A DNA stretch of 43,071 nucleotides from positions 1 through 43,071 of IMG/VR virus record IMGVR_UViG_3300042374_000765; one strand, given 5' to 3'. The stretch's first letter is position 1. Every line of letters begins with the position of its first letter. Shown piece after piece: positions 1 to 43,071 of this stretch. A program made the translations under genes and the position numbers. The stretch is from a virus. The notes beneath the pieces are model-generated. The model had not been told where the DNA came from and did no database searches. It saw only the letters and a list, made by a program, of their open reading frames with translations.

Positions 1-82
1 GCGCCCTCAAGCGTATAACCTGAGGGCGTGGGGTTGGTTTTCCGGTTTTCCGTATCTGTTTTTTCTGAGAGGATTTTTTACG

Positions 83-385
83 ATGATCGAAGCAACACTC
101 CGACCAGCCATCGGACGCACCCCTGGCGACCTCATCGCGACCGTGGGTCGCGATGGGGCCAAAGTTACGCCGCATTCCGCAATCTTCACCGGCAAGATTT
201 ACCAAGCAACCCCGCGCAAACGCGACTCGGTGCTGGTCTGGCGGCTAGTCGGAACCTTTGGCGGTACTCGTACCGCCAAGACCAAGCCTAGCCTGAAATT
301 TACCGAGGAGTTGCGAAAGATTGCAACAGATCGGGGGTTGGCTTGGCTCGCATCGTGCAAACACAACAAAGTCTGCTGGGAGTAG
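83..385 (+). CDS. Hypothetical protein, 100 aa
   Basis: I do not recognise this protein. The ATG at 83 follows a GAGGA ribosome-binding site at 68-72 with good spacing, which fixes the start. The product is basic, with no membrane segment or cysteine motif. Two strong inverted repeats lie inside the gene (133-142/146-155 and 258-266/271-279). It is the first gene of a plus-strand run of small unknown genes and is separated from the next by about 60 bases. Confidence 0.6.
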   Translation: MIEATLRPAIGRTPGDLIATVGRDGAKVTPHSAIFTGKIYQATPRKRDSVLVWRLVGTFGGTRTAKTKPSLKFTEELRKIATDRGLAWLASCKHNKVCWE

Positions 386-444
386 TTTCAAGCCCCCTTC
401 CGGGATGGGCTCCGGCTTACCCGCACTTTTTGGAGGCGATACAG

Positions 445-1059
445 ATGGCACGACGAAAAACGACTGACGGTTTACAGATTTACGATCTCTGCCCACAATC
501 CGCCGAGCTTGTCGCGGTCGCTGGCCCTCCGGGCCAAGCTCCCGAGCTATCGGACTCAGGCAACCCGCCGGAAGGGTTTCGGTGGGTCACTGATGCCGAG
601 TGGCAAGAACTGATTGCACTCGAAGAATTCAAGCACGAATTCAAGGAGGGTTTTGAGTATTGCGATCTTCCACTCCCCACGGGAGTGGAAGATAGTGTAC
701 TGCTGACCGAAGGGGCCATAGTATCCGGCTCGGGCCGGATCTACGGCGTTTTTGATTGGGCTTGGTTGGCGAGCCAACCAAACGCCGACGAATGCACCTT
801 GCACATCCTTGGGGCAAGTTCCTTGCCCCAAGTGCTGCGCGACGTGGCCGCTCGGAACTCCGAGCGGCTTACCGAAGCGATCCGCTGTCGGTTCAAAACC
901 GACAGCGACAACGGGGAGATCCTAGTCCCATCGTGGCAAGTCGCTTGCGACTGGCTACGGGAGCGGATTACTGACGCTGCGGTGGCCGATGGGGCCTGGG
1001 GATGGGTCGAAAGTCCGCACGCATCTCAAGGGCGGTTTGCCCTTGAGATCGTCCCCTAA
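445..1059 (+). CDS. Hypothetical protein, 204 aa
   Basis: The frame is open from 343, but the best start is ATG 445, which has GGAGG at 432-436 eight bases upstream and avoids overlap with the gene before it. The protein is acidic and soluble, with a segment GFRWVTDAEWQ near residue 50 and no recognisable domain. The gene carries at least seven perfect hairpins with 7-12 bp arms (for example 666-677/681-692 and 808-818/822-832), one of the densest stretches in the window. Confidence 0.65.
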   Translation: MARRKTTDGLQIYDLCPQSAELVAVAGPPGQAPELSDSGNPPEGFRWVTDAEWQELIALEEFKHEFKEGFEYCDLPLPTGVEDSVLLTEGAIVSGSGRIYGVFDWAWLASQPNADECTLHILGASSLPQVLRDVAARNSERLTEAIRCRFKTDSDNGEILVPSWQVACDWLRERITDAAVADGAWGWVESPHASQGRFALEIVP

Positions 1060-1108
1060 TTTTTCAGTGTTTCTTTTCTTCACTCAGTTTTTCACAAAGG
1101 GTTTTGTC

Positions 1109-1174
1109 ATGGAAGTTTTGATTGTTATCGCGCTTGCTGCGTTCTGTCTTGGCTCAGTTACGGGGGGCAAATAA
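1109..1174 (+). CDS. Candidate 21-residue membrane peptide
   Basis: A short frame starts at ATG 1109, with AAAGG about eight bases upstream, and ends two bases before the next gene's ATG. The product is a single hydrophobic stretch (VLIVIALAAFCLGSV) ending in GGK. Its size and character match the tiny membrane peptides on the minus strand at 5.2-7.3 kb. The call rests only on context, the RBS and hydrophobicity. Confidence 0.4.
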   Translation: MEVLIVIALAAFCLGSVTGGK

Positions 1175-1176
1175 TT

Positions 1177-1869
1177 ATGAAAAGCGATCAACTGGCGGAA
1201 GTATTGCGGAAACATGCGCTTTGGTTGACCGACTCGCCGGAAGGCGAGAGGGCCAACTTGTCCGGGGCCAACTTGTACGGGGCCAACTTGTCCAGGGCCA
1301 ACTTGTCCGGGGCCAACTTGTCCAGGGCCAACTTGTCCGGGGCCAACTTGTACGGGGCCGACTTGTCCAGGGCCGACTTGTCCAGGGCCGACTCGCCGGA
1401 AGGCGAGAGGGCCGACTTGTCCGGGGCCGACTTGTCCGGGGCCAACTTGTACGGGGCCAACTTGTCCAGGGCCGACTTGTCCAGGGCCGACTTGTCCAGG
1501 GCCAACTTGTCCAGGGCCAACTTGTCCAGGGCCAACTTGTACGGGGCCAACTTGTCCAGGGCCGACTTGTCCAGGGCCAACTTGTCCGGGGCCAACTTGT
1601 CCGGGGCCAACTTGTCCGGGGCCGACTTGCCCTTCAAATTCGCTCAGGCGTACCTAGCACCGTGGTCGGTGCTAGTCACGCCTGAGAACATCACAATCGG
1701 ATGCCAGACGCATCCGATTGACAAGTGGCTTGAATGGGGTCGCCAAGACGACCCCGAAGAAATCCACGCAATGCACTCGAAAGCTAGGGCATGGTGGCAT
1801 CGACACAAGAATATCGTTTTGGCAATGGCGGAAACTGTGCGACTTAACGAGTCGCACCCAATCAACTAG
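1177..1869 (+). CDS. Pentapeptide-repeat protein, 230 aa
   Basis: Residues about 25-150 are an almost uninterrupted run of A(N/D)LSG, A(N/D)LSR and ANLYG pentapeptides, the signature of the right-handed quadrilateral beta-helix family. A leader (SDQLAEVLRKHALWL) and a roughly 75-residue non-repeat tail with paired His and Trp residues flank it. This N-terminal 'LxxHxxWL' plus pentapeptide layout is common in bacterial and phage proteins. Some family members mimic DNA, but no function can be assigned here. Two copies of SPEGER interrupt the array. The repeats are near-identical at DNA level, so copy number probably varies. Confidence 0.85.
   Translation: MKSDQLAEVLRKHALWLTDSPEGERANLSGANLYGANLSRANLSGANLSRANLSGANLYGADLSRADLSRADSPEGERADLSGADLSGANLYGANLSRADLSRADLSRANLSRANLSRANLYGANLSRADLSRANLSGANLSGANLSGADLPFKFAQAYLAPWSVLVTPENITIGCQTHPIDKWLEWGRQDDPEEIHAMHSKARAWWHRHKNIVLAMAETVRLNESHPIN
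1251..1629 (+). repeat. 15-bp coding minisatellite (pentapeptide array)
   Basis: About 25 tandem copies of a 15-base unit (consensus ggccaacttgtccgg, with a/c variation at the N/D codon and tcc/tac at S/Y) make up the centre of the pentapeptide gene. Two identical interrupting blocks with a ctcgcc/ggcgag hairpin occur near 1232 and 1390. Unit identity is much higher than protein constraint requires, which implies recent expansion or homogenisation. Confidence 0.9.
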
Positions 1870-1880
1870 GGGATCAAGCT

Positions 1881-2330
1881 ATGACAAAGGGTAGATTTGC
1901 GGCAATTTTGGGCCATTGCCAGATCGTCGTCGAGGGGGAAACCCCCCTCGACGCGAAACTGGAAGCGGCAAGTCGGCTTCGTGTTCACGCCATATCCGTC
2001 AATGATCTCGAAGCTATCGAACTGCGGTTTCTTTCGGGCTTCCCGGAGTTCACCGCCGGTGAACTCCGATTCGGCCACGAAGTCAAGCCCGGCGATTCGT
2101 TTCAGGATCAGTACAACCTCACCCAAACAGTCGTTCGCAACGCGAACGACCTCGAAGGGGTGACAAGAAGCTGGCCGCCTGGAACGGCGGCTACACCGCC
2201 GTTCCGGGCACATGAGAACTCGCCGGGGTGTTGGACGATTCCCGCATTCGCGGAGAGCCGACAGGCTGTCCGCGAGGCGATTTTGGGTTCGGTAGATAAC
2301 GACCGGCTTGCCGGTCGTCATGCGGAGTAG
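1881..2330 (+). CDS. Hypothetical protein, 149 aa
   Basis: The ATG at 1881 follows an AGGGGAT-type ribosome-binding site. The protein is soluble with no recognisable motif; its C-terminal half is rich in Pro, Arg and Ala. The gene contains hairpins at 1928-1938/1943-1953, 2044-2054/2058-2068, 2181-2190/2196-2205 and 2299-2307/2310-2318, and the last of these spans the codons just before the stop. Confidence 0.6.
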   Translation: MTKGRFAAILGHCQIVVEGETPLDAKLEAASRLRVHAISVNDLEAIELRFLSGFPEFTAGELRFGHEVKPGDSFQDQYNLTQTVVRNANDLEGVTRSWPPGTAATPPFRAHENSPGCWTIPAFAESRQAVREAILGSVDNDRLAGRHAE

Positions 2331-2369
2331 GTTTCTTTTTCGTTCGGTTTTTCTTTGGAGGTTTGCACC

Positions 2370-2699
2370 ATGCCAAAAAAGTATTATTCACACATCCGAG
2401 AGGGCCATGACCCCCAACCCGAAGCATGGCACGCCGTAGGCGATTGCCTGCCTTTCATGGCTGTTTGGGGGCCTTTCGAGGAGGAATCGTCGATGCCCGT
2501 TTTGGTCTTGGTGGGGCGGGGTGGGGTGTTCGATATGTTCACAGCGAGGTACTACCCCGGCAAACAAGACAAGCCCAACCGATGGCTGTTGTGTGGAGTA
2601 GGATTCATCCCAGAGGATTATCGTGTGGACAACGTCACGCACTGGCGGTGGTTGCCTACCGTCGAGAACCTCGACGGTGTGGCTAGGGAGGAGTTCTAA
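2370..2699 (+). CDS. Hypothetical protein, 109 aa
   Basis: I choose ATG 2370 over the in-frame ATG 2355 because TGGAGG (2356-2361) is correctly spaced for 2370. The protein has no motif I recognise; it is aromatic-rich, with several Trp and Tyr. It overlaps the next gene by one base (TAATG), implying translational coupling. Confidence 0.65.
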   Translation: MPKKYYSHIREGHDPQPEAWHAVGDCLPFMAVWGPFEEESSMPVLVLVGRGGVFDMFTARYYPGKQDKPNRWLLCGVGFIPEDYRVDNVTHWRWLPTVENLDGVAREEF

Positions 2700-2983
2700 T
2701 GAGCCAGCAAGTAGAGATCGTCTGTAAATGCGGGTGCGGTAGAAAGCGATTGGTCCGCAAGGCGGATCGAGATCGCGGGTGGGGCTTGTTTTTCAACAAG
2801 TCCTGCAAAGCCCGGCATCAGGAGAAACGCACCGGGCAGTATGCAAGCTACTTGCATACTGCCCCTAGATCATGCCGGACAAGTTCGGATTCTCCGAACT
2901 TGTCTAGTGGTAGCTTGACTAGAAGCCGCCACGACTTTGATTACCATCCTTTTAGTCCCGAAGCCTTTGACGAGAAAGGCTAA
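2699..2983 (+). CDS. Small Cys-rich protein (putative zinc-binding), 94 aa
   Basis: The N-terminus carries CKCGCGRKR followed by a distant Cys, which suggests a zinc or metal site. The tail is low-complexity, rich in Ser. Residues around 61-67 (SSDSPNL) are encoded by a hairpin sequence identical, in the same reading frame, to one in the polA gene at 23817-23839, so part of this gene was probably copied from there. The stop overlaps the stop of the convergent methyltransferase gene. Confidence 0.6.
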   Translation: MSQQVEIVCKCGCGRKRLVRKADRDRGWGLFFNKSCKARHQEKRTGQYASYLHTAPRSCRTSSDSPNLSSGSLTRSRHDFDYHPFSPEAFDEKG

Positions 2984-3522
2984 AGAGCCTCGAACCACAC
3001 AATCGAAGATCCTGCGACCGGGCCGAACATCGTTCGGCCCGTTCTTTTTGCGAAGTCGTCCATAGCCGCTACGGCGAGTCCGTATTCTTCCAATTTGGGC
3101 TTGTAGTCGTGTAGGGCGATCACTCCGGGGAATTCCTCGACCAAGGCGAGAAAGTCTTTCTCGTAGGCTTCGGGGGGCCTGTGGGCAGCATCGTAGAAGA
3201 TCATGTCGTAATCGGCATGGTCGAACATCTGCTCCCACCACTCGACCCAATCACCCCAAAGGCACTCGACGTTTTCCAAGGGGTAGATCAGTTCCTTGAC
3301 CTTATCTACATCGGGAGCCCCGATCATCGAGTCTCCCTGATACCAGTCAATCGTCCTTACGTGCTTTGCCGTCGCCGCCATAGCGGCGGCGGCCCTGCCG
3401 TGATGCGTGCCGATGTCCAGCACCCTTTTTCCTTCGGCGAGTTGCTGTAGCAACCGCCCCTCGACCTCGTACAAGTGGCCGGGGACGCTGAGGAAATAAT
3501 CCAAACTAGCTCTTACTAACAT
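2980..3522 (-). CDS. Class I SAM-dependent methyltransferase-like protein, 180 aa
   Basis: Residues 34-44 (VLDIGTHHGRA) form the glycine-rich SAM-binding motif I. An acidic residue follows the second strand (TIDWYQ), and YDMIFYDAAH matches the post-motif II/IV region of the Methyltransf_24-type family. The substrate is unknown; such small phage enzymes often sit with sugar or glycan genes. I use ATG 3522 with AGGAAAA upstream; it overlaps the end of the upstream metallophosphoesterase gene by 17 bases. A longer in-frame start at 3564 is possible but lies deeper in that gene. Confidence 0.75.
   Translation of the reverse strand: MLVRASLDYFLSVPGHLYEVEGRLLQQLAEGKRVLDIGTHHGRAAAAMAATAKHVRTIDWYQGDSMIGAPDVDKVKELIYPLENVECLWGDWVEWWEQMFDHADYDMIFYDAAHRPPEAYEKDFLALVEEFPGVIALHDYKPKLEEYGLAVAAMDDFAKRTGRTMFGPVAGSSIVWFEAL
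3019..3049 (+). terminator. Intrinsic terminator of the first plus-strand operon
   Basis: A perfect 10-bp stem (cgggccgaac / gttcggcccg, loop atc) at 3019-3041 is followed by ttcttttt. It lies 36 bases after the stop of the last plus-strand gene, as expected for a rho-independent terminator, yet it is inside the 3' end of the opposing methyltransferase gene. Since hairpins are everywhere in this genome, the T-run is the deciding evidence. Confidence 0.6.
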
Positions 3523-4759
3523 GCTGCTTTTTCCTATTTTCGATTGCGCTTTGTGCCTCAACAACCATCGTGGAGATCAAACCCGCTTCGCGGTCCCACA
3601 CAGCGACCTCGGCGGCCCTTTGGTTGCCGATGTATCCGTTTTCGTAGTGCCAAGCATCCGTCGCGCTGAGCGACGGAATCACATCGACCTGGATGCCCTG
3701 GTGGGTGTCTGTGTTGATGTGCCGAATCTGCTTCTTCGTGTGGAAGTGGCCGACTCGCATGTATCTGAAAACGCTGTGACTCCATTGAGAGCTAGCCTCG
3801 ATTGGCATCATGCGTGCCAGCTTATCGAGACTCATTTTTTCTCCGTGGTCCCATCCGATCAGGTTTTTCCCCCACAGGAGGAACTTTCTCGTCTCCTCGT
3901 TGTCGACCGTCACTCGCTTGTTTGGCTCGAAATGATGCCTAAGCGTCTCACAAAGATGCCAGGAAGTGTAGCGGTCGTGGTTTCCAGGGACGTAGAGCAG
4001 TCGGACAGGGGCGACCTCTTGGCATACCGAGATCGTGTCCCGAAGGGTCACGAACCCCTGCCTAAATACCTTCGTGTATCGGTCGTCAGTCGATTCGACC
4101 AAGGTTCCCTTGGTCGTCAGTTTGTTGGCCCCGTCGAAGTGCAGGAAATCGTTGCCTATCGGCAAAACGATTTCTTCGGGATCGTAGGGGGCGATGCGGT
4201 CGAGCATCGTATCGACCGCATTTCGATAGTCGTTTGCGGCGATTTCGAGATCGTAGTCATCTGATCTCGTTTGCTTCGACCAGCAGAGCTTGCCGAAGTG
4301 GCAATCGTACAGGCTGAATTCGATCAGGTGCTTCGCGGCTCGCTTGCGAGCCGCCTTGGTCGGCTTACACTGAGGCATCCTCGCTATGAGCGATAGAATA
4401 CCCTCTTGGATCGTCTTGGGGGCCTTGCGTCTGAGCTTGACTGTGATCTGCAAGTTGGGGACTTGCCACAGCGTTTCGATGCTCTTTGTGCCTATGGCAA
4501 CTTTTCGCTTCCCCGCGACTTCCCAGCGATTGATTTTGTATTCAGCGACTTCCCAAACGTCGAGATCGACTTTGGCGTGCGCGAGCAGTTCGTCTACCGT
4601 TTTGATTTTGTCCCCGTGGTAGACAAGATCTCCGACATCGTCGGAGAACGTGGCCGAGAGGTCATTTGGCTTTTGTGCCTCGGCGGCCTGTTGGAGTTTT
4701 TCCTGCTTTTCTGCTGCTGTTTTTTGCAGTTGCCCGAGTAGTGATTTCGACTTTGCCAT
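3506..4759 (-). CDS. Calcineurin-like metallophosphoesterase, 417 aa
   Basis: The two-metal phosphoesterase motifs appear in order: DCH (152-154), GND (202-204), GNHD (259-262) and GHFH (337-340). Together they define the calcineurin-like fold used by phosphatases and nucleases. Residues 1-40 look like a helical, Lys/Gln-rich extension. Phage homologues of this type are usually of unknown substrate. It is distinct from the SbcD-like enzyme at 37735. Start ATG 4759 has AAGGTG upstream. Confidence 0.8.
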   Translation of the reverse strand: MAKSKSLLGQLQKTAAEKQEKLQQAAEAQKPNDLSATFSDDVGDLVYHGDKIKTVDELLAHAKVDLDVWEVAEYKINRWEVAGKRKVAIGTKSIETLWQVPNLQITVKLRRKAPKTIQEGILSLIARMPQCKPTKAARKRAAKHLIEFSLYDCHFGKLCWSKQTRSDDYDLEIAANDYRNAVDTMLDRIAPYDPEEIVLPIGNDFLHFDGANKLTTKGTLVESTDDRYTKVFRQGFVTLRDTISVCQEVAPVRLLYVPGNHDRYTSWHLCETLRHHFEPNKRVTVDNEETRKFLLWGKNLIGWDHGEKMSLDKLARMMPIEASSQWSHSVFRYMRVGHFHTKKQIRHINTDTHQGIQVDVIPSLSATDAWHYENGYIGNQRAAEVAVWDREAGLISTMVVEAQSAIENRKKQHVSKS

Positions 4760-4997
4760 TGCGCACCTTTTTGAGAAAGTTCTGCCATCCCGATACCGTA
4801 GATAGCTCTATGATAATAGGATAGCTTCGCATGAAATGATGAATCAATTCGACATCGGTGAACGATTGTCGAATCTCGCTTTTTTCCTGCTTGTAGTCCT
4901 CTAGGACTACAAGCAATTGGGCTCCGATTCTAGGGTTGGAGTGGGCGATCTTGTGAAAGATCGTCCACTTACGTTTGTCTTGTGGGAAGTCGATCAT
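4662..4997 (-). CDS. Hypothetical basic protein, 111 aa
   Basis: ATG 4997 has a well-placed AAGGAA on the minus strand and overlaps the upstream gene's end. The 3' end overlaps the metallophosphoesterase gene by 98 bases, with a Lys/Thr-rich tail in the overlap. No domain is recognised. An 11-12 bp hairpin at 4889-4900/4903-4914 lies inside. The long overlap lowers confidence in the C-terminus. Confidence 0.5.
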   Translation of the reverse strand: MIDFPQDKRKWTIFHKIAHSNPRIGAQLLVVLEDYKQEKSEIRQSFTDVELIHHFMRSYPIIIELSTVSGWQNFLKKVRNGKVEITTRATAKNSSRKAGKTPTGRRGTKAK

Positions 4998-5238
4998 TTG
5001 CCCAGTTCCTTCGTACTTGTTCCATCTTCTTTTCGATGCTGTCTTGGTGCTTACCTGCAAGGTAAGCACCCATAATCAGCGAGTACAGCACAAGGAAGAT
5101 TACCAACGTGCCCATCCAGCCTACCGGCTGTGATTCTTGGGTGAAGTGGTCCTGTTGGGTTTCGTCTCGGCAACGCATCGCCGTTGCCGACTCCCAGGGG
5201 TCTTGGGTTTCTTCGTGTACTTTGGGTTCGCTGGTCAT
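4969..5238 (-). CDS. Single-span membrane protein, 89 aa
   Basis: An acidic N-terminal tail is followed by one transmembrane helix (GTLVIFLVLYSLIMGAYLA, residues about 43-61) and a charged C-terminal tail. It starts MTSE, like the 61-residue protein at 5629. It belongs to the chain of overlapping small membrane-protein genes downstream of phoH. Confidence 0.6.
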   Translation of the reverse strand: MTSEPKVHEETQDPWESATAMRCRDETQQDHFTQESQPVGWMGTLVIFLVLYSLIMGAYLAGKHQDSIEKKMEQVRRNWANDRLPTRQT

Positions 5239-5303
5239 TTACCGAGTCCTGAGCATACGAGACAAAGAAAGCCTAGCCAAAACACGAACAGAAACAACGC
5301 CAT
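5235..5303 (-). CDS. 22-residue membrane peptide
   Basis: The frame from ATG 5303 to TGA 5235 makes a peptide that is almost wholly hydrophobic (LFLFVFWLGFLCLVC) and ends GLGK. Both ends use the same ATGA overlap as its neighbours: its start overlaps the stop of the 109-residue gene, and its stop overlaps the start of the 89-residue gene. This precise coupling on both sides is the main evidence that so small a frame is translated. Confidence 0.55.
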   Translation of the reverse strand: MALFLFVFWLGFLCLVCSGLGK

Positions 5304-5632
5304 CACTTGGTTTCTCCTTCCAGTTTGTCTATTCGGCTGTTGATGGAATCAACAGCCGAATTGACGTTGTCGTTGAGTCTCTTGTGGTCTTGCCTCCAGT
5401 CGGAATCCTTGATTACTTTTCCGACTGAATCGATGCCTTGGTAGGCTTCGAGCCTCTGTAGTCGGAGGCTCAGGACAATGCAAGTGAAGATCAAAACACC
5501 ACACAGAAGAAACGAAACTGCCGAAAGCAGCATGAACGGCTCGACCGAACTCGGCACTTCGGAAAACACTCTCAGTTCGATCCGTTGGATCTTCGGTTCG
5601 ATGTGTACTTCTGGCACTTTGGGTTCGATCAT
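5303..5632 (-). CDS. Membrane protein with C-terminal coiled coil, 109 aa
   Basis: Residues about 33-55 form a transmembrane helix (LLSAVSFLLCGVLIFTCIVL) and residues 60-105 look like a coiled coil. Phage proteins of this plan include spanin- and holin-like membrane proteins, but nothing specific can be assigned. The gene holds one of the longest hairpins in the window (14-bp arms, 5331-5344/5348-5361). The start overlaps the upstream stop (ATGA). Confidence 0.6.
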   Translation of the reverse strand: MIEPKVPEVHIEPKIQRIELRVFSEVPSSVEPFMLLSAVSFLLCGVLIFTCIVLSLRLQRLEAYQGIDSVGKVIKDSDWRQDHKRLNDNVNSAVDSINSRIDKLEGETK

Positions 5633-5814
5633 TGTCCGCTCCCTTGTTGCGACATGAAAACGGCAAATAAAATAATCTGGACGAGACTGAGCATGAGGCT
5701 AGTGGCTGAGATAAGCACCAACAGCAAGGTGTTGGCGTTCATTTGCCCTACATCGTTTTCGATGCCTCGCATTTGACCCCGCAGGTGTTTGATTTCGTCG
5801 TGTTCACTCGTCAT
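5629..5814 (-). CDS. Membrane protein, 61 aa
   Basis: I choose ATG 5814 (protein start MTSEHDEIKHLRG) because it overlaps the end of the 51-residue gene upstream in the way usual for this operon. A short acidic helix precedes one long hydrophobic segment (TLLLVLISATSLMLSLVQII). Function unknown. Confidence 0.55.
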   Translation of the reverse strand: MTSEHDEIKHLRGQMRGIENDVGQMNANTLLLVLISATSLMLSLVQIILFAVFMSQQGSGQ

Positions 5815-5959
5815 TGGCGATTGCCTCCAAGTCACGAACGAAGGGTTCGCAGCGACCCAGCACCCAATCCAAAGCATCGTGAAGCATCGCCAAGGGGGCC
5901 AACACAACAAGCAAACAAATAATCAGGAATCCCGCTAAATGCTGTCGTATCCGTTTCAT
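5804..5959 (-). CDS. Small membrane protein, 51 aa
   Basis: Reading from ATG 5959 gives a basic N-terminus (MKRIRQHLAG), a hydrophobic helix (FLIICLLVVLAPLAM) and an acidic tail. AAGGAA lies a few bases upstream of the ATG. It overlaps the next gene's start by 11 bases. Function unknown. Confidence 0.55.
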   Translation of the reverse strand: MKRIRQHLAGFLIICLLVVLAPLAMLHDALDWVLGRCEPFVRDLEAIANDE

Positions 5960-5974
5960 TTCTGGTTCCTTAGG

Positions 5975-6226
5975 TTAGCACCGAGGTCGACTATCTTTCG
6001 GGTCAACTCTGCCCGATTTCAAAGGGCCGCCATCGTGAATCGATTGCAATTCCGCTTGGTGTTCCGGTGTTCCTTGGCTTGGGTCGATGTCGTGCTTGAA
6101 CACCAACGCCAAATGGCGTTGGATCATAGCCGATTGTCGGCTGTTGAGAGTCCCCGGTTCCTCCGGCGTGACTCCACTCATCTCAAAGTAGCCCTGCAAC
6201 CAAAAGCAAAATTCAGACGCTTTCAT
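5975..6226 (-). CDS. Small soluble phage protein, 83 aa
   Basis: The N-terminus (MKASEFCFWLQGYFE) followed by a segment like QSAMIQRHLALVFKHD resembles a small soluble protein seen in many phages, of unknown function. It is the only clearly non-membrane product in this run. The start overlaps the stop of the 51-residue upstream gene (ATGA). Confidence 0.6.
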   Translation of the reverse strand: MKASEFCFWLQGYFEMSGVTPEEPGTLNSRQSAMIQRHLALVFKHDIDPSQGTPEHQAELQSIHDGGPLKSGRVDPKDSRPRC

Positions 6227-6378
6227 CTACCACACTCCGATGCAAAATAGGTCGCCAAATCTACTATTTTCCAAATCGCCAAAACGGGAATCGAGATAAC
6301 CGCGAGCCACGTAAGCAAAGCTGGAATCCACAGCAGTGTGCCGCAGATTGCGTACAACAGTCGCCCGTCGTCTTTCAT
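6223..6378 (-). CDS. Small membrane protein, 51 aa
   Basis: ATG 6378 to TGA 6223. A hydrophobic core (LLWIPALLTWLAVISIPVLA) spans the middle, probably one or two membrane passes. ATGA overlaps join it to the genes on both sides. No homologue recognised. Confidence 0.55.
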   Translation of the reverse strand: MKDDGRLLYAICGTLLWIPALLTWLAVISIPVLAIWKIVDLATYFASECGR

Positions 6379-6533
6379 AATCGCCCCCTCAACCAGTCAA
6401 GCACGTAAGCCGCACCGAGAGTGATGCCGTAGATCAAACCGAACAACGCAAGCAACGCCAGAGGCAGCAATCCGATGAAGAACCAAATGGCTACGCCAGT
6501 CCAAACCCAGTCCCACATGATGCCTGCAATCAT
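6375..6533 (-). CDS. Small membrane protein, 52 aa
   Basis: ATG 6533 to TGA 6375. It is almost entirely hydrophobic (VAIWFFIGLLPLALLALFGL), probably two short membrane helices, ending LRGRL. ATGA coupled at both ends. No homologue recognised. Confidence 0.55.
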   Translation of the reverse strand: MIAGIMWDWVWTGVAIWFFIGLLPLALLALFGLIYGITLGAAYVLDWLRGRL

Positions 6534-6670
6534 TTACCACGCCCCCCGATTAAATAGCCTACGTAGGCACTGACTGTCGCAACCACCGCCAAGAATGCCC
6601 CCACGCCGAAAGGCCCTGCCCAAAGGACAAACTGAACGATGTACCAAGTGATTAGTCCGATTTCGCTCAT
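6530..6670 (-). CDS. Small membrane protein, 46 aa
   Basis: ATG 6670 to TGA 6530, with two hydrophobic segments separated by a Gly/Pro turn (VLWAGPFGVGAFLAVVATV). It starts one base after the upstream stop and overlaps the next start (ATGA). Function unknown. Confidence 0.55.
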   Translation of the reverse strand: MSEIGLITWYIVQFVLWAGPFGVGAFLAVVATVSAYVGYLIGGRGK

Positions 6671-6892
6671 TTACCAAACTCCTGCTAAATGCCCACAAGC
6701 GTACCCAGCCAGCAACAACACAGCGATTGGCAGCAACACCACCACCGCGAGGCAGCACATCGCAAAGTAAAACGCACAGAGGTAGCTGAAATCTTCCCAA
6801 GACTCAGGCAACCAAGCGAACCACGGATTCGATTCGATCCGAACTGCTTCCGCCCTCGATGCTTTTATGAAGTCGCCGATTAGGTTAATCAT
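6671..6892 (-). CDS. Membrane protein, 73 aa
   Basis: ATG 6892 is chosen over 6901 because it gives the ATGA overlap used throughout this operon. An amphipathic N-terminal half is followed by a long hydrophobic stretch (CCLAVVVLLPIAVLLLAGY). Function unknown. Confidence 0.55.
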   Translation of the reverse strand: MINLIGDFIKASRAEAVRIESNPWFAWLPESWEDFSYLCAFYFAMCCLAVVVLLPIAVLLLAGYACGHLAGVW

Positions 6893-7071
6893 TTGCCGCA
6901 CTTCTCACAGACGGGTTCAGGGTGCAACGCCTCGAACCTATCGAGGCGTTGGTCCAACTCATGGAGTCCAGAAATCGCGTAGATACCAAAGGCAGTCAAA
7001 ACTGCCCACAGAACAGTCCCAATGATGTACAGAGCTTTGATGTCGCTTGTGTTGGCTTCGGTGGGGGTCAT
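6889..7071 (-). CDS. Single-span membrane protein with C-terminal CxxC, 60 aa
   Basis: One transmembrane helix (ALYIIGTVLWAVLTAFGIYA) is followed by a helical segment and a terminal CEKCGK. The CxxC may bind metal or form a disulphide. A strong hairpin (6925-6935/6941-6951) lies in the coding sequence. ATGA coupled to its neighbour. Confidence 0.55.
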   Translation of the reverse strand: MTPTEANTSDIKALYIIGTVLWAVLTAFGIYAISGLHELDQRLDRFEALHPEPVCEKCGK

Positions 7072-7259
7072 TCTGCACCCGTCGAAGTGCTTTGCACTTC
7101 GTATTCGCCTACTCGGACTTCGAGTTCCGCGATGCGGATCTCGAACTCCTTGGTGAGAGTGTCGAGTCTCCGAGATCGAGAATCAAGCTCGATGTACATG
7201 CAACCGGCCAGTCCGACCAGCAAAATAGCACCGAGTGTGGCGTACAGAAAATTGACCAT
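7068..7259 (-). CDS. Small lipoprotein-like or anchored coiled-coil protein, 63 aa
   Basis: The N-terminus has a signal-like hydrophobic segment ending in LAGC, a plausible lipobox, followed by about 40 residues of charged heptad-like sequence. It could be a lipoprotein (outer-spanin-like) or a simple membrane-anchored coiled coil. Its start overlaps the last base of the phoH gene. Confidence 0.55.
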   Translation of the reverse strand: MVNFLYATLGAILLVGLAGCMYIELDSRSRRLDTLTKEFEIRIAELEVRVGEYEVQSTSTGAE

Positions 7260-7885
7260 CAGGCATCCTCCAAAGCATTGAGTATTTCAACAATCGCAGG
7301 GTGTCGCATGTTGTCAGCAGTTGAAAACTGCTGAACCGCAACGCACGACAAGCCCTCGATCTTGTCTAAAAATACTCGGAATTGCCCACGGTGTCTAGTA
7401 TCCTGAGCCGGATCTCCGCAAAAAATCATCGAAGATCCTTTGCCGAGTCGAGTGACGATAGCTCGGAACTCGTCCAAGTCGAGGACTTGGCACTCGTCCA
7501 CAATCACCACAGCATCGGTGAAAGTCCGCCCCTGAACGTAGCACAGCGGAACGACGCTCAGCGCGTGTTCGCTGATGCCAATCGACTTGGCGATCTCCTT
7601 GGCGTGTGCGACGTAGGGGGCCATCTTTTCATTCGGTTCGCCGGGGATAAACCCCAGCGAACTGCGACCCATCTCGACCGGGGACCGAACGAAAAAGACT
7701 CGTTCGGCCCTCTGCCTGCGAATCGCCCACCCGGCGTATTCGAGGGCAAGATGCGTCTTGCCCGAACCCGCCGGGCCGACTAGGGCCACTATCGGGAATT
7801 CCTGCAAGAGTTTCATCCCCGATTCCTGACTCGCGTTGAACTTTCGACGAGGACTAGGATCTACGACCGGCTCAGGCTTAGCCAT
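7259..7885 (-). CDS. phoH: PhoH-like ATPase, 208 aa
   Basis: Walker A GPAGSGKT (37-44), Walker B VIVDECQ (126-132) and FCGDPAQ (155-161) match the PhoH family, a P-loop group related to helicase superfamily 1 and very common in phages. Its exact role is unsettled; RNA-related or stress functions are proposed. It is the first gene of the minus-strand operon and so its probable promoter is in 7886-8320. ATG 7885 is taken as start; an upstream in-frame ATG (7966) would add 27 non-conserved residues. Confidence 0.85.
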   Translation of the reverse strand: MAKPEPVVDPSPRRKFNASQESGMKLLQEFPIVALVGPAGSGKTHLALEYAGWAIRRQRAERVFFVRSPVEMGRSSLGFIPGEPNEKMAPYVAHAKEIAKSIGISEHALSVVPLCYVQGRTFTDAVVIVDECQVLDLDEFRAIVTRLGKGSSMIFCGDPAQDTRHRGQFRVFLDKIEGLSCVAVQQFSTADNMRHPAIVEILNALEDA

Positions 7886-8116
7886 TTTTGGCTTTCTAGG
7901 TAAGAGTGGTGGGCAAGACTGCCCACCATTGTAGCCGACTTCGAGCGGCAGGAAAACTTCCCTCAAACTGACCCCAAAACAGGGTCGATTTTGGTCAAAA
8001 AATCGACCAAAACTTCGGTACAGCGGCTTGTTTATTTTTCGATGCTTTTACCCTGTGTTTTCATTGGTCTGACAACAATTTGTGCCACATATTGGGGGAG
8101 GCGGGCCTCCTGGCCT

Positions 8117-8183
8117 GCAATCGAACGTAGTGAGATTGCGCATTTGTTTGCGCATTTGTTTGTAGCCGAACGAAGTGAGGCTA
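8117..8183 (+). repeat. Pair of hairpins with different stems and a shared 11-nt loop
   Basis: Stem gcaatc/gattgc (8117-8122/8134-8139) and stem tagcc/ggcta (8163-8167/8179-8183) each enclose GAACGWAGTGA. Stems differ but keep pairing, while the loop is conserved. This is covariation-like evidence for a functional structure. A tandem gcgcatttgttt duplication lies between them. Confidence 0.6.
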
Positions 8184-8243
8184 GCTGTGTTTGCAAGTTT
8201 TGTGGGGGATGGTTAGAATGGGGTTAGGCTGGCCGTAAAAGCG

Positions 8244-8273
8244 AAAAGCCGAGGTCGGTAAACCTCGGCTTTT
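8244..8273. terminator. Terminator-like 12-bp hairpin
   Basis: aaaagccgaggt and acctcggctttt pair perfectly around a 6-base loop, giving an A-tract/T-tract hairpin able to stop transcription from either strand. It stands 48 bases before the PolA-like gene and could insulate it from upstream readthrough. Confidence 0.6.
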
Positions 8274-8320
8274 CTGTCGCCTGTTTTGAGATACAACCCT
8301 ACCAACAAGCGAGTCCTAAA

Positions 8321-9424
8321 ATGATACCACACCCCCGCACAAAAGGCAACGGAATCCAAGGGATTCCAGTGCCTTTTGGCGCAAAATTTTATGGCGAAAA
8401 CGCCGACAATCTTGCCAGATTGTCATTTTTGCTGATGTTGCTGACATCAGCAACCGAGGAACGCCGGGACTTGGGGTTTTTCATCCCTTTTCCGAAGGAA
8501 AAGTGGAGAATCAAGTTCGGCGGAGCCGCCGACAAGGTGAAAAAAGCCGCCCGTAATCATTCAGAAATCTTTGAATTCAACGACCGATACAGCAATTCCC
8601 AAGGGAATTGCTTCTCGCAGAGCATCCGACTGGCCGAGCAGTTTCGCACCGGTAGGTGCGAAACTTACCTACCGTCCCGCAGACAAAAGCCTATCACCCA
8701 TCTGCCCGATGGGGCTTTAGATTCCCCGAGCCAGACCCTCGTATCCCACTTCCGGAGATTCTGGCTTCCAGAATCTCCGCCCATCTTCGCGAACGCTTGG
8801 CAAGCGTTCGCGTGGGATCGAATCGCAGCAGGTGATTTCTACGCCGGTCGGTGCGACTTCGGCAGATTCCATTCCAACTTCACCGCCTTTCGTCACCGCC
8901 ACCTGCTTCAAAGCGACTCGCCCCTTGTGGCGGTCGATGTCGCTGCCTGTCAGATGTTTGTCCTCGGCGCGGTCGTCCGGAACGCCTTCGGCGATTCGGA
9001 CGATCTTCGCAAGTGGTTCAGCCTGTGCAAAACAGGCGAACTGTACGACCACATCGGGAGCCTGACGGGGAAACCCCGTCAGGAGGCCAAGATTGGCCTC
9101 ATACGATGCGTTTTTGAGCGGGTTGGTATGATGACAGCCATGAGCGAGTACAGTGCGTTAGAGCGCGAATTTGGGGCCATAGCGAGGTTTCTGGTTTTCG
9201 GGAAGAAAAACGGGCATCAAGAGGTAGCAAGGCAATGCCAAAGGATGGAGTCCTCCATCCTGATCTCAAAAGTGGTCCCTCGGCTGTCAAAGATTCCGAT
9301 GGTGACGATACACGACGAGTTCATCGTTCCTGTAGAAGATTCGCAGACTGTGCAAGAAACCATTCGAGAAGAATTCCTAAAGCATGGGATGAAGCCCATG
9401 CTTAGAGTCAAGGAGCTAGTGTGA
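8321..9424 (+). CDS. Putative PolA-superfamily palm protein (replication), 367 aa
   Basis: The C-terminal half has three spaced motifs resembling the family-A polymerase palm: VAVDVAACQMFVLG (motif A-like, around residue 202), RQEAKIGLIRCVF (motif B-like, R...K) and VTIHDEFIVPV (motif C-like, HDE). The N-terminal half is not recognised. A second, clear PolA polymerase is encoded at 23348, so this would be an additional, divergent nucleotidyltransferase. The match is by eye only and moderate. The gene is extremely hairpin-rich (about fifteen perfect inverted repeats in 1.1 kb). The ATG has only a weak ribosome-binding site. Confidence 0.5.
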   Translation: MIPHPRTKGNGIQGIPVPFGAKFYGENADNLARLSFLLMLLTSATEERRDLGFFIPFPKEKWRIKFGGAADKVKKAARNHSEIFEFNDRYSNSQGNCFSQSIRLAEQFRTGRCETYLPSRRQKPITHLPDGALDSPSQTLVSHFRRFWLPESPPIFANAWQAFAWDRIAAGDFYAGRCDFGRFHSNFTAFRHRHLLQSDSPLVAVDVAACQMFVLGAVVRNAFGDSDDLRKWFSLCKTGELYDHIGSLTGKPRQEAKIGLIRCVFERVGMMTAMSEYSALEREFGAIARFLVFGKKNGHQEVARQCQRMESSILISKVVPRLSKIPMVTIHDEFIVPVEDSQTVQETIREEFLKHGMKPMLRVKELV

Positions 9425-9807
9425 TTTATCCAGAAGCCTTCGAGAGATGGTACGAACGTCACAGCCTCCTGCGAAGGCAGGAGGCTTATGAGCAGTGGCT
9501 CCGAGAGGAGTACGACGCGAAGCGATCACGACGCAAGAAGAAGGGTAAGAAGGCCAAGCCGAAGAAAGTCAACTACCACGAATACATACGTTCGCAGGAT
9601 TGGATAAACAAGTCGAGGAAGTGGCGGAAGAAAACGAAAGCCTGCGAGAAGTGTGGCAGTGCCAAAGAACTCCAATGCCATCACAAGCACTATCGAACTT
9701 TAGGCAGGGAACGTCGAGAAGATATTCTGGTAGTATGCCGAACTTGTCATTGTAAATTGCATGGTGTCGAAGAATTTGTCGACAAAACACAGAAGCCTTC
9801 GGCGTAG
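9421..9807 (+). CDS. HNH homing-type endonuclease, 128 aa
   Basis: The C-terminal half contains CEKCGS, the HNH core CHHKHYRTLG, then CRTCHCKLH, giving the zinc-stabilised beta-beta-alpha metal nuclease with paired Cys. A basic Lys/Arg-rich segment precedes it, probably for DNA binding. GTG 9421 overlaps the previous stop and has AAGGAG upstream. Free-standing HNH genes in phages are usually mobile. Apart from a 10-bp hairpin at 9463-9472/9477-9486, most of this gene (9490-9800) lacks the dense inverted repeats of its neighbours, which fits recent arrival. Confidence 0.85.
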   Translation: MIYPEAFERWYERHSLLRRQEAYEQWLREEYDAKRSRRKKKGKKAKPKKVNYHEYIRSQDWINKSRKWRKKTKACEKCGSAKELQCHHKHYRTLGRERREDILVVCRTCHCKLHGVEEFVDKTQKPSA

Positions 9808-9851
9808 AACCGAGGCAGAGTCAAAACATCCCACAACTTTCGGAGGAAACC

Positions 9852-10079
9852 ATGCCACTGTATCACTTACGTTTATCGCCTAAAACGCAACGACGGTATG
9901 ACCAAACACGCGAAGTCGTAGTTCGTGCCAAAGACGAGGGAGAGGCTCGCTCTCTCGCGGCTACTCGCAGAGGCGATGAAGGCGTAGAGGTATGGCTTGA
10001 CGAGAAGCAAAGCACCTGCGAAAAACTACAAGTGCGGGGCAAAAGCGTTGTTATTTGTGTGGACTATTACGGATCGTAA
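9852..10079 (+). CDS. Hypothetical protein, 75 aa
   Basis: A good ribosome-binding site (CGGAGG) precedes ATG 9852. The protein looks like a small alpha/beta domain (VVVRAKDEGEARSLAA is typical of small phage proteins) ending CVDYYGS. Function unknown. Confidence 0.6.
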   Translation: MPLYHLRLSPKTQRRYDQTREVVVRAKDEGEARSLAATRRGDEGVEVWLDEKQSTCEKLQVRGKSVVICVDYYGS

Positions 10080-10100
10080 CTTACGAACAAGGGCAAAATT

Positions 10101-11213
10101 ATGAGCATTGAAAATGCGACCGTCACCGGGTGGCGTCCCGTCACCCGGCAGGATTTGATTGATCTGGCAAACGGCGGCGAGCCGCAAAAGGCTCGCTTCC
10201 GCGACCTCCTTCCACAAATGTGGCGAGAGCGTTACCTTTTCGGATTCGAGTCAGACGGCTCGAATATCAGATACATCGAAGGAGATGCGTCTTGGAGGGG
10301 CAGAACCGTCCGATGGCGATACTGCGAAATCAAGACGCAGGTACTCCGAGATCCGAAGTTTTCGGATCTCGACAACGGGCCGATTGAGTGCATGATCTAT
10401 CCAGACGGAGAACACGAAAGACCCCAAAAAGGCATTTTGGTGGGGATGCACCACAACCCCGCCAACAAGCGCAACACAACCGGTATGGAATACACAACCA
10501 AATGGCTGTACCAAAAAGACGACCCGAAAGCCAGTGTTTCCTTTCGATGGCATGTCAAGGTCGTCGACAAGTCCCCAGATCCCATCAAGGCCACCGAGCC
10601 TGCTTCGCAGGCTCCGGAACCCGAACAGACTTCGACCGGTTGGCGTTCGCCAACCGTCGAAGATCTCAAGGACGGCCCAATCGCGTGCGAAGTACGCGAT
10701 TGCTATAAGGACGAATGGACATCAGATATTTTACAAAACATTGGTTTCGAATTGGAGTACCCCTATAGGTGTCGGACTCTCAACTGGCAATACTGCCGAA
10801 TCAAGGTCACCGAGCCTGCTTCGCAGGCTCCGAAACCCGAACAGACTTCGACCGGTTGGCGAACGCCAACCGTCGAAGATCTCAAGGACGGCCCAATCGA
10901 GTGCGAAGTACGCGATTATGAGAAAGAAAGATGGACATTAGGTATTCTACGCAAAATTGACTACAGATCGGAGTACCCCTATAGGGGTTTCGCATGGTGG
11001 AAACAATGCCGAATCAAGGTCACCGAGCCTGCTTCGCAGGCTCGGTTCCGCGAGGTTGACACAGGCGACGAAGGCAAGCAAGTGGAGTTTTTGGATGAAC
11101 GAACCGGTGAGTTCGTCGCTGGAGTGCTTGTAAGATTCGCCAACAGGAGTGGTTTTATGCTACCGGTAGACCAAGACGGGGTCATACATATGTATGCCCG
11201 AATTCACAGGTAA
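10101..11213 (+). CDS. Repeat-domain protein of unknown function, 370 aa
   Basis: The protein contains at least two near-identical modules (about 70 residues each, between residues 165 and 310), each running from TEPASQAP through TGWR.PTVEDLKDGPI, CEVRD and EYPYR to CRIKV. A more divergent copy forms the N-terminus (TGWRPVTRQDL ... YCEIK). The PVEAR/CEVRD-W-I/L-Y-C-I pattern also occurs in the protein at 18837, suggesting a shared small beta-rich domain. No catalytic motif. Modules are joined by Pro/Glu linkers. Confidence 0.65.
   Translation: MSIENATVTGWRPVTRQDLIDLANGGEPQKARFRDLLPQMWRERYLFGFESDGSNIRYIEGDASWRGRTVRWRYCEIKTQVLRDPKFSDLDNGPIECMIYPDGEHERPQKGILVGMHHNPANKRNTTGMEYTTKWLYQKDDPKASVSFRWHVKVVDKSPDPIKATEPASQAPEPEQTSTGWRSPTVEDLKDGPIACEVRDCYKDEWTSDILQNIGFELEYPYRCRTLNWQYCRIKVTEPASQAPKPEQTSTGWRTPTVEDLKDGPIECEVRDYEKERWTLGILRKIDYRSEYPYRGFAWWKQCRIKVTEPASQARFREVDTGDEGKQVEFLDERTGEFVAGVLVRFANRSGFMLPVDQDGVIHMYARIHR
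10593..11040 (+). repeat. Tandem 216/213-bp coding repeat
   Basis: Units begin at 10593, 10809 and 11022 with accgagcctgcttcgcaggc; the third is truncated after the first bases. The 5' half of each unit is almost identical while the 3' half diverges. Each unit start is a perfect hairpin (gagcctgc/gcaggctc, loop ttc), suggesting duplication by hairpin-assisted slippage or recombination. Confidence 0.85.
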
Positions 11214-11221
11214 TTCTTGCC

Positions 11222-11246
11222 AATCCTAGCGATTCTCGCTAGGATT
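11222..11246 (+). promoter_or_regulatory. Hairpin covering the terminase gene's ribosome-binding site
   Basis: Perfect 11-bp arms (11222-11232/11236-11246, loop ttc) occupy almost the whole gap before ATG 11252. The best ribosome-binding site, AGGA at 11241-11244, is in the 3' arm, so folding would hide it. This hairpin could restrain translation of the small terminase until something opens it. Confidence 0.5.
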
Positions 11247-11251
11247 AAGGC

Positions 11252-12040
11252 ATGACCACCGAAGCCGAAACCAACCCCAACGTGTTTACGCCTGACCGCA
11301 TCTGGCAGGCGTTTTCTTTTGCGCTGACCACAACCAGTGATCCCGAGTTGGCCGCTGCCCTCGGTATCACCGAGGGCAAGCTAAAAGAATGGAAGCAAAG
11401 CGAACCGGCCTTCTATCGGGCCATCCTGGCCGCTAGGAAGGCCGGAGCCGACAGCAGAGGCGGAAATGGCCTGATTGCCCGGCACGTCGGCAACTCGCTC
11501 CCAAAGGAGCTACGCGAGCTTTGGGAGGAGTTGTCTGAGGACAAGTCTGACCGCGAGACGGTCATGTACAACCTCGCAACGCGAGGGGACTTCGACAAAC
11601 AGCGGTTGCTCGTCCACGCCCTGAGCGTGACTCGCTTCGATCTGAACGCTTGCTGCAAAATGCTCGACATCTCGAAGGCCCAGCTTGACAAGTGGGCCAA
11701 AGACGATCCTCGGTTTGCGAAGCTGTGGGACGAAGTCTACTTTCAGAAACGCAACTTCGTCGAGTCGAAGTTGATGGATCTGGTCGAAGATGGAAACGCC
11801 AAGGCGATCATCTTCGCCAACGAAAGGCTGAACCGCGAGCAGTACGGCCAAAAGATCGAGGTCACCGGGCAGGTGAACCACATCCACGCCCACATCGACG
11901 TGTCCAAGCTGGACTTGGACCCGGAGACAAAATCGAAGATCCTGCTTGCGTGCAAGCAGGCTGGGATGCTTGATATGGACGGGTTGCTGATCGAAGATCG
12001 GCAGACCGTTGAGGGGCAGGTTGTGAACGCAGTTCTATAA
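11252..12040 (+). CDS. Terminase small subunit-like protein, 262 aa
   Basis: Two helix-turn-helix-like segments are seen: DPELAAALGITEGKLKEWK near residue 30 and FDLNACCKMLDISKAQLDKW near residue 130. They are followed by FVESKLMDLVEDGNAKAIIFANERLNREQYG, a pattern typical of small terminases and their relatives that bind packaging sites. The tail is acidic. The large subunit is not in this window, so the role is inferred. The stop overlaps the convergent minus-strand gene by six bases. Confidence 0.65.
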   Translation: MTTEAETNPNVFTPDRIWQAFSFALTTTSDPELAAALGITEGKLKEWKQSEPAFYRAILAARKAGADSRGGNGLIARHVGNSLPKELRELWEELSEDKSDRETVMYNLATRGDFDKQRLLVHALSVTRFDLNACCKMLDISKAQLDKWAKDDPRFAKLWDEVYFQKRNFVESKLMDLVEDGNAKAIIFANERLNREQYGQKIEVTGQVNHIHAHIDVSKLDLDPETKSKILLACKQAGMLDMDGLLIEDRQTVEGQVVNAVL

Positions 12041-12409
12041 TCGTCTGCGCAGGGCCTTGGCCCTGCTATCTTCCGGCCAGTAGCACAACACCAGTGTGTG
12101 CCGATTCATCTGCTCCAATAAACGCTCAAGGGCCGAATCCCCAATACCCGCTGCGGCTTGTGGACTCAGCCCAAGAGCTATCTCGGAAATTGTATCTACC
12201 AAAAGATTGTCGTCAATAAGCAGACGAACATTGCATTTTCGGTCGAGGTCGGCCAAGGCCGCCGTCGCCCCAACGACCAAGGCTTTCCTGCGGTTGGCGG
12301 ACCTGCAAGACCCTTGCAGTTCCACCACCCATTTCTTCTCGTCGGGGTAAGTGTTCGAGGCCCAGTCACCACCTTCGGCGGTGACGTAGATCGAGTAGTC
12401 GAGGATCAT
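12035..12409 (-). CDS. Hypothetical protein, possibly degenerate RNase H-like, 124 aa
   Basis: The layout DYSIYVTAEGGDW ... ANRRKALVVGATAAL ... NVRLLIDDNLLVDTI recalls the RNase H strand order, but only the third acidic position (LIDD) fits and the Glu expected in the helix is absent. If the fold is right, activity is doubtful. The start overlaps the upstream stop (ATGA). Confidence 0.5.
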   Translation of the reverse strand: MILDYSIYVTAEGGDWASNTYPDEKKWVVELQGSCRSANRRKALVVGATAALADLDRKCNVRLLIDDNLLVDTISEIALGLSPQAAAGIGDSALERLLEQMNRHTLVLCYWPEDSRAKALRRRL

Positions 12410-12672
12410 TTAGGGTTGAGAGCTTTCTCAATGGCGAGTTTTTTGGCCGTCTCTGCGGATTTCCGAAGGATCTCCGCATCGATCAGGTGGTCGTTGGGTT
12501 CGTACTTGGAACACCAGTCGTCGTGTCGGACCTTGGGGAATCCGGTGGCTCGGGGAGGGCTGTATCGGCATTCGCGGTGCTTGCCACCGCCGGATGCCCA
12601 AGAGCAGAACTTGCACGCTTTCGGGGGGAGTTGCTTGCCGTCATCTTCGGTTTTGTGGAAGGGGATTGGCAT
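12406..12672 (-). CDS. Small Cys-rich protein, 88 aa
   Basis: CKFCSW, a later CRY and WCSKYEP give four spaced cysteines suggesting a zinc site, followed by a helical tail (DAEILRKSAETAKKLAIEKAL). It is ATGA-coupled to the 124-residue gene, which supports it as genuine. Its first 190 bases overlap the 3' part of the gene at 12483-12923 in another frame; there is only a weak ribosome-binding site. Confidence 0.55.
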   Translation of the reverse strand: MPIPFHKTEDDGKQLPPKACKFCSWASGGGKHRECRYSPPRATGFPKVRHDDWCSKYEPNDHLIDAEILRKSAETAKKLAIEKALNPK

Positions 12673-12923
12673 GGTTCTTTGGGGGTTAGGACTTCGATGG
12701 ACTTCACCGCTGCGCGGAGAATCGTATAGGCCGTCACGTTTGCGTCTTGTTCGTGTTCATCCGAGTCAGCGTACTTCCAACAGGCGATCACAAGTGATCG
12801 CCTGTCCTTCCGCAAAACCCGACCAAAAACCTCAAAAACAATGTGTTGCTCGCCCACGGCGTGGTCGTCAAAAACCACTCGAACTACGTCGCCGAGGTTG
12901 CAATTTTTGTTTATTTTGGTCAT
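12483..12923 (-). CDS. Hypothetical protein, 146 aa, with doubtful C-terminus
   Basis: Residues 1-85 (starting MTKINKNCNLGDVVRVVF) look like a folded small beta domain with normal composition. The last 60 residues are a Ser/Pro/Thr-rich run that overlaps the Cys-rich gene in another frame and looks like off-frame translation. Either the overlap is real or a frame change joins the two products near 12672. It is the first gene of a short minus-strand operon divergent from the sigma-like gene. Confidence 0.5.
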   Translation of the reverse strand: MTKINKNCNLGDVVRVVFDDHAVGEQHIVFEVFGRVLRKDRRSLVIACWKYADSDEHEQDANVTAYTILRAAVKSIEVLTPKEPCQSPSTKPKMTASNSPRKRASSALGHPAVASTANADTALPEPPDSPRSDTTTGVPSTNPTTT

Positions 12924-13013
12924 TTTGATCCGAAATCTGGGAAGTTGTCATTGCAACAAGGCAACAAGACGATAAGCTACTTGAACAGTTGTTTCATTCC
13001 CCAGGAGGTTACT

Positions 13014-13460
13014 ATGCCTGATTATACCGATGCTTATCACCTTGCCAAAGTTTTCGCCATCACCATCGCCCGGAAGTACAACGTGGACATCGACGATGCG
13101 ATTTCTGATGGATATTTGGCTGTTTCCGAGAGAATTTCACGATTTGACCCCGAAAAGGCCAAACTCCAAACGTACATCTACATGGTGGTGAGCCGCCAGA
13201 TCATCACGACTTTGCGGTCCCGCAAAGTCCGAGCCTGCGTCAAAAGCAATTCTGACGAGGTTTGTGGGAACACGGCGGCTTGCCCCGAAGGAAACTCCGA
13301 CGACGATTCGTCGGTGGTGGTTCGACTTGCTCTGGATCTTGCCGCGAGCGGCAAGAAACACAAGACGATTCGCAAGAGCGTTGAAAACGCTCTTGTCGAA
13401 GCGGGTTGGGGCAAGAATCGAATCGCCGAGGCGTTCGATTCTGTTTTGGAGGGAGTGTAA
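13014..13460 (+). CDS. Sigma-70 region 2-like protein, 148 aa
   Basis: DDAISDGYLAVSERISRFDP followed by AKLQTYIYMVVSRQIITTLR matches sigma region 2 (core-binding and -10 recognition helices: D.....G...........FD......T...........R.). The C-terminal part is a short helical domain in place of regions 3-4. ATG 13014 has AGGAGG upstream. It may redirect host RNA polymerase to phage promoters or be a diverged relative. It is the first gene of the long plus-strand run. Confidence 0.65.
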   Translation: MPDYTDAYHLAKVFAITIARKYNVDIDDAISDGYLAVSERISRFDPEKAKLQTYIYMVVSRQIITTLRSRKVRACVKSNSDEVCGNTAACPEGNSDDDSSVVVRLALDLAASGKKHKTIRKSVENALVEAGWGKNRIAEAFDSVLEGV

Positions 13461-13462
13461 CC

Positions 13463-13672
13463 GTGGACAAAGAAGCCAAAACCAAGCTCATGGATTCCCT
13501 GACGCTCGAACAGCGTCAGGGAATTGCTGAGATCATCCGATCTGCCGACCCCGAAGGCTACTACGGACAAGACGACGAAGGTAATAGTGTCTGGCGAGAA
13601 TCCGTATCCGCCACCCTTCGTAACCTCGCTTCCGACTTCGAGTCATACGATCCAGAATCCGCAATCAATTAA
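13463..13672 (+). CDS. Hypothetical acidic protein, 69 aa
   Basis: GTG 13463 is preceded by GGAGGG and starts two bases after the sigma-like gene's stop. The product is acidic and helical; a hairpin (ccctgacgc / gcgtcaggg) lies inside at about 13497. Function unknown. Confidence 0.55.
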   Translation: MDKEAKTKLMDSLTLEQRQGIAEIIRSADPEGYYGQDDEGNSVWRESVSATLRNLASDFESYDPESAIN

Positions 13673-13675
13673 ACC

Positions 13676-13873
13676 ATGTTCCGATACCTACCCATCCTGC
13701 TGCTTGTCGCAGCAGGATGCAGTTCCCCTAAACCTGTTCTATACGAAATCATTGAGGTTAAAGATGCCTGCTCTGTCCCTTACTCGACACCCCAACGAAT
13801 CCATCGTGATTGGCGACGACATTCGAGTCACGATTGTTGTCGTTCGAGGAAAGCGAGTCCGAGTCAAAATTGA
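13676..13873 (+). CDS. Small lipoprotein, 65 aa
   Basis: MFRYLPILLLVAAGCSSPK is a clear lipoprotein signal with lipobox VAAGC, so the mature protein should be acylated and membrane-anchored. The second half overlaps csrA by 110 bases in another frame and is Arg/Ser-rich, so the C-terminus may be unconstrained. No good ribosome-binding site is visible. An outer-spanin-like role is possible but unsupported. Confidence 0.45.
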   Translation: MFRYLPILLLVAAGCSSPKPVLYEIIEVKDACSVPYSTPQRIHRDWRRHSSHDCCRSRKASPSQN

Positions 13874-13955
13874 AGCTCCGGAGGACGTTCGCGTCCTCCG
13901 GGAAGAACTTGTGAAACCCAAAGAAGCTGGACTAGCTCAAGGAGTGCGAGGATGA
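13764..13955 (+). CDS. csrA: CsrA/RsmA-type RNA-binding regulator, 63 aa
   Basis: SLTRHPNESIVIGDDIRVTI, VRGKRVRVKIEAPEDVRVLREEL closely follows CsrA (LTRxxGESIxIGDDIxVxV ... VRIGIxAPxxVxVxREE). CsrA dimers bind GGA motifs in mRNA hairpin loops and block or stabilise transcripts. The conserved C-terminal RNA-contact segment VLREEL is present. GAGG lies upstream of the ATG. In a genome this rich in mRNA hairpins a phage-borne CsrA is notable. Confidence 0.85.
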   Translation: MPALSLTRHPNESIVIGDDIRVTIVVVRGKRVRVKIEAPEDVRVLREELVKPKEAGLAQGVRG

Positions 13956-14068
13956 TCGATTGGAGTGAAGTCGGCTACTGCGTAGCCTCTGCCTGCGGGA
14001 TCTACCTCGCAGCCTATGCGGCTGTGAAGCTCATTGAGTGGTTCGCCGCCGAAGTGTTCGAGGAATAG
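13952..14068 (+). CDS. Small membrane-associated peptide, 38 aa
   Basis: ATG 13952 overlaps the csrA stop (ATGA) and its TAG abuts the ATG of the SNF2 gene. The product begins MIDWSEVGYCVAS, has a moderately hydrophobic centre and an acidic end (VFEE). Its tight fit between two genes is the main support. Confidence 0.5.
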   Translation: MIDWSEVGYCVASACGIYLAAYAAVKLIEWFAAEVFEE

Positions 14069-16486
14069 ATGGCTACCAAACACAAGCTGTTCCCATACCA
14101 AGAACAAGGCGTGGACTTTATGACCAAAGTTCACGGCGGGATCTTGCTCGCAGACGAGCAAGGTCTAGGAAAACAACAACCTTGGTACTCATTAGTAATG
14201 ACCGACAAGGGATGGGTTCCAATAGGCCACCTACGGATTGGAGATAAGGTCGTCGGATCAAACGGCGACTTTACCTCAGTCACGGGACATTTTCCGCAAG
14301 GCGTAAAAGAAGTCTACAGACTCACGTTTAGTGATGGCTCTACCTGTGAGGCGGGGCCGGAGCATTTGTGGGCAATGGACTACTGGAAAGGCGGAAAAGC
14401 AAAAACCAGAGTGGTCAAGACCACTCTGGAGTTCCTCGACGATCTCGAAACAACCAAGAAAACTTACTATCTTCCGCTGCTCACAAATCCTTTTGTGGGC
14501 GTACAGACGCAATCCGAGCTACCAGTAGATCCGTATTTCCTTGGGTGCTTGATAGCAAATGGAAGTTTGAGCGGTAGGCAGGTAGTGCTGACTGTGGGTA
14601 CAGTAGATTGGCCTTGTGTGCAACAGCGATTGTCTGGTGATGCGACCGCGACCGGGAATGTATTCCAAGGTAATGTCGAGACGCGAGGCACTATAACTCG
14701 CATAGGGTATAGAGTAGCACTAAGGGATTCCATAGAGCAACTCGAACTCAACCGCAAGAGCGCAGGTAAATTCATACCCAAAGAATACCTAGAAGCACCT
14801 ACAGAAGATCGAATAGCTCTTTTGCAAGGATTGATGGATTGTGACGGCAGCGTAAGCAAGACTCGCAACAGATTAACCTACTCTACGATTTCCCCTAAGT
14901 TGGGTAGAGATGTGGTGACCCTTGTTCAAAGTCTAGGCGGGGTGGCGACACTACACCAGTACGATAGGACACACGAAGGAAAACCAGTGGAGTTCTGCGT
15001 CTGTTTGCGACTTCCGGTAGGTATTCGGCCTTTCAACGCGATTCGCAAGGCCGGTAGGTATAACCCAGGTCCAAGGGCAGTGCCTACTAGAAGGCTGGTT
15101 AAAATCGAACGCTTAGGGACACCAGAGCCTTCGTATTGCATCAGCGTGGCCGCTGAGGACAAGCTGTATGTGACAGATCAGTACATACTGACGCACAACA
15201 CCGCACAAGTCGCGACTTTGGCTGCTCGCCAAAGTCTCTGGCCCCTATTGATCGTCTGCCCAGCTTCCCTAAAGGGAAACTGGCAGCGCGAACTCAAAAT
15301 GTGGGCTGATGCCGACTCGCTGGTCGTCGAGGGCAAGTCGCTTGCGACTCTGCCCGACGAACTGCCCAAGGCGGTAATTGTCAACTACGACATCCTCTAC
15401 GACCAGCGGCCATTGCTTGGCCGCTATCAGTGGAAGTGCATCGCCTTCGACGAAGTACACAACCTCAGCAACCGAGCCAGCAAGCGGACCAAGGCGGCTA
15501 AGTACCTTAGCCGCCTGACGACCAAGGTGATCGGAATGTCAGGCACGCCGGTGATGAACCGGCCTGCCGACTTCTGGCCGATTTTGAACATCATCCGACC
15601 GGAACTGTTCCCCGCTTGGCAGGCTTACGCGACTCGCTACTGCGAGCCTCGTAAGACACGTTGGGGATGGGAACACAAGGGCGCGACCAACTTGGGGGAA
15701 CTCCATGAGAAGATCAAGCCGTTCATGCTCAGGAGACTCAAGGAGGACGTACTCGACCTCCCCGAGAAGAAGATGATCGTCGTCCCGTTGCACTTGGACG
15801 ACCGAAGCGACCTCGACGCCGCTGAGGCCGACTTCATGGGATGGCTGGCTCAGAACAGCAAGTACGGGAGCGTCACCAGCGCGCAGAAAGCCGAAGCCGT
15901 TACACGGCTCGGCATTCTGCTCAGGCTTACGAGCCGACTCAAAGCTCGCGCCGTGGTGGATTGGTCACGGAAGTTCTTCCGTGACAATCCTAAAGAGAAG
16001 TTGATCCTTTTTGCGGTGCATACGCAAATGGTGGACGTTCTCAAGCGTAGAATCTTGCCGGAGGAGAACGTCGTCGTCATCGACGGCTCGACTCCGACGA
16101 AGAAACGACAGGGCATTGTGGATCGGTTCCAGACCGATCCACAATGCAGACTTTTGGTTGGGAACATCAAGGCAGCGGGGGTCGGCTTGACGCTTACAGC
16201 GGCAAGCACGATTGCCAACGCCGAGATGTGGTGGACACCTGCGGTGATGGCCCAAGGGGCAGATCGCGTTCACCGAATCGGCCAGAAGGAAACCTGCGAC
16301 ATTTACTACCTCGTCGTGCCAGATACGGTCGAAGAACGTATATGCAGGGCGATTCAGACCAAGCAACAGGTTGCGAACAGCATCGTCGATGGCCGACAGG
16401 CCGCGACGATGCCTGTGTTGGATTTACTTTTATCAGAAACAGGAGGACTACTCAGTGGCAAGCGACCCCACAAAACTAAGCACTAG
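14069..16486 (+). CDS. SNF2-family DEAD/H helicase interrupted by an intein, 805 aa precursor
   Basis: The precursor has N-extein residues 1-35, an intein at 36-377 and a C-extein at 378-805. Spliced, the ATPase (about 463 aa) reads DEQGLGK-TAQVA across the junction, the usual SNF2 Walker A. Further motifs are DEVH (motif II), MSGTPVMNRP (motif III) and GADRVHRIGQ (motif VI). SNF2 proteins are dsDNA translocases; phage versions are linked to replication, recombination or anti-defence roles. The intein sits exactly between the P-loop Lys and Thr, so unspliced protein cannot bind ATP. A 15-bp-arm hairpin occurs at 16113-16127/16133-16147. Confidence 0.9.
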   Translation: MATKHKLFPYQEQGVDFMTKVHGGILLADEQGLGKQQPWYSLVMTDKGWVPIGHLRIGDKVVGSNGDFTSVTGHFPQGVKEVYRLTFSDGSTCEAGPEHLWAMDYWKGGKAKTRVVKTTLEFLDDLETTKKTYYLPLLTNPFVGVQTQSELPVDPYFLGCLIANGSLSGRQVVLTVGTVDWPCVQQRLSGDATATGNVFQGNVETRGTITRIGYRVALRDSIEQLELNRKSAGKFIPKEYLEAPTEDRIALLQGLMDCDGSVSKTRNRLTYSTISPKLGRDVVTLVQSLGGVATLHQYDRTHEGKPVEFCVCLRLPVGIRPFNAIRKAGRYNPGPRAVPTRRLVKIERLGTPEPSYCISVAAEDKLYVTDQYILTHNTAQVATLAARQSLWPLLIVCPASLKGNWQRELKMWADADSLVVEGKSLATLPDELPKAVIVNYDILYDQRPLLGRYQWKCIAFDEVHNLSNRASKRTKAAKYLSRLTTKVIGMSGTPVMNRPADFWPILNIIRPELFPAWQAYATRYCEPRKTRWGWEHKGATNLGELHEKIKPFMLRRLKEDVLDLPEKKMIVVPLHLDDRSDLDAAEADFMGWLAQNSKYGSVTSAQKAEAVTRLGILLRLTSRLKARAVVDWSRKFFRDNPKEKLILFAVHTQMVDVLKRRILPEENVVVIDGSTPTKKRQGIVDRFQTDPQCRLLVGNIKAAGVGLTLTAASTIANAEMWWTPAVMAQGADRVHRIGQKETCDIYYLVVPDTVEERICRAIQTKQQVANSIVDGRQAATMPVLDLLLSETGGLLSGKRPHKTKH
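14174..15199 (+). mobile_element. Class 3 intein with LAGLIDADG endonuclease, 342 aa
   Basis: The element begins with Gln rather than Cys, Ser or Ala and ends THN before an extein Thr. The class 3 WCT triad is present: Trp (HLW, intein residue 66), Cys (YCIS, residue 322) and Thr just before the terminal His-Asn (residue 340). Class 3 inteins start splicing from the internal Cys. Two LAGLIDADG motifs (FLGCLIANGS and LLQGLMDCDG) indicate a homing endonuclease. The segment is almost free of the hairpins that fill both exteins. Confidence 0.85.
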
Positions 16487-16742
16487 GGCTTTGACCGTGA
16501 ACCCACTGCCTGAGCAGTTGGTCACGGGGATCAAGACGCTGGCAATCCAACTGGATTGCACAGTCGAGGATCTTATGGCGGTGGTACTGCAAAGAGCTTT
16601 GGACGAAGGCCAAAAGCTCTTTGTGCCGGTGCAACGCCTCAAGAAAGCCAGGAAACAGGAAATCGAGGATCGCAGGAAACTGCGATCTTCGTTGGAACAA
16701 CTACAACCGAAACTCAAACAATTGGAAGCTCAAAATGGGTAA
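16455..16742 (+). CDS. Hypothetical protein, possible ribbon-helix-helix with coiled-coil tail, 95 aa
   Basis: GTG 16455 has AGGAGG eight bases upstream and overlaps the helicase 3' end by 32 bases. The pattern NPLPEQLVTGIKTLAIQL...VEDLMAVVLQRALDEG resembles small ribbon-helix-helix regulators; the rest is a Lys/Glu/Gln-rich helix. It could bind DNA. Identification is weak. Confidence 0.55.
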   Translation: MASDPTKLSTRALTVNPLPEQLVTGIKTLAIQLDCTVEDLMAVVLQRALDEGQKLFVPVQRLKKARKQEIEDRRKLRSSLEQLQPKLKQLEAQNG

Positions 16743-17190
16743 CACCGTCGACCAAGAATACGAAGATTTCGTCAAAACGCGAGTCAAAGATCCGACAGTC
16801 ATTGCAGATAGCATTCATCGCAACCCTCGAACTGCGGGACTACTCCACGCTGTGTTGGGCATCTCCGGAGAAGCCGGAGAGCTTGTGGATGCGGTGAAGA
16901 AAGCCGTCATCTACGAGAAAGGACTAGACATCCAAAACGTCATCGAGGAACTCGGGGACTTGGAGTTCTACATGGAGATGCTGCGTCAGGAGATTGGAGT
17001 TCCCCGAGACGTAATCGTATACTACAACATCCTCAAGCTCAAAAAGAGATACCCCGACACGTACACCGACCAGCACGCGATTGAACGCAAGGACAAGACC
17101 GATGCCACTGATTATACGCCGGTGCTTACCCAAAGATTCACCATCGGCAAGTTTGAACGCAAGGACAAAACCGATGCCACTGATTCCTGA
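16735..17190 (+). CDS. MazG-like nucleotide pyrophosphohydrolase, 151 aa
   Basis: LHAVLGISGEAGELVDAVKKA followed by IEELGDLEFYMEML gives the EExxE/ExxD-type metal-binding helices of the all-alpha NTP pyrophosphatase superfamily. Phage enzymes may cleave dUTP, noncanonical dNTPs or (p)ppGpp-related substrates. The last 30 residues repeat the peptide ERKDKTDATD because of a DNA duplication. The ATG overlaps the previous stop. Confidence 0.8.
   Translation: MGNTVDQEYEDFVKTRVKDPTVIADSIHRNPRTAGLLHAVLGISGEAGELVDAVKKAVIYEKGLDIQNVIEELGDLEFYMEMLRQEIGVPRDVIVYYNILKLKKRYPDTYTDQHAIERKDKTDATDYTPVLTQRFTIGKFERKDKTDATDS
17081..17185 (+). repeat. 33-bp direct repeat at the mazG/next-gene junction
   Basis: 17081-17113 and 17153-17185 are identical except for one base (72-bp period). 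Each copy encodes ERKDKTDATD in the mazG frame and also contains ATGCCACTGATT, so the start codon region of the following gene is duplicated. The downstream copy is probably the used start. Confidence 0.9.
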
Positions 17191-17779
17191 ACCCGACCAA
17201 CCGAAAACCGAGTCTCCTGCTGTCCGGCTTCGCCGGAAGCATATCAAGGTCAGCGGGGGCCAGAACAGTTCGTTGAAGGACTTCAACGAACTGCTCAAGG
17301 CGCACAGCTACGCCGACATCGACAAGATGTTGACGTGGCTGCGAAAGCAGCCCGAGTCGGTCAAGAACATCACCAGTGCTTTGTTCCGGCATTCGTTCAA
17401 GGAATTGCTGTCTCGGCAAAAGAATGCGCTGGACGACTACCCGATCACCGAGACGGCCCAGGAAGTCCTGGGCCGCCTGGAGAACACAATCGGCCTAGAG
17501 TACATCCAGCATTGCATGGACACCTACACCGCTTTTGTTTCATATCTGAAACAAAAGACGGGGGTGGCCGAGACGCTAGTGACTCACTTGCCTCCGGCAA
17601 GTGAGTTCGCATTCCTGTGGTTCGAGAGGATTTGCAGAACCTACTCGGAGAAGTTCCGCAAGTTCGAGGTCAACCACCCGAAGTTTCAGCAATTCCTGCA
17701 TGGAATTGCTAAGAGCCAAGGGGAGACGCTATCCTTTGTTCGACTGATGAACGAGTACAATGAAAAGACCAATGTGTAG
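17174..17779 (+). CDS. Hypothetical protein in the replication cluster, 201 aa
   Basis: ATG 17174 lies in the second copy of the 33-bp repeat, with AAGGA upstream. The product is a mostly helical, basic-to-neutral protein with no recognised motif (IGLEYIQHCMDTYTAFVSYL in the centre). Its place between MazG and primase suggests a replication-linked job, but this is inference. Confidence 0.6.
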   Translation: MPLIPEPDQPKTESPAVRLRRKHIKVSGGQNSSLKDFNELLKAHSYADIDKMLTWLRKQPESVKNITSALFRHSFKELLSRQKNALDDYPITETAQEVLGRLENTIGLEYIQHCMDTYTAFVSYLKQKTGVAETLVTHLPPASEFAFLWFERICRTYSEKFRKFEVNHPKFQQFLHGIAKSQGETLSFVRLMNEYNEKTNV

Positions 17780-18002
17780 CTTCTGTGGGAATCCACTGAC
17801 GGCGACGATTCCTGTTGCGTTTGCGGACCCTCGCCCGTGTTTTAGGTGCAATACGTGCAATGTGCGAATTGTGGTTACCAATCAATCGTACCTAAAAGAT
17901 GACCTTCGAGCGTACTATTGGCAACTGGTACGCGAGGGCGGATTACTGAAACAAGAGTGGCCGGAACCCAATGACACCCACGGATCTGCTCCAAAGGCAT
18001 AA
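17760..18002 (+). CDS. Zinc-ribbon protein, 80 aa
   Basis: CSFCGNP and CFRCNTCNV form a four-cysteine zinc ribbon in the N-terminal half; the rest is a charged helix. It overlaps both neighbours (20 and 32 bases). It may act with the primase directly downstream. Confidence 0.6.
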   Translation: MKRPMCSFCGNPLTATIPVAFADPRPCFRCNTCNVRIVVTNQSYLKDDLRAYYWQLVREGGLLKQEWPEPNDTHGSAPKA

Positions 18003-18837
18003 CATACCGGTCGCAGACCCAGACGATACGCACTATCGTCTGGGCTGGACCAACACCAAGTGTCCCTTCTGCCACGGGCAGAAGAACCACTTGGGGATCA
18101 AAAACGATTTCTCTCGCGCAAACTGCTACAAGTGTGGGAAGAAAGACGTTCTTCACACACTTCGCATTCTGACCAAGGAAAACCTAGATGCCCTCAAACA
18201 TCTCCGAGCCTTCGCTACACCGGATATTAGCAGCAGCCTTGCCCGGTATGGACAGTACACACCCCCTCCGGGCCTTATGGCCCTTAGTCAACGAGATCGA
18301 GCGTATTTGCTCAACCGGGGACTGGACGCTGATCGAATTACAGAGCGATATGCCCTTAGGTCAATCGGCCCTTTCACGGGATTACCCAAGGGAATTTTCA
18401 TTCCGATTACGTTTAACGGCAGACCCGTCTCTTGGACCATCCGGTTCCGAGACGCCGTAGATGGGCAGCGGTACAAGACCGCTGCTGACAGCCAGAAAAG
18501 TATGTCCGAAAAGGAGATACTTTTCGGGGCAGAAACTTGTACCAATACGATCATTGTGGTAGAAGGGTTCTTTGATAAGGCGAACATCGGAGATGGAGCC
18601 GTTTGCACCTTCGGTCTTGCGTACACGCAAGAGCAGGTTAGACTGATGGCAGGTTACCCTCGTAGGATAATCTGCTTCGACAATTCGTCGGACGCACAGC
18701 GAGTCGCTTCGCGACTCGCTGGCGACTTGGCAGTGTTTCCAGGGGAAACACTGCAAGTGACTCTGGACGCAGACGACCCAGGGTCGGCAAGTCCAGAGGA
18801 AGTACAGGAACTCAGAAAATTTGCGGGGCTAGAATAA
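17971..18837 (+). CDS. DnaG-type primase with zinc finger and Toprim domain, 288 aa
   Basis: A zinc finger (CPFC at 31-34 and CYKC at 52-55) leads into a Toprim core with VVEGFFD (catalytic Glu 198) and FDNSSDAQ (236-242). The order matches phage primases that make RNA primers for DNA synthesis. It is much shorter than cellular DnaG and has no helicase-binding C-terminus; the DnaB-like helicase is encoded separately at 20050. Confidence 0.85.
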   Translation: MTPTDLLQRHNIPVADPDDTHYRLGWTNTKCPFCHGQKNHLGIKNDFSRANCYKCGKKDVLHTLRILTKENLDALKHLRAFATPDISSSLARYGQYTPPPGLMALSQRDRAYLLNRGLDADRITERYALRSIGPFTGLPKGIFIPITFNGRPVSWTIRFRDAVDGQRYKTAADSQKSMSEKEILFGAETCTNTIIVVEGFFDKANIGDGAVCTFGLAYTQEQVRLMAGYPRRIICFDNSSDAQRVASRLAGDLAVFPGETLQVTLDADDPGSASPEEVQELRKFAGLE

Positions 18838-19589
18838 TGAGTGGAAAAAAGATCGAAGCATTTTGGGTCAACGCAACGGCTTTCGAAGTTGCGCGGGTGA
18901 TGAAGGGCGAAACGGTAGAGGCTAGGTTCAGGGACTTTGAAAAAGACGAATGGAAAATAGCGGTGCTTTCTGGGTGGAGCAAGTTCAACGAGCGAGATAG
19001 GCTCCCATGGGCGACATGCGGAGGGCTTTGCTATATGTACTGCCAAGTCTACCGCGAACCCTCCTGGTACGCCGACAAGCCCGATCCTGGGCCGGGGTAC
19101 AGGTTGCTTGAGAAGTTTCCCGATGAGGAACCGCAATTGGGCGATTCTGTCTTTTGCCCAGGCTCGGAGATTTGGCTTGAGCTAGAGGCCCCATTCGAGC
19201 CAGGGCAGCGGCATGGCCTTTGGTATCGCCGCCGCATCGAAGCGGTGGAAGATCCAGCAGGCGATTGGGAGCCAACCGACGAAGAATTCCAATATGCGCA
19301 GGATCTCTGTCGTGTTCCTAAGGGTATCTGCCGAGTTCCTGTACCCATGCGATCATACGACCCTACCGAACTCAAGGGACTCAAGATACCACAGGCCGAT
19401 GGGGATTTTCGCAAATTCGTAGACAAGGCCAAAGCAGGTGAACTATCGTCCACCTGCTCCTTCGTTTGGGAAGGCCCCCGAGTTAAGGTAGGCGACCGAA
19501 TCCAGCACCCTAACGGGTGCTGGCTCGAAATCACCGAAAGCGGCTTCAAGATTGAAGCCGCCCTCAACACCATTGAATTTACGAGGTAG
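18837..19589 (+). CDS. Hypothetical protein sharing the 10101-gene domain, 250 aa
   Basis: Residues about 20-65 (GETVEARFRDFEKDEWKIAV ... YCQVYREPS) resemble the repeated module of the protein at 10101 (CEVRDYEKERWTLGI ... CRIKV). A WEPTDEEF segment in the middle and VGDRIQHPNGCWLEI near the end add small beta-barrel character. No enzyme motif. The start overlaps the primase stop by one base. Confidence 0.6.
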   Translation: MSGKKIEAFWVNATAFEVARVMKGETVEARFRDFEKDEWKIAVLSGWSKFNERDRLPWATCGGLCYMYCQVYREPSWYADKPDPGPGYRLLEKFPDEEPQLGDSVFCPGSEIWLELEAPFEPGQRHGLWYRRRIEAVEDPAGDWEPTDEEFQYAQDLCRVPKGICRVPVPMRSYDPTELKGLKIPQADGDFRKFVDKAKAGELSSTCSFVWEGPRVKVGDRIQHPNGCWLEITESGFKIEAALNTIEFTR

Positions 19590-19591
19590 CC

Positions 19592-19876
19592 ATGTACTCA
19601 CTATTTCTGTTCATTCTATTGTACGCACTTCTTCAAGACTACTCGTTCACGCCAAAACAAGTCATCTTGTTTTGGTCGAACCGAGCCTGCAACATGGTTG
19701 GGTTGGCGTGGGGGTTTGCTGTCAACGTGGATCAAATAAATCGCGGGAACCCTTACGGATGGACAGGCTTCGCCGCCGCTTGTGTCCTTGTGGTGTTACT
19801 AGCCTACGTAGTCTTAGGTGCATTAGATGAATATAAAGCACTACGAGAAGAACGAACCGAGAGGGAGGGGCCATGA
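19592..19876 (+). CDS. Membrane protein, 94 aa
   Basis: Hydrophobic segments at the N-terminus (LFLFILLYALL), in the middle and near residue 65 (AAACVLVVLLAYVVLGAL) suggest two or three membrane passes, with a charged C-terminal tail. ATGA overlap with the next gene. Unknown function. Confidence 0.6.
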   Translation: MYSLFLFILLYALLQDYSFTPKQVILFWSNRACNMVGLAWGFAVNVDQINRGNPYGWTGFAAACVLVVLLAYVVLGALDEYKALREERTEREGP

Positions 19877-20037
19877 GCAGCGAACCCTACGACAGCGACG
19901 AAAGCCAACTTGACCGGATCGAGCGGAAGATCGATAGGCTCGACGGATCGTACTTGGCTACGCTTGTCCTTGCGGCACTTTTTACGACGGCAATTTTTGT
20001 CTTGGTCGAAATCGTCGCGACTAGGTGGAAGTTTTAG
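19873..20037 (+). CDS. Small single-span membrane protein, 54 aa
   Basis: An acidic, heptad-like N-terminal half (ESQLDRIERKIDRLD) leads to a transmembrane helix (LATLVLAALFTTAIFVLVEI) and a short basic end. ATG 19873 overlaps the upstream TGA. It matches the style of the membrane proteins at 5-7 kb. Confidence 0.6.
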   Translation: MSSEPYDSDESQLDRIERKIDRLDGSYLATLVLAALFTTAIFVLVEIVATRWKF

Positions 20038-20049
20038 AAAGGCGTGGCG

Positions 20050-21429
20050 ATGAAAGTAGTCAGACACGACGGCAGCGACGAGCGGCACGCAGTGTGCGCG
20101 CTCGTCCACTCCACCGAAGTCCTCGCGGCGGTTTCCGCCGCTTGGGACACCGAATCCTTCGCGAGCAAGTATGCCAACATACTTGCTCGTTGGTGTGTTG
20201 ACCACTTCGTCAAGTACGGTGATGCCCCCGGAATCGGGGGCATCACCGCCAAGTTCGATACGTGGAAGGACATCGCCGATTCGACGATTGTGGACACGAT
20301 GGCAGACTGGCTAGCCAGTCTGCCTGCAACGTCGGACATGACTCCCGACTACGCCGTCGACCTGATCCGCAACATCGTCCAGCGCAACAGCATCAAGCGT
20401 CTCGGCAATGCGCTGACCAACCTTGCCGAAACCGGCAAGGTTGAGGACGCCCTGAACATTCAGGCCCAGTGGAAACGACCGAAGATCGGCCAAGAGGAAT
20501 CCGGAGTATTCCCATTGGCCGATTTGTCCGTGGTCGAACGAGCGTTCGACCAGTCCACCAAGAAGCCTCTGATCGAATTCCCCGGCGCGCTTGGGGAATT
20601 CTTTGGCGATGTCATGTCCGCCGATTCATTCGTATCCTTACTGGCCCCCGAAAAGACTGGGAAAACCACAGTCCTGATGGACTTGGCATGGCGAGCGGTG
20701 GCCCAAGGGAGAAGAACTGCGTTCTTCTCCTGCGGGGACATGAGCCAAGATCAGGTCATCTTGCGACTACTCCCGAGGCTGTGTAAGCGACCGCTCAAAG
20801 GCGGTCGCTTTATGATCCCTACGGAATTGGCATACGAGAACAAAGAGCCGAAGATCGTAAGGGAGCCGAAATCGGCTCCCCCAGTCACGAAGGAGGACGC
20901 CGTCAAGGCGTTCGCCTCGTCGGCTGGGGCCGATCCGAAGCGATTTAGGCTCTTGACGCACCCTGCCGGTACGATCACCGCCAAAGACATTTCCAACCAA
21001 GTCAACAGGTGGGCCGACGAAGGTTGGGTTCCCGAGGTCATCGTCATCGACTATGCTGACATCCTCGGAGCCCCGATAGGGCTCCGAGAGAAGATTGAGC
21101 AAATCGACCACACATGGCGCGAGCTTCGCGCCATGTCGACTCGAATGCGATGTTTGGTGCTGACTGCATCGCAGTCAGACACCGAGGGGTATACCACATG
21201 GCTCCTGACGAAGAAGAACTTCTCAGACTCCAAGACCAAGGTGGCACACGTCACCGCGATGATCGGCTTGAACATGACCGAATCCGAGAGGCGGCAGAAC
21301 ATCTGCCGCTACAATTACGTTGCACTCCGCGAAGCGGAGTTCATGCAAGACAAACCGGCCTACGTTGCCGTGGCCGGTTGTACCCGAGTTGGCAGACCTA
21401 GCCTGATTTCGTGTTGGCCCAATGACTAG
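20050..21429 (+). CDS. DnaB-like replicative helicase, 459 aa
   Basis: A helical N-terminal domain precedes a RecA-fold core with Walker A APEKTGKTT (199-207), SCGDMSQDQV after strand 2, and Walker B IVIDYADIL (331 onward). This order matches DnaB-family hexameric helicases that unwind the fork ahead of the polymerase. ATG 20050 is preferred to GTG 20044 because AAAGG is then correctly spaced. The gene is packed with hairpins, including 13-bp arms at 20218-20230/20235-20247. Confidence 0.85.
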   Translation: MKVVRHDGSDERHAVCALVHSTEVLAAVSAAWDTESFASKYANILARWCVDHFVKYGDAPGIGGITAKFDTWKDIADSTIVDTMADWLASLPATSDMTPDYAVDLIRNIVQRNSIKRLGNALTNLAETGKVEDALNIQAQWKRPKIGQEESGVFPLADLSVVERAFDQSTKKPLIEFPGALGEFFGDVMSADSFVSLLAPEKTGKTTVLMDLAWRAVAQGRRTAFFSCGDMSQDQVILRLLPRLCKRPLKGGRFMIPTELAYENKEPKIVREPKSAPPVTKEDAVKAFASSAGADPKRFRLLTHPAGTITAKDISNQVNRWADEGWVPEVIVIDYADILGAPIGLREKIEQIDHTWRELRAMSTRMRCLVLTASQSDTEGYTTWLLTKKNFSDSKTKVAHVTAMIGLNMTESERRQNICRYNYVALREAEFMQDKPAYVAVAGCTRVGRPSLISCWPND

Positions 21430-22198
21430 CTCCTCCCGTCGCTACCCAATCGACCAAGTGGTCGAACCGAAGCTCGAAGCCCTCCGCTGGTTCGTTCTAT
21501 GCGTGGAATTGGGCAGTGCCCAAGCAGCCAGCAAGAAGCTCAAGATGGGCAACACCGCGATCATTCCCAACAGCAACCGCAAGATGGAATCCATCTTGCA
21601 GGTCAAGTTGTTCGACTCCTACCGCAAGCCCACGCCTGACGGCATGGTCTTGTACAAGCACGCCAAGAAGGTGCTTGCGGCCCACCGCAAGCTCCTGCGA
21701 GAAATGAAGAAGCTAGGCAACGCCCACAAGGTCCGGCCACAGGTGGCCGTCCATGTGGAGCGATGGCTGAGCATCGTTACCCCGAATCTGAGCGATCTTC
21801 TGTCCGACAAGTATCAGATCACCAAGGTGGTCTGCTACGACAGTTTCAGCGATTGGCTCGCTACGCGAGCCAAGCCGGGACACGACGTATTCGTCTCGGC
21901 CAGTCCCAACGCTGAGGGGGAAGTCATCCAAGCATTGCCTGTGGTTCTGTTCGGAACAGATCCGAACAGAATCATGGCAGGGGATTGGTTGGGCTGGGAA
22001 TCGTACTCCGAGGAACAGGTTGCAACCTTGGCAAACCCTGTCGAAATGGCGTATGCCATTTCGACAGGTATCGGATCGGGCTACATGCCTGCTGAATGGA
22101 TTCCCTGCGAATTAGCAGGGAATCTGCCTATTCTGGAACAAAATACCGGAAAATTGGTCAAGGTGACCGCCTTTAGGCGGTCACCGGACGTAGAATAA
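21422..22198 (+). CDS. LysR-type HTH protein, 258 aa
   Basis: LEALRWFVLCVELGSAQAASKK and the following KMESILQVKLFDSYRKPTPDGMVLYKHAKKVL match the LysR winged helix-turn-helix (FVxVxExGSxxxAAxxL ... LExxLGxxLFxRxxxxxxxTxxG). The rest may be a diverged effector domain. LysR regulators are abundant in bacteria but unusual in phages. It overlaps the helicase end by eight bases. Its last 59 bases are duplicated downstream at 22497-22555. Confidence 0.75.
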   Translation: MTSSSRRYPIDQVVEPKLEALRWFVLCVELGSAQAASKKLKMGNTAIIPNSNRKMESILQVKLFDSYRKPTPDGMVLYKHAKKVLAAHRKLLREMKKLGNAHKVRPQVAVHVERWLSIVTPNLSDLLSDKYQITKVVCYDSFSDWLATRAKPGHDVFVSASPNAEGEVIQALPVVLFGTDPNRIMAGDWLGWESYSEEQVATLANPVEMAYAISTGIGSGYMPAEWIPCELAGNLPILEQNTGKLVKVTAFRRSPDVE

Positions 22199-22555
22199 AT
22201 TTGAGAGGCAGGGACAAAATGACAACAACATGGCAAAGAGCCCAACAGGATGACGCAAGGATGATCGCTGACTTGGCGACTCGCGACACGTCTGAGGCCG
22301 ATTGGAAGATTGGCATAATTCAAGAAAGAATGCAAAGGCGACAAGCCTTTGCATTGAATCACAACACAAAAATCTCGCCGCAAGTGTGTCGTTGCGGCGA
22401 GATCGTAGACCGATTGGTTCCTATTTATGGGACGTGCGACGAGTGCGTGACGGATGCCGTAGCCAGCGACGAAATATCGCAGATTGAGTTTTAGGGCAAA
22501 ATACCGGAAAATTGGTCAAGGTGACCGCCTTTAGGCGGTCACCGGACGTAGAATA
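22139..22555 (+). repeat. 59-bp exact direct repeat flanking a one-gene cassette
   Basis: 22139-22197 and 22497-22555 are identical over 59 bases, 358 bases apart. The first copy is the 3' end of the LysR-like gene; the second is non-coding and begins just after the stop of the enclosed small gene. Each copy holds a perfect 10-bp hairpin (ggtgaccgcc/ggcggtcacc). The layout suggests the enclosed gene was inserted with duplication of the target end. Confidence 0.95.
22219..22494 (+). CDS. Small zinc-finger protein, 91 aa
   Basis: CRCGEIVDR ... GTCDECV gives four cysteines in a spacing like the DksA/TraR zinc finger, after a helical N-terminal half. The similarity is partial. It is the only gene inside the 59-bp direct repeats, so it is probably a recently acquired accessory gene. 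ATG 22219 is chosen; a TTG at 22201 is in frame. Confidence 0.55.
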   Translation: MTTTWQRAQQDDARMIADLATRDTSEADWKIGIIQERMQRRQAFALNHNTKISPQVCRCGEIVDRLVPIYGTCDECVTDAVASDEISQIEF

Positions 22556-22972
22556 GGGGCATCGGGGTGACCTTGGTACGAACAAGCCGCAAGCAGACGA
22601 GTCGGTAAAAGAGTACCCGACACCGAGCTAGCCCCAAACAAAGATCGTTGTGAGGAATCTTGCGACCTCCCAGAATAAAGGAAATCACCATGAAGATTTA
22701 ATCACAATCAGAGCCGATGCCGGAGGCCAAACCGGCGAGGCGGCAACGGTCTATCAGTTGCGCAGGGTCGGCGGCGTGAAATGTGTGTAGTCACCAGGAA
22801 TGCTTCGCCCAAATGAAGTAGGTGGCATAGATCATGCCTAAGCAGTTGACGAACTGCCCGATCCTTTTTTAAGAAGGATGTTAGGGTAGCACCCTAAACG
22901 ATCTGGTGCATTCGGGATAGCACCAGCCAGAACGGGGAGCAGCTTTCGCGGTCGCTCCAGAAACCCGACCAA
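22556..22972 (+). ncRNA. Candidate structured non-coding RNA upstream of tRNA-Arg
   Basis: This 417-base stretch has no plausible gene. The 5' part can close as ggggc (22556-22560) with gcccc, enclosing ggtac/gtacc. The 3' part is a row of hairpins: 22824-22828/22834-22838, 22842-22847/22852-22857, 22861-22866/22874-22879, 22881-22887/22891-22897 and 22903-22909/22920-22926. It ends directly at the tRNA. Large ornate phage RNAs (for example GOLLD) also sit beside tRNAs, but I see no specific match. Confidence 0.45.
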
Positions 22973-23043
22973 GGACCGATAGCTCAGTGGCAGAGCAGCA
23001 CCCTTCTAAAGTGCAGGTCGCCGGTTCAATTCCGGCTCGGTCC
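22973..23043 (+). tRNA. tRNA-Arg (anticodon UCU)
   Basis: A full 71-base cloverleaf is present: acceptor ggaccga/tcggtcc (7 bp), D stem gctc/gagc, anticodon arm with loop CTTCTAA (anticodon TCT), five-base variable loop, and T arm gccgg-TTCAATT-ccggc. The base pair closing the anticodon loop is C/A mismatched. No CCA is encoded. It decodes AGA/AGG arginine codons. Confidence 0.9.
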
Positions 23044-23108
23044 TCTTGCGCCGAACCCAACGTGGGTTCGGTGCTGTTTCTGGGTTAAACATAGAAAGAG
23101 GGAATCCA

Positions 23109-23348
23109 ATGCGGAATCCAATGAGTTTGTTCGCGGTGATGGTCATCGCCGCTTCGTTCGCAGTCCAGTCGTTCGCAGGCGACACCCAAACGGTCGTTGA
23201 CCGTTTGGGCCGTCCCGTAGCGAGGGTCGCAACGTGCGTCGGTGGGACTTGCTCGCAAGTCTACGACCGAGTTGGCCGACCTGTTGCCAAGGTCGTCAAG
23301 ACCGCTGGCAAGGTCGTCGTCTACGACCGACTGGGGCGTCGTCGCTAA
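23109..23348 (+). CDS. Small secreted repeat protein, 79 aa
   Basis: Residues 1-24 form a Sec signal peptide (LFAVMVIAASFAVQSFAG, cleavage after SFA). The mature part repeats (V)VDRLGRPVARV, VYDRVGRPVAKV and VYDRLGRRR, with a single CVGGTC pair between repeats. It is unusual cargo in a replication cluster and looks host-like; a host gene for a periplasmic or wall protein may have been captured. GAGGG precedes ATG 23109. Function unknown. Confidence 0.65.
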   Translation: MRNPMSLFAVMVIAASFAVQSFAGDTQTVVDRLGRPVARVATCVGGTCSQVYDRVGRPVAKVVKTAGKVVVYDRLGRRR

Positions 23349-24712
23349 TGAAACCCGCAAGTCCCCAAGCCTACGCCTTGATGCACGAAGGCTCCCTCGC
23401 GCTTTCCAGGATAGAAAGCGTGGGGATGCCAGTTTCGGAGGAACGACTCGACGCTGCGATTGCCGATGTCGGCAATCGCATCAAGGCGATGGAAGCGGAA
23501 CTGCGGTCGATGACGGAGTACGAGGAACAGCGAAAGCGGTTCGGAGCCAAGACCAAAATAGGCTCCCGAGAGCAACTAGCCCACATCCTCTACAATGTCA
23601 TGGGTTTTCCGGGCGGTGTGGTCAATCCAGAGACAGGTAAACTGTCTCTGGATGACGAAGCCCTACAAGAAATCAATACTCCCTATGCGAAGCTGTTTCA
23701 GCGAACGCAGAAACTAGCGAAACTCAAGGGGACGTACTTGATGCCATTCAAGCGTGAACTCTGCAAAGGCAGAGTTCACGCTTTTTTCAACCTACATACG
23801 GTCACCACGTACCGGTCAAGTTCGGATTCTCCGAACTTGCAGAACCTACCAATCCGCGACCCCGACGTTGGTAAGACTTTGCGGGGGATCATCAAGCCGA
23901 GCGACCCGAACAACGTGATCGTGGAGATCGACTACGCTCAGTTGGAAGTGTTCGTAGCCGCTTGCTACCACCGCGACCCGACGATGCTCGACATCCTTCA
24001 ATCCGGCGACGATCTCCACAAGGAATCGACGCTTGAATGCTTCAAGCTCGATGCCGTAGAGAAGCCGATTCGTCAAGCAATTAAGGGATTTTGGACGTTC
24101 GCTGCGTTCTATGGGGACGCCCCCGGCAGCATCGCCAAAAACCTTTGGCGATTCGCCGAATCCCATACGATGCAAAGCGGCAAGCCGCTTTTGCAACACC
24201 TATCAGAGAGGGGCATCAAGACCCTCGGCCACGAAAAGGCTATGACCTCCGACTCGTTCATGCTGCATATCGACAGCATGTTCAACCATTTCTGGAACAA
24301 GCGGTTTTCGGTTTACAAGCAATGGCGAACCGACTGGTTTCAAGAGTACCTACGCAACGGCCACTTCCACACGCTCACCGGGTTTCGCGTCTGGGGGATC
24401 TTCAAGCGTAACGAAGTCATCAACAGTCCAGTGCAAGGCGCAGCCTTCCACTGTCTGCTAAAAAGCATCATAGAGTTGACAAAACGCATCTCCCAAAGGA
24501 AGATGCGTAGCCGCCTGTTCTGCCAGATCCACGACTCGCTGATCGCCGAGGTTCCCCGAGAGGAACTCGACGACTACATCGAGATGGCAAACGAGGTAAT
24601 GACAAAGTGGATACGAACACAGTGGCCTTGGATTATCGTTGACCTCAAAACCGAAGTAGAAGTAGGAGAAGATTCATGGGCGAGCAAGAAAACCTACCAC
24701 AAGGCAGGTTAG
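23348..24712 (+). CDS. Family-A DNA polymerase, polymerase domain only, 454 aa
   Basis: The protein starts at the thumb/palm of PolA and contains SSSDSPNLQNLP (157-168), motif A VEIDYAQLE (192-200), motif B RQAIK...FYG (242-256) and motif C QIHDSLI (393-399). It has neither the 5'-nuclease nor the 3'-5' exonuclease domain; both are encoded elsewhere here (31162 and 35066). In motif B the spacing between Lys and YG looks one residue longer than usual. It is probably the replicative polymerase. The start overlaps the previous stop (TAATG). Confidence 0.9.
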   Translation: MKPASPQAYALMHEGSLALSRIESVGMPVSEERLDAAIADVGNRIKAMEAELRSMTEYEEQRKRFGAKTKIGSREQLAHILYNVMGFPGGVVNPETGKLSLDDEALQEINTPYAKLFQRTQKLAKLKGTYLMPFKRELCKGRVHAFFNLHTVTTYRSSSDSPNLQNLPIRDPDVGKTLRGIIKPSDPNNVIVEIDYAQLEVFVAACYHRDPTMLDILQSGDDLHKESTLECFKLDAVEKPIRQAIKGFWTFAAFYGDAPGSIAKNLWRFAESHTMQSGKPLLQHLSERGIKTLGHEKAMTSDSFMLHIDSMFNHFWNKRFSVYKQWRTDWFQEYLRNGHFHTLTGFRVWGIFKRNEVINSPVQGAAFHCLLKSIIELTKRISQRKMRSRLFCQIHDSLIAEVPREELDDYIEMANEVMTKWIRTQWPWIIVDLKTEVEVGEDSWASKKTYHKAG

Positions 24713-25281
24713 ACAAAATACCTCCAATTATTGGATTGCGGGGGGAAATTGGCTCCGGTAAGGATACCGCAGCCACTTGGCTAGCCTACCACTTCGGATA
24801 CGGGATCATCGGATTCTCCGATCCCGTCTACGAATCCCTATACCGACTCAACCCACCGGTGCTGATCGCTCACCACCGGTGCGTCTACCTACAAACCCTC
24901 GTCGACAAGGACGGATGGGACACGACCAAACGGCGGTATCCCGCCGTTCGTCAAATGCTCCGTACCATCGGTACGGAGAATGGCAGGGACATCTTCGGAA
25001 ACTACTGCTGGGTAAACATTGCCAAGCAGCGAATGCGAAGCAAGGATTTGCCGAGGTACGCTATCCGAGATCTCCGCTTCCCCGAGGAAGCGGAGTTCAT
25101 CAAGTCCGAGGGTGGAGAGATCTGGGAGATTCAAGGTCGAGTCTCCGAAGAAGTCGCCACTTTGCCAAACCACCGAAGCGAACAACAGCAAATTGCTGTT
25201 GATCGCATCGTTATGAACGACGGATCACTTCCCCAATTCCAACGCCGAATCACTGAGATTATGAGAGGATTTTTGAGATAA
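24676..25281 (+). CDS. Deoxynucleoside monophosphate kinase, 201 aa
   Basis: GLRGEIGSGKDTAATWLA (P-loop at 23-31) and a C-terminal region with IRDLRFPEEAEFI match phage dNMP kinases, which phosphorylate dNMPs to supply replication. The gene overlaps polA by 37 bases and the clamp-loader gene by one base, so all three are probably co-translated. Confidence 0.8.
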   Translation: MGEQENLPQGRLDKIPPIIGLRGEIGSGKDTAATWLAYHFGYGIIGFSDPVYESLYRLNPPVLIAHHRCVYLQTLVDKDGWDTTKRRYPAVRQMLRTIGTENGRDIFGNYCWVNIAKQRMRSKDLPRYAIRDLRFPEEAEFIKSEGGEIWEIQGRVSEEVATLPNHRSEQQQIAVDRIVMNDGSLPQFQRRITEIMRGFLR

Positions 25282-26183
25282 TGGGCCTTTACCAAAAGTA
25301 CCGTCCAGCTTCGTTGGACGAAGTTGTCGGTCAGTCTGCTGTCGTATCGCAACTGCGAGCAATGCTTGCGAAGCAAGCATTGCCCCATGCTCTTTTGTTT
25401 TCCGGTCCCAGTGGGACCGGAAAGACGACCTTGGCGAGAATTCTCGCCAAGGAACTCGGAGCATCAGGCGTAGACATCATCGAGAAGAATGCGGCCAGCG
25501 ACAACGGAGTTGACGCTATCCGCGAGATTGAGGGCCGATTGCAGATGCGCGGCCTCTCCGGAGGCCGACGCATCTACATCATCGACGAAGCCCACCAAAT
25601 CACATCCCAGGGGCAGAGAGCTATGCTCAAAATGGCCGAGGATACCCCCGGCCACATCTACTTCATACTCTGCACGACCAACCCCGAGAAGCTGGAAAAG
25701 CCGTTGCAGAACCGGCTGACCCACTTCAAGCTCGGCGATGTCAGCATCGCCGACTTGAACACCTTGGTCAACAAAGTGGCAACCGCCGAGGGGGTCGAGT
25801 GCATCGCCACGACGATCTCACAGGCGGCCAATGGCAGCCCAAGGCTCGCATTGGTGCTGCTAGAGCAGGTTGCCAACGCTCCGAAGGAGCGTTGGCCGGA
25901 GATCCTCAGCAACCCTGAGGATCTCAAGCCGGACGTGTTCAAGGTGGTCCAAGACCTCTACGCCGGGAAGAAAATCTTCCCGAACCACGGGGTCACGGTC
26001 AAGGATCTCCCCGAAGGGGAGATCGAGCGACTTCGGTGTGCGATCATGTCCTACGGCGCGACTATGCTTTTGAACGGGAAATCAGTCCCAACCGTGGTCA
26101 AGATTATGAGCGAGTTTGAAAATCAGTTTTTTTCTTCTCGCAAACCCGGATTTATTCTTGCTTTGGTTCGAGCTTCGGCGTAG
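25281..26183 (+). CDS. Sliding clamp loader ATPase (DnaX/RFC-like), 300 aa
   Basis: The N-terminus (YQKYRPASLDEVVGQ) is the diagnostic clamp-loader start. Walker A GPSGTGKTT (42-50), DEAH (102-105) and LQNRLTHFKL (sensor region) follow. It would load the clamp encoded at 32866. Three tandem hairpins, including a 24-base perfect palindrome at 25429-25452, lie around the P-loop codons. Confidence 0.9.
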   Translation: MGLYQKYRPASLDEVVGQSAVVSQLRAMLAKQALPHALLFSGPSGTGKTTLARILAKELGASGVDIIEKNAASDNGVDAIREIEGRLQMRGLSGGRRIYIIDEAHQITSQGQRAMLKMAEDTPGHIYFILCTTNPEKLEKPLQNRLTHFKLGDVSIADLNTLVNKVATAEGVECIATTISQAANGSPRLALVLLEQVANAPKERWPEILSNPEDLKPDVFKVVQDLYAGKKIFPNHGVTVKDLPEGEIERLRCAIMSYGATMLLNGKSVPTVVKIMSEFENQFFSSRKPGFILALVRASA

Positions 26184-26227
26184 AACCTAGCACAGTCGGA
26201 ATGGAAACTTTCACTTAGGAGGCAGAA

Positions 26228-26647
26228 ATGTCTGAGCAAACAAACTTGTCGGTGGATCGTAACCGTCTTGCTGAGGATCTCGAATCGCTTCCACAGGATA
26301 TTCTCCTGTGGCGACGAGCCGAAGGCGAGGACGCCACGGCGTCCTTGGTCGCTGAGAATCACCTGAAATTTGTCGAAGCTACATTGAGCAGTGACATCAG
26401 GCAGAATCCCGTAGACTACGGGATCACCAAAACCACTGAGGACACGATCAAATCGACGATCCTCATACAGCCCAACTACACTGAAGCCCAGGCGGCAGTA
26501 GTTGCGGCTAAGTCCAAGTTGTCGGAGACTCGCGCCGTTTGCGATGCTCTCGACGCGAAGCGTTCGAGCTTGAAGTACCTGACCGAACTGTCGATCTCCG
26601 GATTCCTCGGATCGACCCCAATCCAACCGAAGGGAGTTAAGAGCTAA
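26228..26647 (+). CDS. UvsY-like recombination mediator candidate, 139 aa
   Basis: A small, mostly helical acidic/basic protein with NPVDYGITKTTEDTIKS and a terminal segment RSSLKYLTELSISGFLGS. This resembles small helical phage proteins commonly encoded just before an SSB and sometimes annotated as UvsY-like. Its position before SSB and near UvsX/RecA fits loading of recombinase on SSB-coated DNA. The assignment is inferred from context. AGGAGG precedes ATG 26228. Confidence 0.5.
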   Translation: MSEQTNLSVDRNRLAEDLESLPQDILLWRRAEGEDATASLVAENHLKFVEATLSSDIRQNPVDYGITKTTEDTIKSTILIQPNYTEAQAAVVAAKSKLSETRAVCDALDAKRSSLKYLTELSISGFLGSTPIQPKGVKS

Positions 26648-26648
26648 C

Positions 26649-27809
26649 ATGGCATTGTCATCGAAGAAAACCAGAGAAGAAGCGGCCAAAGGCCCTGCTG
26701 GCAGGACTCTCCGAATCCCGCAAGGCATCAAGACTCTCAAGGTCGACAAGGCGGGTACGTTCAAGATGGTCATCTTGCCGTACACTGTGCCAGTGGGTGC
26801 GAAGCACCCGGTGGCGAAGGACGGCGACTTGCACTACGCCCGAGACTACTACGTCCACAACAACCTCGGGTCGGACAACAAGGGATACGCGATCTGCCCG
26901 AGGTTGACCAAGGGCGGCAAGTGCCCTATTTGCGAAGGCATCAACTCTGCTCTTGAGACGGGCGAATTGACCAAGGAGACGGCCAAGAGGTACTATGCCA
27001 AGCAACGCACACTGTACACAGTGTGGTTGCCTGAGCAGAACCAAGTCGTGCTGTTCGATCACAGCTTCTTTTCGTTCTCGAAGCAGTTGAACATCAGCGT
27101 CTCGGCCAAGGTTGCGATCCCAGGTCGCGAGTGGATTGACTACTTCGCTGACCCCGCCGAAGGCGCGTTCATCTACGTCACCTTCGCTGAAAAGACTTTT
27201 CCCGGTGGGAAGTGTTACGAGGCCGTCTCGTTCGATTTCGACCGACACGGCGGCGTTCCTGATGCGATCTTGGCCCAAGCCTTGCAACTCGATAACCTGC
27301 TGGTTATCGAGAGTGCAGAGACTTTGCGAGCCAAGTTTTACGACGAAGATGCGGACGACGCTTCGGTGTCCGAGGACACCGAAGTGGTGGCTACGGTTTC
27401 GGCGGTGGTGCAACCACCGCCAACGCCGAAACCTTTGGACATTCCGAAGCCGATTGCCCCTGAGCCCAAGGTGCAAAGGCCGGTCGTCACGACGACCTTG
27501 CCTCCTGCTGCCTCGGCTTCTGCGTTTCTCGACGCTGCCGTCTCGGTTCCTGTGGCTGCTTGGCCTGCCAAGGGTGACGTGGCATACCACGTCACCTTGG
27601 GTGAAGTCAAGATCCACAAGAACACCAACGGGGTAATCAGCGTCTTTGATAAAGACGATGAACCCCACAAGGTCAACTTGAAGGATCTGTCGCGAGAGCC
27701 ACAGGCTCAAGCGACAGGGACCACGCCCGAAGTCGCACCAGAACCAGCACCAGCCTCCGCTGGTTCTGGTTCCGACGAGGCGTGGGATTCGGAATGGCCC
27801 GATCAGTGA
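26649..27809 (+). CDS. Gp32-like single-stranded DNA-binding protein, 386 aa
   Basis: Residues 60-100 contain CPRLTKGGKCPICEG, a T4 gp32-like zinc site, within an OB-type core (about 30-230). A Pro/Ala-rich linker follows, and the protein ends in the acidic SDEAWDSEWPDQ, the protein-interaction tail expected of SSBs. The insert around residues 300-345 (GDVAYHVTLGEVKI) is unusual. A hairpin (27796-27803/27809-27816) spans the stop codon. Confidence 0.8.
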   Translation: MALSSKKTREEAAKGPAGRTLRIPQGIKTLKVDKAGTFKMVILPYTVPVGAKHPVAKDGDLHYARDYYVHNNLGSDNKGYAICPRLTKGGKCPICEGINSALETGELTKETAKRYYAKQRTLYTVWLPEQNQVVLFDHSFFSFSKQLNISVSAKVAIPGREWIDYFADPAEGAFIYVTFAEKTFPGGKCYEAVSFDFDRHGGVPDAILAQALQLDNLLVIESAETLRAKFYDEDADDASVSEDTEVVATVSAVVQPPPTPKPLDIPKPIAPEPKVQRPVVTTTLPPAASASAFLDAAVSVPVAAWPAKGDVAYHVTLGEVKIHKNTNGVISVFDKDDEPHKVNLKDLSREPQAQATGTTPEVAPEPAPASAGSGSDEAWDSEWPDQ

Positions 27810-27818
27810 TCGGGCCTG

Positions 27819-27932
27819 GGGGTCGAAGCCGTAAGGCAAACCGCTTGCGAGTACAGCATAAGGCACTACCGTTAGGTGCAAGCGGAGAGGTTGGAGGCCG
27901 TCAGCCTGTGGGTGTAAGACCCACACGATCCT
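27819..27932 (+). ncRNA. Candidate tRNA-like structured RNA upstream of the RNA ligase
   Basis: A closing stem GGGTCG/CGATCC (27820-27825/27926-27931, one G-U pair) encloses a small hairpin gcc-gtaa-ggc, an 8-bp stem ccgcttgc/gcaagcgg (27841-27848/27878-27885) and tgtgggt/acccaca (27907-27913/27919-27925). A strong hairpin (27936-27947/27950-27961) follows. The closed multi-arm form is tRNA-like but lacks a TTCAA T-loop. Its place before an RNA ligase is suggestive. Confidence 0.4.
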
Positions 27933-27952
27933 TTTGTCGGGACTTGTAAACA

Positions 27953-28608
27953 AGTCCCGACGTTTGCAGTACCACCACTAACCGAGGACAAGCACAATGA
28001 AAGAGTTTGTAGCGTTTCCGAAAATGCCTCGAATGTTTCGAGAGTGCATCATTACGGAAAAGATTGACGGAACCAACGCCTGTGTCTGCATCACCGAAGA
28101 TGGTCAGTTTTTGACCGGCAGTCGGTCGCGATGGATCACGCCCCAAGACGACAATTTCGGCTTCGCGCGGTGGGCCGAGGCCCACCGCGATGAATTGATG
28201 AAACTAGGCCCTGGTACGCACTTCGGAGAATGGTGGGGCAGTGGAATCCAGCGAGGGTATGGCTTGACCAACGGAGAAAAGCGATGGAGTCTTTTCAATG
28301 TGGCAAGGTGGTGTTTACCTGACCAAGAGCCAAAACGAATTGCAACCGCAGACCCTCGAATTGAGAAGTACCAACAGCGATTGCCTTCGTGCTGCGGTTT
28401 GGTTCCTATTTTGTATCAGGGCTTGTTCGACACTGCCCGAGTGTACGAAGCTCTTAAAGAACTACAAATGGGAGGTAGCCACGCGAGAGTCGGATTCATG
28501 CGGCCCGAAGGCATCATCTGCTACCACGTTGCTGGAAACTTTGGCTTCAAAGCGACGATTGAAAAAGATCAAGAACACAAATCGTCATAGTCCCGACGTT
28601 TGCAGTAC
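27953..28608 (+). repeat. 20-bp direct repeat flanking the RNA ligase gene
   Basis: agtcccgacgtttgcagtac occurs at 27953-27972, just upstream of the RNA ligase ATG, and at 28589-28608, starting in its stop codon. The ligase gene is thus a repeat-bounded cassette, like the 22139-22555 cassette. The repeats might instead be matching promoter elements for the ligase and the next small gene. Confidence 0.85.
27997..28590 (+). CDS. ATP-dependent RNA ligase (Rnl2-like), 197 aa
   Basis: Nucleotidyltransferase motifs are all present: motif I EKIDGTN (Lys 22 adenylated), FGEWWG (motif III, 76-81), EGIICY (motif IV, 171-176) and FKATIEK (motif V, 184-190). The enzyme seals nicked RNA 3'-OH/5'-PO4 ends, typically repairing tRNAs cut by host defences. 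At 197 residues it has the catalytic domain and no obvious C-terminal domain. It is preceded by a structured RNA and flanked by 20-bp repeats. Confidence 0.85.
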   Translation: MKEFVAFPKMPRMFRECIITEKIDGTNACVCITEDGQFLTGSRSRWITPQDDNFGFARWAEAHRDELMKLGPGTHFGEWWGSGIQRGYGLTNGEKRWSLFNVARWCLPDQEPKRIATADPRIEKYQQRLPSCCGLVPILYQGLFDTARVYEALKELQMGGSHARVGFMRPEGIICYHVAGNFGFKATIEKDQEHKSS

Positions 28609-28654
28609 AATACAGTTTTGGTTTTTTCAGCAACTAGGCAACAGGAGAAATACC

Positions 28655-28780
28655 ATGCCATCGAAGTCCGGAACGTACAAGTCAAACTCCAAGGAAGAAA
28701 AGAAGGGGGCGAAGGGAACCAAGCCTCCGAAGCAGCCTCCGGCTGCTCCGAAGAAGGGTGGCATGACCAAAGGAAAATAG
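28655..28780 (+). CDS. Small lysine-rich protein, 41 aa
   Basis: AGGAG precedes ATG 28655. The product is highly basic (many Lys, Gly and Pro; ends KKGGMTKGK) and probably disordered; it may bind nucleic acid. Function unknown. Confidence 0.6.
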   Translation: MPSKSGTYKSNSKEEKKGAKGTKPPKQPPAAPKKGGMTKGK

Positions 28781-28975
28781 AGGTTGATTGCCTCGCGGCT
28801 CTCTCCACTTGAAGCCGCAAAACAACGGCGACCGGTGTGTGCCTGGGTTTCTTGGTGTAATCTATCCGCCAACTAAACCCTAACAGCCGGTCAGGCAGCA
28901 GATGGACCCAACCTCACTTCTGTGTGCCTGACAAACCTACCACCCACCGCTGGTCTGAGCGGTGGGTGGTTTTTT
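28781..28975 (+). ncRNA. Candidate regulatory RNA or attenuator ending in a terminator
   Basis: Between the small basic gene and the nucleotidase lies a stretch with no gene but several helices: gcggct/agccgc (28795-28800/28813-28818) and gaccgg/ccggtc (28830-28835/28887-28892). The segment caggca (28892-28897) can pair with tgcctg at 28840-28845 or at 28925-28930; both copies lie in an identical 10-mer. These exclusive pairings followed by a terminator look like a conformational switch. Confidence 0.45.
28940..28975 (+). terminator. Strong intrinsic terminator
   Basis: A perfect 12-bp stem (ccacccaccgct / agcggtgggtgg, loop ggtctg) is followed directly by six T residues. It ends the transcript from the SSB/ligase region about 20 bases before the nucleotidase ATG. 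Confidence 0.9.
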
Positions 28976-28995
28976 CATGTCTTTACAAGGGCTAA

Positions 28996-29550
28996 ATGAT
29001 GACGACAACGATTTACGTAGACTGCGATATGGTGCTGGCGGATTGGGTCAAACAGATCCACTATTGGGCGGACAAACCCCTCAAGCCTTGGAAGGCTTGG
29101 GATGGGTTTGCCGAGCATGGGATTACTCAAGCAGACCTCGACGACGCCATGTCGTTCGTCTCGTTCTGGGATTCGATGACTCGAATCCCAGGGGCCAAGA
29201 GGCTATGGGCCGAAGTCTGCGATCTCGCAGACTCGGCCTACGTTTGCACTCGACCATTCCCAGACCCCAATTGCCTATACGGCAGAGCCGTATGGCTCAA
29301 GCGGGAACTGGACATCGAGATTCGGCAGACGATCTTCATGCACGACAAGTACGAACTGGCTCGCCCAGGGGCGATCCTGATCGACGATAATGTCGAGAAT
29401 TGTCGGCTTTTTAGGGAGAAAGGCGGTGACGCAATCTTGTACCCGCAATCGTACAACGGTACGATTGACGTGGAGGACAAAACACAGTACGTCCTCGACC
29501 GTCTCAAGCTCACTATGGAGCATATCATTATGGAGCGTACCGATGCCTAA
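28996..29550 (+). CDS. 5'(3')-deoxyribonucleotidase, HAD family, 184 aa
   Basis: IYVDCDMVLADW (DxD nucleophile near residue 9) and LIDDNVENC near residue 147 fit the NT5C-type HAD phosphatase, which dephosphorylates (d)NMPs. Together with the dNMP kinase it would adjust nucleotide pools. AAGGG lies upstream; the ATG at 28999 is an alternative start. It overlaps the recombinase gene by eight bases. Confidence 0.75.
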   Translation: MMTTTIYVDCDMVLADWVKQIHYWADKPLKPWKAWDGFAEHGITQADLDDAMSFVSFWDSMTRIPGAKRLWAEVCDLADSAYVCTRPFPDPNCLYGRAVWLKRELDIEIRQTIFMHDKYELARPGAILIDDNVENCRLFREKGGDAILYPQSYNGTIDVEDKTQYVLDRLKLTMEHIIMERTDA

Positions 29551-30613
29551 GAAGAAGCCACTCGAAGTCCTACAAGACGCAGCCACCCCCAAGCGAAAGG
29601 AACAGAAGTTCCTTTCGCTTGGATGCCCCCTGCTGAACCTCGCCGTCTCCGGCGATTGGCAGAAGGGGATCATGGCCGGAACCTACGTGTTCTACGTCGG
29701 TGATTCGTCCAGCGGTAAGACGCTGGCGACGTTGACGTTGTTGGCCGAAGCGGCCAACAACCCTGAGTTCGACGACTACGAGCTATGGCATATCGATGCC
29801 GAAGTGGGCAACCACTTCGACTTCGAGAAGTTCTTCGGATCGAAAGCCGCGAAGCGGATTCAGGTGCGTAGGCCCTTGCCGGGGAAGCCGATGCTATTGG
29901 AGGAAGTCTACGATTGGTTGGAGTCTTTGACCAAGGCGGGGAAGAAGTACGTCGCAGTGATCGACTCGATGGACTCTCTTTCTACGGAAGCCAAGGAGAA
30001 GCAAATCGCAGAGAATGCCAAACTACGAGCCGAAGGCAAGGACACCAAAGGCAGCTACGGCGATGCCAAAGCTAAGCTGAATAGTCAATACTTGTCGCGA
30101 GCCATAGCGCAGATAGCTGACTCAGGCTCCATTCTTTTGACCATTTCACAGACTCGGGACAACATCAACGCAAGCCCCTACGAACCTCAACAAACGCGAG
30201 GGGGCGGCCACGCGATGAAGTTCAACGGCTCTGTTGAAATCTGGACGTATCCGGGAAGTGCCATGACGAAAGAAATCAATGGCATCAAACGGAATATCGG
30301 GATGATCCCGATATTCAAGGTGGAAAAGAATCGAGTGAACGGCAGGAAGCGAGTCGTTCGCATCCCGATTATGCCGGACTTCGGCATTGATGCCACGGGG
30401 GCCGCCGTCGACTTCTTGGTGACGGAGAAAGCGTGGGCAGCCGACAACGGCAGGATCACTTCCACCATGTACGACAAGACCTACAACCGCGAGCAATTGA
30501 TTCGCAAGATTGAGGACGATGGCCGCGAACAAGAGTTGTTCGCGGCAATGCAGGCTTGTTGGGACTCTATCGAGTCCCAACTGACAGTAACCCGTAAGAA
30601 AAGGTACGAATAA
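29543..30613 (+). CDS. UvsX/RecA-like recombinase, 356 aa
   Basis: Walker A GDSSSGKT (53-60), Walker B KYVAVIDSMDSL near residue 130, and the L2-like region SQTRDNINASPY ... TRGGGHAMKF match the RecA/UvsX family. It forms filaments on ssDNA for strand exchange and recombination-dependent replication, helped by the SSB and the UvsY-like protein. GGAG lies before ATG 29543. Confidence 0.9.
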   Translation: MPKKKPLEVLQDAATPKRKEQKFLSLGCPLLNLAVSGDWQKGIMAGTYVFYVGDSSSGKTLATLTLLAEAANNPEFDDYELWHIDAEVGNHFDFEKFFGSKAAKRIQVRRPLPGKPMLLEEVYDWLESLTKAGKKYVAVIDSMDSLSTEAKEKQIAENAKLRAEGKDTKGSYGDAKAKLNSQYLSRAIAQIADSGSILLTISQTRDNINASPYEPQQTRGGGHAMKFNGSVEIWTYPGSAMTKEINGIKRNIGMIPIFKVEKNRVNGRKRVVRIPIMPDFGIDATGAAVDFLVTEKAWAADNGRITSTMYDKTYNREQLIRKIEDDGREQELFAAMQACWDSIESQLTVTRKKRYE

Positions 30614-30614
30614 A

Positions 30615-30833
30615 ATGGATGAACTGATTGAGCAGATCCGATCTGCGGCTCTGAACGTAGAACAAAAAGCGCTGTCAGGGGATGCCCTGACAGCCGACGA
30701 AAAGACTGAGGTTTTGGTCAAGGTCAAGACTGATCTCGCAAACCTGCGAGATCAGTTGCATGAAATCGGCCACAAGCTCGAAGGCATTGCAGTTATCCGC
30801 AATGTCTTGAGAGAAGCTCGGAGGCAACAGTGA
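30615..30833 (+). CDS. Hypothetical coiled-coil protein, 72 aa
   Basis: Almost wholly helical and charged (KVKTDLANLRDQLHEIGHKLEG), likely a short coiled coil. It starts right after the recombinase stop and overlaps the next GTG start. A hairpin of ctgtcagggg type occurs near 30675. Unknown role. Confidence 0.6.
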   Translation: MDELIEQIRSAALNVEQKALSGDALTADEKTEVLVKVKTDLANLRDQLHEIGHKLEGIAVIRNVLREARRQQ

Positions 30834-31165
30834 CCGGAGTGCCATACAAATTAACCGACGAGCATCGTAAGATGCTCGGTCGGTTCGTAGCCCGAGTTGT
30901 CGAGTTTCTCGAAGCTGGGATTGACTACTCTGGGGGTGAATCCTATGAGATTCACCCACGATGCCTATTAGGCATGGCCGTAAAGGTCACCTTGCGTCTG
31001 GCAGCATCGGATGGGAATGTGTACAAGTTAGACACCTTCTTCGACATGGAACCTTGCACTAGCAACGAACACAGAATGGAACTGTTTATTCGTACCACGC
31101 TCACAGAAGCCTTACGTCGCTTTAGGAAGCGACCGCTCCCTAAACCAGAAGTGGAGGCCCCATGA
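30830..31165 (+). CDS. Hypothetical protein, 111 aa
   Basis: GTG 30830 overlaps the previous TGA and has GGAGG upstream. Predicted mixed alpha/beta protein with no recognised motif; the C-terminus is basic and Pro-rich. It overlaps the 5'-nuclease start (ATGA). Confidence 0.6.
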   Translation: MTGVPYKLTDEHRKMLGRFVARVVEFLEAGIDYSGGESYEIHPRCLLGMAVKVTLRLAASDGNVYKLDTFFDMEPCTSNEHRMELFIRTTLTEALRRFRKRPLPKPEVEAP

Positions 31166-32010
31166 CCGCCGATGCTCGCTACGCGATCATCGACGTAAGC
31201 AACCTCGCTTACGCTCGATGGCATACCATCCCGCCACAGTTCTGGCGGGATGATCCTGGTACGCTGTTCAAGGCGTTGCATCAGTCCTGCAACAAGTTGC
31301 AGGACGATTTATGCGTGGACACGCTGATCTTTTGCTTCGATGGCGGATACGACTATCGAAAGCAGATCGACCCTGCCTACAAGCAACCTCGCAAAGAAGC
31401 GAGGTTGCAGGCTCCTGAGGACGAGAAGGAACTCCGACAGATCTTGTACGACCAGATGGCAGCGTTTCGAGAGATCCACTTGCCGACCATCGGAGCCGAC
31501 AACATCTTCTGGGCCAAAGGATTCGAGGCCGACGATTTGATCGCTTCGTGTGTCAAGCACCTTCCGAACGCTCGGAAGGTGTACATCGTCAGCAACGACG
31601 AGGATCTGTACCAGATGATCGAAGGTAGCCGGGTGGTAGTCTACCGCCCGGCTTCCAAAACGGTTGTCAACGAGGAGGATTTCCGAAGGAAACACTCCGA
31701 GATGCCGCCATGCCTTTACGCTTCGGCAAAGGCATGGGCAGGCTGTTCGTCCGACAATGTTGTCGGACTGACAGGCATTGGCATGGCGAAGGCAGCAAAA
31801 TTTTTAATGGGAAAAGGGAAACCTGAGTTCCGAAAACGCTTCACTGACCACGTAGAAGTGTATAACAAGAACATCCAGCTTACGAAGCTCCCCGCTCCGG
31901 GGACTCCCGAGTGTCGACCTGTTCCACAGGTCGACGCTTTGAACTGGGCGATGATGGGCCGAGTATTCGACAGCGTAGCACAACGAACACCGAAAGGCAT
32001 CAAGAAATGA
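31162..32010 (+). CDS. 5'-3' exonuclease / flap endonuclease, 282 aa
   Basis: AIIDVSNLAYARW (first metal Asp), FEADDLIAS and SNDEDLYQMI, then CSSDNVVGLTGIGMAKAAKFL (helix-hairpin-helix) match the PolA 5'-nuclease/T5 FEN family. It removes RNA primers and flaps. It supplies one of the domains missing from the stand-alone polymerase at 23348. Confidence 0.9.
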   Translation: MTADARYAIIDVSNLAYARWHTIPPQFWRDDPGTLFKALHQSCNKLQDDLCVDTLIFCFDGGYDYRKQIDPAYKQPRKEARLQAPEDEKELRQILYDQMAAFREIHLPTIGADNIFWAKGFEADDLIASCVKHLPNARKVYIVSNDEDLYQMIEGSRVVVYRPASKTVVNEEDFRRKHSEMPPCLYASAKAWAGCSSDNVVGLTGIGMAKAAKFLMGKGKPEFRKRFTDHVEVYNKNIQLTKLPAPGTPECRPVPQVDALNWAMMGRVFDSVAQRTPKGIKK

Positions 32011-32258
32011 GCATTCGACTCACCCGACGACAATGGTTGGACTCCAACAAGAAGCCGGAGGATTCGCGTTCCCCTGAGGAACGCAAAGCCTCCAAGAAGA
32101 ATAACCCAACTACCCAAGCGAGGAAGGCCCCCCGACAAGTTCGCTTTCGCAACTTTGTCCAAGCCGTCGAGCAGCAGTGGGACGGTCATGAGGTTATCAA
32201 AGACCCGCGAGTGCTGGAAGCAGTCGCGAGGCGAGCTAGTTTGCGGAGTGTCGAATAA
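32007..32258 (+). CDS. Hypothetical basic protein, 83 aa
   Basis: Rich in Arg/Lys, starting MSIRLTRRQWLD, with no recognised domain; possibly nucleic-acid binding. ATGA overlap with the nuclease stop and a one-base overlap with the next gene. Confidence 0.6.
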   Translation: MSIRLTRRQWLDSNKKPEDSRSPEERKASKKNNPTTQARKAPRQVRFRNFVQAVEQQWDGHEVIKDPRVLEAVARRASLRSVE

Positions 32259-32869
32259 TGCCCAAGAAAAAAGCCACAACCGAGGCTCCGGTCAAGAAGA
32301 AACGCAAGGGCGATCCGAAGAAAGGCTCCGCTTTCGAGCGAGACTTCGCTCGAAAGCTATCCCTATGGTGGAGCGAAGGTAAAGCCGACGACTGGTTCTG
32401 GCGGCTGGGTGGCTCGGGAGGCCGAGCCACCAACCGGGCCAAGTCGGGTAGGAACACAGCCAACGGCTACGGGGACATTGCTGCGCAATGTCCCGAAGCA
32501 CAGAAGTTGTTGAACATCGTGACCTTTGAACTCAAGCGAGGGTACAACAGCACGACAATCCAAGACCTGATTGACAAGCCCAACGGGCCGAATCAGATGC
32601 GGGACTTCATCGAGCAAGCGAAGCGTTCCGCTTCGCTTGCGGGTACTCCGTTTTGGATTCTGGTTCTCAAGAGGGATTTGCGAGAAGAATTGATCGTGAC
32701 CAACCTGTCGGGCGGCAGCATCGCTGCCTCGATATTTCCTGGGCTACGGCTTGACTTACACTCCGACGAGAATGTTTTCCAAGCGTCTGTTTTTTGGAGC
32801 GATTGGAGACGAGATTTCTTCAAAAAAGAGGCGAAGAACCACTACATACTGTATGGAGTTCCACAATGA
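32258..32869 (+). CDS. PD-(D/E)XK nuclease, putative resolvase, 203 aa
   Basis: GSAFERDFARKLSLWW, then NGYGDIAA (metal Asp) and VTFELKRGYN (ExK) follow the PD-(D/E)XK order. Its place among recombination genes suggests a Holliday-junction resolvase or repair nuclease. The N-terminal 30 residues are Lys-rich and probably bind DNA. Confidence 0.7.
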   Translation: MPKKKATTEAPVKKKRKGDPKKGSAFERDFARKLSLWWSEGKADDWFWRLGGSGGRATNRAKSGRNTANGYGDIAAQCPEAQKLLNIVTFELKRGYNSTTIQDLIDKPNGPNQMRDFIEQAKRSASLAGTPFWILVLKRDLREELIVTNLSGGSIAASIFPGLRLDLHSDENVFQASVFWSDWRRDFFKKEAKNHYILYGVPQ

Positions 32870-33873
32870 AAATCCAGCGTAAAGAATTCCTTCGCCACCT
32901 AGAGTCCTGCGCCCCTGGCTTGTCCTCTACCGACAACATCGAGCAGTCGGAATGCTTCCTGTTCACAAACGGGAAGGTCTACACGTTCAACGACGAGGTA
33001 CTGTGCCAACAGGATACCGTAGTCAACTTCCGATGCGCGGCTCCTGCGAAGCCGCTTTTGGAAACCCTGCGAAAGCTGACCGAGGACGAGATTGACATCT
33101 CGCTCAAGGACAGCCAGTTGGTCATCAAGTGTGCCAACATCCGGCAGATCAAACTCAACGTCCAACTAGATGTCATCCCCCACTACGAGTCGGTGGATGC
33201 CCCCGGCGAGTGGTCCGACGTTCCCCCGGTGTTCGCAGACGCATTGGCGATGGCCGCCGATTCGGCGGCCAAAGACTCCGAGGCATGGGAACTGACCTGC
33301 GTGGAACTAAGCTCCCGTGGCCTACAGGCCACGGATGTGTTTCAGGCAGTCCGCTACAAGCTGGACTGCCCCATCAGCAAGCCGACGCTTATCAAGCGTG
33401 CGGCTTGCGGTGCGGTCAACGAACTCGGCGTAGCTGCGCTCGCCGAGTCCGCAGGGTGGGTGCATTTCAAAACGTACACCGGACTGCAAGTTGCAGTCCG
33501 GGCGTACAGCGGGTCGTTGCCCGATCTGTCTGATGCGTTTCGATCAGAATCGGAGGCGAGCCTCCGATTCCCGAGCAGTCTGCTCGACGCCTTGCAAAAG
33601 GCGGCGGCGTTCCTCGCTGACACCGGAACTGGGAAGCAAGCCCAGTTCCGGCTCAAGCCCGGAAAAATAATGGTGCGTGGGCAGAACGAAAGTGGGATTT
33701 ATGAGGAGGTCCGGGACGTAGAATATGACGGGCCGCCGAAGTGCTTCGGGATCAACCCGAAGCACATTCAGACGTTGCTCAAGCATGACTATCCTGTATC
33801 CCTCACGCAATCCGCTTTGCGGATTCGTGGGGAGAATTTTGTGTATCTGACCAGTACGGAGAACATCGTATGA
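32866..33873 (+). CDS. Sliding clamp-like protein (DnaN-type), 335 aa
   Basis: Length and secondary-structure pattern suggest a three-domain beta-clamp: a domain starting MKIQRKEFLRHLE, VVNFRCAAPAKPLLETLRKL, and a C-terminal ALRIRGENFVYLTST strand. A separate clamp loader (25281) makes a clamp expected. The sequence is divergent, so this rests on pattern and context. Confidence 0.65.
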   Translation: MKIQRKEFLRHLESCAPGLSSTDNIEQSECFLFTNGKVYTFNDEVLCQQDTVVNFRCAAPAKPLLETLRKLTEDEIDISLKDSQLVIKCANIRQIKLNVQLDVIPHYESVDAPGEWSDVPPVFADALAMAADSAAKDSEAWELTCVELSSRGLQATDVFQAVRYKLDCPISKPTLIKRAACGAVNELGVAALAESAGWVHFKTYTGLQVAVRAYSGSLPDLSDAFRSESEASLRFPSSLLDALQKAAAFLADTGTGKQAQFRLKPGKIMVRGQNESGIYEEVRDVEYDGPPKCFGINPKHIQTLLKHDYPVSLTQSALRIRGENFVYLTSTENIV

Positions 33874-35093
33874 AAGAGCTTGAGGTAGGTGACGAGGTTT
33901 GGGTCAAGTGCAAGGTGATTGAACCCTGCGACAATCTAATCAGGGTGACGCCGAGCGGTAAAGACAACTGGTTCTGGGCTAGCCCAAAACAATGCCGACC
34001 CGTCGAGCCGTCCTTGACAACTGAAACAGATCCGCCGATCACCAAGGAGGATGTCAGTGTGGTTGATAGGTACTGCGAGTTGGTTCGATCTCAAAGCGAT
34101 TTTGCTTGGACGATCTTCGCAAACCTAAGTGTGATGGCTCAGGATGCTGGAGCCCCCAGTAAGGAGGCCAACGAGAGGGCCGCCGATCTTATGAGAAGTT
34201 GGTTCTCCCTGAATATCCGAGAATCCGAGCAATGGAAACAAGGGACTGTCTACCATCAGGTAGTCGAGCGACCACCCATCAAAGAGCCTACCGAGGCTCA
34301 GAAGCTAGCCGAGAGGACTATGAAAGCAATGTGGGCCGCGAATGATGCTGTGAATGAGCGGCCACCTTCCGTCGAACCGCCCGAATGCCCCCAAGGCTTT
34401 CGGCATTTGGAGAAGGGTGAGAAAATCCTAGCCTCCGATGTCCCTGTTGTACCTGAGGTACAACAGGTTTGGAATCAGAACGAAATCCGCGACGTTGCCC
34501 CTTTTCTGCCGAGCCCCGGAGACAGGGTGCGAGTCGCAGATGACGGAGGAAATTTTACGCGACGTTCGGGGACCGTCGTAGCGGCCCTGCCTACGTATTG
34601 CGAGGTAGTTCTCGATGGTAATGGGCACACCCATGCGATTGATACGAACAGACTCGAACAGATGCGAGAGGCGTACCCCTCCGACACCTACGAAGCCGAC
34701 GAAGAAGATCCATTCTACGAAAAGTGGGAAAAACCGGTCGCCTTGGCTTCTGCCGAACCGCAGGGTCATCTCGTAATGGAAGCCCAAATCAAAGTCGAAG
34801 GAGAAGATACTCCTTCGACAACGACAAGCAAGGACTACTACGGCCCGGACATAAGCAAGGTCACTTTCCAGTTCACGCAAACACCGAACACCCTCGGCAC
34901 GACGGACCCTTCTGGCGTAGGGTCCGAGGAACTTACCGTCGAGTGCGAATACCAACTCCCCGGTGACGAGCCGTTCTTCGTCATCCGATCCGATTCGGGG
35001 TGGTCGTTCGACGACCCCGAATCGTTCCTCAAACTCCTACTCTCCGTCAAGGAAGCCGAAGAAAAATGCCGCTGTTCGCTTCCGCAAAGCTAA
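33870..35093 (+). CDS. Hypothetical multidomain protein, 407 aa
   Basis: The N-terminus (LEVGDEVWVKCKVIEP) and the centre (GDRVRVADDGG...SGTVVAAL) look like small SH3/KOW-type barrels joined by charged and low-complexity linkers. The C-terminal 90 residues form another beta-rich unit. No catalytic motif. It overlaps the UDG-exonuclease gene by 28 bases. Confidence 0.6.
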   Translation: MKELEVGDEVWVKCKVIEPCDNLIRVTPSGKDNWFWASPKQCRPVEPSLTTETDPPITKEDVSVVDRYCELVRSQSDFAWTIFANLSVMAQDAGAPSKEANERAADLMRSWFSLNIRESEQWKQGTVYHQVVERPPIKEPTEAQKLAERTMKAMWAANDAVNERPPSVEPPECPQGFRHLEKGEKILASDVPVVPEVQQVWNQNEIRDVAPFLPSPGDRVRVADDGGNFTRRSGTVVAALPTYCEVVLDGNGHTHAIDTNRLEQMREAYPSDTYEADEEDPFYEKWEKPVALASAEPQGHLVMEAQIKVEGEDTPSTTTSKDYYGPDISKVTFQFTQTPNTLGTTDPSGVGSEELTVECEYQLPGDEPFFVIRSDSGWSFDDPESFLKLLLSVKEAEEKCRCSLPQS

Positions 35094-36268
35094 CCAAGTC
35101 GTTGCCCGTCGTCCCGCTTTGCGGGACGTGTAAGGCCGACCGAAGTTGTCGCCATCCGAAGCAGACTTGGCCGGGTAACCCGGCCAAAGTCGTCTTTGTG
35201 GTAGACAAAGCCGGGGATGATGCCCCGAACGCCCTGCTAGACGGCCAATTTGGCCGTCTAGGGACCGTTTGTAGTCGGGTAGGCGTCACACTTGACGCCT
35301 ACCCAAAAGTGCCAGCAGCGGCCTGCCCAGGGGCCTCAAACGAGGCTTGGCGGCATTGCCAACCGCTCGTCGCGAGCGAATTGGCACGCCTCAACCCCGA
35401 AGTCGTCATTCCCTACGGCCCGAGGGCTACTCAGTCGGTCATTGGCCGATACTGGCAGACCCCCGCCGAGCTTTACGACCGGTGGTACGGCGCGGTGATC
35501 CCTTGCAGGGATCTCAACGCTTGGATCTGTCCGGTGGGCCTGATGGGTGAACACAAACGGATGCTCGACGTGTCGAGCATGTTTGAGTACCAACAACTGC
35601 GGGATGCGATGCGGATATCGGGCCGCCCGTGGCCCGATGGGTGCGTCCCCTTGGAGAGCCGAATCCGGCAGATCTACGACCCCCAAGAGATCAACACCGA
35701 ACTGGACAAGATCACCCAGACGGCACAGATCGCTGCGTTCGACTATGAAGCCACTGGGCTAAAGCCCGAGTGGGACACCCAGATCATCGTTTCGATGGCG
35801 GTGGCCTACGCCGCCGGGGACGAACTGCATTGCATTTCGTTCCCGGTGTACACCGACACGCATGATGCGATTCGGCGATTCTTGGCGTCCGACATCAGGA
35901 AGATCGCCGCCAACATGAAGTTCGAGGATCGGTGGAGCCGATCCAAGCTGGGGGTTCAGGTTCGCCGGTGGTGGTGGGACACGATGCAAGCCGCGCATTG
36001 GGAGAATCCCAACAGCGGCGTGACGGGCTTGAAGTTTCAGGCGTTTGCGAAGTTGGGCGTGCCCTACTTCGCGGGGGACGTGGAATCCTATTTCGAGTCC
36101 GAAACAAATTCTCAAAGAAATAAGATACTTTCGGTTCCCACGCCGAAGCTCCTGACGTATAACGGGATGGATGCCATAGTCGAGCTTCTGCTTGCTTCGC
36201 AGCAGATGGTCGAGAATGGCATAATCAAGGAACACTTCGTACCTAGTAAATACCTACCGAGGAAATGA
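35066..36268 (+). CDS. Uracil-DNA glycosylase / 3'-5' exonuclease fusion, 400 aa
   Basis: Residues 1-190 resemble family-4 UDG: four possible Fe-S cysteines, then AACPGASNEAWRHCQPLVASEL and VVIPYGPRATQSVIG. Residues 215-400 are a PolA-type proofreading exonuclease with FDYEATG (D226/E228), NMKFEDRW (D288) and YNGMD (Y365/D369). One protein could thus remove uracil and proofread for the exonuclease-less polymerase. The usual UDG catalytic segment near the N-terminus is altered, so glycosylase activity is uncertain. Confidence 0.8.
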   Translation: MPLFASAKLTKSLPVVPLCGTCKADRSCRHPKQTWPGNPAKVVFVVDKAGDDAPNALLDGQFGRLGTVCSRVGVTLDAYPKVPAAACPGASNEAWRHCQPLVASELARLNPEVVIPYGPRATQSVIGRYWQTPAELYDRWYGAVIPCRDLNAWICPVGLMGEHKRMLDVSSMFEYQQLRDAMRISGRPWPDGCVPLESRIRQIYDPQEINTELDKITQTAQIAAFDYEATGLKPEWDTQIIVSMAVAYAAGDELHCISFPVYTDTHDAIRRFLASDIRKIAANMKFEDRWSRSKLGVQVRRWWWDTMQAAHWENPNSGVTGLKFQAFAKLGVPYFAGDVESYFESETNSQRNKILSVPTPKLLTYNGMDAIVELLLASQQMVENGIIKEHFVPSKYLPRK

Positions 36269-36657
36269 TGTCTGAGCAGAAAAAAGAATGGAAAGTCGGA
36301 GACGAACTTGCAATCCACCACGGAGGTCGCGGAGGGAACTACACCATCCACAAAATCACCAAGATATCCAAGACTGGCCGGATAACTTTAGGTGATGATT
36401 TGTATATTCTCAACTCAAATTTAAGGATTCGAGGTTTAGATGCTTGGAGTCAGACTCACTCCTCGGCTTATCCTGTAACAGATACGATTCGACACGGAAT
36501 GGAAAGATGCCGCAAGGAAACCAAAGTCGCAAGAATTCGCAGGGACTTACACCAGAGCCTCCTCACCGACGAGGAACTGGACCAGATCATCGCCATCAAC
36601 CAAGCGGCCAACCAGAGGGAGGAAGCCAAACATGCTCACAGACATCAGGCTGACTAA
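36265..36657 (+). CDS. Hypothetical protein, 130 aa
   Basis: WKVGDELAIHHGGRGGNYTI followed by KITKISKTGRITLGD gives an N-terminal SH3/KOW-like barrel; the rest is helical and His/Ala-rich. Overlaps both neighbours. The related barrel at 33870 suggests a family of such accessory proteins in this phage. Confidence 0.6.
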   Translation: MMSEQKKEWKVGDELAIHHGGRGGNYTIHKITKISKTGRITLGDDLYILNSNLRIRGLDAWSQTHSSAYPVTDTIRHGMERCRKETKVARIRRDLHQSLLTDEELDQIIAINQAANQREEAKHAHRHQAD

Positions 36658-37762
36658 CTTTCAGGCTCACCGCGACCGCCACTTGACGTTCGTTCCGAAC
36701 GTCAACGTGATCGTCGGACCCACAAACGCAGGCAAGTCATCCGTCTTTCGTGCAATCCGGTGGCTTGTGGAACACAAGCCGATCACCGGATTGCAGACGT
36801 TCGACGAGCCGCATACCGAAGTGACCATCGCCTCGGATCGAGGCGAGGTCACTCGGTTCAAGCACCCGACCGAGGGATACGGCTACAAGGCCGCAGGTCA
36901 GACCTTCGTGGCGTGCGCCACGAAGCAACCGTCCGAAGTCCAAGCTACGCTTGGACTCTCGGAAATCAACCTGCAAGGCCAGCACGACGCCCCGTTCTTG
37001 CTGACCCTACCCCCCGGCCAGATGGCAAAGGAACTTAACCGCATCGTGGACTTGTCGATCATCGACAAGGCCAACGCGATGGCTGCGAGCAACGCGACTC
37101 GGACCAAAGGCGAACTCTCGGCGATGGAAACCATCGCCGAGAAGCAACAAGCCGAACTTGACCAGATCGCTTGGTTTCCAAGCGTTCTGGCTCAGTACGA
37201 GTCCCTAGTCGTCTACATGCAGGAATTGCAGCATAAGCAAAATCGATGCACGCTGCTGTCTGACAAGACGCAAGTAGTCGAAGCCTTGTCGCTCTCCTTG
37301 CAATCATTAGACAAACTGATACTCGACCTACAAGCCTTGGCCGATCAGGCCAAGGCTTTCGCCGACAAAAAGAATCGCCGAACGGCGATTCTTGCCGCAA
37401 CTGCCCCCTTGGCCGACGTGTCGGCCAAGATCAGTTTGGTTAATACTGTCGGATCAGGATTAGCAAAACTGAAAAAGCAGGGCGAGCAGATCGCAGCCAA
37501 GCGATCCCGCTTGGCTGCGATCCGACCAGTAGCCCAGCAACTAGCCGCCGTCAAGCCCATCCACGGGGACGTGGATGGGCTACTGGCAACAGGCAAGCGA
37601 CTCGCAGAGTCGCGAGCCAAGCAGTCGAAGTTGGAACGTGTGTTGAATAGCATAGCGGATTGGCAGGGGACTTACCTAGTCGCCTGCCAATCCGTCACCG
37701 AGTTAGAAACCAAAATCAAATTAGTGAGGGAAGTATGTCCGACTTGCAAAAAGCCCCTTTAG
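36632..37762 (+). CDS. Rad50/SbcC N-terminal half ending at the zinc hook, 376 aa
   Basis: DIRLTNFQAHRDRHLTF and Walker A GPTNAGKSS (29-37), then a Q-loop-like INLQGQHDAPFLLTL, open an SMC/Rad50 ATPase lobe. A long coiled coil follows and the protein ends in CPTCKKPL (Cys 369 and 372), the zinc hook. It stops there, instead of folding back into the descending coil. The second half is encoded beyond the Mre11 gene. The hook codons overlap the start of that gene. Confidence 0.85.
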   Translation: MLTDIRLTNFQAHRDRHLTFVPNVNVIVGPTNAGKSSVFRAIRWLVEHKPITGLQTFDEPHTEVTIASDRGEVTRFKHPTEGYGYKAAGQTFVACATKQPSEVQATLGLSEINLQGQHDAPFLLTLPPGQMAKELNRIVDLSIIDKANAMAASNATRTKGELSAMETIAEKQQAELDQIAWFPSVLAQYESLVVYMQELQHKQNRCTLLSDKTQVVEALSLSLQSLDKLILDLQALADQAKAFADKKNRRTAILAATAPLADVSAKISLVNTVGSGLAKLKKQGEQIAAKRSRLAAIRPVAQQLAAVKPIHGDVDGLLATGKRLAESRAKQSKLERVLNSIADWQGTYLVACQSVTELETKIKLVREVCPTCKKPL

Positions 37763-38664
37763 CCGTCTTGTGTTCCGATCTCCATTTGCGGGAAACCGCC
37801 CCGAGTGCCAGAGCCGAAAAGGACTGGTACGAGGTCATGGAGAACCATCTCAATGCTTTGGGAGATGCAGCGTACCGTTGTGGGAATGTTCCGATCATCT
37901 GCGCAGGTGACGTGTTCGACCGATGGAACCCATCTAGCGAACTCGTCCGATTCGCGATTCAACACCTACCCCAAATGTGGGCTATTCCCGGTCAGCATGA
38001 TCTCCGCTACCACGACTATGAGAGTAGGCTCCGAGGGGCCTACGGATGTCTGGTCGCTGCTGATGTCATTTATGACTTACCCGCAGGTACTTGGGACGGC
38101 GACATAGGTTTGCAAGTGTGGGCGATGCCTTGGGGTCGGTGGGAACCACCGACCGAAGCGGAAAGCCACCCCTTCAACGGCACTAAGCTGGCCTTCGACG
38201 GCATCAAGCTGGGAGTCCTCCACAAGTACGCTTGGAGCAACCAGTTCAACTGCCACGCCAAGGCCGAGGAGTCGTCTCGTTTCGAGCGACTCTACCCCAA
38301 CCTCGATGCCATGATTATCGGGGACAACCATATTCCTTGGATGCTACCCAACGTGATGAACCACGGGGGGTTCATCCCGCAGAACGCCGATCAGAAGTCC
38401 CTAGTGCCTCACTATGGACTTCTGATGTCTGATGGGACTATCGAGAGGCATCCCTACGACGTACCCGAGCCTGTGTGGCTAGAGTCGTGGCAGCCGCAGG
38501 TCGAGGATGCCAAGGTGGCATCCGAGGTCATCCAAGAGTTGCAAGACTTGCAACTCTCGGGAGACTCGTTCTTCGAAAACTTGGAGCGAGCCGTCGACGC
38601 CGCCGGATCGCAGACTGCCGTAATCCTCCGACAGATGATTACGGATCTCAAACAAAATGGCTGA
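37735..38664 (+). CDS. Mre11/SbcD-like nuclease, 309 aa
   Basis: The motifs CSDLHLRE (D15/H17), AGDVFDRW (D59), GQHD (86-89, in place of GNHD) and IGDNHIP form the Mre11 two-metal site. With Rad50 it processes DNA ends to feed recombination, like T4 gp47/gp46. ATG 37735 has GAGGG upstream and overlaps the zinc-hook codons of the Rad50 N-half by 28 bases. Confidence 0.85.
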   Translation: MSDLQKAPLAVLCSDLHLRETAPSARAEKDWYEVMENHLNALGDAAYRCGNVPIICAGDVFDRWNPSSELVRFAIQHLPQMWAIPGQHDLRYHDYESRLRGAYGCLVAADVIYDLPAGTWDGDIGLQVWAMPWGRWEPPTEAESHPFNGTKLAFDGIKLGVLHKYAWSNQFNCHAKAEESSRFERLYPNLDAMIIGDNHIPWMLPNVMNHGGFIPQNADQKSLVPHYGLLMSDGTIERHPYDVPEPVWLESWQPQVEDAKVASEVIQELQDLQLSGDSFFENLERAVDAAGSQTAVILRQMITDLKQNG

Positions 38665-38917
38665 TTATGTCTGCATAATCTGCCAAAATCTGGTCTACCG
38701 TATTCCAGAAGTACCGAGCCCAGACGTACAATACATCGCCTGCCCCTACGGTGGGGCAGGCGATAAGCCATGCACACTTAAAGCCAGGAGAACTGATTGT
38801 GGAATATGCGGAAATTCAACGGAGATTAGAGTCAGCCAAGACTCAGAAAAGCAAGATGGAGGGGCAGAGAGAGCAACTACTCCACAACCTCAGGGAACTC
38901 GGCCACGAATCGGTTGA
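38657..38917 (+). CDS. Small Cys-rich protein, 86 aa, doubtful C-terminus
   Basis: CIICQ, a later CPY, and CGICG give a zinc-ribbon-like pattern in the first 55 residues. The last 40 overlap the coiled-coil gene in another frame and look unconstrained. It begins inside the Mre11 3' end. It may be a minor zinc protein or part of the fragmented Rad50 region. Confidence 0.4.
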   Translation: MADYVCIICQNLVYRIPEVPSPDVQYIACPYGGAGDKPCTLKARRTDCGICGNSTEIRVSQDSEKQDGGAERATTPQPQGTRPRIG

Positions 38918-39047
38918 GTCGGCACAAACAGAAATCCAAGAACTCGAACAGTACATCGCAACCAATGAACCTGCCTTCAACCAACAGTGTGACGAATTTT
39001 TTGCGGCTAACCAATCTGCGATCACCGCTCTCGGCGGCCTCAAGTAA
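38799..39047 (+). CDS. Coiled-coil segment, probable Rad50 descending coil, 82 aa
   Basis: GTG 38799 has AGGAG eight bases upstream. The product (RRLESAKTQKSKMEGQREQL ...) is wholly heptad-like and fits the second Rad50 coil arm. Its frame ends at 39047, 17 bases before the ATPase lobe begins in another frame. The stop lies in the loop of an 8-bp hairpin (39033-39040/39053-39060), suggesting a recoding or coupling site. Confidence 0.5.
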   Translation: MEYAEIQRRLESAKTQKSKMEGQREQLLHNLRELGHESVESAQTEIQELEQYIATNEPAFNQQCDEFFAANQSAITALGGLK

Positions 39048-39063
39048 ACACAAGGCCGCCGTC

Positions 39064-39579
39064 ATGGCGGTCGCAACCAGCAAGTCGTCTATCGACGACT
39101 TGCGAGGGCAGTACGAGGCCGCCTTGGCGGCCAAGGAGATTGTCCAACAGGTCAGCATGGAATGCCAAGAGGCTTGTCAGAAACGCATCGGGTACGTCGT
39201 TACCCGATGCTTGCAGGCAGTCTTTGGCGACCAAGCATTGTCGTTTCTGCTCGTTTTCGAGCAGAAACGGGGGCAGACAGAAGTGCGTGGCGTCCTCGTC
39301 GATGCGGAAGGCCATGAGCTTGACCCCCTCCAATCGTGCGGCGGCGGAATTTTAGACGTGGCAGCTTTCGGCTTGCGGCTCGCTTGCCTCATGCTGCAAC
39401 GTCCTCAACCTGCCAGGGTTTTGATTCTGGACGAACCGTTCCGGTTCGTCTCGTCGCACTACCGCAGCAACGTCCGCGCACTTCTGTCTGAACTCTCCCA
39501 AGAAATGGGAGTTCAGATTATCATGGTCACACACATCGAAGAATTCATGGACTTCGAGAACAGATTGGAGATTCAATAA
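39064..39579 (+). CDS. Rad50/SbcC C-terminal ATPase half, 171 aa
   Basis: QSCGGGILDVAAFGLRLACL is the ABC signature region; RVLILDEPF is Walker B with its catalytic Glu, and VTHIEEF provides the H-loop. The start at ATG 39064 leaves a short coil before the lobe. It should pair with the N-terminal half at 36632 to make a working ATPase. The ABC signature LSGG is replaced by SCGGG, which is somewhat diverged. Confidence 0.8.
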   Translation: MAVATSKSSIDDLRGQYEAALAAKEIVQQVSMECQEACQKRIGYVVTRCLQAVFGDQALSFLLVFEQKRGQTEVRGVLVDAEGHELDPLQSCGGGILDVAAFGLRLACLMLQRPQPARVLILDEPFRFVSSHYRSNVRALLSELSQEMGVQIIMVTHIEEFMDFENRLEIQ

Positions 39580-39923
39580 TGGCTAGAGTAGTCTACAAAT
39601 ACCCACTGGTAATCGGCCTCCACAGGCGTTGCGAGATTTTACTGCCTAAGGGCAGTAAAATCTTGCACATTGACCACCGAATGGATGCTCATGGCAATTA
39701 TCGCTTGTTTCTTTGGGCGGAAACAAACCCCGATTGGGAAGCCTCCGAGGCTCCTACGACTATACGTCGATTCTTTGAGATCCACGGCACAGGTCGGCAA
39801 ATAGACGACATTCCCAACAGCCAGTCGCACCACTGCAAAACGATATTCGATGGCCCGTTCGTCTGGCACATCTACGAGCGGGTTTACGATGCGGGGCATG
39901 AGCCGCAGGGAACACCAGCGTGA
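39579..39923 (+). CDS. Conserved small phage protein (DUF7352-like), 114 aa
   Basis: YKYPLVIGLHRRCEILLPKG ... ILHIDHRMDAHGNYRLFLWA and FEIHGTGRQI resemble a small phage protein family I recall as DUF7352 (pattern LPKGAKIL ... LWA ... GTGHPI). The function is unknown. Confidence 0.65.
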   Translation: MARVVYKYPLVIGLHRRCEILLPKGSKILHIDHRMDAHGNYRLFLWAETNPDWEASEAPTTIRRFFEIHGTGRQIDDIPNSQSHHCKTIFDGPFVWHIYERVYDAGHEPQGTPA

Positions 39924-40150
39924 CCAACGACAGATTCGAGTACATCCTGAGGTACGGCAATCACCCAGTTGCCGACGACGTGGCTAAAGCCATGTTCGTC
40001 GGCACTGACGCCCCTGCCGGATCTTGGGAGAAGATCGAAGTGATGCGCAGACGCGCAGAACTCGGCCAACCTATTTTCCACGAAAACGACCGATGCGATT
40101 GGAACGGCATCGGCATATCCACTCAGAAAGAACATGAGCAAGAATCCTAA
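39920..40150 (+). CDS. Hypothetical protein, 76 aa
   Basis: GTG 39920 overlaps the previous TGA. Small acidic protein, no motif recognised. It overlaps the next gene by 17 bases. Confidence 0.5.
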   Translation: MTNDRFEYILRYGNHPVADDVAKAMFVGTDAPAGSWEKIEVMRRRAELGQPIFHENDRCDWNGIGISTQKEHEQES

Positions 40151-40583
40151 GAACCCACCCACGGCGATCCACGTAAACACTTGGCAACCTGCGTTCCTGA
40201 AAGACCTTGCCAAAGCTAGAGCTTTGGGCATGAACATGAGGATCAACCGCAGGATCAAATCCCTAGCAGAAGCCTACGCTTTGCAGCGTAGGCTTCTGAA
40301 AAAAGCACAGAGGATGCAGGATGCCAAACGCACTTTCAATGTTCAGGAATTCCACAGAGCCCTGCTCGCTATCGAGCCGGGCGCGTGGGTTTGTGAGTAC
40401 GACCGCCCATCCGTGGAAACCCGGACGGTGTCGTTCAAAACTAAGCCAGGGCAGAAGTGCGAGCCTCGGCAGCCGTTTCCCGGCATCCAGTACCCAGTGC
40501 TTCAACGACAAGGCATCTGCCGATACGAAGTCCCTCTCAACCAAAAAGCAATCTGCATCCACCCAAAGGAGTTCTGCAAATGA
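40134..40583 (+). CDS. Hypothetical protein, 149 aa
   Basis: A basic helical N-terminal half (RINRRIKSLAEAYALQRRLL) and a Cys/Pro-containing C-terminal half (KCEPRQPFPGIQYP) with no recognised domain. ATGA overlap with the glycosyltransferase gene. Confidence 0.55.
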   Translation: MSKNPKNPPTAIHVNTWQPAFLKDLAKARALGMNMRINRRIKSLAEAYALQRRLLKKAQRMQDAKRTFNVQEFHRALLAIEPGAWVCEYDRPSVETRTVSFKTKPGQKCEPRQPFPGIQYPVLQRQGICRYEVPLNQKAICIHPKEFCK

Positions 40584-41407
40584 ACCGACCGCATTTTCTG
40601 TGCCTGATGCCTGTGTGGAATCACAGGCACGAAACAATCCAAAACGCACTTAGGTGCTTTTTGGATCAGACCTACAAGAACGCCACGTTGGCGATCATTG
40701 ATGATCGCCCCCGAAAGGCACAGATTTCTATGACCCTGTGGGACTGGGGAAATTGGGAGTCTGTCGGAGTTTACTATCTAAACAAGCACACAGATCAGAA
40801 GTTCCCGAGCATCGCGGCAAAGTACAACTACGTCTTGAAAAACGCGAACAAGCACAGACCTTTGGAACACACCCACGTCGCCATCTGGGATGACGACGAT
40901 GGGTTCACCGAGAATCATCTCGAACATGCGGCGTGGCATTACGGGACCGGGGCCTTGTGGACCTACCCCGACAAGGTGTTCACCACCTTCGGTGGTTCAC
41001 TGAACGTCGAACCGACCGAAGGTCGGTTCTGGTCGAGCATCACTTTCGACCGGAAGTGCCTAGATCCTTGGGGCGGTCTGTTCCCAGACCGCAAGAACGT
41101 AGGCCAAGATCAGATGTTTCTCGGCGAACTCAAGACTCGATTCGGGGGTGGGCGAGCAACGCCGACGCTCCCCACCTATGTCTACAGGTGGGGAGCCGAA
41201 GGCGAGCAGCATTGGTCGGGCTTGTCAAGAGGATTCGATTGCGAATCCTCTTGGGATGCTTGCCCACACAGCGTGTCGGGCAAGCCATTGGAAGCCGTCT
41301 ATGACGAGTTCTATGTTAAGACTCGCCGAGAGATCGAGGCGTACTATGGGAGAGAGATCCCTCCTACAACACCTACTCCGGCGTGGACCCGGTTGGGATC
41401 GGACTAG
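40580..41407 (+). CDS. GT-A glycosyltransferase, 275 aa
   Basis: FLCLMPVWNHRHETIQNALRCF is the family-2 nucleotide-binding start. AIIDDRP and the DDDDGFTENHLEHAA segment (DxD plus following) form the metal/nucleotide-sugar site. It may add sugars to phage or host surfaces or to modified DNA. Last gene of the plus-strand block; its stop overlaps the stop of the convergent gene. Confidence 0.75.
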   Translation: MNRPHFLCLMPVWNHRHETIQNALRCFLDQTYKNATLAIIDDRPRKAQISMTLWDWGNWESVGVYYLNKHTDQKFPSIAAKYNYVLKNANKHRPLEHTHVAIWDDDDGFTENHLEHAAWHYGTGALWTYPDKVFTTFGGSLNVEPTEGRFWSSITFDRKCLDPWGGLFPDRKNVGQDQMFLGELKTRFGGGRATPTLPTYVYRWGAEGEQHWSGLSRGFDCESSWDACPHSVSGKPLEAVYDEFYVKTRREIEAYYGREIPPTTPTPAWTRLGSD

Positions 41408-43071
41408 CCGCAGTTGCCTGCGGCTTCGTCCTTCTCGGCCTTTGCAATTGATCTTTGTACGACCAGCTTGACAGCCGGTCGGAAGAACAAGCCACCAAGA
41501 TTCCTCTTGGTGGCTTCTTCGTTTAGCCAATCCAAGATCGTCTCGATGTTGTCCCTACACCATTGAGGGCCTTGCAAGTCCATCGCCTTTGCTCTTGCGT
41601 TGCAAGAGCAGGTAGGAGAAGCCTCGATGCCGATCTTCTTGAGCCAGCCTTTGAGGTTGGTCCCACAACCGCAAGGATTACCATCCTTGTCGGTTTTGGG
41701 CCAAGGCTTCGTCTCGTCCTTCGGACGATCCTCAGGCACTCGACTCAGTACGGTCATACCGTACTGAGCATCGTTGTGTTCGGCGACAAACCATTCTGGG
41801 TTGTCGGCCATGAATGCCTTGATAGCCCACCAGAGGCCCTTGGTGTTGCCTTCTCCGACAAGCCCATACAAGGCGGTGTCGTGGACCATGATCCGCTTGC
41901 GGATCATGGGCGAGTAGGTGGTCAATTCCCGATGAAGGCGTTCGCCGGTGTGCCGAGTGTCGAGGAACAGGAAGTCGGCCTCGGGGATCTCGCCTACAGG
42001 CTCGGTCAGATCGGCGATGGTGACCGTGTAACTAAGCGGTCGGCCTTGGTGAATCTTGACATGCTCTTGGAGGATGCCCAAAAGGCTGTCCGATTCTTCC
42101 TGCCAAGAGAACAGTTCGGCAACCTGCTTGCAGGTTTCCTTGTCGCAGGTTTCCTTGTTGCACTTGCCTTTGCAGACTTTGCGACCCAAGGCAGCGAGCA
42201 GGAAAGCAGAGCTTTCCCGCCGCTTGGTGATCTCGACTGCGACATCGCAGTCGATGGTCCAACGCATAAATGCGTTGATATGCTGGTCCAAGTCGCGTGG
42301 GTTCTTGAGGAGAAACTCGGCCACTTGGCCGAGGTTTTCGACTCCAACTGGCAAAGGAAGCCCGAGGTTCGAGGTTCCGATGGCGTCGGCTTGTGGTTGT
42401 TTCGGTGCGACGTAAGGCGAGAACGCCTTAGGATCGGCGGCGATCACGTCGTACCGCTGTTGCGGTACTTTGACTTCATCCACGAAGTGCTTGCGAATCG
42501 GCTCTCGGTCGAGGCCGAGTTCGTCATATCCGAGAAGGTAGTTCCGGATCTTACCCTCCATCGTCAGCGGGTACTTCGGCCCACCGACTCTCCCGAATCG
42601 GTGTACCCACTTGAGGAACGGAAGGCACATGGCCTTCCGTCCTGCGTTTCGGTACTTCCGATGGATGTAGCATTCCTCGCCCCCGAACATGCGGAAGTCG
42701 GGATTGAACCCTAGCCAATGCTCTTTCGACGAGCAAAAGAGTCCCAGCCCTTGGGCTGGGATCTCGAATGGCGGGTCGTTCGAGTCGATCCCGGCTACTT
42801 TGTAGCCGCGAGCCATCAAAGCCTTTTCGTGGCCCGGCCACGGAATATCCGTGGCGATCCACTCCCCAAGGCCCTCAGGGTGCAGACGACGCATTAGGAC
42901 AGTCTTGGATGGGGATTCGGACGTTACGATTATCGCACCGTCTGGATGCTTCCAGGCGGTCGCCCAGGCCCCTTCCATTTGATCTCGGAACATGCACTCG
43001 AAGTGGGTGGCGACGTAGTTCAGGCCATCGTAGAGCAAGGGGCCAGTGAACAGATTCTTCTGCATCTCGGG
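41404..43071 (-). CDS. Glycosyltransferase (C-terminal part) + methyltransferase-like fusion, partial
   Basis: The frame is open to the window edge, so the 5' end is missing and the ATG at 43065 may be internal. Residues 1-170 (from that ATG) include FGGEECYIHRKYRNAG, the C-terminal GT-A acceptor region. Residues about 265-450 hold a class I methyltransferase/CmcI-like segment (FLFLDTRHTGERLHREL, MVHDTALYG). The final 100 residues form a Cys-rich domain (CGCGTNLKGW ... CSCNARA) found in phage glycan proteins. A hairpin (41406-41413/41418-41425) sits at the convergent stops. Confidence 0.75.
   Translation of the reverse strand, partial: PEMQKNLFTGPLLYDGLNYVATHFECMFRDQMEGAWATAWKHPDGAIIVTSESPSKTVLMRRLHPEGLGEWIATDIPWPGHEKALMARGYKVAGIDSNDPPFEIPAQGLGLFCSSKEHWLGFNPDFRMFGGEECYIHRKYRNAGRKAMCLPFLKWVHRFGRVGGPKYPLTMEGKIRNYLLGYDELGLDREPIRKHFVDEVKVPQQRYDVIAADPKAFSPYVAPKQPQADAIGTSNLGLPLPVGVENLGQVAEFLLKNPRDLDQHINAFMRWTIDCDVAVEITKRRESSAFLLAALGRKVCKGKCNKETCDKETCKQVAELFSWQEESDSLLGILQEHVKIHQGRPLSYTVTIADLTEPVGEIPEADFLFLDTRHTGERLHRELTTYSPMIRKRIMVHDTALYGLVGEGNTKGLWWAIKAFMADNPEWFVAEHNDAQYGMTVLSRVPEDRPKDETKPWPKTDKDGNPCGCGTNLKGWLKKIGIEASPTCSCNARAKAMDLQGPQWCRDNIETILDWLNEEATKRNLGGLFFRPAVKLVVQRSIAKAEKDEAAGNCG

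Follow-up and report, generated by a model that had tools for sequence, protein, structure and literature searches.

In the phage clade analysed here, short DNA hairpins are probably selected features of the genome, and an intein and other exchanged genes probably arrive with few of them and gain more later. The window, i.e., the whole stretch of DNA under analysis, is the 43,071-base IMG/VR virus record IMGVR_UViG_3300042374_000765; its clade comprises phages known from metagenomes alone, the relatives being metagenome fragments. Hairpins were counted when perfect and non-overlapping, with arms of at least 8 bp and loops of 2-10 bases. By this definition the window contains 232 hairpins (5.39 per kb) against 4-5 in dinucleotide-preserving shuffles, that is, about one short perfect DNA hairpin per 200 bases, genes included. 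The same measure gave 0.00 per kb in T7, 0.33 in lambda, and 0.42 in N4. About 30 relatives were found in IMG/VR scans (polymerase protein identity from 98% down to 66%), the intein being present in some of them. Hairpin density is 1.6-6.4 per kb in the clade, 0.46-0.7 per kb in the outgroup (L021-L023; 0.46 in the whole record G014), and 0-0.24 per kb in distant helicase relatives. The features of the window central to the analysis are as follows.

1-43071, no strand: array of 232 perfect short hairpins, arms of 8-15 bp, loops mostly of 2-6 bases
14069-14173, plus strand: N-extein of the SNF2-type helicase, with one hairpin (14143-14162)
14143-14162, no strand: N-extein hairpin with 8-bp arms, 11 bases 5' of the insertion site
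14174-15199, plus strand: predicted intein with a LAGLIDADG homing endonuclease, Gln1 ... His-Asn / Thr+1, hairpin-poor
14406-14429, no strand: the sole hairpin of the intein with arms of at least 8 bp (11-bp arms)
15200-16486, plus strand: C-extein with five hairpins (15214, 15405, 15492, 15964, and 16113)

The open reading frame 14069-16486 is an SNF2-type helicase gene (PF00176 match over residues 10-578) split by an insert of 342 residues (Q1 to N342; 1,026 bases) within the Walker A motif GLGK^T. Judged from its sequence, the insert is an intein with a LAGLIDADG homing endonuclease and is predicted to be self-splicing. It contains a LAGLIDADG domain (PF14528, E=5.8e-9) and is similar to the gp41-1 intein in its N-terminal part (E=8e-7); the first residue is Gln, and His-Asn at the end precedes Thr. 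The intein-splicing model PF14890 had no match in the three intein-bearing relatives searched, nor in a Pfam scan of the window gene. An intein occupies the same site in L057, L030, and L058, while the gene is uninterrupted in L027 and L028, whose C-exteins are 97.6% and 95.5% identical to that of the window. As the inteins of L057 and the window are 81% identical versus 96% for the C-exteins, and L027 and L028 lack the element, the intein moves independently of the gene. In L057 (9896-10000, compared with 14069-14173), the last approximately 35 bases of the N-extein share a block of changes with L030 and L031. This block has the appearance of a tract co-converted during homing, and it breaks the hairpin 14143-14162, which is intact in the intein-free L027 and has three mismatches in L057. 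No HNH (PF01844, PF13392) or additional LAGLIDADG elements were found in the clade records searched; consequently, no second, independent element was available to replicate the intein result.

The intein carries one hairpin with arms of at least 8 bp (four with arms of at least 6 bp) in 1,026 bases, and the exteins of the same gene carry six in 1,392 bases. All the hairpins that the initial annotation had listed for the intein and the C-extein were found again at the same positions; it had overlooked 15964-15985 (10-bp arms, C-extein) and the N-extein hairpin. Its claim of a hairpin-poor intein within a hairpin-saturated gene is not significant in the window alone (binomial p=0.13) but holds over the four orthologous inteins at this site: they contain 1, 0, 1, and 0 hairpins, their exteins contain 6, 7, 5, and 8, and pooling by distinct sites gives 1 versus 14 (p=0.003). 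The distant inteins L059-L061, from AT-rich phages, contain none.

The scarcity of hairpins in the intein exemplifies a general pattern of patchily distributed DNA. For each open reading frame (ORF) of ten clade genomes, presence or absence in the others was recorded wherever neighbouring genes permitted a judgement. With rising breadth of presence, hairpin density was 1.9, 2.0, 4.6, and 4.8 per kb, and a Poisson regression with genome and GC gave a rate ratio of 0.46 (z=-6.5) for patchy ORFs. Since ORFs are not independent between genomes, gene families were bootstrapped over nine genomes, giving a patchy-to-core ratio of 0.44 (95% CI 0.25-0.60), unchanged without the intein. Hairpin density is 5.24 per kb in genes shared with the hairpin-poor outgroup and 2.88 per kb in genes that the outgroup lacks. 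In the window alone, with the intein left out, the accessory effect is not significant (ratio 0.66, z=-1.7). Examples in the window are listed below.

16738-17190, plus strand: patchily distributed ORF, no hairpins
27997-28590, plus strand: ORF absent from all nine genomes in which its presence could be assessed, one hairpin
36265-36657, plus strand: patchily distributed ORF, no hairpins

A separate observation concerns two genes of more than 1,000 codons each in G007:C1 (31669-34761 and 36134-39673, in L077), which have 0.3 hairpins per kb against a genome mean of 2.7 and were perhaps recently exchanged.

Hairpins appear to be gained after arrival. The one in the intein (14406-14429) has 11 perfect base pairs in the window and 9 in L030; the L057 and L058 copies each contain two mismatches. 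As the palindrome is imperfect in two sister inteins, it was improved in situ, and the window copy differs from those of L057 and L058 in both arms, indicating that DNA acquired by the clade is being fitted with hairpins. With two outgroups for polarisation, the window lineage shows 31 gains against two losses among 34 ancestral hairpins, a polarity blurred by recombination between relatives. Both arms contributed substitutions to the gains, and most of these lay at third codon positions; only 4 of 22 were single-arm gains (about 5.9 expected at random). The proposed course is that such substitutions improve chance imperfect palindromes stepwise, the end product being perfect stems of about 8-11 bp, which purifying selection for pairing would then preserve, leaving the loops free to drift. 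On entry, the intein, which is mobile and present in only some members of the clade, would be hairpin-poor, as would other exchanged genes; both would acquire hairpins afterwards and would thus stand out until they had done so.

The initial annotation had proposed that resident DNA acquires hairpins slowly. The low density in patchy DNA, the excess of gains over losses, and the improvement in situ argue for acquisition after arrival, although the intein by itself is no proof. The related suggestion that the cell does not impose hairpins on all sequence fits the standing pattern; it missed that hairpins, once formed, are actively conserved. Density, proposed as a means of dating insertions, allows a coarse sorting. 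Across the breadth classes density rises in a step, not linearly, and with saturation at about 5 per kb and Poisson noise it can only separate old from young DNA; the twofold spread in hairpin content among clade lineages and the approximately tenfold gap to the outgroup rule out a uniform clock.

Conservation of pairing was assessed for hairpins perfect in both the window and the outgroup, along six sister branches with G012 as the outgroup (G011 for L006). Third-position changes affected 25 of 1305 sites in arms (1.9%), 14 of 178 in loops (7.9%), and 636 of 9497 elsewhere (6.7%). Third codon positions in arms thus evolve 3-4 times more slowly than elsewhere while loops are not slowed, so it is the paired bases that are constrained. 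A simpler comparison, the arm identity to relatives of hairpins picked in the window, is biased by that choice; the branch test was used in its place. Conservation of individual hairpins showed no correlation with their predicted stability.

Several other explanations have to be weighed against selection on pairing. Chance, i.e., one hairpin-poor 1-kb stretch in a clustered distribution, would be compatible with the p value of 0.13 against the intein's own exteins and with the frequency of equally poor 1,026-base sliding windows: 2.6% of positions for arms of at least 8 bp (no more than one hairpin), 1.3% for at least 7 bp, and 4.8% for at least 6 bp. Gaps of similar length also occur at 35638-36683, 9486-10347, and 6122-6925, so that the intein is not unique in the window. 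However, hairpins are just as scarce in the orthologous inteins, and other accessory genes show the same behaviour, which makes chance very improbable. Composition or protein constraint would make the intein poor through lower GC or its amino acids: GC is 0.499 in the intein and 0.571 in the C-extein, and density depends weakly on GC. Yet synonymous-codon shuffles expect the same for both (0.13 and 0.15 in the window; about 0.10-0.23 in intein or extein alike), and in each of the four genomes the C-extein exceeds this expectation (p=0.005, the minimum attainable with 200 shuffles), while none of the four inteins does so significantly. The contrast therefore survives the correction for composition that the initial annotation had called for. 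Moreover, relatives with GC of about 0.51 carry 4-5 hairpins per kb, and the accessory effect persists after GC correction, so we consider this explanation extremely improbable.

A mutational origin would have template switching between quasi-palindrome arms make and homogenise hairpins of no function, young DNA having undergone fewer such events. Template switching is a known process (PMC8604942, PMC7202029) and has been proposed for nematomorph mitochondrial DNA (PMC6649704), the intein hairpin did derive from a quasi-palindrome, and covarying blocks do occur (e.g., GAC/GTC to TCG/CGA at 27573). Nevertheless, the signature of one-arm copying, a multinucleotide change in a single arm, was not seen among the gained hairpins. 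Unbiased conversion further predicts near-neutral covariation of pairs joining two third codon positions (3:3), but in hairpins perfect in both genomes such pairs covary in 4.6% of cases versus a third-position divergence of 32%; the arms are thus not kept alike by free arm-to-arm conversion. Short branches, in turn, show 45 mismatched against 6 covarying pairs. A mutational origin is accordingly unlikely. Structure in mRNA, with hairpins selected in transcripts and the intein and new genes not tuned so far, would suit the window's coding regions, which contain 84% of hairpin centres (in all three codon phases), and the presence of GNRA-like loops. Against it, G.T mismatches, which would be compatible with G.U pairing, are no more frequent on the sense strand than A.C mismatches (47:46); an initial excess of 21:10, suggestive of RNA wobble, disappeared in this larger set. 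Loops of the types TNC (3.2x) and TNNC (3.6x), stable solely on the antisense DNA strand, are enriched at least as much as GNA (2.5x) and GNNA (2.4x) in pooled genomes that share hairpins, GNA/GNNA loops being favoured on either strand, also in single genomes. C(GNA)G triloops give small DNA hairpins unusual stability. We hold a role in mRNA to be quite unlikely. Arm conservation, gains through both arms, equal mismatches, and DNA-type loops together favour selection on DNA-level pairing over both mRNA structure and arm-copying. We infer that the driver is selection on single-stranded or cruciform DNA, to which mutational bias and protein constraint could add.

The window encodes an exonuclease, a primase, a DnaB-type helicase, a DNA polymerase, and a clamp loader, as well as a UvsX-like recombinase, a RusA-like resolvase, and Rad50/SbcC-like and SbcD-like proteins. 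The SbcC-like and SbcD/Mre11-like genes are adjacent (36632-38664); the SbcCD family comprises DNA hairpin cutters, and what this pair does in a genome so rich in hairpins merits attention. The RusA-like Holliday junction resolvase gene (32258-32869) likewise lies in a genome with many potential cruciforms. A single tRNA-Arg (tct) gene is present at 22973-23045. Regular spacing of the hairpins was ruled out, the gaps being nearly exponential in length save for short-range exclusion, and so was a shared arm motif (5-mer enrichment is mild, up to 3.4x, and a consensus is absent). The distribution of arm lengths is level between 7 and 11 bp and falls off steeply at 12, roughly one helical turn; longer stems would seem to bring no benefit. 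An identical 24-base hairpin occurs at 22162-22185 and 22520-22543, 358 bases apart, probably as a result of local duplication. An 8.1-kb piece of the window had no megablast match in the annotated phage collection, and a search for bacterial genomes with a related DNA polymerase gene found none.

In a wider reading, which we offer tentatively and rate at slightly less than even, natural selection maintains in this tailed phage clade a functional, genome-wide set of short DNA hairpins, a few hundred in number, free in sequence, and dispersed over the coding genome; mobile and exchanged DNA would have to be 'naturalised' by acquiring them, so that density would read residence time. Candidate roles are, for example, replication priming sites, single-strand protection, or a mark for self-recognition. 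Should a reader of the hairpins exist, it would belong to an undescribed DNA-structure-based system in phages. A clade with conserved hairpins in genes and relatives ranging from 0.5 to 6 per kb offers a natural test of why some genomes retain hairpins and others avoid them, and the intein and accessory genes serve as internal controls of young DNA that make mutation separable from selection.

A paper on such a phage clade was not found in searches of an open-access library, though one may exist elsewhere. Among known systems, phage helicase inteins with LAGLIDADG and a gp41-1-like splicing part share with the window intein the site in the ATP-binding motif, the homing endonuclease domain, the patchy presence, and apparently the intein ends; the window intein differs in starting with Gln, and PF14890 is unmatched in the three intein-bearing relatives searched. 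Hairpins of the N4 virion RNA polymerase promoters, whose extrusion needs G and A at the loop ends and a C:G closing pair (PMC4496689), are likewise small DNA hairpins with G...A loop ends, in N4 extruded from the duplex. However, N4 has few promoters of conserved sequence and a low density overall, while the clade has hundreds of hairpins of no common sequence throughout its genes. Quasi-palindrome template-switch mutations (PMC8604942, PMC7202029) also turn imperfect palindromes perfect, but through hallmark one-arm multinucleotide changes, which the phage gains lack. The nearest published case in the literature searched is that of the coding palindromes of nematomorph mitochondria, where many perfect inverted repeats of up to 284 bp occur in protein-coding genes in all codon phases, the authors suggesting template switching or conversion (PMC6649704, PMC10380579). 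Both have small genomes, perfect coding repeats far above chance, an excess of perfect over imperfect arms, and a dynamic turnover of repeats. The clade, in contrast, consists of dsDNA phages with arms of 8-15 bp at 2-6 hairpins per kb. Arm identity by conversion of the nematomorph type was not observed in them: the arms of shared hairpins are nearly frozen across the third-position divergence given above, and new hairpins are built via both arms.
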